In this document: one piece after another, positions 1 through 64,000 of the stretch
How the letters are laid out: the number at the start of each line of letters is the position of its first letter
Position numbering within the stretch: the stretch's first letter is position 1
DNA from: Ulva prolifera
Lineage: Eukaryota; Chlorophyta; Ulvophyceae; Ulvales; Ulvaceae
Assembly: GCA_023078555.1 (NCBI GenBank)
Contig: CM041196.1
Span: 6,769,985 to 6,833,984 of the forward strand
DNA: 64,000 nt
Direction of reading: 5' to 3'
The notes under the pieces: model-generated
What the model was told of the DNA's origin: nothing
The model's database searches: none
Seen by the model: the letters and a program-made list of their open reading frames with translations, nothing else
Program-made: the position numbers and the translations under genes

Positions 1-145
1 CGGACTGGCGCAAGCCCACCTCTATTTTCATACTCGTAACAGACTACCACCGTCAACTGTAACCATCCTCCCACCGCCACAAATCTCTGCAGACCGGACC
101 TCCAGCCTGCAGCACAATCTGATCCATTCTTCCCGTACACAAGCC

Positions 146-148
<3 letters not shown>

Positions 149-177
<29 letters not shown>
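149..177. repeat. Poly-C tract (29 bp)
   Basis: An uninterrupted run of C on the plus strand. It lies beyond the last exon I can place for the STAT-like gene on the minus strand, where it reads as a G run. It is one of three mononucleotide C/G tracts longer than 25 bp in the window. Its exact length may be affected by sequencing. Confidence 0.9.
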
Positions 178-461
178 TTCCCCGACGGAACATAGCCCCA
201 ATCCCCTCTCATCTGCGCGTGCGAGCTGCAGGCCACAGCTTGGGGTGCGGTCGCCACCTCCACAATTGCTGCCTGCGAACTCCACGATGGCCGGTGGTGC
301 AGGCGGCACGTATGCCGCACCCACCGCTGCGCACTCCTCACACGCCAGGGGCCTCCCTTCAGTGGACACGATCAGCTCACGCTTCGACTGACGCTCGAGG
401 CGGCACGGACATCATTCGAAGTCGTCTCGGTCGCCTGCACCGCGTCGTATACACGGTGCAC

Positions 462-3400
462 GCGCATGTAGCCGCTCACGAGCTGCGTGCGCTTGTCCAC
501 GCGGCGATTGGTGTAGACGTCGAGGACATGCGACGCGTACGGCAGGGTCATGATGACCTGCTCAATGCGGCGATTCTGCAAGTCGGCCATCGACACAGTG
601 AGGTGCAGGAGGTCGCCCTCTTCCGCACCCGCCGTCTCAGGCTTGACCTGCACGCATGCATGCACCACTGATGCAACAGCAGTACAGGCTGCTCACAAAG
701 GCTCCGACGCGTCCTTGGATGGCGGCAAGGCTGTTGGGCGCTTGACACACATGATGCATGGGCGTGGCAGCGAGTAAACTGTACAGGCGTACCGCAGCGA
801 TGCGGCAGCAAGGGCAATGTGTGGAGCATAGCAGATTGGCAGACGGTGGGGGCGGTGGGGCCGCACCTTGCACGAGAGCACGAGGCACCCCGGCTGGTTC
901 ATGGAGAAACGGCAGATGAAAGTCCCAACGGGCTGCGCAGCCAGAGCGCCGATCGCACGGCGCCGGTCCATGTCAAACCCGCTCACGATGCACGGCTCCT
1001 GCCGATTCCACAGTGACGCGATGCTGCGCAGCATCTGCAGCGCCGCCCGGAACTGCCGCTGGAACTCGTTGAACTGCCGCGGATCGACACGCGCATGCAA
1101 GTCCAGCCCGGCTATCACCGGGAACCCGGCCAGGGACAGCAGGGCCTGGTAGTCCTGCCGCGTCAGCTGCCGCTGCAGCCCGGTGCTCGCGTACTCGTCG
1201 ATGATCCAGCTGTACGCGTCCATCTGTGTCACCCCTGCGTCGTCGATCGGCGCGTGTGCTCCGCCGCCCGCGGGACCGTTCGGCGCCTCCGCGGCCTGCC
1301 GGGCCGCCCACTGCGCCTCAAAGCCGCCGGGGGCCGCACCGGCCTCTGGGAGCGTGGTGTGCGCGCGGGCCGCGTCTGTCGCGGGCCGGACGTGGCGGCC
1401 GTTGAGCGGCACCGGGGCCGCGTTGCCCATCATCGCCGCCGGCGGCATGCTCATCGGCGGCTCGGGGCCGGCGTCGGTGATGTCCGCCATGTTGACTTGC
1501 CCATTCTGCACGGCGCCCGTGCCTCAGCTCAGACCCATCACGAACATGCTCGGCCCCATGAGCCAAAAATGAATTCAGCAGACGGCACTGAGGGGGTGCC
1601 GCAGGCAAAATATTCGTCAAATCCATGACCTTCCTATGTTGCCATGGCCAAGGAACCATGTCGAGCCTGATTTGTATTACGCAGCGATATTCCAGCTACG
1701 AGAGTGGCGGAGGCAAACCCGTGCGTGGTGGTGAGGTGCTGGTGCGTTTGAAAAGTCTTCCGGGAAGCCTCGCTTGATGCGCATGCCGTCGGAGCCAGAC
1801 ACCGTGGGGTTCCCAGGGATCTGCGCCGTTGGGAAATCGGAGGTCCCCGGCGGCCCGCCCCCAAGGGAGAGGCCGTTGCTGTCGGGGATGCCACTGTTGA
1901 AGCCGAGCCCCGCGATGTCCGCGAACGACGAGTCCTTCACGAGGTTGCTGAAGAACTGCGACAGGCTCGGATTGCTCATCAGGCCCTGCAGGCTGCTCTG
2001 CACACACACGCCGCGTCGCCCTCTTGTTCTGATCGAGCCATACGCAGTAGCTTGAGCTACACCGTGATCACCGACACGTATGGACAGCATCTTGTGATGA
2101 AATGCCTGGCGGCGCATGTCTGCACTTCTGGGAAAGTGCGCTCTGCGTAGCTCGTTTAAACCTCCTGAAATTACAGCAGGACACAGGCGTGATAGCCACA
2201 CGGACTGTTAGGGGCTAGGAGGAGGGTCAGGGGGAGGGCGGCGCACCCCGCCGGCACCGGCGAGAGCCGCGGTGCTCTGCTTCGCGAGGTCGTCGTTGAG
2301 CTTGGCCGTCGCGAGCTCGTCCTCCGGCGTCAGCGAGCGTAGCGGCAGGTCCATGTCGAGGAAGCTCTGCGGCACATGCATGAGCGGGATGGAGCTGTCG
2401 TTGTTGAGGTCGCCGCCGCCGACGTCGCCGTTCGCGATCAGCCCCGGGCCGCCCTGCGGGTCCAGCAGTCCTGCACATGCAGCCGCCGCGCTTGCTGCAG
2501 CGCATCTAGCACACCCTGAGGGATCGTCGCCGTATTGAACGAGTCGCAACCACTGCCAAGTGCAAGCTGACATGGCAGGAGGTCGGATCCGCGTTTGGAC
2601 AAGATGGCGGTGACGACGCAGCGTAGTCTGGCAGCTGTGCACAGCTCTACTGCTGCTGCTGCCGTTGACATGCAAGAGTGCAGAGACCAGCAGTCGCGGC
2701 CGACATGTACCACCCACTGGACGCACACGCGCACAGTCTGTAAGCATTGAGATAGCTGCTGCGTGCATCAGCAACGCTGAGGCAGACATGGCGGCGGTGC
2801 GCACCCTTCGCCTGGCTGGTCTGGCGGGCAATCGCCGCCCAGATGCCGCCCATGTCTTGCCCAGCGGAGGAGTCCCCGCCGGGCGTGCCGTCGTCGTTCA
2901 CGGTGGTGTTGCGCGCCGGCACCGGCGCCACGACGTGGCCGCCGCCCCGCTCCTCGATCTCCTTGTACACCGTGTTGGGCATGCCCAGGCGTTCGAGGGC
3001 CTTGGCACGCTGCTCGGCGCGGCAGATGGAGATGCACGGCACGTCGTACAGCACAAAGAGCAGGTCTTGATCCGCCACGAGGCACGCGAACACCATGTAC
3101 ACGGGGTTCTGCACACGCCAGACCATGTGTCACCCCACCGCCGATCTGTCGTCTGGTGTCGATTGCTCATAATGCGCGCCAGCCTCTATGAAGGCAGCAT
3201 TTGTGCAGGCATAGTCCTCTATGTGCACAGCTGCATGCCGCTTCACGCCGTTGCTCACAGCTGTATCAGGCCAAGCTGATCATGGCAGCGGGAACTCTCG
3301 TTGCCTTGATGCTGGTCACTGCCACTCCAGAGGGCACATGTAAGGGTAGGCAAGGGCTGCCCTTTGGTGCCCTCCGACCGCCCTGGGTGCGGGCAGGTGG

Positions 3401-4981
3401 ATGGAGTGAGAGCGGGCAGAGGGGCGCACCATGCGGGTCGGCCGCGCGAATTCAAGGTATTTGAACTCGTACTGCGCCACGACAGTATTGCACACGCTGC
3501 CGAGGTTCAGTGGCGTCGCGATGTCCGGGTCATCATCCTGCGACCGAATCGAGTCGCTCTGCTGCAGCGGCCGCGCGTCGGTGGGGCGCGCGATGCGCGA
3601 GGGAAAGCAAGGCACCGCCTCGGCCGTCGTCACGCGGCCGTTCGCGCTCGGCATCTGCGGGATTTGCGAGATCGATGGTTGACCCGAGCTCGTCTGCAGC
3701 GCAGCCTGCGTCGGTGACAGGCTGGCAAGGGCATCGTAATGGCGTGGTCTGTGCGTGCCAGGCGACGAGCAGTCACAGTGCCTGTTGTGCTGTGGTACCG
3801 GTGCGCGAGCGTTGGTTGCTCGACGATGCCATGGTCATGGTAGGACCTGGTGTGTCTGGCTGCTTCACATGTGACCAGAGAAGCCTGGGAGGCACAACAC
3901 ATGAAATTCGGGCTGCTGTTCGTGATGGGGATGTTATTGGAGGCACAGGGCACCAGAATGCTGCTCTCGTGCTGCAATCGAGGCGGCACATGGCCAAAGA
4001 TGCTGGGGGCCGCACTGTGGTAGACTGGAAGACGTATGAGACGACTGTGGAGCCTTTGAGATCAACAATCATACGGGAGCGCCTCTCGGATGACTGCTCC
4101 CGCAGCTCGTCTGGCAGCCAGTCTGTTATCTGGTTCTTGTCATCTTGAACGATCGCAAACGCTTTCAATCGTAGTGGCAGATGCAGCGAACCGCTATGTA
4201 CGACTCGGACCTGCATGTCAGCGGACCATCTAGCCTTGAATCACTGTCTACAAGGAGCACTGCTCACTGACAACGGCTGGCATTTGACTGCCATGCTGAC
4301 TGGCATAAACTGACTCTACATGCCCTGCCACCTCATTGCGTACCTGCACTTGAAAATGAGGCTTGAACTGCCTGTCATTTTTCATCGGTAAACAGAACTC
4401 TGCTGGGGCTGACGTGATATTCAACTGAACTTGTTGAGGAAGGCAATTGTTGGTGTTGAAGCCTGGCCCGCCGGTGGCTCCGTACACTCGCTCATACGCG
4501 GCTTCACTTTCAGACATCAGCCAGCCATCTTCGACCTTGCGAGCTTCCATCTGACCAGCATATCGGACGTACTGATGCTGGCGATCTTCAAGACCTGCAC
4601 GGCCATGCCATCGTACGCAGGGATACTCGAAGGCCGTAAGAAATGATGGCCAAAAGAAATGTGACTTGCACATGCATCTTCGTTGCTGTGCTGACAGCCT
4701 TGCCTTGCATTCGGCAAGGGAGCTCGCTAGCCCCGCACCACCGCGCGCGGAGACGAGATGCTCTACTAGGAGACAAGGGCATACGATAGCGCTTGCATGA
4801 TCTCTATGATATAAACACGGCTACTCTGTCAGACGAGTTTGCGGTCGTGAGGGGCCTGGCGATTGACCCGCCGCTGCTGCTGACATGATACATTATTCGT
4901 ACCGGGCATTGACATGTGCTGGGCGATCGCTTGAGCCACCTCTGGACTCCATATTTGCGGCATTTCGTCGACTGGCCTCAT
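462..4981 (-). CDS. STAT-like protein with a C-terminal STAT-type SH2 domain
   Basis: Nine exons fit in phase: 4903-4981, 4344-4594, 4016-4210, 3430-3705, 2805-3108, 2247-2470, 1719-1997, 867-1505 and 462-647, about 811 codons from the ATG at 4981. The 1719 boundary uses a weak GTTTGC donor. The C-terminus is open because the next exon is not found and may lie left of the window. The SH2 domain (about residues 695-810) is clear: WNRQEPCIVSGF, then GTFICRFS with the phosphotyrosine-binding Arg, HLTV, and YTNRRVDKRTQLVSGY, which lines up with the YPN..DKDxAFGKYY end of animal STAT SH2 domains. The segment KPHFQVQVRVVHSG (about residue 105), created by splicing exons 2 and 3, resembles the start of the STAT DNA-binding fold; that is inference. 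The middle is Ser/Pro/Gly-rich. STATs bind phosphotyrosine and DNA; plants and Dictyostelium have STAT-type linker-SH2 proteins. The start is the first ATG in a conserved-looking exon and could lie further upstream. Confidence 0.75.
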
Positions 4982-7900
4982 TTTGCCCTGTTTCTGCCCT
5001 TGCAAGCGTGCGGGAGAGCTTCGCTGAATCAATGGTCGTGCACTTCCGAGGCACCCTTTCTTCCTCTAAGCCTGCCTTCCGGCAAATCGACGGAACAAAA
5101 TGTCACTCGTTGGGAAGCTGTAACGAGGCAGGATCGATCATGGACCTGCATGTCGACGCCGTGACCCGCAGCTTGCGATTGAAGGAGCACCAACACCCGT
5201 ACTTCATCAGCTCTAAACAATAGCAGGAGCCAATGTGAAATGGTGGATTTGCATTCATGTGGTATTACGTGTCTAGAAGCCATGGTGGCTCGAAGAATGT
5301 AACTTGCAGCCGTGTGTGCCACGCATCCTATATAGCAACAGACGCGAGAGCCACCCACGATCAGAGTTAATAATAGATTCATACTAGACGATCATTCATC
5401 AGCGGCAGCTACTTCGAGTGTGCGCGTTGGTAACCGAGGCAAAACGCTGGTGCAGTGGTAATGCGACCGCGGGCAGGCACCTCAGCTATCCACAATGACC
5501 AAGGTGGCTCAATGGCAAAACAATATGTGTACAAATGATGCAGCGCTGCTTTTGACGCCCGCGAACGTCCACTGCTGGACAGATATCAAACGTACGCTTT
5601 TGGATAACGACGCATGAAACAAAGAGTTTTCTTTCGAGCAGCAGAGGTGGAGTCGTACATGCTGAATTTGAATAGTCCTGTAGACTGAAGCGGCTGCTTG
5701 TTTCCCACAGCGAAATTCGCGAGTTCCTTGGCCAGATGGTTCCTGTGACCGCGCTTACCTTGGGATTCACACGATTGACGGAATGGCTGTTGTTGCTCAC
5801 ACTGTGCAATTCAGTGCCTGTGAAGGCAATCTGAAGGCCGTGTCGAAGCGGGTTGTTGCGATTGCGTGCGATGTGAGCTGCTCACACTTCGTTGCGAGGC
5901 AGGAGTGGCTTCAGGACTCCGCACGGCTGATGCAATGCAATCCAGCGTTGCGGAGCTGGTTCAGCGCCGAAACCGGACCAGACAGACGAGTTGAAATGGC
6001 AAACGTACAATTCCATGCTTTCATGGTGCGTCCGTGTGTTTCTGGCGTCGAAGGCATGCAGGGGGTGTCGCATTGTTCTCATGCTCCTGGGCGCCCGCGA
6101 AAGTTCCGGCAGGTTGCGAAGAGGTCAATACTATGCAGAGGAACGAAACGCAGTAATGCCAATCGCTTCTTTGGCATGGAGACACCGCCGCAGGTGTTCT
6201 CTGCCTGCGCATAACGGACCATGGAGTGTCGCCCTGCCAGGACAGTTTCCTTGCTGTCGACATGGCGTGCCCGCGTGCTAGCGTTGACGCTGGTGTCCCG
6301 CGTTCGTGACGTTCTGTTGCGCTCACCCTGGCGCGACACATTCTCTGCTAGACTTTGGGGCGCCGCGCACTCGTTACAATGCACTGCTGCTGTCGCAAGC
6401 GCCACGATGGGCTGTTTCGATTCAAGCCGGCTAGGTAAACCTGGCAGAGAATGCGCCTGGCTACCGTCATTTGCGGTTGCTAGTCGTACAACCGTCCATT
6501 GTCCATGGCCACATGGCCTGTACAGGGCACGGCAATCAGTCAAAGCTGACATGGCGCTGACAGAAACATCAGTGTGACAGCACGAAAACGGTGAATTCAT
6601 TGGAGTGGCCTCATTCGCTGACATAGCAAGCGCGGCTTTGTGCGGCATGTTGCTCGTCAACCTTCAATTGCAGCGGCGCGCGGCTGCATGTAGGGCCGGT
6701 GGCGAAGATGAGTTCGTTGCGTGACACGTACGTACCGTGGTGCAATTGCAACCGCATACGGCCGCACGAGGCACCGCGGCGACCCTGTCTGAGAGATTAC
6801 CCATCACCGCGATATCCCGTTCAAACTCCATTGGGATCTTGAGTCTATGGGGCCCGTTCGACAACCTAAGCCAGGCAGATGCCTTCGCAAGGCCAACCAG
6901 GCGTATATCACATGCATGCGAATCAGCACAAGATTGCATCACTGGATTCGAAGTCGATGCTTTGGGCGCTTTCGTGCGACCTTCCCCAGTAGAGCGGCTG
7001 CTGTGATTGCAGTGCGTGTTGGTGTGATCTGCAGCGCTGTAGATCCGCGCGCTAGATCCGGTCCCAGGAGTTCCGTCTCGTCGCTTCTGCGAAATGCTGC
7101 TGGCTTGTTCGCTGGTTTATCCCACCAACGAACGTGTGTTCGGCATAATCTTTGTTCTTGCGTGATTAGAGCAGCAATTATCTTTTCGACCCATGGCGCG
7201 ATTGATGCTCTCGCAGGTGAAGGGGGCGTCCATATCTGTCCTCGATGAGCGCATTGTACGTACAACGCGGTACACGACGCTTGAGCGCAATTTGCATGTG
7301 TATGCATTGCATATCAGTGGTCCGTCAGAACTGATGCCGCACAGCGACGCAGATATGTGATGGGCAGAAAGCACGTGCAGAACATAATCGCTAATTACTG
7401 CAGTATACTGCGTGGTTTTGACGCTGCATCTGGTCGCTTTGCATCATATCCATTAGGTCAGCATGTCCATCGAGGCGAGGCGCATGGATGCACACAAGCA
7501 TGGGACGAGCAACGGCTCGTTGCGCGGCCTCTGTTCTTTTTAACTGCATACATGAGGGGGACGTCGTACATGTCTTCAGCACATGTTACCGTTGCCATGA
7601 TTTGAGTCACCGTCGCTGGTTGCACTGTACAAAGCACAGGCTCGAGCATAAACAGCTGCGGTGAAATGGTCGTGTTTGAGCCCGGGCTTTCACGCCAACT
7701 AATACCGCAGGCCATGGTCACCTCGAGCTCGGGCGCTGCCGCGCTGAGCTCAGCGGGGCAGCTCCATCATGCATTCTACATATCGCGTATGCTTCCAAAC
7801 AGTATAGGATGTTCACAGCGTGCAACTGACTCGCAAACACACACTGCTCTCGCTTGGCCTTGAGCTGTCATGTTTGGCATCCGTGCTGCCAACAGTACAG

Positions 7901-9933
7901 ATCCCAGCTGCAGACCTTCTTGAGGCGATGTTTGTACTTTGCTGAATGAGTGCACTCTAAGATCTGCCGATCATTGCTCCTGGTGGGTGTGCCTGGTACT
8001 TCGATACGGTGCTCCGCCATGCGTTGGCCCGGGTCTGTGTAATGTGTTCTGGCAGATCACAGCTGCAGAACAAGTGTTCGCACTGAGCGGCTCCGAGGCT
8101 GGCTGTGCTGGCCCGACGACAGTCAGGCCACCGCATGTGCAGGCGCGGACTGTTTCAGACACATGCAGTGACTTGCTGGCCTGCTATCTCTTGAGATAGG
8201 AGATCGGCTTCCCCGCCCTTGCAAATTCAACCTTGTTGAGCTGCGCCTTAAAAGTGATCTGCGTTTTCGGAACTGAAAGAATTATGGTTTACCGTGTTGA
8301 CGTTGTGGTCCTCAGCCTGGATAGGCTTGTCAGGTACCGCCAGGGCCAGATACATCAGTTCCAGCCCAGGCGTTCATTGGTCCAGTGCGGTTGGAGGTTG
8401 AGAGCGGTTTCGCAAGCGGGTGTAACAAGCTGAAGCAAGGGCCGCTTCTCTCTCACACCAATTCAGCTATGCACACAATCGCCACCAAGCCTGGTGTCAC
8501 AGCACCGCATGCATTCACAACACAGGCTTCACAACACGCTGTGGAGGGGGGGAGGGGTGATGTGAAGCGGTTGTGACGTGTCGCTATGCCACCTGCCTCT
8601 CCAGCTGCATCCTTCAAACAAAACACACAGGTGCCCGGTGGGTGTTTGACCATGCATGCGTGCCCCAAGTCTACATGCATGCAGGTGTGCAGCCTGTGCA
8701 TGTGGAGGCGGATCGACTCTGGTGGTTGCATGGCAGATTTGCATGCGGCGGTTCTAGCGGCTGTGCAGCCTGTTCCCATGCATGCAAAACACACGATGGG
8801 CGGCCACAACGCTGCATACGGACACTCTCGTACATGTACGCCTAGCCAACCACCGCGAGTCTCCCTGCCCAGCACAGAAACACAGTTCAAAACCAACCGT
8901 GCTCGCTTCATGCAGCAGCATGCTTCACACGCTGACCCCAGCCCGCGGCACAGGGCATCGACCAACCACACTGCCACACGTACACGGGAAGCCATGTAAT
9001 GCCAAAAATCACTTGCGGATGCGAGGCTTGCAAACACATGTGCCACGCATGGGAGCTGCCACGGGCCGGCCACCGGGCGGAAACAACAACCCCCCCGGCA
9101 GCCGTTAAGCAGCATCGCAATACTTCCTGGATTTGGACAGCTCGGACCCGCTGCCATTGTCGCGCACAGCATGAGAACACACGCTCAGCACGACGCGGTC
9201 GCCAATCAGCGCTTGTCTCCTGCCCTCAGCCATGGACACCTCAGAGAGCCTACCTTCGTAGCTGCGACTGCTACGGTCTAATCAAACACTTAATCAGGAC
9301 AATCAATCAAAATTCTCAGGGACTGGATCGGGACTACTTCCCAAACAGATGCTCGCGGCTGCACTGCCGGCTGGGCCAGCACCATGCCGGCTGGCTCCAG
9401 AGAGCAGCTCACTGGTCAGCCTTACAGCATAGTGGTAGATGGCAAAGGCCCCCCGTGCACATACGCACTGCTACCCCCTGTCACACACAGCAGGGACACC
9501 CGGCCACACCTCCCCTCCAAGCCAGAACTGGACGGTCTTGGCCTAGTACACAGCACACATCCGACTTTCAAGGCTTTTTTCATGGGGATGGGTGAACTGG
9601 CAGTGGCCCACGATGCCCCCAGCCCGGCCCCAGCGTCAGCCTGCGTGAAATGCTAGGATCACCCCCGTCCCGGTCGCCGGGCTCAACCTCCCTCCGGGAC
9701 ACCCGTGGACACATGCAGCCTTCTCCCGGCAGCAGCTCTGATGCAACTGAGTCTGATGCAACTGAGCCAACGCCACGCGCCGTGAGCACAACCGCAACAC
9801 GAGCGCGCACGCGAGGCCGGACGCTGCTCGGGTGGCAACACGTGCACATCAGACAGGTACATGCATCCGCACCCCCCAGGCAGGACCGGCAGCAACGGGC
9901 CCACGGGCGGGGCCCCGCGCAGAGGCGACGGCA
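4982..9933. other. Stretch with no recognisable gene
   Basis: About 5 kb of roughly even base composition. I find no domain I recognise. The first few hundred bases probably hold the 5' end and promoter of the STAT-like gene. Open frames such as 6079-6660 (minus, 193 codons) and 8453-9172 (minus, 239 codons) have no recognisable motif; the second is rich in Cys, His and Met because it runs through ATGCAT-type repeats. A 15-bp unit is repeated twice in tandem at about 9737-9766. Diverged or highly spliced genes could be hidden here. Confidence 0.5.
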
Positions 9934-10806
9934 TCAGACGGTGGGCACGCGGATAAACACGGCGCCGGCGGGCGCCGGGGCGACGGTCTTGCGCACAAAG
10001 CGGCCCTGCACGCGCGGCCGCGCCACCGCGCACACCCTCCGCTTCTCGTACCGCACCGTCGCCCGCCCGCACTGCGCCGCCGCGCGCTTCACCTTCAGCA
10101 GCTCCCACCTCTGCCGGCGGCACTGCGCTGCGGCCCGCATCGCGCCCCGGTCCTGTGGCTGCAGTGAATGCGGCACGTACGACTTGGCCTCGCGGGCCGC
10201 GTCCGCCGAGTCGCTCGCAGGCCGCGGGGGCGGCGCCTCTCGGCGGGGCCGCATGTATGCGCCCCACGCGATGCTGCGACCGTGGCGCAGGTGCGCCGCG
10301 TACGCGTGCGCCGGCACAGCCACACAGCAAGCCTGCGGGACGAGGACGGCTGTGGTGTGGTGCCTTCCCGCCTGCGCTGCCGACGGCTCGATTGCGAAGG
10401 GATGTGAGGGCCCCCCCGCATCGGCCCGCGCCACAGCTGCACCCTCGACGGCTGCCTCTGTGTCGTGCGACTCCGCGGCATGATCAGAGGCGGCGTGCTC
10501 GGCGAGCCAGTCCTCGTGGAACGGGCATGCTGTTGGCACGGTGGCGACTGGCTCGCGGCAGCCGTCCGCGTCGTCACTCAGCCACTCCAAGAAGGCATCG
10601 GCGCCTGGCGTCGGAGCCTCCAAATCCAGGACGTGTAGGTCCGAGAGCTCGAGGAAGGAGGCAGGCAGGGGCGAGGCATCATCATGTAGCAGATCGGTGG
10701 ACACCGGGACCTCGAAGGTGGGTGACATGGGTGGCTCGAGTGGCAGTAGGTCAGACTGAGCCTTGACAAAAACATCATCGATGTCTGTTTTTATATCTGC
10801 CTGCAT
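9934..10806 (-). CDS. CCT-domain transcription regulator (single exon, 290 aa)
   Basis: One open frame from ATG at 10806 to a stop at 9934. The N-terminal half is acidic with Leu/Pro-rich patches (for example LEWLSDDADG near residue 75), typical of an activation region. Near residues 225-275 lies a CCT-type block: basic QRWELLKVKR, then YEKRRVCAVARPRVQGRFVRKT split across the core, matching the CCT ending ARPRVKGRFxKR. CCT domains (CONSTANS, CO-like, TOC1) act in photoperiod and circadian control in plants and algae and bind CCAAT-type DNA with NF-Y partners. No B-box or receiver domain is present. The YEKRR core fits the consensus but the first helix is diverged. The frame is strongly GC-rich compared with its flanks. 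Confidence 0.75.
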   Translation of the reverse strand: MQADIKTDIDDVFVKAQSDLLPLEPPMSPTFEVPVSTDLLHDDASPLPASFLELSDLHVLDLEAPTPGADAFLEWLSDDADGCREPVATVPTACPFHEDWLAEHAASDHAAESHDTEAAVEGAAVARADAGGPSHPFAIEPSAAQAGRHHTTAVLVPQACCVAVPAHAYAAHLRHGRSIAWGAYMRPRREAPPPRPASDSADAAREAKSYVPHSLQPQDRGAMRAAAQCRRQRWELLKVKRAAAQCGRATVRYEKRRVCAVARPRVQGRFVRKTVAPAPAGAVFIRVPTV

Positions 10807-11358
10807 GCCGGTGAACTAATCCATGAGAGGAGCTGCATGGTTGGCCAGCAAGATAGGAATCAACCAGGTCACTCTCAATGGGGAGCATTTGTGGATGTTT
10901 GTGTGCATGAATGTGGAGCCGGTTCGACACTAGCTGCAGGAGTTGGGCTGCGGTGTGAAAGCTGATGAGGAGCCTGGAGAAGGGGGAAACGAATGGTATT
11001 GTTTAGGACCTCGGCACGGCATGGGCTGTGGGTGGCACAACATCCACTTCTCATGGATGTGAGTTGACCGTGGATCTACATGCCAAGGCCTCATGACTTG
11101 ACCCTGACGTCCGTAAGACGGCAGAGACTGAAGATCGTGAGGAGAGACAATTACGTGCCTCTGGAACCAGCTGACTGTTATAATGGTCTGGTAGGCTTGT
11201 GCATTTTGGATTAGGCTGAGCACAGACTGGAGCGCACCATGTTAAGTGGCAACGAAGTTGGCACCTTGCAGCCTGCTTCGATCTGACCATCGGGCTCCAT
11301 ATGCTCCGGTACGCCTTCTCTAGCCGAGGAATTACTATTCAGGTAATCCTGCAAATAT
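10807..11358. other. Intergenic stretch
   Basis: This separates the 5' end of the CCT gene (minus) from a small plus-strand gene, so it should contain two divergent promoters. I see no clear TATA box or other motif to report. Confidence 0.4.
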
Positions 11359-11840
11359 ATGCCGAGTCAGCTTGCCGTTCGATCTGCGGTCAGCCCGAGC
11401 CGTGCCCCGCAGCTGGAAAAGGCGCTCAGTACTGGAGAGGTGCGTAGCGCTCTGAGAGAAAAAGCAACCCATCTCAGACATAGCGGTATGTTGAAGATGA
11501 TCATTGTACCTGAATCGCGCTGCAGTCGACGTCTTGCGCTTCGGCAGCTTTGGATGCGGCCAGTGTGATCGAACGGACGTCGTTACATGTGTTGGCGCAG
11601 CTAGCAACGGCCGATACGCCTATCATGAGAGCAGGAACTGCGCTGTGTATTGCAGCTGAAAGACTGGCTTCTGGCTGGGCGGCGACACGGAAAGGGAGCA
11701 CTCACGCACTGTGCGGGCAGTTCAGATTGTTGACCCGTGTTCCTACAACCGTGACGCGTGTGAATCAACAACTAGCAACAGATAGACTGATGTTGATCCA
11801 GGCTCCTGTAAAGACGCTTTTCACTGCGTATGAGCGCTGA
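11359..11840 (+). CDS. Probable small spliced gene, unknown product (131 aa)
   Basis: Exon 11359-11439 begins with ATG, encodes MPSQLAVRSAVSPS... and ends at a GAG/GTGCGT donor. An 86-bp intron ends in CTGCAG, and exon 11526-11840 continues in phase 0 to a stop. The donor and acceptor match the style of the confident genes in this window. The second exon encodes an Ala/Leu-rich, probably helical stretch (SVIERTSLHVLAQLATAD, then RAGTALCIAAERLASGW, residues about 40-80) and ends LFTAYER. I do not recognise a family. There is no signal peptide or membrane segment. The prediction rests on splice logic and protein-like composition only, so it could be chance. Confidence 0.35.
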
Positions 11841-14800
11841 AGACCATATTATGGCCGCGCGCCTCGAAATCCTTGGACAACACCTATCAGGTGTTCCAGC
11901 AGACAAGTGGCTACATGTGCTGCATGGGATCTTGCACATACCGACGACTTCGCCAGGGTGCAATCGAACGCAGCTACATTGCCGACCTTTGCTGAAATGC
12001 AAAGCTAATATAATGAAGCCGGAAATTGTGCTATGATGACGCGTGCACACATCCATTGCAATACACCACGTACATGATTGAATGCACACACCTGGTGAGT
12101 CTCGCTGGCTGCCGAAGTGCACAGATAAGTGGCGCTAAATTGACCGAAAACGACAGAAGATGATATCAATTGTGTTCTCATGTAAACATTCCCTCGTTGT
12201 GATCGTGACCGACGTATGTCAGATAGGTAGATACATACATCGATATGGATGCGATCACCGCTGCGGCAAGACGCCGCGCAAATATACGCTCTGTAATATG
12301 ATGGACACGGTTGGTAGCGTGTGCTAGCTGAGCTGTATCTGAGTTTCTCGTGCACCTCGGGCCGTTGCCGCGGGGCAGATGGGCACTGCACTGCAGCCAC
12401 TGGGCAGGGGGCCGTGTTGGACTGCCATGGCGCACAGACCCTTTGCAACGTCATATATCGCAGAGCAAGTAAGGCAGGTAAGCGAGTAAGAACGACGGCA
12501 TTGTTGTAGCACGGTTGACTGTGTGCGTCCATCCGCTGCGATTGCGATGCATCGCAATGTGCGCTTCACTGAGGAAATTTACGCGACTGGCAGATGCCGG
12601 GATTTCCAGGGCGCCATATACCAGCAACAACACAATCCAATACACTGTAAGAGGCTAGCATGATGTATGGAGCGGGCTGCTGTCCCATGCAAACCACTAG
12701 CCACAACGGTCCCAGCCTACAAAGTATCTCGAAATGTTGCTCCCTGATACCCAATAAACTCCCCAATCGGGCATACGTGCGCGCTTGGTATACCGAGCTT
12801 TGGCTCCTCTGACGTCACGCTTTTACGTTTCCACTCCGGAGGGCTGGTGCAAGGGTCACGCCTGATTTGCGAGCAGGGGAACATAGCCCCTTGGGCTTGG
12901 CGTCGGTCCTGCATGCCCGCCCTTGGGTCACACAACGGCCACAACTCACAGTTGCTTTGTCAGACTGTGGCCTGGAATTGTCGGACGAGCCTGCTGCATA
13001 CACTCTCCCTGTTGCTGTTCAGCAGGTATTGATCTTGTTGTGCTGTTCATGCGTCCAACTTGTGCCATGCATAGTGTGGAGCACAGCCACACGCAAGACA
13101 AACATCACAGTTTAGCTGTACTTGTGGGATCGGCAAAGCACGTGCTGTGCCGTGCGTGTATCATTATGCTGGGATGAGCTCCGGTGGATGCTTGTGTGGC
13201 AGCCGGTTGCTGGTTTGGCTTGTTGTGTGTGTTTGCTTTGCCATACAATGGCCCGGTATGTGTAAGTTATAATTATTGTGCATCTGGGCTTGCGGAATGG
13301 CCAAAGCACGTGCTCTGCTCTGCTGGCCCCGCTCTCCGACACATCAGACAACCCGGGCAGGTGTCCACTGTGCTGCAAGTGCACATCAGCATGACCATGC
13401 ATCATGGTAGAGCCGGGAGCACAGACCTGTGCATTTCATCTGCATTGGACACCCCGGGTGTGTTGGCGAACAGATTGTTCTGGAATGTGGTGACATACAC
13501 TGACATCCTGTAGCAACTGAGATCCATTCAGCCCATTGAGGCATGTGAGTATTCCTGTGAGAGGAGCACTAGGCTTCCCGAACGCTTACAATGAATACCA
13601 TGGACTCCAGCATGTCCATGCCTATTCCTGTGATGGTCTTGTAGCGACTTGGCCTGGCAGGCCCACAACGGTTGCCTCGGTATGATGGCTCGGGGCTGGG
13701 GCCAGGCAAGGACGATGAGGCTGCGGCCGTGTTACCAAGGAGCATGAATTTTCGATGTGTTTGGGCTGGGGTGCTTCCTGCAAAGGACCACATTTTCAAG
13801 GCGGAATGCGGCCAGCTCATCCACAAGTTTTTTGAGACAGTCTGTGCTATGCAGACTTGATCTGAACTGATGGACCATTGCATTATGGCTGTCCAGATAA
13901 TTCTTCGACGTGACGATCGGGGACATCAAGGTATTGTGGAGGATGATCTAGTGCAATTCATCACGTTTGTGATTCCAGCTAATTTACTTGGGGAATGTTG
14001 GATCTCAGATGTTGCCACAACCGCTGTCTCTGCTTGATAGGTGCATGTGTGATTTCTGCTAGGCCAAACATGCTATCATGTAGCAGTCAAAGGCATTGTC
14101 AAGAGGATGCAATCGTTGGTGGGCAGCATCCGAAAGGTAAACAATGCTGCATCACGACGGAGCTTTCTTAGTTCTCAATACACTGCCAAGCCAGTTGCAC
14201 ACCACGCACACATCATGCAGCAGCTGCAGCACTGAAGCACCTGGAGGGGACAACTGTGTATCTACAATACGCAGACGATGATCATGTACGGCATTGATGA
14301 ATGGCGCTAAGGCGTGAGACACAGCTGTTTCACAATCTTATACTTGTGCTTTGGTTTTGCGTACTAAATCTATGCACTTCCACGAGAATGTACGACCCAT
14401 ACACTCATATCCAAGTCAACGTTGCAGGTGATCCGCGGTCACAGGCTATGTAATCATGCATACAACTTGACACTCGGGCTTGGTCCTCGTGACATTTTGC
14501 TGGCAACGCTGCACAGGCTGTGCTAGGTTGAGCACATTCACACTTGACAGGTATGTGCGCGTTTGAGTCAGTAGCTACACCATGTAAACCTCATCCGACA
14601 TAGATCATCATGCAGTGGACCCCAGCCATGATACCTGTCACAATAGCAACAAAAAGAAGCATCTGCAATGGTGACATGTCCACATGCCCCTGGAATTATA
14701 GTGCATATACAGATCACAGCGTGTATACAGTCAGAGCATTGAACTTTTGACTAAGCTTCCATATTGTGTTGTTAAATGTGCAACCTTGTTATAACCATGA

Positions 14801-15109
14801 GCGTTGCCAGCAAAAACGCTGCACAGAACCGCGACGCTAATTGGGCATAACAACGCAGCAACATGAACCCGCCACACTCTTATTGTTTCATTCTTGGACG
14901 CCCATTGTGATCAGGCTTGCTTGTCGCAAGTCCCGACAGTTTTGGGCAATGAGTGCAGCACGCATCTGTTTGCCTCGGCATCCAAGAGATTTGCCGCTGT
15001 TGGCCTCATGCCAACCGCACAGCTTGACATGGAGTCTGCAAACCTCACAGGTTGACATGGATTGGTTCTATCACCTAAGCTACAGTTTTGCCATATCCCA
15101 GGCATCACC
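11841..15109. other. Stretch with no recognisable gene; short inverted repeat 14495-14815
   Basis: About 3.3 kb without a convincing gene; between 13930 and 14840 there is not even a modest open frame. A perfect 16-bp inverted repeat (14495-14510 and 14800-14815, unit TTTTGCTGGCAACGCT) brackets 289 bp. It could mark a small non-autonomous element, but I see no target-site duplication. The frame starting at 11830 (MSAEDHIMAARLEILGQ) could be an alternative exon of the small gene upstream. Confidence 0.4.
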
Positions 15110-15895
15110 TCATTGGGTCGTGTCTCCACTATCATCAGCGGTCTTGCGGACAAAGCGGCCTTTCACTCGTGGCCGGGAATCGGCATATTTCTTCCGGCTG
15201 GCATACCGTACACCTGGTGTACCCCTCCCACGCTTCTTGGCTTGGAACCGCCGCAGCTTCTCTCGCCTTTCTTGCATCACGGTTTCTTGCGTTGCAGGAT
15301 CACGTGGTAATAGGCTCTGGGGTATATAGAAATCTGTGGGCATGATACTTGCGGGAGCAGCCATTCCTACGGCTGTGCAGTTATTTGGCGGCAACACTGT
15401 GGAGGATGTTGCAGTGGCACATGGAGCCACTGCTGGTGTGGAAACCATAGGTGATGTCCTCAACAGCTGAGCAAGCGCTAGTGACAGCGGGCCTGAAATA
15501 GCTGCAGGGATTCGGCTCTGCTGAGTCTTGAACAGTGCGGGAGCAGAGGCAGATGATGGAGTCTGTGCCTGCTGCAGCTGTGGCTGGACAACGGAGAATG
15601 CACTACTCCCGAACCCAGTGTTGCCAGATGCCAGCCCGCTGACTAATGCGTGAGCTTGGCCTTGCAGCATTGCAGCCAGCGCGTCTGGGCGCAGCTGTAG
15701 ATTTGGTAGCCCGCTGGCATCATAGATGTTATTGTCCGTATGCAGCTGCAACGGAGCAGGCAACGCGGTGGCATCAGGCTGCATCTGCTGATTCATCTGT
15801 GCGCTTAACGAAGCCAACAGCTGCAACACTTGTAGCTGATGGGCAGGATTACTCTGCGGGTCGCATTCACCGGATGGCTCGACGGACTCGCGGAC
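15110..15895 (-). CDS. CCT-domain transcription regulator (main exon, 5' end unresolved)
   Basis: The open exon ends at a stop at 15110 and begins after a TTTGCAG acceptor at 15895. There is no ATG in frame near its start, so at least one upstream exon is missing; a frame at about 15943-16065 is possible but would imply an intron of only about 47 bp. Of its 261 residues, the first 190 are Gln/Ala/Leu/Pro-rich, a typical low-complexity activator region. The C-terminal CCT domain (about residues 210-255) is clear: ERREKLRRFQAKKRGR, VRYASRKKYADSRPRVKGRF and RKT. It matches the CONSTANS/TOC1 consensus RYxxRKxYAxxRPRVKGRF. The ending RPRV(K/Q)GRFVRKT is shared with the gene at 9934-10806, suggesting paralogy, although the N-terminal regions do not resemble each other. 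Confidence 0.8.
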   Translation of the reverse strand, partial: VRESVEPSGECDPQSNPAHQLQVLQLLASLSAQMNQQMQPDATALPAPLQLHTDNNIYDASGLPNLQLRPDALAAMLQGQAHALVSGLASGNTGFGSSAFSVVQPQLQQAQTPSSASAPALFKTQQSRIPAAISGPLSLALAQLLRTSPMVSTPAVAPCATATSSTVLPPNNCTAVGMAAPASIMPTDFYIPQSLLPRDPATQETVMQERREKLRRFQAKKRGRGTPGVRYASRKKYADSRPRVKGRFVRKTADDSGDTTQ

Positions 15896-18027
15896 CTGCA
15901 AACATACCGCAACTCTGTTGGTCCCGGAGCTCCCGACGTTACGGCATCAGCAGCAAACCACACGCCGCATTCAGCATGGAAATCGGCAAGCTCTGCAATT
16001 TCGTTTTGTGTATGTTCCGCACGGCGAAAGCTGCGATGAATTGCGCCCGTGCTACGTATGCACACCTGGCATCAGCCGAAGTACACAAACGGAAAGAACT
16101 TGGAGAAGGAGAATCACACCGGTGCATGACCAGCCATTGCTGGTGTACTTTTCCGGCGCTGACTTCTTCCTTACAAGTGTTAATTTAAGACCACGCGACT
16201 CTGCGTCTGAGGCCCCACGTCGACGTGAGCTGGTAGTATGAACGATGCGCACATTGGGCGTGGGCGATTGCTAAAGACATGTACATGCTACGGGCAACGC
16301 ACTTGTGCGAAGCAAAGCATGCTTCGCGATATCGCAGTGGCACACTGGAGCTGCATGGAGCTCATCGCTCCAAAGGCGCTACAGCATACATGGCGATGCG
16401 CACCTGTGTTGGCTATGGCCAGGGGCAGCGCCACGTGGCCACGACGCAGTCTTCCTGAGGCCGACCCGCGATCGTTAGTGAAAATATCTACATCCACCGA
16501 TACCTGTGCTCCTCGGACGTGCACGTTGGCGGCTGTTGGCACTGGCACATAGAGCACTGTTCCATATGCCGCTCTCCTCACTGCGCGCAGCTGCGCCTTT
16601 GCGTGGAAAATTGACCGTGTGCGATGTTCCGAACCAATTTTGGCGTATCAAGATCTAGATCTGAAGGCAGCTCGATGCATGTGGCAGGTGGACATACAGT
16701 TTCTGTGGCTCATACCGCTCGTGCGTCAGGGAACCACGCATTCCCGACTCACCTCTGCTCCACTCATTCCGGTGCGTCCGAGACCTCGCGAGGTCTCGGA
16801 CGCTCGGACGACCTCGTCAGGCCTCGGCCGAGCTCGGTGGCACTGCAAGTTGTCTGCGACATGGCTTTGACGGTATACCGCGGTACCACATGTCAGAGAT
16901 ACACCGCGGTGGCGGCGTTATCACAGGCGCCCTTTTCACAGCTTTCACACCTACCCAAAGTACCAGCCGGCTAGCCATGCCGTTCATCGTACCTGCAGGA
17001 CCTGCGGCAGCGCCGTTACTGCAGCCGCTGCGCCACACCTTGTTCGGGAGTGCCGGTGCTCACTGAAGGTCAGTCTGGTTCTTGCGGTACCTCCACGTTC
17101 TTGTTGTGGCAGTCAGTCGGCAAAAAGCACAGACAGGCAGTGGGGCAAGAACATGGGACAGTACCTGCAGTACTAGCATCACTTCTCTACCTGCACCAGT
17201 GGTTCGTGTTGCACTGCCTGCATTAATGGCAGGCTAGTACCGGCATCACCGCCTGCGCTGTTGCGGCTACCTTCTACCTTCATCGACATCAACGAGAGTG
17301 AGTAGAGTGAGTAGGATGCGACCGCACCAAGCTCGAGATCTGGCCGGAGCTTGATGTCCTGCGGATTTGTCCCACATAGAATCCCATCATTTTCCAGTTT
17401 TATATAAGTGAAATAGGTATACCCTCCGTTACAAGGACACAGTCAGTCACAGAGAGGCAAGTGGCACCCCAGGCGACCACACAGCTCAGTCGAATGAATC
17501 GCCCAGCTGCGTACCTGGCGTGTCACCAGGAGAAAGGCACCAAGGCGGGCAGTACTGCGTAATCAGCGAGCATCGATCGCAATATATTGCGTTATAACAC
17601 AACCATCAACCTGGCCCAACGCACGCACGCCACAACCGCAACCAGAGCGCGCAAATTCTACAGCACCCGCAATGCTTGACACAAACACCCAGACCTCCAC
17701 ACACGCCACCACCATGCGGCGTGGGACGGCTGATATTGGTGGCTTTGGTGTGCACGTGCATCGCCCGAGCGGACCTACCGGCGTCTCTTGAGACAATGAG
17801 TCAATTGACTCTTTGTCTTTATGACATACACCACGACGTCGTATGGTACCATACACCCACACTAGCCAGCTGGCATGTGCGCACATGTGAATGCCTGGCG
17901 ATAGAGCCCCCACCCGGCAGTTGACGCACAAACCACTCATGACGAGGTGCCCGTGACAAATCTGTGACACGCACCCGCACTCGAGCAATTGCAAGACCCA
18001 GGGCCTGTCCGGACCATAGCACCAGTG
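15896..18027. other. Intergenic stretch
   Basis: This should contain the 5' exon(s) and promoter of the CCT gene at 15110. I recognise no other gene. It includes a 30-bp perfect palindrome, annotated separately. Confidence 0.4.
16774..16803. repeat. 30-bp perfect palindrome
   Basis: Two 15-bp arms meet with no spacer between 16788 and 16789; the left arm is GCGTCCGAGACCTCG. The next bases repeat the arm partially (GCTCGGACG). It lies in non-coding DNA and could form a cruciform or be a dimeric protein-binding site. No function is assignable. Confidence 0.9.
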
Positions 18028-18287
18028 CAAAGTAAAGTAAATCTAAATTTACTGAGCCGTATCATATTGGACATTGACAACTCCGAGTTAACGGGACCAC
18101 ATGCCGAAGGGGTAAACCACCTGGAAACCCCCCTCAGACGACCGTACGTAACTCACAGGGCCTCCTCCTGTGCTAGGCGAGGTGGTCACGTACGGCCGTT
18201 TCGATTCCCCAAAGCGCACGCAGAATCGAACCCGAGACCTCCTGACATGGAGGGGGTAGCTTTTAATCCGCCCTCAACACATTGGAC
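18028..18287 (-). mobile_element. tRNA-derived SINE, near full length
   Basis: Read on the minus strand, the element starts with a tRNA-like head: GTTGAGGGCGG resembles an A box, the stem-loop CCTCC-ATGTCA-GGAGG sits in the anticodon position, and GGTTCGATTC (18223-18232) is a good pol III B box. An unrelated body of about 170 bp follows, then a TTTACTTTACTTT tail at 18029. The last 126 bp recur at 30261-30388 at about 97% identity. A 6-bp direct repeat, CCAGTG, flanks it (18022-18027 and 18288-18293), consistent with a short target-site duplication. The T-stem is not complementary, so it is not a working tRNA gene. SINEs carry no protein and need a partner LINE, which is not seen here. Confidence 0.6.
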
Positions 18288-18419
18288 CCAGTGTTGGGTC
18301 ATCGGGCCCGATCACATAGAACAATTCCGATTATCCAGCTCTTTTTCGGGTGGCAGCCCTGAAATTGCTGCAAGGCGACCCGACACCGGTGTACACCAAA
18401 ACCACATGTGGTCAGAGTG

Positions 18420-18447
18420 ACTGGCCATACATGCATGTATGGCCAGT
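18420..18447. repeat. 28-bp perfect palindrome
   Basis: The arm ACTGGCCATACATG is followed directly by its reverse complement. It lies only 7 bp from a second, longer palindrome and about 130 bp beyond the head end of the SINE. Confidence 0.9.
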
Positions 18448-18454
18448 ATCCGCT

Positions 18455-18498
18455 GAATCCGCTGTATGTCGAGACATGTCTCGACATACAGCGGATTC
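18455..18498. repeat. 44-bp perfect palindrome
   Basis: Two 22-bp arms meet at 18476/18477 without a spacer (outer end GAATCCGCTGTATG). Perfect spacerless palindromes of this length are normally unstable, so a recent origin or selection is likely. The 5' flank repeats part of the arm (ATCCGCTGAATCCGCTG). Confidence 0.9.
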
Positions 18499-21400
18499 GC
18501 CCAACGGCAGTGGCTAGTTTGCTGCCTTATATTGATCGACGATACCTCAGTGCTTTGTCAGTGTGTCTGCGCGCTTATACCTCACATCTTGACAGACCCC
18601 ACGTCTCCCGGCCGCGGCAGGGTCAGACAGGAATGGCACGGCACTCGGAGGCAAGTCACAGCCCAGCATGCACCACCGGCCGGGACAGCGCGGCGGGCCG
18701 CTGCGACAGCCCAAGAGGCGCCCCGCACAGCACGCAGCCCGCAGCCAGCCGGCTTGGAGCGGCTGACCACAGGTAGTGGCCGGCATGGCCGCTGGGGCCA
18801 GAGGTGGGCAGTGCAGTAGCAGGCACTCCATACACGGCTGTCCGTGCTCAGCAGTATGGTCGACACTCAGTCCTCATGCCGGCAACACACGTCCACAGAC
18901 CATAGCGGGCACGATGACGGCTCGTGGCGGGCGCTGCAGCCAGCTGTTATTCGTATTACCCCCGGAAGTGCGACGGCAGAAGGCATGGAATAGCTTTCAC
19001 GGCCATGGCCGTGCATGCATGGAAGGCAGTGGCACATGGTCGGGTCGGAGCTGGTCCCTGAAGCACATGTAGCCTCCGGCATTGCGGCCTGCTGCTGACC
19101 CCATGTACGGATCTCATGCGTGCGCACGCGTGCGGGTCCGACTCTCATGCACCGGTGCCGGGCCCGGCTCGTACGCCTAGCACCTACCAGGCGGGGGGGT
19201 CCCAGCCCCCACCCTGAGGTGCTCTCAGACATGTGCGGGGGGTCCCTGCTGCTGCTGGATGCTTGATGCGGAGGCCAGATACAGCCCGCTTTGCAAGCAG
19301 AGACGCTGCCGTCTTGAGCTGGGGGTCCCGCTGTCAGTGATGGCAGTGTGATGACAAGGCAATGATACACACCGCGCCTCCGCGGCAACTGCGACTCCGG
19401 GGAAATTCACTTTCAGTGTGCCTTGTGGCGTCCCCGTACACCTGGGAACAGGCAGCAGCACAAGTTGGCCCGGGCTACGCCACGTAGCCTATGCCTGGGG
19501 TCATGCATGTACCGGTACTCGAACAGACTGGTGCCGGTGGCTGCCCTGGGGGTGCATGGGAAGGGCCTGTGCTTGCAGCGTTTGTAGGTGGAACGACATG
19601 GCACACTGTGAAAGTCTAGTGGTATGGCCGCTACACCACTGGACCGTGGCGCGCCGCACAGTGGTACAGCGCTGACATTACTGGACTTGCATACACCCCT
19701 TGCCAAGTCGCTGTGGCTACAAGCGCCACACGAACGCTAAGGTGTGCATGCCGTTCTTCGGCAAAAATCTGATTGGCAATTAACGAAGAACTGCGATCAC
19801 GGGCATCACAGAGCGTATGCCTCAGCCCGCGCCCGGGCCGTAGGTTGTGGCATGATCAGACTCAAACTGAATCGCGAGCCAGCAGATCAAACGACAAGTC
19901 GACTGCGAAGCCGATGGCCGCTGCAGCGCTGTAGTTCATGCTCTTGATTTGCACTATGTTGTGTGTTCAGAACCCGGGCCCGGAATGGTTGGCTGTTTGG
20001 GAGGGGGCGGGATATCCATATGCTGCTGCTGCCGTTGCTGCTGCGTTCGAATGCAGCTAGGTGCGCATGTACTGCTGGAGCTGGTACGGGGGCATACTGG
20101 AAACGGGGAATTGGAGATGTGGGAGCCATGGTGAGATGGCGACATGCATGGCAAACACGGGCTCGAGTGACGACCTCAAGCGAGATCGTTCACGACGCGA
20201 TGCGCCTGCACGAGCCAGCTACCGTGTCTATGTATGAATGCTCAGAGTCCTGAAGGATCTCAATTCAAACAGGTCTGAGTAGCTGAATCTGCGTCCACAA
20301 ACGCGATTTTCTGACTCATCATGTGCTGGAGTCAATCGAAGGCGTAAGGCCAGGCTTAGTTGGCGTTGCCCGCTCACCCCATACTCTAGGTCCCTGCCAT
20401 GGTAGACCCAAGCCACCGCACAACACACAATCTATGCTGTGCCTCAGAGTGCTTTTGTCCAACTGGCCACACGGCTCTAGTTGTCCGTGGCACGGTGCAT
20501 GCCCCCGTGTTCAAACATTGGCAGAGCTACCAGGCATCCTGGACATGTGCCCATGAGGTAGTCGCTAAATCGTGTTGCAAGGACTCTGAGGTCTTGCAAA
20601 TCGAGGTCTGGGAGCGCTGCTGTGAACTCCTTGTAGATTCCTTTGGCCGGGACGACCAGTGAACCACCAGCTGCAGTGGACCAACAGCTTCAGCGTAAAC
20701 AGTGGCATTACCAGGCAGCTATGTGCGGTCAGGTGACGGCTGTTGTGTGGTTTGATGGTGCTGCATTCCTGTTCATTTTGCTGTGGTGCTACCTGCCTCC
20801 CCATTGCCTTCCTTGTAAAGCGATCGGGCAGCTACCTCATGGATACCTGTCCAGGATACCTGGTAGCTCTACCAATGCATTTGAGCATGAGCAGTGCTTT
20901 CATAACTCTGGGGTTGCACAGCTATGCATCTGGGACGACCAGCGATGTCCTGGCTGGAGTGGTGACACATGGCTGCCCAGAAAAACGTCGTCTCACCGAC
21001 GTTGATACAGAAGCCGCGAGTCGACCTGGAGATCAATCAATGCAAAAATGCCGCGAGGGCATCAGTCACGTAACATGTCCAGCTCAAGGGCGCTATGGCC
21101 TGCTGGGATATTGCAGCGACAGATCGCGATGACAACGATACACTGTGTGCACCTCGCCTCTGCTTGTCCAGCATATACGAAAACAACTCACAAAAAGCGT
21201 GACAATCGTCCTGTTTGCGTCTGCGCCGGACCCGTGACGATCTGGCTGTGACCAGGTGCTGCAGCTGCATGCAGCTGTCCATGCATCGATGGGAAAAATC
21301 ACGGTCTCATTCACAGCTGTGAGCGTGTCGCCGCCAGCCCTGGGGCCGACATGTTGGGGCCAACGTCATACATGGAGCCGGAGGCACGCGCGAGAACAGA

Positions 21401-24400
21401 CAAACTGTGAACGTGTGCTCTTGGACGGACATGCACATGTTCAGCTGGGGCTCTTGAGACTTTGCGGTGTCTCAATCCAGCGACAAAGAAGAGGCAAGAA
21501 GTTGACGACGTGGACAAGGTTTTCTTCATTCGGCATTCCGTGTACACAGTGTCTGAGCAGCCGAAGCGCTGGCGTTGCACAACCAGCTGCAGCTGCTGCA
21601 TCGCGAGTCAAGCGAGCAGAAATGCGAGCTCGACCACGTACATCATGCAGTCCCACAAGCTTCCTGCCCGCGCGCAGAGTATCTGAAGAGATGCAAGGGG
21701 CTACCAGTGACGCATCATCGCATGCAGTACCTTTTAAAGCGGTGGTGCAGAAAATGTTCAATGTTCCGTGTTTCCCGTCACTGTACATGTGTCACACATG
21801 TACACCATCAGCCTCCACCGGAAGGCATACAAAGCCAGTCTATCGGAATGGTTCAGGGCAGAGGCGGTAGTCAGGACAACTTGCCCAATGAGGTCAGCGC
21901 TGACATTGATGTGACGGCTACGTGTTCATGCGTTCAGCACTGGCCACTTGACTGTGTCAGCGCGCTCTTGCACACTGACAGCTCGCAAACTATTGTCGAA
22001 ATCAGAAGGCACTGCATGGCCAAGCTGCAGTACTTGAGGCACGGCGCTACGCGTCAGGAAAGAGTAGGCGTGATCTCGAGGTGTGTCGATCGACGTTTCC
22101 GGCACTCGGGCTTCATGCATACGTGTAACGTTGAACGCCGCAGAAAGCTCTGAGATGCTTAAGGCCGCCTATAGACTCATGAGAACTCCATGCCGATATA
22201 GCCTTCTTGAAAACTGGGCAGAAGTCCCTTTTCGCCGGGACGCGCATGCATGGGTGGCGCTGGGCGTCGTTCTGGGTCGTCTGAACGCAAATTTAAAGCA
22301 CGCCCATGGCCATACACAACAGGCATTCCGTCTGTGCTCCAACGTACGCATGGCGACTTAGAAGGCATCGAGGAGATTTGAAGTCTTTAGCCGTTCCTAC
22401 GGCTTCTCAGAGCTGTCAGGTGCCCGTGGACCCACCAGACATGCATGAAGCCTGCGTACTGTATATCGGGGACAACCCTCGTTTATCTCTGCCCTATCGA
22501 GCTACGGCAGTACATGACAGTACATGCAATGCATATATGGACGCAGTTCCCCTTGCGTAGTTCGCTCATATCTCCGTTGCAAGCACCGATGAAGCCAAAC
22601 ACGTCGTGTTGCGCGCTCGGGACCGCGCAAATACACTCGACGTCGGCTGGCCGCCTCTACAGGATCACAAAACAGAGCCCGACGTGCTACGCCTACAAGT
22701 GCGGGTCTGCGGACCAGAGAGGACGCAGGCGAATGCGTGAAGCAACGCGTGCCCGGTCTCTTACAAAAGAGTGAACGGGAGAAAACAAACACTGAAACCG
22801 AAGCTCATCCGAATCAACATCAACATACATCAACATCAACATACGCGTGCCCACGTGCACGTATTTCGCGCTGCGAATTGAATCAGGCGTTGCCGGCGGC
22901 CGCGGATCCATGCTCAGCTGAGCTCAGGGACATCTCTCGCAACGCCGGCACCGTGAGCTGTGCACTTTTGAGGGCTTGCGTGCACAGTTCGTGCTCCGCA
23001 CAATGCATGTGCATGATGCGATGGTTGTGTGAGGCGCTGCAGCTGGAGATCATGGGTACGGCGTATGCATGGTGATAGTGAAGGATCTTGCAATTGGCAC
23101 CAGTGCGTGCAAGCATCGATGTCTATGTTCACAGCGCAGCGCCATTTATACAGGTCTCGAATTGAGAGCACAACACAGCTTCCCATCCCATTTTGCACGT
23201 GCACGCTCTGTCATGCATATCCCTCAACCTGCAGCACGGTCAGAATAGTTGGACCATCTGGTGAGCCTCACGCCATTTCAAGTCCCACAGCAACGACGAC
23301 AAACGGTGCGGCGTCTACGTCGACTATGCCACCATTACCGTGCCTGATCAGCCTGATGGAGGTGGCCTGGTGCAGTGCATCTGCCGACGTCGACATGTGC
23401 AGCCCATGGCCAGGCCTAGCTATAGGCGCATGCCCGAGTGCGTGTGAATTGATACAGAAGAGTGAACGAGTCTGAACGAACAAACACAGCACGAGAATGT
23501 CCCCCGAAACAGTGCTCACACATAGCCACAGTGCGTGTGAATTGATGCGCCCAGCGCCGGTCGCGACGTCGCAGCTGCGGAAAGCTCACAGCTGAGCTAG
23601 CCATGCACAGATTGAACCATGCAATTTCCCGAGCTGCCGCAGCATCTGGCTCTTGATTGAGCACAGAATTTCAAATTCAATCACTACAAGACTTTGCTGT
23701 AGCAGGCAAGCGAATGGGCGATGTCTCCAGTAGGCTTGCAAGTCAACTGTGAACGAAGCTCGAGCACGAGCCAAAGCAAACACTTGCGCCACAGTTGGTT
23801 GCCGGTACAGCTCATTACGTTCGACTGCCTTTCAGGAGATCCAGAGTGGCGCTGCTCGAGTGCTTCTAGGCCATCGCATACCGTGCGGCAATTAGTGCTG
23901 GTCGAATGATTTGCCGAGGTCTAGGTCTAGTCTAGCTCACGATTTGCAAGCTAGCTCTCCCTGATGTGCCAGACGTTTGCGTGCAGGCGACAGCGCTAGC
24001 ATCTCCGCATCCGACTGAAGCTGCATCGAGATCCAGAATGAAGGTGCGCTCGCCATTGTGCAGAAGCCTCCTTGCAGTCGAAGTCTCCATTTCAAGGCCG
24101 TTATCCTTGGTCTTGCCGAGCACACCATGTCGATGCATGCATCAAGCTCGAATCCGAGCATGGCCTAGGCTTATCTCTTGAGATAGCTGACGCATGCGGC
24201 CGCACACTATCGTCAAAACGGCTCACTCACATTCCGCTACGCGCCGTGGTGTGACGCTACGATTGAGTGTGGCTTCGTTACCTGGTGGGTGTCAACAAGT
24301 TCCGTTGCAAGCGTTACCTCTGATGTGAGAAGAACCTCTAGAAACTCTATCAGATGTGATGTATGCATTGATTCTGGTTGTTCTCTCTGGGAAAGCACTG

Positions 24401-24677
24401 TCGATTCAACGCCACCAAAGCCCATGGCCAGAATGAGTTCAATGTATGTTTCGCTTGGAGTACCAGCAAACAACCAGAAGTCTATCTGCTGCCTCCATGG
24501 AGGCCTGCCATGGAGGCGGCATCTGATGGTCCCGGCGCATGCATGGGCCCCATGCAGTCTGCATGTGCACTCCTACCACTGCGAGTCAGGTGATGCTGTT
24601 GAACTTCACTAAGCCACTCTGCACTCCTGCAGACCTCACGGGCAAGGACCTTTGGCTGCGCCGCACTGGCGGCATGC
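18499..24677. other. Long gene-poor stretch
   Basis: About 6.2 kb in which I recognise no protein family on either strand. Open frames are short and rich in Cys, His and Met. A Gln-coding CTG/TTG run occurs at about 20020-20050. A 17-bp direct repeat (AGTGCGTGTGAATTGAT) occurs at about 23437 and 23530. The last 45 bp (from 24633) stay open in frame with the ferritin-like gene after a CTCCTGCAG acceptor, so an upstream signal-peptide exon for that gene may lie here. Confidence 0.4.
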
Positions 24678-27600
24678 ATGGCCGGTGACTCCGCGGTCGC
24701 AATGGACGTGCCCTTCGGCAGCCTCGCCATGAACCTAGAGTGCCTAGGTGCGGAGTTCTACTCCTTTGCCGCGTTTGGCGAGGGCCTCTCAGAGGAGCTC
24801 CGCGGTGGCGGGCCCCCCTCGGTGGGGGGCCGCAAGGCCAACATCTCCGGCCCCCTGCAGGTACGCACCCACCTCCGCTCTCTGTGCTTCCCGCATGCAT
24901 GCTGCTTGCATTAGAACAGCACCCCAGGAGCAGCTGGTGCACCCTAGCTAGCGGGCGTTCCTGCAGCCGCCCCTTGGAACCCGCACCTGCTCCTCGGAGT
25001 TTCACCGGATCAACTCGGCTCTGCACACATGCACACACCCACTCATTCCTGCGTTCAAGGTCATGCATTGCGACATCCCGGCCCCCCTTCCAGCGCCGCC
25101 CTGCGGCCACAGCGTGTACACGTTCCTGCAGCTGCACATGCACTGTGGTCCCAAGCGCATCTATTCATGGTGTGCATGCATGCAGGCCATCGTCGCAGAG
25201 ATGGCAGAGGAGAAGGCGGCGCACGTCAGGTTCCTGCGGGACGTGCTCGAGGACGCGGCGCCGCCTTGCCCAGCGATGGACATCGGCCCGGCTTTTGCGG
25301 CGGCCGCCGACGCCGCCACCGGCGAAGTCCTCATCCCGCCGTTCAGCCCCTACGATGACGACACGCTGTTCCTGCACGCCGCCTTCCTGCTGCAGGACGT
25401 GTTTGCGACGGTGTATGCCGGCGTCGCGACCGATGAACCCAAGCCAGGTGCGCAACCGCCGGGGGAGCCGCGGCGCCGGCGACGTGATGCCACCCCCTGC
25501 GGTGGCGCGGAACGTCGTGTGCGCGGTCGATGCGTTCGCTGAGCGATCTGAGATTTCCACAGCTGCTGCACCTGTGTCTCAGCGGGCCCTTCCACCCCAC
25601 CATCACCCCCGCAGCAACAACCACCCCCGCACCAATGTCCGACAGGCTGCCAGGATGCATGGGGACATGTGCAGCCCCTTCAGATTGACACACATATATG
25701 GCCGGCCGGTCAGGTTTCTTGTACATGGCCCTTCTGTTGAAGAACAGACGCCCGTTCATGCATGGGGAACAGGACTCATCGTGCAACCCGCCCCGCACAC
25801 GTGGAGTGACCCGCTGAGGAGAGCATGCATGAGTGCAGGTCTCGAGTACACGTCCACGCTGTTCGCGGTGGCAGACTCCTACTTCGCCGGCGCCGTGCGC
25901 GTCCTCCTCCTGCTCAAGGACAAGGCCGGCAACCCCACCCCCTTCGGCTCCATCGGCAACCTCGTGGAGCTCATGTCCGACCTTCGCGACTCCGAGGACG
26001 GCCCGAAGGACCTCGACCAGGGCGTCGGCAACGCGACCGCCGCCAACGTGCTGCCTGCTGACGAGGACGGCCTGCCGTACACCCGCGAGGCGGCGCAGGG
26101 TCTCGCGATCCTCTACCTCGGAGGCATGTCCTCCGGAGGCTTCTTCCCGGAAGGCATCACGATGGGCGTCATGGCAGACACCCCCGAGGCTGCGGAGGAG
26201 GTGATGATGGAGCCGGAGCCGGAGGCTGTGCCCACCCCAGAGCCGCCCATGATGGAGCCAGAGACGGAGCCGATCGTTGAGGAGACGATTCAAGTTGACG
26301 TGCGCCCGCCGTCCTGATGTGCCGTGCCGCGCCGGCATGCCTTTGCTGTGAGAATATGGCGGGGGCTGTGGCCCCCACGTCCACTGACTGTGCAATTGCA
26401 TCATGATGTTCGCTGTACGCACCGCAGATTTGATGCGTAGCCGGTACATTGCCCGCACGCGAGGTCGCCTCATGCATGTTCACGATCTGACAGGAGTTGT
26501 CGCGGACGCATGAGCTTGCGGCAGCGGCCATGTCAGAGCAGCCGCTGTGGCTCATGCATGCTGACGGCCCGGACACGCATGCAGGTCCCTCTCGCAGTTG
26601 ACACCGCGGACGCAGGCTGCTCGGGCACGTGCGAGTACCGCGTGAACGTTGACATGGTGTGGAACGCCCGCACCCACCCTGTGGACTACCCGGCCGGCGT
26701 CGCACACTGGTCGCCCTTCTACATGGTCACCCACGATGAAACGTACGCCCCATCCCCACCTCACCCCCCCTCCCCCCTGCTTTAGTGGAATTGGTGCCGG
26801 TCACGCTGATGTGAAGAGGGTCCATCCCCCCCCCTCCCTCCTCCTTCAGAGGAATTGGTGTCGGTCACGCTGATGTAAAGAGGGAAAATACCAGTGTCGA
26901 TGTGTGGTGCCCCTCAGACCGCAGCTGACCTGCCCGCGCTGCCGCGGTCACGCAGCCGTGCAGCTACTGCGTCGACTGGAATAGCAGGGTGTCCCTACGC
27001 TCACATGCTCCACCCACTCACCCCCTATAGCCACGGCCGCGCTGTTCCCCAGCGCACGCAACGCGCACTCCCGCGGCAGCCGCCACCGCGCACCGCACGG
27101 ACGGTGTGGATGGTCAGCAGCGGTGTGCACATGCGTGTGACGTTCACACACGCATGGCTTGACGCGCACCCGCGTGGCTGCAGGTACTTCATGTGGCGCT
27201 TCGGCGAGCCGGCGAGCGCGGGCATCCAGCAGATCGCGGAGGACGGCCTCGGCTTTGACTTCATGGACGAGGTCGCGGCGTGCGGCGAGTCATGCAGCGA
27301 CTTCGTGCAGGTCGCCTGCGACCCCTTCAGCGGCACCTGCACCGGCTCCGGCACCATCAGCGCCACCCCTGACCGCCCCTTCCTGTCCCTCGCTTCGATG
27401 ATCGCCCCCAGCCCAGACTGGTGCGCCCTCCGCGTCCCCGTGCCTTGCAGCGGCGGCTCCGGGTATACATCTCCTCATGCATCATGCGGGGAGTGTAGCG
27501 GCCGCGGCGTGGCATCATGCATCATCGGGTGGCAAACGCTGTGTACATCTGCATTCCTGCGCATGCGACAGCTTCCCACACAACCCCACGTCACACCCGT

Positions 27601-28123
27601 CGATCAACCTCTTCGGACGTGTGTTCGTTACGCCGTTGCTCATCAGCTACGTCGCGGGCGTTTGTGCTTACGTCACATGTGCTCATGTGCGGCGTGTGAG
27701 GTGTGACGTGGCCACAGGTTCACGGGCGTGGACGCGTGGCCGCTGTGCGTCGGGGGCGAGTGGATCGAGGGCCGCGAGGCTGACGTGGACGCGTACGACG
27801 CGGGCACCGACTCCGGGCCGACCTTCCTCTCCCCGAACCAGCCTGAGAGCTCCGTCGTCACCAACTTCCGGGACACGATGCCGCTGTCCGACTCCATCTT
27901 CTTTGACCCCGCGACGTGCGCCCCTCTTGTCTTCCCAGCTCCCCCGCTGCTTGCGTATTCACAGTGGACAAAAAAAACTCTTCATTTTTCTTACGAATGC
28001 TCGAGTTCATTGCTGTGTGTACTACATGCTGTGCGTGCTGTGCCTGAGGGTGAGGGTGCGCTGTGCAGGGGGGCGATGCTAACTGTTGGCAACATCGCCG
28101 TGGAGCTCGTGGGGTGCGAGTAG
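24678..28123 (+). CDS. Ferritin-like desiccation-related domain fused to a Spondin_N domain
   Basis: Six exons join in phase: 24678-24860, 25186-25447, 25839-26299, 26585-26742, 27184-27462 and 27718-28123, giving 582 residues. Residues about 10-255 match the PCC13-62 desiccation-related (Ferritin_2) family: MNLECLGAEFYSFAAFGEGL, GGGPPSVGGRKANIS, EEKAAHVRFLRDVL, DSYFAGAVRVLLLL, GLPYTREAAQGLAILYLGG and SGGFFPEG. An acidic Pro/Glu linker (about 260-302) follows. Residues about 305-540 match Spondin_N: HPVDYPAGVAHWSPFYMVTH, MWRFGEPASAGIQQIAEDG, IAPSPDWC, and DAGTDSGPTFLSPN. If exon 3 is not spliced at its GTGCGC, a stop at 26315-26317 would end the protein after the ferritin-like domain, so two products are possible. 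Both families are usually secreted. The residue three before the helix-2 His is Lys, so metal binding is uncertain. The 5' and 3' ends are provisional. Confidence 0.75.
26787..26884. repeat. Two-copy tandem duplication inside an intron
   Basis: A 34-bp block (GGAATTGGTG..CGGTCACGCT...) occurs at 26787-26820 and 26851-26884, 32 of 34 identical, each preceded by a C/T-rich stretch; the period is 64 bp. It lies in the fourth intron of the ferritin-like/Spondin_N gene. Confidence 0.85.
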
Positions 28124-31100
28124 AGTCAGACCTGGCTGCAACACAGCATCACGCTGCGTGTTGCTTAGGCTTCCATGGCAGGGCTGCAGTGCAGTGGATA
28201 GCATCACCTTCAGGCACCGGCGGAGTGCTGTGGCGATAGGCACAGCCATTAGTAAGTTGTTGATGCCATGTACATTCCATCGCAACAGGCGCCTGCCAGC
28301 TGTGTGGCTTTGAGGGCTGCTTCACGTTCTGCAGCTTGGGGCTGGCCTTTACGATACCGTGGGAGCAGTCCCGGTGGCCATGACTGGGTGGCTCTGGTGC
28401 ACCCAGTCGCCTATTCTGAGGTGCACCCAGCTTTGCACTAAGGGCTGTTACGCACAACGCTCGTGCCCAGTGAGAATAGAGGTCGGCCATGGCCTACTGC
28501 TTCTGCTGCTTTCAGCTGCATCTCTGTCGGAGATCGATGCTCCAGATCAGAGCACTTCAGACAGCGAATCCTAGATGTTGGCGTGGATTTGAGAAGTGCA
28601 CGAGCCTCTGAAGTATTGAGACTGACTGTACGTATCAATTTCATGTGCAACAGGCATACCTGATGCATGTCTCTATAGTGGCTTAAGCCTGTAGCGTGTA
28701 CATGTAGGCTTGCAGGGGGTCAGGCTGGGAGTGGGGGGAAGGACGTGGTGGTTTCGAGATGACTGGGATTTGGGCATGGTACATGCCGTTTTGCCCCTGA
28801 TTCGAACAAGACGTTTGCTACATGTGCAAAGCCTCTTATCCTGCAAGTTCCTGTGACCAGATTCTGACCTGTGACCAAATTCTGACTGAATTCTTGTGTA
28901 ACACACATTCGCATGCAATGACTTTGACAGTGGTCCTTCCAGATTGTTGAACTGCCAATGCTACTCAATTTACATAAACAATACTTAATTGTACTGCTTG
29001 ATGCTGCCGTCTTCATTATGAGAATACAGGTTGCTGGCCTTGCAAGCACACAGATTGCCGGCGTTGGTAGTGTCATGACATGCCATGATTTCAATGTGCA
29101 TCTGAGCATGCACTTCCCACATTGCAATGACATCAGGGTAGTGCTCAACTTGGAATATGGAAATTGCCCCCATGTGCGTGTGCACTGATCCCTGCAGTGG
29201 AGGGATGTCATGATACAGGCACTGGCAGCAACATGGCTCGTCCAGTCAAGCAAGTTCGCACCCACCGCTCCGCGCTCTAGCAGACACCGCCACCTCCTGC
29301 TGCACATCAGTATTCTCTCCAGCGCCTCCGTGTTAGTCAGAGTCTCATTCATCGCCTTGGGGTCCGATCTGGATCTAGTTAGCTGTTTCGTTGCCAAACA
29401 ATGACTTGTGGGGCTTATGGGGCAGAGTTTGTCATGGTGTTCTCAATGCCCTCTCCAGGATAATTCAGATTTACTTGACTTTACTTTGCCAAACCACATG
29501 CCAACAGCAAAAAACATGCTATGCTCCATGCGGATCCTAGATGAGACTGCCTCCCTCCGCGAAAGTATTGAACTGTGTGCATTCCAACAACCTAAATCGA
29601 GATATGCAGTGAAGTGCACAATAAACTGGTGATCGTGCACAAGCTTGGACTAGTCAATCTTGCCCAACTGTGATCCTGAAATTGTAGGGTGTGTAGGTGA
29701 AAGCCCTGAAGTGCCCCTGTGCATACGTGATGTGTGAAGCCTTGAATTTATGGAAATATATCAGTCAAGGGAGTAAGTGAGTAACATGTTGTTTGAAGGA
29801 ATGCACTATACACATCGCTGTCCTTAGTACCAAGATCACCAAGCTACATGTCAGTGCCATACATGTCGGTGCGAACCTGGCAGCCTAACCTGGCTTTGTG
29901 CTGCTGGGGTGCTGAGGCTGAAGACTGTACAGACTGCTGTGCAGGAGCTGATGATAATCCTGGCAAGTTCATGCTATGCCTGACAATAGGTGCTTTTGCT
30001 CGCACATATGGTTCAACAAGCATCCAACAAGTTAACATCGCTCAACATCTGTTTCCTTGCTGCTCAACAGCTTGATATGACGGACCTGTGCACCCAGCAG
30101 AGATGCCTGGCAGATATGAAGCTCTTGGTTATGACACAGCTGCAGGCAGCCTCTGCGTAACACGGGCTTGTCCTGCAACACCATCACAAAGGTTTGGAGT
30201 GGTGGATCTGTTCTGGATCTGGGGCCGGCCATGCATGGCGGGCCGAGGGGATGCATGGGTAAAGTAAAGTAAATCTAAATTTACTGAGCCGTATCCTATT
30301 GGACATTGACAACTCCGGATTAACGGGACCACATATGCCGAAGGGGTAAACCACCTGGAAACCCCCCTCAGACGACCGTACGCAACTCGTACTACGCAAT
30401 GGGTTTGCCTGCTTACTGTAGCCTTGGCTGGGCTTCGGTATTGCGTCGAGTGACCACCGGCATTGCGATGCAATCTATAGTGTTGTTTGGAATGGGTCAT
30501 TGTGGGATGCTAATGAGCTAAATCAAGCTTATGGAATCTTTGGGCACGGGTGACACCGCATTCAGGCGCAACAACATCATCGCGTGCTGCTGTATGGCAC
30601 GTTGTAACCCCATACAGCCGTTTTCGCATGAACTGTGTTGACAAGGCACATACCTAGGATACTGACAGCTGGGGGGGAGCTGTAGCTCATGCTGCCTCTG
30701 CCTACATGTGCGACAAGAAGCAACTGTCTCAGGCCTTGTGTATCTCAAGAGTGATCCCTGCGTGATTGCATGGTCAACTCTTCAGCGTTTTGTACACAGC
30801 TGGAGGTTGCATGGTGACATGGACCAGCCATGGCGGGCATATGCGTTTACATAGAACATGAGAAATGGCAAGGTGGCTCTATCAGGAAGGCTCCAGCGGA
30901 ATGCGTAAACCTTAACTATGGCAAATTTGCCGTGCACACAAACTCTGCATGGTATATGTTATGTGACTCTAGACCACTCAAGATCACTCAATCATGAGAC
31001 GACACATGGTACAGACATCCTTCCATGGCCAGCGAAGCATTCTATCTTGAGCTTGCTTGAAGCGTACAGGTGAGACTGATTGAAAGCTGTCACCAGAGCT

Positions 31101-31255
31101 ACTAAATCACACAGCCAATCTTGGATGCAAGCATGATATCGACAGGATAGCAACAGCATCGGTGTGACAACATCGCAATCGACGTCAACCAGGGACAGAG
31201 CTGCAGCCAGCGCCCCAAGCGGCCGCAACCCGCTGTGCCGCAGCAAACCAGATCG
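28124..31255. other. Intergenic stretch with possible unrecognised minus-strand exons
   Basis: About 3.1 kb. A minus-strand frame with first ATG at 29352 reads MNETLTNTEALERILM and further protein-like residues. A second open block at 28438-28620 carries RIRCLKCSDLEHRSPTEM after a possible acceptor. I cannot join them or name a family. A truncated SINE copy lies at 30261-30388. The 3' part of the Spondin_N gene may extend into the first bases. Confidence 0.25.
30261..30388 (-). mobile_element. 5'-truncated SINE copy
   Basis: This matches 18029-18154 with about four substitutions and a 2-bp insertion. Only the tail-proximal half is present; the tRNA-like head is missing, as expected for incomplete reverse transcription. 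The same AAAGTAAAGTAAATC tail lies at its left end. Confidence 0.75.
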
Positions 31256-34200
31256 CTACCGCGGCGGCCCTGAGGGGTCACCAACCTGTGGCGGCGGGTG
31301 GCTGGGGGGCCGTGGCTGCAGCGGCGGCCCGGGCGGTGCGCGTCCATACCCGCCCTGCCGTGGGGACCGCGTCTCCCCGTGCCGCGGGTAGCCCCGCCGC
31401 TCTGCGCCGCCACCGCGGCGCCCCCGGCCCCCCTGCCACCCCGGGCGGTCATGCCCGCGGTCGCCACGGCCGTAGCCGCGCCCGCCGCTGCTGCCGCGGT
31501 CACCACTGGTGCCGTGAGCTGGCGCGCACAGCGCCTGCAGGGGGTGGTAGTCCGAGTAGAGGATGTCGCAGGCGCGGCCGAGCTCCCGCTGGATGCAGCC
31601 GCGCATGTCCTTCGTGACCGTGCGGCCGAGGTCATGCGACAGTAGCAGCGGGTCCTGGATGCAGCAGAGGTGCTTCTCGTTGTTGATGCGGCGCGTCCAG
31701 TCAAGCTCCGCCTTGATGATGGTGTGGCCCCGAGCCGGACAAACCACCTCTTCATTGAAGTCAAACCTGCAAGCACGCATCCTGCGCCCGTCACTCCCAT
31801 GCATACACAGTACCCTCCTGTAACCGTCACTCCGCCCGCGCAATACACTGATTCAACAAAACATATCAGTTCAGATCTAGACAGCAGTGGCAAATGGTGC
31901 AGAACATGCATGCTGCACTAGCATGTGCGGCTCACACATGCTTGCATTCGACTGGAGCAGACGCGGACTGTGCGTCATGGCAGTGGAGCTCGCGAGGCGC
32001 ACCGCGTGGCGTAGTAGTCGAAAAACATCGTGAGCAGGCCGCCGAGGGTGATCCAGCAGTCACGGGCCGCCGCCGCAAAGCGCTCGACGTCGAGGCTGTA
32101 CGCGCAGCGCCACGGCTTGCCCGCGACCTCGACGACCGTGTCCACGTCCATCGGCTCCTCCCGCTGCAGCACGGGCACGAGGCCGGCGCGCTGCGCGACA
32201 AACACGGCCATGAGCACCCATGCGTATGGCGAGAGCGTCGAGAGGTACGCGTCCGCGATCTGCCGCTGCTTCGCCCAGTGCTTGATGATGAAGATGAAAT
32301 CGCGCATGCGGGGGTCGATGCTGGCGTAGGCACGCAGCAGCTCGGTGTTGCGCAGCGGCAGGAGGTTGTTGATCGTGACATCGACGTCGATGCCACGGCC
32401 GGGCAGCTGGAACTTCGCGACCGGCACTCGCGACTTTTCCAGCACGGTCACATTCTGCACAGCGACCATGATGAGCTCTCGAGCAGGGGGGGGGGGGGGG
32501 GGGGGGGGGGGTCGGAAGAGGCTATGCATGCTGAACCTCAAGCAATGCATGGAAAGCAGGCATTGTCTGAGCAACGAGCTCCACGAACAGCTCTGGGCTG
32601 TGGGCTGTTCACATAACTCATGAAATGACAGTATCGACACAGTGTCAGAGATAAGCCCCACAGCCGGGCTGTCCTCTACTCAACTGACATGCTGAGCATG
32701 CACCAGGATGACGCCGGGACAGAAGGACACAAGAAGGGCAAAGATGGCACAAGGACTGCTGTCTCCTGGACAGTCCCGTGGAATACAACACCACCAACGA
32801 GGGGTCAAGCACAAGGTGTTGGGCTCACACCAGCATTCCATTCTCCTTCAGGCCTTCTGCCAGCTCCACTAGCACGGCAGCCTGGCCGTCGCGGTCCAGT
32901 ACGTCATCGCTCTCCACCTGCAGCGTCACATCGAGGTCCTTGTTTGCCCGCAGGCACAGGCCGCTTGCCGCCGAGCCGTACAGGTGCGCCGTCGCGCCCG
33001 GCCGCAGCTCGGCCAGCAGCGCCGCGACCTGCGCGTACGCCTCCTGCAGCTCCTCTTTCTCCTGTGGCGACGGCGCGATCGCCGCGACCAGTTCCGCTGC
33101 GGCCGCATCGATTCTATCGAGGCCCGTCCGTGGCAGCGCGCCGATCGGCCGCGCCTTGCTGCTATTTGTGCGCAGGCCCGATAGCTGCAGCTGTCCGGGC
33201 GGCGGCGGCACGACCTCGAGCATTGTCGGCGGGCCCAGCGGCGGCCGCGCCTCATCTGGCACGTGCTCTGGCTTCTCCTCACCTCCGCCCTCCTCCTCGG
33301 TCACCCCGTCCTCGCCCGGCCCACTGATGCCGTTGGCCCGGCCGTGCGCCACCAGCTCATCTACTGGCTTGGCGTGGAACAGGTCATCAATGTTCAGGAA
33401 CTTGCCGTTACGGAGCCCAGCTCCGCCAGGCAGGGGCTGCGAGGGCAAGCTCAACGGGGGGCCGCTGACGGCGGCGGTATTACCTTGTTCTGCAGCTGGC
33501 TTGGCCGGCTGCAAGAGGACGGCGAGGGGATCCTCGCGGGGAGCTGGAGATTGGCTCACGCCCCTCACGCCACTACCCGCAGCTGGCGGCGCACCGCCGA
33601 GGTGCAACCCAGGGGGGGTAGATGGTATTGGCTGACTGACATTCGGGGCCGTGCAGGGGGGTGGTCCCCGTGCAGGACCTGTCAGGCCGGGTGGGGGCCC
33701 TGCAGGAGGAGCAGGCCCCAGGGGAGGGGGGCCGGATGGTGGCTTGGGTGCCGGAGAAGGCGCAGGTGGTGTTTGAGGCAGCGGTGCCACATCTGGTGGC
33801 GATGCGGGCTGCATCGGCTGCGCAGCCGGTGGACCGGGGGCTGTAGGCTGTGGCGTGTCAACATGCTCAGGGCCAGGCGGTAGCTGAGGAGACTGTTGAG
33901 CGGATGGGGATGGCGCGTGTGAGCTTGCTGTGGGTGCGGCCTGCGCCACAGGCTCCGCTGACGGCGCGTTCTGGGGGTTGGCAGTGCCTCGGCCGGCATC
34001 CAGGTTCCCGGATGCATGGTACGGATATTGCTGCATGGTGTGCTGGGGCGGAGGCATGGAGGGAGGAAACGGGGCAAACGCGGATGCGGAATTGCCATGG
34101 GACGGTGCCGGAGGAGGCTGTGGAGGCCGCTGCATGGCATGCATCTGGGGATGCATGCCTGGAGGAAAAGTGGGGTTCGACGGCATCATGGGGTACATGA

Positions 34201-35545
34201 CATTGCCTCCGGGCTGGAACTGCAGCATGTGTGGCTGGCCTGCAGCTGCAGCAGGATTGAACACTCCATGTTCGCCGTCCGGGCCCGCAAACGGTATGGA
34301 CGGATCTTGCGAAGGAGCGTGTAACCCATGAGGAGGCATCCCTGGCTGAGGTTGAACAGATGGGTGAGGGTGGGGCATCCCCGGCATACCGGGCATAAAC
34401 GTAGTCATCTGGTAGGTGGTGGCAGCGCTCATGTGTCCGCATGTTGAATTGGGATCATGTGGATCAGCTGGTTGAAAAGGCGGCAAATGGGGATGATTGT
34501 ATACGTTGGCTGGTGGAACTGACACTGTGAGTGGCAGCTGCATTCCGGATGGAGCTACTGTGAAAGGCCGAGAGGCCAGGGAGCTTTGGGCTGCATGAGG
34601 GCTGGCTGTCGTAGCTGCGTCGTTTGCATTGCCAGGATTCGTCGCAGGTTCTGCACATGAACGTATACTTCAAACGATATTTTCGCAGGCACTGCGTGCC
34701 AGCGGTAACTGCAGACAGGCTGCGGACGATATCAAACCGGCGACGTCGTGGCATTGCGCACTGCAACCGTGCAGGAGAGATGCAATCGCACCAGATCCCA
34801 GATCCATCTTCCCCATCAATCGCTCAACCATTTCATCACCAGCATCCTTCGTGCCCCGACGCTGTTCGGTGTGATTATCCTCTGGCCTGCTCCCGACACT
34901 TGTGCTGATCGGCACCTCCCTGCTTGCGGCCATGTAGATGCCTTGCCCATTGGCACTGGGCATAAAGCTGGGATAGTACTGATACGGCATCATGTTCGTC
35001 ATTCCGGCATAGGCAAGCATCGTCGGATCACCGTGCACCTCCACGGCTTGAGGGCCGTGAGCGCCATGTGGTGCACCCCATGGCCCGGCTATCCCACTTG
35101 TGACTCCGGGATAAGGCATCATGATCGGCTGCATGGTGCCGTCGCCTGGCGTGTTGAACGGTTGTGCGGGCATCACAGCCATCTGTCCCGGTGCTGGTCC
35201 GAAAGGCTGCAACGGCATCCCTTGACCATACTGCTGGTATCCCCCACCCGGCCTTACACCCGACATATGTTGGCCTGGAGGGAATCCCTGCTGGAAGTCG
35301 CCCATGCGGAAGGCATTCGGCTGTGCGTCTTGACCGAACGGAGCGCCTTGCGATGGCTGTATTGGCGGCATTCCTGGAAGATTGCTGTACGCATTTGGTC
35401 CGACAGGGAATGCGCCGTTACTGAAATGTGCCGGTGCATGCTGGTGGTGCGGAGGTCCACGCTGATGGTCCATCTGATTTGAAACATAGTCTCCCGTCGT
35501 CAGCTGGCCATCCGTGGACTGATCTACGCCCGCACTCCACTGCAT
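31256..35545 (-). CDS. Terminal nucleotidyltransferase, URT1/TUTase type
   Basis: Four exons fit in phase: 34792-35545, 32831-34650, 32003-32454 and 31256-31766, giving 1178 residues. The first 700 or so are disordered and rich in Pro, Gln, Met and Gly. The catalytic domain shows LYGSAASGLCLRANKDLDVT (GS signature plus paired Asp) and the third Asp in GIDVDVTINN. The central PAP/OAS1-like part includes FIFIIKHWAKQRQI, LSPYAWVLM, and, across the last junction, FFDYYATRFDFNEEVVC. The C-terminus is an RGG-like Gly/Arg-rich tail. Such enzymes add uridines (sometimes adenosines) to RNA 3' ends; plant URT1 uridylates deadenylated mRNAs and likewise has a long disordered N-terminus. I see no obvious PAM2 motif. 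Nucleotide preference cannot be told from this sequence. The start is the first ATG of a long open exon. Confidence 0.85.
32486..32511. repeat. Poly-G tract (26 bp) in a TUTase intron
   Basis: On the coding (minus) strand this is a C run 31 bp upstream of the acceptor at 32455-32456, so it may serve as the polypyrimidine tract of the second intron. Confidence 0.9.
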
Positions 35546-36183
35546 TAACTACACACCTATCCGAGATGAATATTTGAAGCTTGCGGCCATGCTGCAGATT
35601 GGCAAGCCAGCAACATCGTTTGTGGGGAACAAGTGCTGTGAGACAGTGTGCTATCGGATGCGACAGCTGGTCATGTTTTACAACACTTAAAAATGCTGCA
35701 GTAGGACAGCGTAGCATGCTATTGGCTGCAATTGCAGATCACGCAGCTTTATTTCGGCAACGGGAGGCTTGTCGAACACGGTGCGTGGCCACCCGCGCGC
35801 GCAGACGGCATGCAAAATACGAACACGTCCTCAAGTCGCGCTGAAGACACCGCCACCACAGATAGATCCTGCAGATACACAAACTCTTAAAGGACCACTG
35901 TGCGGTCACATCTTATCGAGCTTGACGACCTGTTTACTTCCCCAGACATCGCAAAGCAAACTCATCGGCCCGCGGCACCCCAGCATGTTGAGATCATACA
36001 AAACATCGTTCAACAGTGCTGTGAGACGCTAATGGACCAAGTTGATGTTGATACGCAAGGATGCGACGACATCGATGCTTTCGACACTTTCGAGTCAGCC
36101 AGCTTTCCTGGTGTGTGCTAAGATCCGTTGATGGATTTTCTGATCGAGTACAGTGCTTTCAAGTTGGACCAGCATACGGACAT
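35546..36183. other. Intergenic stretch with a possible short plus-strand exon
   Basis: This lies between the 5' end of the TUTase gene and the 3' end of the WD40 gene. A plus-strand frame at about 35900-36121 (LIELDDLFTSPDIAKQTHRP, then many acidic residues, stop at 36119) looks protein-like but lacks an ATG and an upstream exon that I can support. It should also contain the TUTase promoter. Confidence 0.3.
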
Positions 36184-37323
36184 TCAATTCTGTTTAGATA
36201 AATTGATATTCCATAGGGAGATGCTCTTGTCTCTGCTTGCACAAGCAAGAAGGCCACTGCCAGAAAACTCAACAGCAGCAATGCTCGCACGATGCTGTTG
36301 AAGGGCTGCAAGCTTCTTGCCTGTTCTAACATGAAAAATACGCGTCAACGAATCCCAGCATCCAGCTGCAACGATACGGTTGTCCAACCGCATCGAAACG
36401 TCCCCGACTCCTTCCTCTGGCAGCTCCAGCTTCATAGTACAGTCCATTGTGCCCTTGGCAACATCGACCCCAAGGCACACGAGATGTCTGTACGCTCCTC
36501 CGCAGATCACTCGCAATCTTGGTGTCTCTGCTTCTGCTGGTGTCGGTGTCCCTTGCACTCTGGTCTGTGTAGACTGCGGAGCTCGTGTGCAATCTATCGC
36601 AAAGACAGGTCCATCTGCAATTTTGAGGGAAGCTAAGGTATCCTGTGGTTTGCGAAGGTCCCAGCACACTGTGTGTCCACCTTCAGTCCTGCAATCACAT
36701 CTTTTTGTTGAAATTTGGGTGAATCACGGTTTGCTGCGTGCACCGATACATGGCATCGTGAATCCCACAAACACAGCAGGTCTACAGTCAGGTTGTTCAC
36801 ACCCTGCAAGTGCTGTCGGCTGGTTCATGTCTGGCACGTCAATGCACATGGTGATGCCGTGATCATCTTTGCTCTTGCAGTGGAGCACTGCTCGGCCGTT
36901 CCTCCAGTCCACAATTTGTGCACCTTTGTTGTCCATACCCGCAGCTACAATTGTGTGAGCGTGCAGTTCGTCAGCTGTTGCGCAGCGTGGGACGCAGCAC
37001 TTGCAGAAGTGGTACCATTCCGCCTTGAATACTGACCTGACATGCTGCAACGACGAATCTCGGTCTAGATCCCACAGGCACACCTCCCCATCTCTACCCT
37101 GTGTTATTATGTTTGTTCCTTGCGCACGAACTTGCAGAACACCCGCGTCCTCGCTGTGTGCGTTGACGCTTGCGCGCGTACGGGCTGTCTCCAGGTCCCA
37201 AACACGCACAACACCAGCAGAATCTCCACATATTAGCAATTGATCATCATTTGCGAAGGCTAGGGACTGTGCTTCGCCGGTGTGACCGCGCAACGTTGTC
37301 TCGGGAAACGGTCGACGAGACAT
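36184..37323 (-). CDS. WD40-repeat protein, GNB1L/ASTRA-associated protein 1 type
   Basis: Two exons, 36803-37323 and 36184-36688, join in phase 2 to give 341 residues. WD repeats are visible: LRGHTGEAQSLAFANDD, GVVRVWDL, GDGEVCLWDLD-like GRDGEVCLWDL, the junction-spanning GGHTVCWDLRK, WDSLTRIFHVRTGKKL and the final HRASIAAVEFSGSGLLA, DKSISLWNI. A seven-bladed protein of this size ending in a D-x-x-I-S-L-W repeat matches GNB1L (animals), Asa1 (fungi) and DSE1 (plants). In animals and fungi this family works with the TTT chaperone complex in assembling PIKK kinases. The gene is divergent from the DEAD-box helicase, with at most 136 bp between them. Assignment to the subfamily is likely but not certain. 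Confidence 0.75.
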
Positions 37324-37459
37324 CCTGTGCGATCGTCACAGCGACTGGAATAATGACCGATCGTACCGCTTCAAGTCATGCTGACAGTTCTCCATGAATC
37401 GCGTGGCGAAAGTGGCTGAAATTCTGTGTACATCCGTGGAAAACGCAAGGTGTGTGCAG
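37324..37459. promoter_or_regulatory. Short divergent intergenic region
   Basis: This separates the ATG of the WD40 gene (minus) from the first helicase exon I can place (plus), so it likely acts as a bidirectional promoter or contains a short first helicase exon. I see no clear TATA box. Confidence 0.35.
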
Positions 37460-39534
37460 GAGCCATTCTCGAGGCGTTTGCTGAGCAGGGATTCGCGAAG
37501 CCAACGCCTATTCAGTCGTACTCATGGCCCATCATCAGCCAAGGCCGAGATCTGATTGGCATTGCAGAAACAGGTTCGGGTAAGACGCTCGCGTATAGCA
37601 TTCCAGCTTTGCTTCACGTCTCCACCCATGCGCTCAAAGCCACGGACAGCGCGGGGACGTCTTCGCGCGCTTCTTGTCCACAGGTCTTGATATTAGCACC
37701 TACCAGGGAGCTGGCTCTACAAATTGAGCATTCCGTGTTCCCTTTCTGTCAGGCACTGGGGGTCCCTCAGCTGTCAGTCTATGGTGGTGTCCCAAAGCAG
37801 CCCCAGCTTCGGGCCTTGCGAGCAGGAGTGAAGGTGATGATAGCCACCCCGGGCCGCCTTCTGGATTTCACACAAAGCAACAACACCGTGTCCCTGGACT
37901 TCTGCGATATTGCTGTGATTGACGAGGCAGACAGAATGCTGAGCCTCGGATTTGAACCACAGCTCCGCGCGATCATGGCACAGGTACGAGATCCTGTTAG
38001 ACATGAGCCAAACATCCACACCCACCCAAAGTGGGCACCGCAGCACAGCGTCCCGGAGCAGCACCAGCAGCGCGTCATTCATGATTAGAACACAAGCGAA
38101 GGCCTGCTCTTGATCTCTCCATGGAGATGGAGGTGCACCCACACATTGGTGGCATGTATGAGAGCCACTCTGAAACCTGCAGTTGTCTTGCTACCGGTCA
38201 CATCAACACACTCAAGAGGCAGGTGCTGTTGCCCGAAGCTGCAGCTTGTTGCAGGTTCCTGCGAAGCGGCAGACCCTCATGTGGTCTGCAACCTGGCCCG
38301 ACGACGTCGACACACTTGCGAAGGAGCTACTACAGCACCCAGCGACCATCACCATCGGCGGCGCAGGCCACCGCGCCAACGCCGCCATCTCGCAGCACTT
38401 CCAGGCCGTCGCCGACGACGGCGGCCGCTACGCCGCCCTCACGGCGTTCCTCGACGGCCACTTTGACGGCGGCCGCGTGCTCGCGTTCTGCTCGACGCAC
38501 CGCCGCTGCGACGACCTGACGCGCATGCTGCGCCTCGGCGGCTGGCCGGCGCTCGGGGTGCACGGCGGCAAGTGCCAGATGGAGCGCGAGTGGGTGCTGG
38601 GGGAGTTCCGCAGCGGGGCGAGCCCGATCATGCTCGCGACAGACGTCGCCGCCCGTGGCCTGGGTGCGCCAGCCCCATGAGACTGCTACATCCGATGAGG
38701 CAGGCTTCAGTATAGCGCTGCTGAACTCTGTGCAATCATGTATACATGCACACATGTTTACATACATAGGATTTCGCGGTTGAGCCGAGTCAGGCAGTCA
38801 TCATGAAGCTTTGTGCCATGCACATCTGTGAGTGTTACATATCCTTTGACGTTAATTGAGGCCACGTTCGAGTGGAAGAGGTGCGCCCCTCAGCAGAGGT
38901 GTATGCTCCGGACCTCACGTCTGCCCTGGGAGTGCGATCACATTCATGGCGCCGTTGCGTATCTATCGCTGTGGCTCCTTGCTGTGCGGATGTGCACCGC
39001 TGACACCGTCACTACTGTCTTTGTCGGTTGCCACGGGGTCTCCCTCTCTCTCTCTGCATGAGGTTTTGCAACACTGGTAAGGTGGGATTTACACTTCGCA
39101 GTCTGGTGTATGTCCAACTATCTGAACAACAGTACGATGTGTGGCACACCTTGCCTTGCTTCGTGAGGCGTTCTGAGGGGCAGAGGATCCAGGTCGGGGA
39201 AGCCGTCTGGATCATGTCAAGGCATTGTACCCCCGTGTATATGCCAGGCTGCGGCGTGGCTGCGACAGGCTGGGAGGTGCATGCAGATATCAAGGACATC
39301 AAGGTCGTGGTCAACTACGACATGCCCGCAACTATAGCAGACTACATTCACAGAATTGGCCGTACCGGGCGGGGTGGCACAAGGGGCACAGCTGTATCTT
39401 TCCTGACACCAGATAGAGCGGATGTAAGGCTAGCGCCTGACATCATTCGGCTGTTAGCAGATGCGAACGAGGCTGTTCCGCTGGACTTGCTGAAGTATGC
39501 AGCAGCACCAGTCACTGCAGATGGGGATGTTTAG
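37460..39534 (+). CDS. DEAD-box RNA helicase, DBP2/DDX5-like (N-terminus unresolved)
   Basis: Exons 37460-37983, 38255-38663 and 39287-39534 join in phase, giving about 393 residues. Motifs in order: Q-motif part GFAKPTPIQ, motif I AETGSGKT, Ia APTRELALQ, GG, Ib TPGRLLDF, II DEAD, III SAT in LMWSATWP, IV region VLAFCSTHRR, V ATDVAARGLD (spanning the last junction) and VI HRIGRTGR. QTLMWSATWP and the overall length are typical of the DBP2/DDX5 branch, which remodels RNA and ribonucleoproteins in the nucleus. No ATG opens the first exon, and the upstream Phe of the Q motif is missing, so a short 5' exon probably lies between 37324 and 37459. There is no long RGG tail. The gene ends convergently with the KAP-like gene. 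Confidence 0.9.
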
Positions 39535-39993
39535 TTGATGACACCATGCCCTGGTGGCACATGCGATAAATGTAATTGTCACCAATGAATCATTCACCAG
39601 CAGAAAGGAAGCGCACATTCCAGGTTGATATGGTCACATGTTGGATGCTGCTAAAGACCGATACAGCGTGAGGTACATAATATCACTGCTCCATGCATCG
39701 TCACTCAGCAACGTGGAGCATGCGCTGGGAAGAGACAGTTGCCAAGAACTGCACATCACAGGTCGAGGCGGCTGTTGGCAGGCAGCACGTTCTCTGGCTT
39801 CACACCAATCCATGCAATCGCCAAGGTCTCGACTACACAATTGCCCAACAATCCATCTACACTGCCTGACCTCAAGGCGCTTGTCCATGTCATCATCCGC
39901 ATACTGTCAGCAGCAAACACTTCACGACTGTCCAATGCTGCACTTTCATGCAAGGAGCAACAACACACAACAAGAACTTTTTCTGCCGCAGTC
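39535..39993. other. Convergent 3' intergenic region
   Basis: This lies between the helicase stop and the stop of the KAP-like gene. I see no features beyond presumed 3' untranslated regions. Confidence 0.5.
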
Positions 39994-42900
39994 TTACGCA
40001 GACTGTTGCTTGGCCTGGTTGACCGCGAACTCCATGTCTTGTGCCTTGAGCTTGCCCGTTGGATTCTGTTCAATGCGATTGAACATCTCTGTCATCATGA
40101 TCAGCAGCTCCCGAGGGGTCTCGAGCTTGCCCACGTACGCTGCAAAGTCCTCGCCACTGACCTGCACCGCAACAACATATCCCAATCCGTCAAACAAAGA
40201 CGTATGATGATAGACTGGCACCCTCAGTTCCAGACTGCCAATAGCGTCTTGCTTCACTCACACTGGATTGCGCAGCCTTGCATCCTTTGCTCCGATTGTT
40301 TGCCCAGATCAACAGGATAGGCAATGTTGACATGTTCTGAAGTTTGTGTACAGGACATCATCTGCTTCCCAAGCGCCTGGAATGTTGGTACATACCATTG
40401 GGCCTGGTGACAAGAACCGCCACACAGAGACACACAAGCAGCATTGCAGCGACCAAATCGTCATTGTCACAGTGCCACGAAACATGCACGTTCTGCCGTC
40501 TCAACATCGGACTGCAGTCGAGAGAAGCCTGGTTGTCTACACAGTGAGGCGTGTTGATCAATGTGAACCAGGCGCACCACAATCACGTGTGCGCCTGCGA
40601 TTCACACGTACACAACGGCTTCTGATGCTGGCTCCGGCAACGCACACTCTGACTTCGTCGGCCGGGCTGCAGCGCATGGCCACAACCATATGCTCAGGTA
40701 CATTGTGTATGAGCTGGCATGCAGATATCCTGGCGCCTCCGGTGCCTCCACACATACACACAACAGCAAACACACAGCTCCGTGCGGGGCTTCAATCTTT
40801 GGCTGGCGTCACCGGCAGGTCTGTGGTACGCGCTCGTGCCTGGCCTAGTGCCATGAATGAGTGAGTGAATTTGCGAGTGGGATCCTAGAAACGGCTCGAT
40901 GCCCGGCCTCTGTCCTCTGTAACAGCACACACACAAATCCACATGCACAGCTGAGAACAGGCAATGCAGCAGGAAAGCGGACCTCCTTGAATAGGGCGGT
41001 GAAGGTAGCGTCGGTGCGGCTGGCGTCGGTGCCATTGCCTGCGGAGTCCTTGTCCTGCGCCGCCGCGAAGCGGCGCTCCGCGAGCTCCTCGAGCTGGTGC
41101 CGACTCCAGATCATGTCGCGCACAAAGTGGCGGTCGAAGCGCGCCTCCCGCAGCGTCTTGTCGGTCGTGAGGTCGAGGTTGAGGCGGCTGTCCGGGAAGA
41201 AGAAGTGCATGCGCCCGAAACTCAAAAAGTCGTTGCGGCAGATCTGCACCGCGGCCGCGTTGCTGTGTTGCTTCAGGCCACGGCTGCTTGGCCAACGTGC
41301 AGTGACTCTACGGCGAAACACAGGCGGCGGGACGTACAGAGAGCAGTCGGTACATGCCCCAGTGCAATGAAGGAACAAAGGCGCTGTCACGACGAGCTCA
41401 TGGATCTGTTCTCTTTGTGCATTGCATATCTGTGGCCATGCCGTTTTGCCAGCAGCTGTGCGCATGCGACGGCCAATCTGCAGGCATCAAGATGGACGCC
41501 CGGATGACACTGGCCATGGAAACAGTCCATGGCTGGACTCAGGGGAAGCAGCGGAGCCTTCAATCAGCCATGGTCCGGGGCAGTCTCGGCAACACTGAGC
41601 TGTCGCACTCCAGGCAGGCAGACCGCTGCTATCAGGGCCGCTACGGGCAGCAGTTGCGGGTGCAGTTGAGATGCGGGGCACAGGCCACACCTCTTTCGCA
41701 AACTGTTTGATTGCTCCCGGGAAGCTCTGTGGGTCAAGCAGGGCGACCTCGTCAAAGCTGTCCCCAAAGACACACAGCGACTCGAAGCCGAGCAGCCGGA
41801 TGATTTCGAGCAGCTTGTCCAGCTTCTGCTGTGCGCTCACTCCGATCTCCAGTTCCCTGCACCCGCAGCGCCACTCACACCTCCCCTTCCTCACATCTGC
41901 AGATGCATGCCCTGGCCTGCGTGGCCACAGCAAGGCACGGTGTCCTCGATTGGAAGAGCCGTGTCCTTTGCAGGACCTTGCCAACTCTGCTTGACATGGA
42001 CCACATTCCGAAGGGGCCAGCCACCTGGGAGCAGTAGCAAACAGCACCAGGGACTACCGGGCAGCTGCAGACACCCTGCAGCAGTGGCTGCGGCGATACC
42101 CGAGCGCTGTGCAGGACACAGTGGGATCTGCGGCCGATCTCGCAGATCGGCCGCGAATCACTCAGGTTTGCCGACATGAGGGTTCACAGAGATCCACTGC
42201 AAGGACATCATGTGCAGTGCTACGTGTTGACCTGAGTTACCTGTGTCACCAACGCTTGATTCGATTGATTTCTCACATGCCAGTGACTCTGGTCAGGGGC
42301 ATGGGCCCAGCACATGTCCAGGGGCGCAGCTCTGACCGACGACTGCAGGAGGTAGTGCAGGACGGGAGGCATGCTCGCATGAGGGCACACCTCACCCGGT
42401 CCACCGAGTCCTTCGCCGAGATACACGAGTCGAGGACACGGGCGAGCTCCTCCGTCGGCCGCGCACGTACGATGCGCACGTTCTGCTGCAGCGCCGCGCC
42501 AATGCGCTTGTGCCGCGTATGCCGGGCTTGCAAGTACAACCCGCCGCCCAGTACCGTGGTCGCGACCGCGCCGGCGCCCGCCAGTGACTCCTGTCGACAT
42601 GAAAAAGCGTCGCTGCAGCGCGCGTACGTGTCGCTCAGGACCCCCCCGCCTCCGCGGTTGCGGCCTCCACTGGAACTGGCTTGGCCAAAGAGGGCGTCGG
42701 AGAGGACAACGGCCCCGGCGACGCCGAGGATCATGGCTGCAGCGGACGTGCACGCAGCCGGGGCGGACAGCGGGCTGAGCGCTGACACCCACGCGAGGCG
42801 CTGTAGGTTCTTGCGGAGGTTCTGCAGGGTCGTGGCGTCTATGCGGGCGTAGAGGTTGGCCATGATGAGGGTGCGGTTCGCCAGCCGGGGGTTGGACTGC

Positions 42901-44052
42901 AGCGCCCGCAGCATTTTCGCGGATCGGACCCGGCCGGCCTCTCCTGCATGCAGGCCGAGACCTTTGCAGCAGGCGGCGGTGTTACTGTCACTGATTTCTG
43001 ATTGATATCCATGTGACACGCTACGCTGGAGCGTATGGCGTGTTAGGAGTGATTGACGATTGGTGACCATGTGTGATTGGGGGGCTGGACATGCGCACCA
43101 TCATCTGTCAGCATGTGTACGATTCGTGTCATGGCATAGGATATGATGCAGTCGACCATATCTGCACATGCCCACTTCTCTGTAAACGTCGCATCCCAGC
43201 TGTCCTTGGAACAGGCGATTGTCTCCTGCATACCAGGGGAGGCTGTTGTGGGAGGTCCTGACGATGGAAGGCTCGCAGGACTTGCGTGTGCGCAGCAGCA
43301 CCTGAAAGTCTTTGAGGCAGGCTGTCAAATGCCCTGGGCTGCAAAGGTCAATCACGAAATGTTCGCGCTCTCCTGCTTCTGCTAGCTCTTTATTCATTTG
43401 AGCATAAGCCTTTAGCATGGCAAGGCGGATCGTGGTCTTGCCCGAGCCTCGCTTGCCAAAGAAGAGGTAGGTTTCTTCCGATGGTTTGAAGTTGTGCAGG
43501 TCTGAATGAATGTACTGCGAGGTCTCATCCTGTAGGCACGACAAGCGCTTGCGTTGCTTCCCCATGAAGAAGTTGTGGAGCGTTGCTGCCCATGATCGAC
43601 AAGCAGATCCGGTGCTTGAATGAAAACTCTGCCGAAGTTGGCACAACAAATACACTGTGACCACATTGACAATCAGTTGTTGCTGGATCGCCCGATTGTT
43701 CGCGCTTAAAAGGGATCATGTACAATGCCGTGCTGAGACTGCCCAATCGAGGTGTTCACAAGGTGACACGCGCCCTGATATCTACGGTGTACATACTACT
43801 CTGCTATATGGACATTCAAATGTTTGACTTGCTTCGGAAAGAGCTTGGAACATGCTGCGCAATCTCGGAAGACCTGCGGGCAAATAGTGCAGCTGGGATG
43901 CGGCATACCAGGGCTGTCCGTTCCGCTGTTCTATCGGTGAAGGGATTTCGAGCTAGCCCATACTTCTCGAGTAAGTGCTGCTTCTGCGGCATCTTTCCGT
44001 CCAGACACAAGTGCTCAATGGGAGAACACGCTTGCGGAGCAATGGATGCCAA
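39994..44052 (-). CDS. KAP-like membrane P-loop NTPase
   Basis: Exons placed: 43909-44052 (ATG), 43302-43529, 43099-43225 and 42396-42943, joined in phase; then 41691-41856, 40983-41243 and 39994-40234, with one exon missing on each side of the middle pair by phase. Residues about 29-40 read KYGLARNPFTDR, an NPF motif seen just before P-loops in some AAA-type ATPases. Walker A is GKRGSGKTT (about 73-81). Exon 4 has two hydrophobic helices (SAAAMILGVAGAVVLSDALF and AGAVATTVLGGGLYL). A Walker B-like LCVFGDSFDEV follows in exon 41691-41856, then GRMHFFFPDSRLNLDL, and near the end LETPRELLIMMTEMFNRIE. Membrane helices between Walker A and Walker B are the hallmark of KAP NTPases, so I infer a KAP-like, membrane-anchored ATPase. 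The substrate is unknown, and I recall no named close relative. Confidence 0.6.
42130..42154. repeat. Short hairpin (11-bp arms, 3-bp loop)
   Basis: GCGGCCGATCT, loop CGC, then AGATCGGCCGC. It lies in a probable intron or unresolved exon of the KAP-like gene. Confidence 0.85.
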
Positions 44053-45204
<1,152 letters not shown>

Positions 45205-47193
45205 CTACTTTTTGATGAATGGGACCCCAAGAGGCGCCTCGCCCGCAGATTCCTCATCGCCCATTCGCGCCACAGCATCTGAGAGACCCAGTCGCCAGAG
45301 GTCCAGGAGGATCGTGACAAGCATGCCAGCAGCGAGGGCGTCCCATCCTGCCCGCCACAGTGGCATCCGCCGTGCTGCTGGATTTTCATCCATGAGGAAG
45401 AATGCGGGAAAGCTGACGAAGAAGTAGATGGCATAGAAGAGGCTCCCAACTGACAGCATAGCTGCCTTGTTCTTGTGGGTGTAGTATGGATACTGCAGGA
45501 GATTGTGGAGTTGACCATGTCCAATTCTCGGCCTGCCCACGACCAGATGCATGACCTCTAGGACTGATACATGTGAGCAACGTCAAGGTGGCTCCCGCAC
45601 AGAATTTGGCATAACAAGCGCCCGGGCTTGTGAGAGCCTGAGCTTGCGCAAACCATGCTGTGTGTTTGGGATACAAAAAACATACTGTGCGACAGGTGCA
45701 ACATGGCCTGGCCTCGGCATCAAGCGGTGCCACCTTGTGTGCACACAACAGTTGAAGCCAGGATGAGCACAGTCCACAAGGGCATCAATAGCCTGATGTG
45801 CTCCCAGACAATCGGATGCATGTGTGACAGTGAAAAGAGACAGGTGATGATGTGCATGGATACCGCATTCTCGTCCTGCTGACGGCACAACCTGGCCCTT
45901 GATCAGAGCAAACGCTTTGGTTTTCCCGACCCTGTGGACCCTGCAGGGCTTTGATCACACACGCGATGGCTAGATGTATGTACAACGAACCGCGAATACA
46001 GTGAAAGAGTCAACGCAAAGGCGATGCCATGTAAAGACGTGGCAGAAGTGGAAGCGGATCGCACGTGCATGATCGTTAGAGTCTCCATCAAGGCCGTCAC
46101 ATATGCCAGCACAAAGATGGCAACAGCCGCGTAGAGCCAGGGAGCGCCTGCCCCCCTTGCTCTCGCAACCCAGAGCGTGCGGCGGATGACCACATTGGAG
46201 AGGGCGTGATACAAACAGAAGTATGCATGCGTCAGCAGGAACATCACTAGTGGGATCTGCACACATCATCTCCTTCACAGGCACCGAGTGCTACACAGAC
46301 CTTGTTGCGAAAGTCATAATATGAGGCAGCCATGCTGTGGTACGGGCATGCACAAGTACTTGACAGCGCTGCATAGGGTTTGCAGGAGCATGGGTTTTTG
46401 CTGAGCAATGCACACGCACCTGATGCAGTCTGCCGTGGCCATGCTATGCCCAGGAAACTTGCCTCCAGGAGTCGCACACATGAATAATGGCTTATAAATC
46501 GTTCACTTGTTTACATGTACAGGGCATTCCGGTAGATGAGATCGCACATTGTTCAGCCGGTGAGACGGCATTGTGTAATTAGCTCCCAGTAGCTGAAAGA
46601 AGTAGTGCGTCCAAAAATAGTTCCCAATGAAGCCAAAAACTGCGATCCACAAGGTGGCCTTGAGCCAGAATCTCTCACGTAGAGGCTTTCCTCTGTCTGC
46701 ATCACCGGGAAAGAGGAGTGGATACACCAGGAGCGGCAGCACGGTCAAAATGCCGCACCCAAGGTATCCCCAGCTGTGCCATGCCTGCAGCAGGAGTCTC
46801 CAATTCTACCAGACTGTAAGTGTGCCGCAGGCTACGTCAATTCCGCATGAATTTCTGATTCTATTGTCATAAAATACGCCTTCAACGACAATAAACGAGA
46901 AAAGCCAAAGCAAACCAGGACAACTGGAACTGTAGCTACTGCACATAGTGCTAAACCCGCACTTTACAATATACAGGAGCCACACATCTGCCATAATGCA
47001 TTGATAGCAAGATTCCGAATTGGGGTCCAGTTGAAAATGCAGCTGCTGATACATGCAGTCGCTGATCTCAAGGACTCACCTCGTAGAATTGGAAAGGGAC
47101 GACGATGCACAGGAGCACGATCACCCAGCATGGGCTGTAGCACAGGAAAAACTTCTCTGCCCAACGTTTGCTTGGATTTTCAGCGAACCACAT
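45205..47193 (-). CDS. CPI1: Cycloeucalenol cycloisomerase
   Basis: Four exons join in phase 0: 47080-47193, 46548-46784, 46065-46256 and 45205-45492, giving 276 residues, the usual length. The enzyme opens the cyclopropane ring of cycloeucalenol to give obtusifoliol in plant and algal sterol synthesis, in the ER membrane. The protein starts MWFAENPSKRWAEKFFLCYS and carries family hallmarks: LLFPGDADRGKPLRERFWLK, ATLWIAVFGFIGNYFWTHYF, GANYTMPSHRLNN, FLLTHAYFCLYHALSN, the junction ETLTIMHYPYY, and SLFYAIYFFVSFPAFFLMDE. It has several hydrophobic membrane helices. Donors are GTGAGT (intron 1) and GTGCGA (introns 2 and 3). Its presence implies a cycloartenol-based sterol route. Confidence 0.95.
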
Positions 47194-48524
47194 GCTGTTT
47201 CTGAGTGCTGCAGTCACATTCAACCGTTCAATGGCAAGCTCCACATTGGGCTACATGTTTTGGACCTGCACAGCACACCCTCAACATCACTCAAAGCAAG
47301 CATACATGATAGCCTTGACGATAGGCAAAATAATGAGTCGAAAGAGTCGGAGCTACTGCATCCACTGTGGGCTATGTTTGGAGCGAAGTGGATGGACCAA
47401 CCTGCTGTTTCAGCAGGACCCCGAGCAGCCATTTCATTGGGTGTGAGTTGCAGGTGTATTCGTATTCCGACTAGACATACTACCAATTACTCAAAGTTGT
47501 AATGCTGTGGGTTAGGCTGACGGCCTCTGCAGCCTGGGGCAACCGGGACAGCAGCAAGCGACGGGTGCATCACCATGCGTTGCATCGTCCCAACATCTGA
47601 TATACCAAGTCTGTGAGTGAAAAAGCACACAGTCATACCACATATGACACATGCGACAATGTGAGCGTGTGCAAGGTGCGGTCAAAGCACATCAAGCTGC
47701 ATGGTCAGTGTTTTTGTATGCTACACTTTGTCAAGGCTGGACCAAAACACCTTACGGAAATAAAAATATTCAGCGGTCCAAAATTGTTCTGTTGTACCAG
47801 CAGCCGGCCTCATGGGAGAAGCACGGCAAGGAATGCTACTCAGCTAGAGAACATGAGCTTGGCCGATGCTGCGGGGCTTACCTTGTACACATCGTATACA
47901 GATCAAACGGCCGCCCCTACAACATAAGTTTATCACAGCATATTTTACGCAGTGCGTGTTTCTCGGACAATGCTGGCCATGTCTTGGGAGCTCCGAAACT
48001 CGACGAGTGTCCAGGGGCACCTTGTTGACAACACCGGAAACACAGGGCAGGTGGAACCGCATCCACCATTAGACTGCGGCTTTCGAAAGGATACCGAATG
48101 TTTACGCACCCTGCGTGTACCCCACCGTGAGGTTTCATCCAGCTAGAAAGTTGCTCGCAGTGCGGGAGACTTCCTTAGCGCAGATCCAAATTGGGCCACC
48201 AGGACTTTCCCAACGCGGCATCATCGCCCTGTAGGTCCTCTTTACTTGTTTTTGCAGACATGTCAACGATCCAAGGCGAACTCGCACTGGAGCGTCTGTC
48301 AGTCTGTATTGGCACGTAGCTAGCCTCAACCGAGTCACAAGCGGCGAAATCTTCAACAAATATCTCCTTACGACTTGAGAATCCAGTGTCGGCGAGGTTC
48401 CTCGTCTAACGGCGAGTCTATTGTGGTGTGGACACACGTGCCTTTTGCAGCCTGGAGCCGTGTAGTCGAGTAGTCCAGCAGCGGAAGCAGTGTCAGAATA
48501 TCTCGGGGGCCTTCAGCGTCCTTT
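47194..48524. other. Stretch upstream of CPI1 and GSK3; possible unrecognised minus-strand gene
   Basis: On the minus strand an ATG at 48261 (MSAKTSKEDLQGDDAALGKS) is followed downstream by several acceptor/donor-bounded blocks (for example GRPFDLYTMCTR before a GTAAGC donor near 47880, and a block ending EQFWTAEYFYF before GTAAGG near 47758) and a frame ending PNPQHYNFE near 47500. I cannot fix the frame of the block between 47960 and 48120, and I recognise no family. If real, the gene would be divergent from GSK3 with about 260 bp between starts. A plus-strand frame at 47651-48028 (125 codons) is the competing reading. Confidence 0.3.
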
Positions 48525-50572
48525 ATGGCAGACGTACGACAAGGCCATGTCCAGGTAAGGCGTCGTGATTTGTGTACTGGTGATCTACGATGTCCGACTC
48601 AGATGGAAACGAATGTACTGTTTGCAGACCAGAGCCATAAAAACAGAAGTCATTGCGGCTGAACTTCGATCGGTGAGTGCTTTGAAGCTGCTGTAGGGAC
48701 ACTCACCGTTGTTGTCTATCCTGTTTTAAACGCCACAACTTTTGCAGACTGAGGGCCATCACGAGCGACAAATGAGCTACAAAGCCCGTGTGAAGGTGTG
48801 CGAAGCTGATGTTCCCGAGTTGTTAGCGTCCGACAAAATCCCCGTCAGCGGGGCGCTGCGCTGGTCGCCAGCTTTGGCTGTCCTTGCTTGCTGTGCTGTT
48901 GCAATGCCTTGGCTGAAATGTACAGGTATTGAGAAATCACAAGACTGGGGAGGTCGATTCCTGTGTGACCAAAGATGGGCACGAAGTCTTGCGGACCGTA
49001 TGTGGAGATCCCCCAAACGTCGACGTATACCACTTCGAAACATCAGGGATTGTTGGAAACGGGTCCTTCGGGGTGGTTTTTGAAGCAAAGTGCCTGGAAA
49101 CGGCCGAGACGGTGAGCAGCTGCAGTCCTTGTACGCGCAGAAATGGCACTGTTGATATTTCACTGAGAGCTCGATGAGCTTGAGCTCCCGATTTGTAGGT
49201 AGCGATAAAGAAGGTTTTGCAAGATAAGCGCTTCAAAAATCGCGAGCTTCAGATAATTCGCATCATGGATCATCCAAGTGTGGTCATGTTGAAGCACTGT
49301 TTTTTCTCTGTGACAGAGAAGGATGAGCGATTCCTACACCTCGTGCTGGAGTTCATCCCTAGTACAGTATACAAGTGCGTATTACCTGGCATGTTGCTTT
49401 GAGGAAACGGGTAGCTGGGGAAATCGAGCTGTGACAACCTGTGCTCTGATTGTAGGGTTTGCAAGGACTACACCCGCTCCAATCGGTGCATGCCGATGCA
49501 GCTGGTCAAAGTCTACGGCTTTCAAATGTGCCGTGCCATCGCTTATATCCATGCCCTCGGAGTCTGCCATCGTGACATCAAGCCGCAGAATCTCCTGGTA
49601 GACCCCGCTAGCCATGTGCTGAAGTTGTGCGATTTTGGAAGTGCCAAGATGCTTGCACCAGGCGAGTCAAACATCGCATATATCTGTTCGCGATACTACC
49701 GCGCACCTGAACTGATATTCGGTGCCACCGAGTACACGTCAGCTATCGATATTTGGAGCGTTGGCTGTGTGCTGGCAGAGCTCATCATAGGCCGTCCGCT
49801 CTTTGCTGGTGAATCTGGAGTTGATCAGCTTGTTGAGATCATCAAGGTGTGAACCCTCCTACACTTGTCGCCAAAGATTGCATGCTGTGATAGCAGTCGG
49901 CTTGCACTATACATGTAATAGCCAACGTGCCAAGGTGACAGCGGTGCTTGTTGTTATTCAAGTTTGCCGCAACAACATGCAAAGAGCCAAATGTTATGGA
50001 AAGTTTGAAGCCTGCATTGCTGGTGCAGGTGCTAGGAACACCATCAAAGGAAGATATCCTAGGCATGAATCCTAACTACAATGAATTCCGCTTTCCTCAA
50101 ATCAAGTCGCACCCATGGAGCAAAGTGTTTGATGCAACGGTCGATGCTGACGCCATTGACCTGGTTTCATGCTTCCTGAAATATGCACCGACAGAACGCC
50201 GGACAGGCCTGGATGCTCTTGGCCATCCATTTTTCTCAGAGATTCTGCAACCTGGCTGCACGCTTCCAGATGGTGCGCCATTGCCTTGATGTCACTGGAC
50301 GTAGCAATTGGTACGAAGTGGCGGTGTTATTGGACTGTGCAACATCCATTTCTGGTCAGTTCTGTATGCTTTGATGTGTATTGCATGGGCATGTGAAGGT
50401 GTACTTTGTGGGTGACATTCTTCTGTGTTGTGCAGGCAAGCCTCTTCCACCACTGACAAACTGGATACCAGGTGAACTTGCTGACGCTTCTCCGGAGCTA
50501 TTACAGGCGCTGCATGTGCCTGCCAGCCATGAGGCGGTCACTGGCCACCTCCCAAAACCAACATCCTTGTGA
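48525..50572 (+). CDS. GSK3: GSK3/shaggy-type protein kinase
   Basis: Eight exons fit in phase: 48525-48554, 48628-48672, 48748-48795, 48926-49111, 49199-49374, 49456-49846, 50029-50272 and 50436-50572, giving 418 residues. Kinase motifs: Gly-loop [30 protein letters not shown] (catalytic Lys and the Arg that binds primed phosphate), [18 protein letters not shown], the activation-loop [11 protein letters not shown] with the regulatory Tyr, [15 protein letters not shown] and [18 protein letters not shown]. These are diagnostic for GSK3, a Ser/Thr kinase for pre-phosphorylated substrates in brassinosteroid/Wnt-type signalling, metabolism and, in Chlamydomonas, flagellar length control. The first three exons are only 30, 45 and 48 bp and encode a non-conserved N-terminus; they are less certain than the rest. 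Several donors here are GTAAGG/GTGAGT, unlike the GTGCG type. Confidence 0.95.
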
Positions 50573-51324
50573 TGTTGTGGATGACCGTATGATTTGCATG
50601 CTGTGACGTTTGACATCCCACCGCATTCAGGGGGAACGGTGTGATGGTAAATGACATAGTGCATGATTGTTTGGCGCCGTGGTCGCATTTCAAACCATTG
50701 TGCTAAGGCACTTGTGTTGCAGTTTGTTTCCGGTTGTTCGGGCAATGCCGTACAGGCCTTTTTGAGTATCGGCTTGTTTGCCTGCTGATGGGATCATCAT
50801 GTACCTCTTCGAGTCGGAAGTAACGTGATCCAGATAGTTCTCCTGTCTGTCAGCGGTGAGATACTGGCGATAAAGGGCTGGCTCGTGGTAATACCGCATT
50901 GGCCGTAACTACTGATGTGAGTGCCGTGACTGACAACGCGGTCTGATTTGTGGCCATTTCTCGAGCTGCTACAACCGAGGTCCACATGCCGTCGGGGAAG
51001 TGTGTGCTCTTGCGCTGGGTTCAGCCTCGTGTACATGTGCCAAAGTAGTTCATTCATGTTATGGAATGCCAATCTCCATTCACTCTTATCTGATCCCTTG
51101 ATTATCATTAGGTGCAAATTGCTCGGAAGTATGCACCACCTCTATTCGTTGTGTCTGGCTCTTGCTGTGGACGCTGTGTTTGGCCCCAGCTTGAGTGGTC
51201 GATTGGAAAAGCCGCCCAGGAAAGTGCATGTTTAATTTCATGGTGCTGGCATTCAGTTGTTTCGCGGAGCCTGTTCTTCGTTTTGTGCAGTGCTGTAAGA
51301 TTCTCTCGCTTGTAATTTAACTGT
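50573..51324. other. Intergenic stretch after GSK3
   Basis: The GSK3 3' region, with no recognisable gene. Confidence 0.5.
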
Positions 51325-52068
51325 GTACCGTAATGAATGTAAAGGTTCGTTGGAATCGCTCTGTCCGTCCAGATCCCAGAGCGACGAAATTAATGCGCAG
51401 TCCTGTCCCGTAGACGGCTGCAGCGACAAAACTGACTAAAACTGTTTCGCGATGTCCTGGGCTCCTCTTCGCTGGCGCGACGAAGTGCCAAACAATAAGT
51501 AATGTCCTGGATTTTGCAACTACGATACGACGGCGGCAGTGTAAATAATGAAAGACATGTGTCCCGCATGCTCAGGGCAGCTGGTGCTTGGCGACGTTGT
51601 AAGCTGACGCAAGCTGCTGTGTTGCACATCCATCACAGGCCCTGTCAACCGCGTCTGTGCGCTCTCGCGCTGCCTGTGCAGCTACTTACTCGAGATCATT
51701 GGCGTCAAATTTCTTAAAGTAGCCAGTAATTAATTTCGGTACCTTCCGAACTGCTTCGTCGTCTGATGTGACATCAAGGCATTCACTAGACTCGCTCATA
51801 GTATTTACAATACAGTAAACGGAAGAATTCGCTCATAGTGAGTGCGTAAAGCTCAACAGCGCATTGACAAGCCACGTGAGGCCGGTGCGACGAATGCTAA
51901 AAGAAGTAAAGTGGCTTGTCCAGTCCCGCAATACATGCGCGTGACTAACTGCAAAACAATGCAGGTCATTCGCCTGTCGCCAAAATCGAAGGGCCCGAAA
52001 TTAAAAACAACGGTTCTCGCGTCTTGTCCCACGTAGAGCCGCAACGAACCTTTACATTCATTTGGTAC
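51325..52068. mobile_element. MITE-like element with terminal inverted repeats
   Basis: The ends carry a perfect 21-bp inverted repeat (51332-51352 and 52042-52062; outer part AATGAATGTAAAGG). With one small gap it extends to GTACC at 51325 and GGTAC at 52068. The interior has no transposase and no long frame; a 64-codon frame at 51842 is the largest on the plus strand. The 9-mer CGAAATTAA occurs near both ends in the same orientation, and its complement lies near 51730. Size (about 740 bp), TIRs and lack of coding capacity suggest a non-autonomous DNA transposon. I cannot identify the superfamily; a target-site duplication is not obvious. Confidence 0.55.
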
Positions 52069-52295
52069 GTGCGGCCGGCCACGCCAGCGTTTCGGGAGAA
52101 CGACATGCAGACGACTGGCCGCATGCGTCCGGTGCCTACTTTCACGAAACTTGCCCGTTCTGTATTCCACGCACTGGATTAGCTGCCCCACAGCGAAAGT
52201 ATGCTGGAAGACGCCCCTGTTGCCAAAGAGGCTGTGTGGCACTATGGTATGGCGTAGCGGTTGTGCGCGGTTGGATTAGCATCCTTAAACCAGTC

Positions 52296-53195
52296 ATGGA
52301 GTTACTGCTGATAGCAGGGAGCATCGCTGTGCTCCTTGCTGCTCTGACAATCTATTTTCTGCGCCCACAAACCTTTCTCCAGCCTGATCGGTTCAAAGCT
52401 GCCAAATTAGTGGAGAAAGAGACCATCACGCACAACACGAAGCGCTTCCGTTTCGAGCTACCTTCAGGCAAGAGACTGGGATTGCCTGTTGGGCAACACA
52501 TATCGTTTCAATATACCGATGCTCGTGGCTCTCCGGTGATGCGATCTTACACTCCGGTGACGGGTGATGAGACACTGCACTACGTCGATTTCGTCATCAA
52601 GGTGTACCCACAAGGCAAGATGTCCCAGCATGTAGATGGTCTGGCAATCAATGATACCATCCTCATGCGTGGGCCGAAAGGTACTTTCAAGTACGCGACG
52701 AACATGAAGAAGCGAATAGGTATGCGAGACGCAGTGCCTACATTGACTTGCATGCCAATCGCGATTAACACATTACTGGCCATTTCACCGCACCGCACAC
52801 AGCGATGCTTGCATGTAGGGATGATTGCTGGAGGGACCGGGATCACGCCGATGTACCAAGTGACCAAAGAGATTCTTCGCAACCCGGAGGACAGCACTGA
52901 AGTATCGCTGGTGTTTGGTAACATTTCTGCGCAGGATATCATTCTTAAAGATGAGCTAGATGAGCTACAACGTAATCATTCGGAGCAATTGCACATTTAC
53001 TATGTGCTTGATTCACCACCAGAGGGGTGGACGGGTGGTGTGGGTTATGTGACGGAAGACATCATCCGACAGCATTGTCCTGCGCCTTCACAAGATTCCA
53101 TGCTATTATTTTGTGGTCCAAGGCCTATGGTCAAAGCCCTTGAAGGCGTGGCAGCCACAGTTGGCTTCACAAAAGACCAGCGACACAGTTTCTAG
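52296..53195 (+). CDS. CBR1: NADH-cytochrome b5 reductase
   Basis: Two exons, 52296-52719 and 52819-53195, give 266 residues. The N-terminus is one hydrophobic anchor (LLIAGSIAVLLAALTIYFL, residues 4-22). The FAD domain shows GLPVGQHISF and RSYTPVTGDE (the RxYTPV flavin-binding motif). The NADH domain has GMIAGGTGITPMYQV, LVFGN and the closing LFCGPRPM. It transfers electrons from NADH to cytochrome b5 for fatty-acid desaturation and sterol steps at the ER or outer mitochondrial membrane. The 99-bp intron (GTATGC...TGTAG) has a length divisible by three and no stop, so retention would insert 33 residues just before the NADH glycine motif. I call it an intron because GMIAGGTG should follow KRI directly. 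The gene is convergent with SEC63. Confidence 0.92.
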   Translation: MELLLIAGSIAVLLAALTIYFLRPQTFLQPDRFKAAKLVEKETITHNTKRFRFELPSGKRLGLPVGQHISFQYTDARGSPVMRSYTPVTGDETLHYVDFVIKVYPQGKMSQHVDGLAINDTILMRGPKGTFKYATNMKKRIGMRDAVPTLTCMPIAINTLLAISPHRTQRCLHVGMIAGGTGITPMYQVTKEILRNPEDSTEVSLVFGNISAQDIILKDELDELQRNHSEQLHIYYVLDSPPEGWTGGVGYVTEDIIRQHCPAPSQDSMLLFCGPRPMVKALEGVAATVGFTKDQRHSF

Positions 53196-53547
53196 CATCT
53201 CTCTACTTGCTCCACCCGTCAGAACATCGTAAGCACTATGCGCAATGGTAATTGTTTGAATGTTTGGCTTCGTAAGGCCACAGTCGGTAAGAATGAACTT
53301 CTCCCAGGAATGAAAGAGAGTGCAACAGGGTTACAATCATTCCCAGAACATTGCTACCCTGCTTTGCAACGCAAGCTGCACCGATCTGCGTTTCCTCCTG
53401 TACCGTACAGACGGAGTTGTACACGAGTTCACAGCTGAGGCCAGCCTACGAGATGACATAACACTGACATGCAATGCTGCCAACATCGATGCAGCAGCAC
53501 TGTAACAGGATCTATGGGGCAGGCACAACCGTCTGTTCTACACCTAC
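53196..53547. other. Convergent 3' intergenic region
   Basis: This lies between the stops of CBR1 and SEC63. I see nothing beyond presumed 3' untranslated regions. Confidence 0.5.
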
Positions 53548-54066
53548 TTAAACCTTTTTCTTCGACTCAGGCTTCTTTGTCGATGTTGCGCTGTCCTCCT
53601 CGGCCTCCTCTGGCTCCTCATCATGGCTGATGTCTGTTCCAGTCTCGTCCGAGTCCCAGCCTTCAGAGTCATCATCGTCTGACTCGTCGTCTTCGCTCTC
53701 ACCGTCATCGACCTGCGTCACAGAAAACTCACTAGGGTGCACATCCGAGCTGCTTAACAGCATGTCCCGCCACCTGTATCAATCAGCCCAGCAACCCACA
53801 CAAGCTGCCTCCGCCCTCACAAATGGTGCACCGATGCACAACATGCACTCTGTGTGGACTGCACTGCACACCGCCACTGCAGGATGGGCCGCTTTTGGTT
53901 TATCCTTATCCTACACAGACGGTTTTGAAGCCAGCAGAGCTGAGGCTGAGATGCAGCCAGCCGTGAAACCTGGCCCAGCGCCCTCCAGGCCTTTGCTCCA
54001 CCGAGGCAGCTGCTGCGGTGAAGCCCATACGCCAGGTCAGCACGCCGCGGCGATGGGAGAGAGAGC

Positions 54067-54097
<31 letters not shown>

Positions 54098-57000
54098 CTC
54101 ATCAGGGTCGAGGAAGGACTGCGCCTGCTTTGCATCCTTGCCACGCAGCGGCCCCTTGCCGGCCTTCTCGGCGGCCGTCTGCTTAAGGACGGTGAAGTTC
54201 ACGGGCGCCGACGCATTGCACGCAAGCCAGCACGACGGCATGACCGCGAGCGTCAGCTTGAACTTCCCAACCTCCTGGAGCATGAACTTGAACTCCAGCT
54301 TCTGCCCGATCGGCTCTGGCTCCTCCGCCTCGGTGCCCTCCGCTACACGCCACGCCACCTGTCGCCACCACAGTCGCCCCTTCCTGACCACGATGGTACA
54401 CACCCCACACACACTGTCGATTCAACAGCTCGGCTACGGCAGACAGCACGGATACACGCTGTGGCGCACCCGGGCGCTACCTACACTAGTAACACGACGG
54501 AAAAACGCCTACAAACCCCCTTGCGTGTGGGCCCTGACACCACACAATGCAGTGCCCGTCGACCAGCCTCGCCGGCAGGCGTGACCGGGCCGCTGTCAGG
54601 CACATGCGACGGGGCGCGCACCGTCGGCGGCGGTGCCATTGGTGCCGTTGGTGGCGGGGGCAGCGGTGGACGTGGAGTCACCGGACGGCGCGGGGCCACC
54701 CCCCGGCGCCCACATGCAGCCGAGGCGGCTGTAGTGCTGCACTCCGGCCTTCTCTGCGTCGGCGAAATTGGGCATCACGTGGCCCCATGTGCTTGGCGTC
54801 TCCACGCGCTGGTTCGTCAGGAACGCACTCCTGCACACACACGCTGAGCGTCGCCGCCGCTGGTGCTGAGCATGCATGCCCGCATCAGAGCAGCCTGGAC
54901 ACCGCGCGTTCATGCAGTCTGAGCAGAACGAGACGGCGCAGCCGTGCACGGTCGTGCCGAGCGGCACCGGCCTCGAAACCATGGCGCACCAGCATGCACA
55001 CAGCGGCGAGCGCATGCGCTGAGAGCGTAGCACGCGTCGGCACGCCGGGCGGGCCACAGAGGCGCACCACTTCTCCGTGACGGGGTGGGGGAAGCGGGGG
55101 GTGAAGGCCTGGACGCCGGCGGCGCGGGGGCGGGCGGGGGGGACGCCCCCGAGAGCGGCGTGCTGCGGCCGCGTGATCGCGACCCATGCATGCACCGTCA
55201 GCAAGTCGCCCTCCTTGATGTCCTCCTCCTCCTCGACAAAGGCACGCACCGCCGTGATGTGGAGGTGGGGCATCGCGAGCAGCATCTTGCGCACCTCTGC
55301 GATGTCAGTGGCCGTGACGCCGGCTGCCAGCAGCGCCGCGTCGCGTTCTGCCGCGGACAGCGCCGTCAGGTCCTGCAGGCGCGGCGAGGGTCTCATGCAT
55401 CAGCATGACGGCACTGTGCGGCACTGTGCGGCACACATGCACACATCACCAGCACCCAAATCGCGCAGGCGTGCACGACAAGACACCGCAGGCTCGCAGT
55501 GTTTGACGTTGCATGTGGTGGCACCACCACCCGTCCATCAGCTCAAATGACATGAGTTTCACATCACGCAGAGCGCGCAAAGCAGGGGGGAGGCCAACCT
55601 GGAGGGAGCGGATGCGGGCGTTCTTGTCGAGGTTGCGTACAGCGTCGCCGTCGACCCCAGGCAGCTGCAGGAGCGACGCCGCGGCCTCGCCGACGGCGGC
55701 CTTCTTCTTCTTCTTGTCCTCCGCCGCCGGCACGAGCACCTCCGGGCGCACCTGCTGCACCACGCACTGCTGGAACTGCATCGCCGCCTCCGCCGGCAGG
55801 AACCACCCCTGCAGCACACGCCCGCTCTCGAGGCTCTGCTGGCACGGCATGCGCAGCACGGCCGCACCCGGGCCGCACCGGGGGCACCCTAGGGGCCCGA
55901 GGTGACAGCCAGGTGTGGCGGGGAATGGAGTAGATGATAGCTGGGCCAGGGTGGTCATCGTGGCGCTGGTGCAGCCGCACAGAGCGTGCATGCATGGCCA
56001 GGGAGCGAGCTCGCGAGCCCGCTGATTGCTCCGCGCAGTAGTGAATATGAGAGCAGCCCAGCGAAGCCCGAGGCAGGCGGGCAGGAGTGCGTGTTGCTGG
56101 CCACACATCACAATGCCTGGCTCAAAGCAGAACCAACATGCCAGGATGTATCCGTGCCGCAAGCGCACAGTCGATCGTGCCGGCACCAGGGGCTGCGGGC
56201 ACGTCACGTCGCTAAACTCCATGCTAAGCAGGGAGGGGGGTGCGCACGCGGCGGAAGCGATTGCGCGGCACGCACGCCGCCTTCACAAACTCCTCGCACA
56301 TGATCGGCACGAGGCGCAGCGTCTCGGCGAGGTCCTTGCGCAGCTCCGGCGGCACGATGGCATCATTGCGGTCAAGGTACGCGACGAGCAGGAGGTACGT
56401 GCGCAGCATCTCAGGGTGCCACCACTTGGGCAGCCGCGTCGTGTCGTACTGTCGCGACGCAGCCTGCGTCAGCGCCCGAACCGCCCCCGACTGCACCGCC
56501 ACACGTGATCAGTTCTGGGCTCCACGCGACCAGTGGCCACCACAGGAGGTGTCGATATGTGACAGCGCATCGCATCGTTCAGGCAGCTGCAGCTGTGACA
56601 GCGCGGACAGCGCATGCATTGCCGCATTCGGTCACTCGGGCAGCAGGAGGAGCCCCAGTGCCACGTGGGCCCAGACGAGGCGGTCCCCTGACACTGCGGC
56701 ATGCATGCACACGGTGCATCTGTGGCAGCGCCGCCCCCGCTGAAGCGTATGCATTGCAGCCTCCATACACAATGGCAAGGCAGCAGCACGGCCAGCGGCG
56801 CAGCCGGGGCGACATGGCAGAACACCGCAGTGCGGCTGGGAAGGGATCCCTGTGGGCCTGTTCAGCCTGCAGATGGGCAGCAATGCATGGGTGGTCAGAG
56901 GGGGTGCGGCACCGTGGCGGGTGTGATGGGGATGCGGACAAACTCCTTCGCCGGCACAATCGCCTCGTACATCTTCGGCACCCGCAGCATCTCCTTCACG

Positions 57001-58388
57001 CCGAAGCGATGGTACAGCACGAGCGTCTCCTCCATGACCTTGTTCGCGCCGACGTAGCGGTCGGCGTTGTTGAGGTAGTATGCGATCACAAGAATCGGCA
57101 CCGCGAGGCCGACAAACACGAGCGCGAGCAACACCAGCGGCGCCGTCTTGCCGCTCGCAAAGATCCACTCCGGCAGCGCGACGCCGATGCTCATGCCCTG
57201 CAATGGGTCTTAGGGACTGGAGTGTGGGGTGGCTGATGGGGTGGAGGGGGTGTGCATGCATATGTCAGGAGGCAGTCGAGGGGCACGGGTGTCAGCATGC
57301 TCTGATGGGAGAGATTAGGGATGCGCACAAGAGGTGTGAGCGCATGGCAGGACTGCCTATGATCACACCAGCAGCCTTGATCTGGAGACTGGTCTCGCGC
57401 GTGTTGTTTCGGCTCACAGTGTACAACAGCAAGCGTCATTCTGGTGTTCGTTTGTCATATGATACCCAGAGGGGCAGAATCCATGCGAACATACAGCGCA
57501 TACCGTGCTGAGTTGTGCTCACACCTGGGGACCATCGGGGTGGCCGTGCTTGAGCCAGTTCTCGCGGGCTGTTTCATCTGTCAGAGCATTTTTGGCTTTG
57601 GTGATGTCGTCGAAGATCTTGGATGCATGCACCTTTGCCTCCTCGCCTTTCTGCTTGTCGGGATGCCACACAATCGCGAGCTTCTTGTAGACTTTGTTGA
57701 CCGTTTCCTCTGTCGCATCCTCAGGAATTCCCAGGATTGTGAAAGGGTTGAACGGCTCACTCTCAATTGCAACGCTGGAGATATAGACACCCAGGAAGAT
57801 CACCAAGGCCCACAGAAGGACGAGAGCCACATTAAACCCGTTAACGTATGCACCGATGCGCTTGGCGAGAGACGGGCGGGCCGACTGATCCTGCAAACGC
57901 GCGGGCTTGACCCGATTCCGCTGCGTTCACATGTCAAGCAGAATTCAAGATCTATCCTGGACCAAGCAGTGGTCACGATGCTGCACCAGCTCTAAATGTA
58001 GCTGCTGTAAACTATCAATGATTCTGGTGCTGCTATTTCTCAAGCAGATTCCAAGCAGCGGTCATGCCGTAAGAACTTGTCGCTGCGACTTACTTCGCAA
58101 GTGGCACACTTGCCGAAAGCCACGCTCGACCTATCATGAACTACACTGATATATATATTGAGTGCTTTGCTCCTAAGTTTGTCCGCCTGGTGATCACGGT
58201 CTGAGCAAGCACAGCGTGACCATCTGAGCTCGCACCTTCCGCCATGGCTGCACCACGTCAATCTTTGCTCCGCCCCCAGCGCAAATTCGCCATAGCGTAG
58301 CAGGGATCAGAAACAATAACAGAAATGCAAAACTGAAGATGGCAAACAGTTGAGCATCTCCTGAACTTGTGCCATCGTCGTCGCTCAT
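53548..58388 (-). CDS. SEC63: Translocation protein SEC63 (ERdj2 type)
   Basis: Exons placed in phase: 58236-58388, 57525-57890, 56913-57197, 56248-56490, 55599-55808 and 55068-55372; then 54098-54358 and 53548-53712. At least one exon between 54359 and 55067 (containing a frame like WCAMVSRPVPLGTTVHG) is not fixed. Order: lumenal N-terminus, membrane helix FAIFSFAFLLLFLIPATLW, second helix ALVLLWALVIFLGVYISSV, J domain with FTILGIPEDA, IVWHPDK (the HPD motif) and HGHPDGPQGMSIGVALPEW, third helix LVLLALVFVGLAVPILVIAY, then the Sec63/Brl region (LLQLPGVDGDAVRNL, ITRPQHAALGG) and a long acidic C-tail (DGESEDDESDDDDSEGWDSD). SEC63 sits in the ER membrane, recruits lumenal BiP through its J domain and works with the Sec61 channel in protein import. 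The gene is divergent from the TTC33-like gene. The 56913 donor (GTGCCG) is the weakest call. Confidence 0.92.
54067..54094. repeat. Poly-G tract (28 bp) at a SEC63 intron start
   Basis: On the coding (minus) strand this is a C run starting right after the GAG/GTGC donor at 54097, so the intron begins GTG followed by about 29 C (the C of the donor context plus the run). Confidence 0.9.
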
Positions 58389-58901
58389 TGCGAAGCTGAA
58401 AGTTAGATGCCAACGGACAGAGATACGGTAACGATTTCACGTTACGTCCTAAGGCAGCCTGTGTTCATGCCAGCCGCTGAAGATGTACACACAACAGCGA
58501 ATTTTGTAGTCAAGACACGAGACGCCGGCTTGCTATGGCGAATGTGTGCACGGTAGCAGCCTGCAACCTTGAACAGCCTACAATTTGAGGCATGTGCTGG
58601 GATTGATGCCGTGCGCAAATGCTGTCCCACGTCCACGACGTTGTCGCACGTTCGCTCAGCATGCATGCTGTCACAGCGCGTGCAGGTATGGTGCCAGTGG
58701 ATCGCACAGTCTGAAACAGTGATGTAAAGCACAATTTGCAATGCGCTCCTTGCGTGCACGAGGATGACAAGAAGAAGTGAAAAGTTGCATAGCTTTGGGG
58801 GCTTCGTGCGACGCTTGTCGCTGCTGCGAAATGAATTCACCTGGTGAACTCATGTAGTTCGCACGCATGATCATCGGCCACGCGTCGCATAAAAGGAAAC
58901 A
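58389..58901. promoter_or_regulatory. Divergent intergenic region SEC63 / TTC33-like
   Basis: About 510 bp between two divergent start codons, likely containing both promoters. No specific motif is assignable. Part may be an upstream exon of the TTC33-like gene. Confidence 0.35.
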
Positions 58902-59795
58902 GTGTTTGCAAAGTGCCGAACTTCCATGTGGAGCAGGGAGGACGCAAGCTCTGCGCAAGGGCATCCGCGTGCCGGATGGACATCGGTCTCGCTCGCGCTG
59001 GAGCCATCCAATAAACGGAAAGCAGACAAAGGCGAAGAAGCAGCCACCAGGAAGAACGTGAAACAATCTGTGTTTGGGGTGATTGAGGACCAAGATGGAG
59101 ATCAGGTGAGCGCGCAGGGCCGAGACTCGTGCTTCTCGCACCGGCAATGGGCAGCCGGCAGCACAGTGACGCCATTGTGGTATAGGGAAGGGCACGAGCG
59201 CAAGCGCAAAGATTAGTATGTGAAGGGAGTGATGCAGCCGTGTCTGGGGACAGTAAGACAGCCCTGGCAAAGTTTGATCAAGCACTGTTTTTCGATCCTG
59301 AAAATGCAAAATGTCATGAAATGAAAGCCCAGGTGTGAAGTCCCCGAGGCATAACTGTTCACAGCATGTGCCAGGCACACGAGGCCTTGCATTGGCAGCA
59401 GAGCCTTGACAGCTTGCACTCTTGATGCTGCAGATGTTGAACAGCTCTGGAAGGACATGGGATGCAGTGCAAGCAGCAACCACAGCGACCAAATTGCGCC
59501 CGGAATGGTCAGAGGCGTGGGTCACACTGGCGCAGTGCCAGGTTCGACATTAGCCCAATCTCAAATGGTACCCAAGCAATACAGCATCTATGGCAAGAGG
59601 TTGTATATGCAGGGCAATCTCGGGGAGCCTGAGCTGGCGCTAGCAAGTCTTGCAAAGGCCCGTGAAGCAGCCAGTGATCCAAGCATTCTCCTTGCTGAAT
59701 CTGGACAGTGGGAACAGCTTTCAGCAGCACGGAAATCTGATCAATCGGCTCAGCCGACACGCGTAAACGTAGTTGATGCTGATAAGTCAGATTAG
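58902..59795 (+). CDS. TTC33: Tetratricopeptide repeat protein, TTC33-like
   Basis: Four exons join in phase 0: 58902-59105, 59186-59332, 59434-59541 and 59613-59795, giving 213 residues. After a basic N-terminus (SNKRKADKGEEAATRKNVKQ) come three TPR units, roughly one per exon: EGSDAAVSGDSKTALAKFDQ with ALFFDPENAKCHEMKAQ; SSGRTWDAVQAATTATKLRP with WSEAWVTLAQCQ; and GNLGEPELALASLAKAREAA. The order, the YEMK-like HEMKAQ, and the W-x-x-L-x-x-AQ pattern of the second unit resemble animal TTC33, a small TPR protein of poorly known function. TPRs mediate protein-protein binding. The N-terminal 40 residues may belong partly to a 5' untranslated region, since conserved sequence starts late in exon 1. 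Confidence 0.7.
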
Positions 59796-60341
59796 GTGTC
59801 AGCATTGACACATGGAGCATGTACATCCCTCCGCAGGGAAAATGGCGAATTCATTGCCTGGCGTCGTTGAGCTAGGAACCGGGCAGCCGTTGCCGGTTGT
59901 TGTGAGCACAATGATACCAGGGACATGTACACCAGTGCCTCTGAATGCTCTCAGAAGGGAAATTGCAACAGCCTCCGGAGGCCCGAAAGCAGGTGCCATG
60001 TCTGAATCCACAGCCAGCATTCTCGTTGTCATCCCCATGACAGCACAGTCGCAGATGCACATGCGGCACATATCGCCATCTCCACGTACTTGTGACACGC
60101 ACCAAGCTGCTGTAGCATGCACGTCCATGTTTGGCGAGGCACGCTGTCGAATTCCGCGCTCGCAGGCAGGCAAAGCATTGTTGCAGCATCGTGTCACCAC
60201 GCCACTCCCAAAAACAAGACGCCACCACAAACACTAGTACAAGTAGCAAGCGACCTTGCGTAGACCACCACCACTGCGCTCACCCCCGCACTTGACATAC
60301 AGCATGTGCCACTTGCGCCCAGGCCCTGCCATCCAGACGTC
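59796..60341. other. Convergent 3' intergenic region
   Basis: This lies between the TTC33-like stop (plus) and the last CPC1 exon I can place (minus). A 141-codon plus frame at 59812-60237 has a conserved-looking start but no recognisable domain and is mirrored by an open minus frame. Confidence 0.4.
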
Positions 60342-63300
60342 CTACTCTGCCGCCGGCATGACGCGCCAGCAGTCCAGGAACACGTCCCGCAGGCGGTACC
60401 GCTGCCCGCACGCCGCCAACAAGCGCGCACCGGCCACGCTGTACACAAGGTTGTCTGCCGTCACATGTACCTCTTCTGGCTCTGCCCCCTCCTCTGGCTG
60501 TGCCTCTTGCGCATGTGGCCGAGCCTCAAGCAGCAGCGCCACTGCTTCGGCTTCTGAGTACGGCACCTTGAAGATGTGCTCCCCCGCTGCAGTGCCGCTT
60601 GGGTACAGCAGCGTGACCACTGTGGAAGCGGGCAGGGTGGCGCGAGGGGAGGCATCCCGGGAGAGCACGGCAAAGGCCTTGCGCACCGCAAGCGGCAGCT
60701 CCTTGTCAGCACACAGGTACAGCAGCATGCGGTTGATGTTGAGCTTGCGGTGTGGTGTCGATGTGCCCGCGCCGGCCTCTGTGGGCGGTGTTGCAGCCGG
60801 GGTGGGCTCCTCTGTGGATGCCAAGGGGGCACCAGGCACTGCGCCGTCGGTGGTTGCGGCGGCAGCATCGCTTTCGTCGGCTTTGAGGGCCTCTGCGCCG
60901 AGTCCAGATGCTGCACCGCTGCTAGATTCACTCTGCGGGGCCGCTGTCAGAGGCGGCTCCAGCACCTCCTGAACACGTACACCACTCGCCATGACACTCA
61001 GTGCACACATACATATCTACACACGGAAAGCCCACTGGGCTCAACTCAAATGAATCACATCCCGCCGTCTGCAATTCACCAGTCCGTTCACGGCAACAGT
61101 CAATAATGACAGATAGACTCCAGGCTACATGCCTTCATCATCACCGTGTGAGCATCGCAACGTTCAGCAGCAGAAAGCCAGCAAAACATTGCAATGTTCG
61201 CTCACGTATCTGGTGATGACCCTTGTGCACACAGGTGTCGTTGCATCACAAAGGAGCGATCTAGGCCACAGCCAGTGCTGTGGTACGACACACACCTCCC
61301 AGAACATATCCCACAGGAGCTGCTTGATCCCTGCCTGCCAGTGTGACGGCGCCTCCTGAGGCTCGCCAAGCAGCGCGTTGGCGGCCTCGAGGTCCTCCTC
61401 ACACCCAGGCCGCCGCCGCTGCGCCTCAAACCACAGCTCACACCCCTCCCACTCCTGCTGCGTCACCGCCCCGTCCGCGTCCCCGTCAGCTGCCGAGAGT
61501 GCGGCAGCTGCCGCCGCAAATGCCTTGGGCGCCGCATCCACGATCTGGGGACATGCATGCAGCACAAGCGAGGCTGCCACCTCGAGCCAGTCCACGTACC
61601 CGCTTGCATGGCCGTCCAGCTCAGCGAGCGCGTCATGCATCTGCTTCCACGTCGCGCGCTGCCACTCCACTGGGAAGGCCTCCGGTGTGTCTCCGCGGAC
61701 TGCGGAGAGCGCCTGCAGGAGGTCCGTACAATCGCGGGTCATGATGAACTCAGATGTGGTGACGTTGCGTGCTGCCCGTACGAGAGCTGAGAGCTGTGCC
61801 CCGTTGAGCAGTCCTGGTGCAAGTGGCTGAAGGGGCGGCGCGGCCGGCGCCTTGCGAGGCGGCTGTGGCACAATGATTGTGCTTTCATCAACAACTGCCT
61901 CGCCGTCTGCGATCGTTAGGGCGTGGGGGAGTAGCTCGCCGGCACGTACGGCCTCTGCGGCGGCGACCGTGACGGACGCAACGGAAGCGCACTCCGCGCG
62001 GAAGCGGTCATGCATGAGGCGGGCTAACCGCTCCGAGACTGCGGAAACAACTCCATGTAGTTCTGCGGCGGCATCTCCAGCACGGGCCGCAATTGCTTGG
62101 AGCCGCTGTGTCAGGATCGCTCGTTCGCGCTCCAGCAGCGGTTTCACTGTGGCATCAGCAGCGTCCACACGCTCCCGTGCTGCAGCCGCCGCTGCGGCAG
62201 CGGCGGCCGCGGGCGTTTGTGGCGTCGGCTCTGCCGGCGGCGGCGCGGTCTTGCTGCCCTTCTTCCCAGAGGCTGGTCGGGCAGCTGTAGCCGCCGCTTC
62301 GACGGCGGCGGCGATCGTGTCTCGCTCATCCTGTGCGAGAACCGCACACGCACACCGCAGCGCGCTCGTCACCTGGTCCAGCCCCTCAACTGCCGTCCAC
62401 TCACACGTGCCAGCAGCAGGCATGAACGGCGCAAGCGTGGGCGTATTGGCACCCCCAAGAACGTCCACATGCGTGAAGCCGATGCCCAGCGGCGGCAGGT
62501 TGGCACAGCGCGCAGCGTGGTCGCGCGCAAAGGCAACTGTGGCCTTGAAGCGGTCGACCTCCGCTTGCACGAGCGCAGCATAGCCTGCCGCCAGCGCCAC
62601 CTTAGAGCTGTCCTCGAGGGCGGGGTCGGTGAGCTCTGAGTGCAGCTTGGTGTTGTTTGCCAGCTTGTCGTCGCAGATCTTCCACAGTCGATCCCGCAGC
62701 TCGTCCACCTGCACCTCGAGTGCCTTCAACAAGGACATCACAGCAGACAAAGTACAGCTGCCAGCGCATGATTGTGGCAATTGCTGCGGCAGCGCTGGAA
62801 AGGCCCAGAAGCGGCCACAGGAGGCAGTTCATATGGCCTGCGGATCTTGCCCACATGCTTGCACATGCCATGCTCAGGCCCGACGAGGTGCACAGAGTTC
62901 AGGAGAAGCTCTCAATAATGGCGTGCAAGTGTTTCTGACATTCCGCCTGCTGCATCATGACGTTCACGTCCATAGCTCCGCCGCCAAGAAACCAAACCAG
63001 TCGACGGGTTGTCGCACAACAGGACGTGTGGCAAAATGCGTGGCGTGGTCGACACATCACGCATGGAACGGCCAGGGCCCTTGATTCCACGAGAGGGCAC
63101 ACCTGGAGAGCAAGCTCCGCCTTGACCTCCGGAAGCCGCAGCAAGTCCAGGTCCACCAAGTTGAACTGCACTTGGAATGCTGCCAGCTCCGCCTGCCGCT
63201 GGTCTGGCCGCTGCAGGTGGCCCGCAAACTGCAGCTGTGCGGCATGTAGGCGCTCCAGGACGCTCGCACGGAGCCGCCGCAGCCCTGCAAACGCCAGCTT

Positions 63301-64000
63301 CCCCCCACGGACATAGGATGCCTCCATCTTGCACCACAGCTCATGCAGGAAGTGCGCCGAGTCCGCATCAAGCGGGTGAACAGGCTGCACCGGCTCCGGC
63401 TCCTTCGCTGCCAGCCGGCCAGAAACGCCAGTTGCCGAAGAGTCCTCCGCCGAGCCCCCTGGCACCGGTGCCCCGCCGGACGCGGCTAGGAGGTCCGCAG
63501 GAGCTGGCAGTTCCTCCGGCGGCCCGGCGGCCTGCGCCTGTGCGGCGGCCACAGTGGCCGCCGCAGAAGCCGCGGACGCCGCCGCCGTCTGCGCTGCGGC
63601 CGCAGTGGCTGCACGCGCCGCCTCCGCCGCCTCTGCAGCCGCGGCGGCGCGCTCCTCCGCCTCGCGGCTCTTTGCCGCATCATGCGCGCTGCGCCGCGCC
63701 TGCGCACACGCGTCCGCCGCGGCCGTGGCTGCCGCAGCGGCCTCCTCTGCACGCACCTGCGCCTCCTGGCTTGCCCTCTCAGCTTCCTTGAGGTGCTCCG
63801 CACAACGCAGCCCTGCCTGTTCCGCGAGGAGTGCAGCCGCAGCGTCCTGAGCCTTCTTCATCTCGGGATCAACCTCCCCAGGAGGCCCAGAGTCCTTCTT
63901 CCCCCCTTTGCCCGCCTTCGGATCAGGAGTGGAGGGCTTCCGCACCAGCGCCTCTGCCTCCACCTCGGCGCGCTTCGCAAGCAGCAGCTCCCGCGCTGCC
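60342..64000 (-). CDS. CPC1: Central-pair protein CPC1/SPEF2, 3' part (runs off the window)
   Basis: Exons 63103-64000 (continues right), 61296-62708 and 60342-60968 join in phase 0, covering about 979 residues of a larger protein. A long Ala/Glu-rich stretch that is probably helical comes first. The SPEF2 core follows: KMEASYVRGGKLAFAGLRRL, LQRPDQRQAELAAFQVQFN, LVDLDLLRLPEVKAELALQ, then VDELRDRLWKICDDK and a segment ending VDRFKATVAFARDH. Two EF-hand-like loops occur near the end of the middle exon: DGDADGAVTQQE (canonical) and DGHASGYVDWLE (degenerate). CPC1/SPEF2 is part of the C1b projection of the flagellar central pair and is needed for normal beating in Chlamydomonas and mammalian sperm. 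The adenylate-kinase-like domain reported in Chlamydomonas CPC1 would lie outside the window. The C-terminus ends DVFLDCWRVMPAAE. Confidence 0.85.

Follow-up and report, generated by a model that had tools for sequence, protein, structure and literature searches.

Desiccation-related ferritin-like and Spondin_N domains joined in a gene family, of at least five copies, of the green alga Ulva prolifera

We analyzed a stretch of 64,000 nucleotides of Ulva prolifera contig CM041196.1, here called the window. On its plus strand lies a gene of eight exons (24038-28123, 534 aa; intron phases 0, 0, 1, 0, 2, 2, 2) that encodes a Ferritin_2 domain (PF13668; E=3.9e-15; 56.6 bits against a gathering cutoff of 24.7) followed by Spondin_N (PF06468; E=1.6e-34; 120.2 bits against a cutoff of 24). 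These Pfam values were obtained with the exon join that preceded a correction at 27421; a later Pfam scan of five gene models used the corrected join, and both families matched all five full-length models, window included. That one gene holds both domains had been proposed in an initial annotation of this DNA and is borne out by the two Pfam families, each above its cutoff, and by five homologous copies in the genome. All five models were built by eye and homology; the features of the window copy are given in Table 1.

Table 1. Features of the window gene
Feature	Position	Strand	Remark
Exon 1, ATGAAG (Met-Lys), then donor GTGCGC	24038..24043	+	ATGAAG+GT upstream in all five paralogs
Intron 1	24044-24632	+	
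Exon 2: signal-peptide-like N terminus and ferritin helix 1 (NLECLGAEFY; Gly at the DRB0118 Glu76 position)	24633..24860	+	signal peptide by eye
Exon 3: ferritin helices 2 and 3 (ExxH reads KAAH; helix-3 Glu is Gln)	25186..25447	+	
Exon 4: ferritin helix 4 (ExxH reads DSYF), desiccation-related C-terminal region, acidic linker	25839..26299	+	
Acidic Pro/Glu/Met-rich linker	26162..26299	+	expanded solely in the window copy among the five
Junction intron, phase 0, 285 nt, GTGCGC...ATGCAG	26300..26584	+	counterpart in C5a and C5b; absent from C2a and C2b
Exon 5: Spondin_N start	26585..26742	+	
Exon 6: Spondin_N up to APSPDW (first Ca2+ ligand Asp)	27184..27420	+	
Exon 7: Spondin_N with DAGTD (second and third Ca2+ ligand Asp)	27718..27915	+	
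Exon 8: last Spondin_N strand and stop codon	28069..28123	+	

The gene does not begin at 24678, as first assumed, but 640 bp upstream, at an exon that consists of ATGAAG alone in all five genes and leads into a hydrophobic, signal-peptide-like stretch (by eye). At the border between the domains, the predicted donor GTGCGC and the predicted acceptor, TGCATGCAG ending at 26584, are both present, and the intron that they delimit is in phase 0, with the same phase and a matching place in two paralogs, C5a and C5b. The choice of sites is narrow: GTRYGY donor-like sites in 26151-26600 occur at 26300 and 26415 only, and TGCAG occurs once in 26401-26620, ending at 26584. Across the family, GTGCGC is also the donor used most often (15 of 33 modeled introns), and NTGCAG is the acceptor in 26 of the 33. 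Further introns in Spondin_N are present as expected, but there are three (26743-27183, 27421-27717, and 27916-28068) rather than two. The second of them has its donor inside a Trp codon, so that SPDW is joined directly to FTGVDAW; an exon end after ...DWCALRVPVPCSGGSG, suggested by the open frame, was ruled out, since in each of the five genes a donor, GTGCGC or GTGTGC, lies inside this codon and restores PSPDWFTG. The first contains a tandem duplication (26764-26884; period 64, 1.9 copies, 89% matches). The acidic Pro/Glu linker noted between the domains exists, but it is an expansion of the window copy and not a family trait: the border is short in the paralogs, and in C5a and C5b a comparable Pro/Met/Glu-rich stretch instead separates the signal peptide from the ferritin domain (L020, 2281-2757, and L021, 3894-4460, respectively), to which C5b adds Met/Arg-rich, RMRSPRRE-like repeats.

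Elsewhere in the window, a perfect (GT)49.5 microsatellite lies at 44564-44662. On the minus strand, a Poly(A) RNA polymerase-like (MTPAP central) domain extends across two open frames at 31978-34669, after a long Pro-rich N terminus, with the upstream frame below the Pfam cutoff. A single open frame on the plus strand (52005-53192) matches an FAD/NAD-binding oxidoreductase in Pfam, of the type found in cytochrome b5 reductases. A SPEF2_C domain on the minus strand at 61167-62828 suggests a flagellated stage, SPEF2 being a protein of the flagellum.

The genome (88.9 Mb, 44 contigs) has light-harvesting genes of the green, chlorophyll a/b type, and a search for the RuBisCO large subunit gave no match. 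When it was searched in six frames, Spondin_N gave 10 exon matches at five loci and Ferritin_2 gave 9, likewise at five loci; as the best-scoring candidates alone were followed, there are at least five loci per family. They pair one-to-one on the same strand, with Spondin_N after Ferritin_2 within about 2 kb, and no lone locus of either family was seen among the candidates scored. The resulting genes are the window gene, C2a (L018), C2b (L019), C5a (L020), and C5b (L021). The window copy is 49-54% identical to the other four, and ten cysteines are common to all five. Because the five homologous copies share exon lengths and intron phases, chance co-occurrence of the two domains is excluded. 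The border itself is encoded in two ways: the window gene, C5a, and C5b have the phase-0 intron there, followed by an exon of 158 nt in all three, whereas C2a and C2b carry the border inside one exon of 508 or 520 nt, so the fusion holds without splicing at the border. The Ferritin_2-Spondin_N fusion is genuine and lies within a single gene, which is presumably transcribed. In a quick tree with 98 prokaryotic Spondin_N domains and no animal sequences, the five algal ones formed one clade (SH-aLRT 99), which fits a single fusion followed by duplication.

The neighboring copies C5a (L020, 4145-5714) and C5b (L021, 6469-8315) show an unusual pattern of similarity. Their 3' exons, E5 to E8, are 91-99% identical and the 5' exons, E2 to E4, 68-80%, while the introns between E5 and E8 are unalignable (44-54%); near-identity ends 12 and 6 nt outside exon 6 and, around exon 5, continues for 55 nt of the following intron. 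Such a pattern suggests 3'-biased homogenization largely restricted to exons, as cDNA-templated gene conversion could produce, or else introns that turn over very fast.

A characterized, desiccation-linked relative of the ferritin half is DRB0118 of Deinococcus radiodurans (L168; WP_227086048.1, on plasmid MP1), a protein whose sequence includes the 280-aa DRB0118 construct of PMC11616004 without a single difference. Identity to it is 48% for C2a and C2b, 44-46% for C5a and C5b, and 35% (over 289 columns) for the window copy; the C2a alignment covers 273 columns and DRB0118 residues 27-295 and stops at the domain border. In the part of PMC11616004 that deals with this protein, DRB0118 has phosphatase activity on ordinary and damaged nucleotides and is a dimer in solution, and earlier work is cited in which inactivation of its gene led to poorer survival of drying. 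The dimetal motif E(6)Y, ExxH, E(6)Y, ExxH, described for an algal (Chloroidium) Ferritin_2 protein in a portion of PMC5509433, is complete in DRB0118 and in C2a, C2b, C5a, and C5b. The window copy departs from it, reading E, K..H, Q, D..F with Gly at the position of the accessory Glu76 of DRB0118; the ligand changes are E to G, E to K, E to Q, and H to F. Asp also stands in helix 4 of the tardigrade protein RvFeMP-1. Loss of the bridging Glu of helix 2 should abolish the metal site of the window copy, which on these residues is a Ferritin_2 homolog by descent and is not predicted to be an active enzyme. Since most of the other ligands are gone as well, it is probably a pseudoenzyme, a noncatalytic member that acts in structure, in binding, or as a dimer partner. 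For the desiccation-related proteins of lichen algae, a partly bacterial origin is suggested in PMC8073698 and PMC6652019.

The Spondin_N half, searched as a five-paralog profile, aligns to the human FS structures 3q13 (E=3.2e-34) and 3d34 (E=1.9e-33). A section of PMC3117680 places the three Ca2+-binding aspartates of F-spondin in PSPDW and DAGTD. All five algal copies keep these ligands, and in none of the five models was a Reeler or thrombospondin-1 domain found beside FS: the Pfam matches are to Ferritin_2 and Spond_N, and one model has an additional PGM1_C match at E=0.06. The defining architecture of F-spondin and mindin includes thrombospondin-1. Scored with the algal domain profile, bacterial Spondin_N domains reach 132 bits per domain; scored with the full-length profile, the human domains reach 119-122 bits. 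These scores are comparable, so they favor neither as the source of the algal domain.

In the prokaryotic and viral sequences that we searched, no counterpart of the fusion was found. Profile-based scans, which miss real bacterial relatives of single halves, confirmed no relative in genome contigs (148 stretches, from two peptide patterns) and none of 57 in viral contigs. Spondin_N proteins themselves are common in prokaryotes: a Spondin_N DNA motif occurred in at least 117 prokaryotic stretches and 2 viral ones; it lay in an open frame at 108 of the 119 loci, and 101 of the 119 matched the algal Spondin_N profile. Among these 108 open frames, 68 of at least 290 aa were scanned by Pfam: 61 matched Spond_N and 7 an unrelated symporter family, so the motif also yields false matches. 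The Por_Secre_tail sorting domain was present in 17 of the 68, and Ferritin_2 was absent among the matches listed for them (25 of 40 families). The algal ferritin profile hit none of 6,452 ORFs from the 119 motif loci; as a positive control, it finds DRB0118 and ferritin-like proteins of Acidisoma, Acidisarcina, and Thermus at 128-216 bits. The two viral loci are on IMG/VR contigs, L139 and L140, and the motif is in an open frame in L139 but not in L140.

Searches of whole genomes and plasmids gave the same picture. Of 294 genomes of the Planctomycetota (the phylum of L054), each represented by no more than five scored candidates, 22 had a match, and all 28 matches listed fell at profile positions 273-484, the Spondin_N half. 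With tblastn against plasmids, C2a matched 124 records and the window protein 121, none of which covered 80% of the query. Within the best 40 of the 121, ferritin-like proteins of Deinococcus, Sinorhizobium, Rhizobium, and others match only residues 10-278, and Persicobacter and Vibrio only the Spondin_N half. One Acidisoma match among the best 20 of the 124 crosses the border (C2a query positions 90-348) and was rejected as a fusion: the ferritin gene stops at 296 aa, and beyond that point the match reads through the stop and enters an oppositely oriented gene. Literature searches found no paper joining the Ferritin_2 and Spondin_N families. The initial annotation knew of no described protein that joins them, and our literature and prokaryote searches, with annotated eukaryote proteomes outside their scope, agree. 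Within the searches made, the fusion is undescribed: each half is of a known kind, and the combination is new.

We favor, with fair though incomplete confidence, the explanation that these genes encode a secreted two-domain desiccation-related enzyme tethered at the surface or matrix by a C2-like FS domain, the window copy being a pseudoenzyme. The N-terminal domain would be of the DRB0118/PCC13-62 kind and the C-terminal one Spondin_N (FS, C2-like), in a protein that is probably secreted. The four canonical paralogs would bind two metals and act like DRB0118, as phosphatases on ordinary and damaged metabolites, or in related redox chemistry. The FS domain, with its Ca2+ site, would anchor the protein to the cell surface or the extracellular matrix. 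The window copy would do without the chemistry: it has kept both domains and the Ca2+ residues, and the dimetal bridging Glu and most other ligands are gone. From sequence we infer secretion, tethering, enzyme activity, and a role in drying alike, and the activity is transferred from DRB0118 at 48% identity or less.

The chemistry might be different. That the ferritin half is an iron store or a manganese-catalase-like scavenger of reactive oxygen species, and not a phosphatase, is possible but doubtful. The Chloroidium motif is so interpreted in the portion of PMC5509433 cited above, and four paralogs keep that motif; however, the relative DRB0118 was assayed as a phosphatase in the corresponding part of PMC11616004, and the window copy has lost the motif.

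We consider it unlikely that the window gene is a decaying paralog without function. Its lost ligands, its divergence from the other copies, and its higher dN/dS in both halves would suit decay: window-to-paralog dN/dS (simple method, dS 0.57-0.86) is 0.49-0.51 in the ferritin half and 0.52-0.77 in the Spondin_N half, against 0.15-0.31 for both halves in two close paralog pairs, and relaxed constraint is possible. Against decay, all 534 codons are open, all seven introns are GT-AG, GC3 is 0.88 (0.86-0.87 in the other copies), and the Ca2+ residues and the ten shared cysteines are retained, as would be expected of a copy that has diverged and yet been maintained. By dN/dS, the Spondin_N half is no better conserved than the ferritin half, and this counts against selection for tethering only.

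A more elaborate scenario, which we regard as rather improbable, would have the family arise by fusion of a bacterial-type DRB0118-like gene to Spondin_N, with the catalytic copies held outside the cell in a Ca2+-dependent manner and the window pseudoenzyme pairing with active paralogs and tethering them through its longer linker. RvFeMP-1, which has the same fold, dimerizes through helix 4 and is offered as a parallel for such pairing.

The initial annotation also suggested that splicing at 26300 switches between a short ferritin-like product and the fusion. The ferritin-like frame does stop soon after the donor, as it had noted, and the retained intron ends translation after 5 codons. Yet stops inside retained introns are the rule in this family (28 of 33 modeled introns), C2a and C2b have no junction intron, and the retained intron stops after 20 codons in C5a and reads through to 127 codons in C5b. 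With such differing outcomes, no short product is conserved, and that of the window copy would probably be inert, its ferritin domain having no metal site. The switch therefore found no support, and regulated retention that yields a short product besides the fusion is very unlikely. Hardly credible at all are two neighboring genes, with the ferritin-like gene terminating at 26317 and the Spondin_N gene beginning within 26441-26585: a stop codon does follow 5 codons past the donor and an open frame with an ATG does precede VPLAV, but a single exon spans the border in C2a and C2b, the junction intron recurs in C5a and C5b, lone loci are absent among the genome candidates scored, and 26318-26584 contains no AATAAA, ATTAAA, or TGTAA, the algal polyadenylation signal.

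If the tethered, secreted protein that we favor is real, it bears on a wider question. Drought-tolerant plants, bacteria, tardigrades, and lichen algae repeatedly turn out to have desiccation-related ferritin-like proteins, whose site of action is poorly known. Joining to a Ca2+-binding extracellular-matrix module would give a testable place of action, outside and at the surface, and the one copy in five that has naturally lost its metal site would provide a built-in comparison of catalytic and noncatalytic roles.

The fusion can be compared with known systems from both ends. Bacterial Spondin_N proteins score comparably against the algal profiles, but no ferritin-like partner was seen in 119 loci. 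With the FS domain of F-spondin and mindin (3q13, 3d34), the alga has in common a homologous domain and the Ca2+ residues of PSPDW and DAGTD; unlike in those proteins, its FS partner is a ferritin-like domain, and no Reeler or thrombospondin-1 domain was found. On the ferritin side, DRB0118 and plant PCC13-62 are clade 2 Ferritin_2 desiccation-related proteins. The likeness to DRB0118 covers the whole ferritin half, which is homologous, has the same C-terminal end and, in four algal paralogs, the same ligands; the differences are that DRB0118 is without Spondin_N and the window copy without most ligands. PCC13-62 is likened to the algal proteins through its clade 2 membership, not by sequence. 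A similar layout is found in the tardigrade clade 1 Ferritin_2 proteins RvFeMP-1 and RvFeMP-2, in which, by their description in part of PMC11616004, a secreted ferritin-like domain is followed by a beta-sandwich domain. Compared by description, the extra domain is IgG-like in the tardigrade and Spondin_N in the alga.
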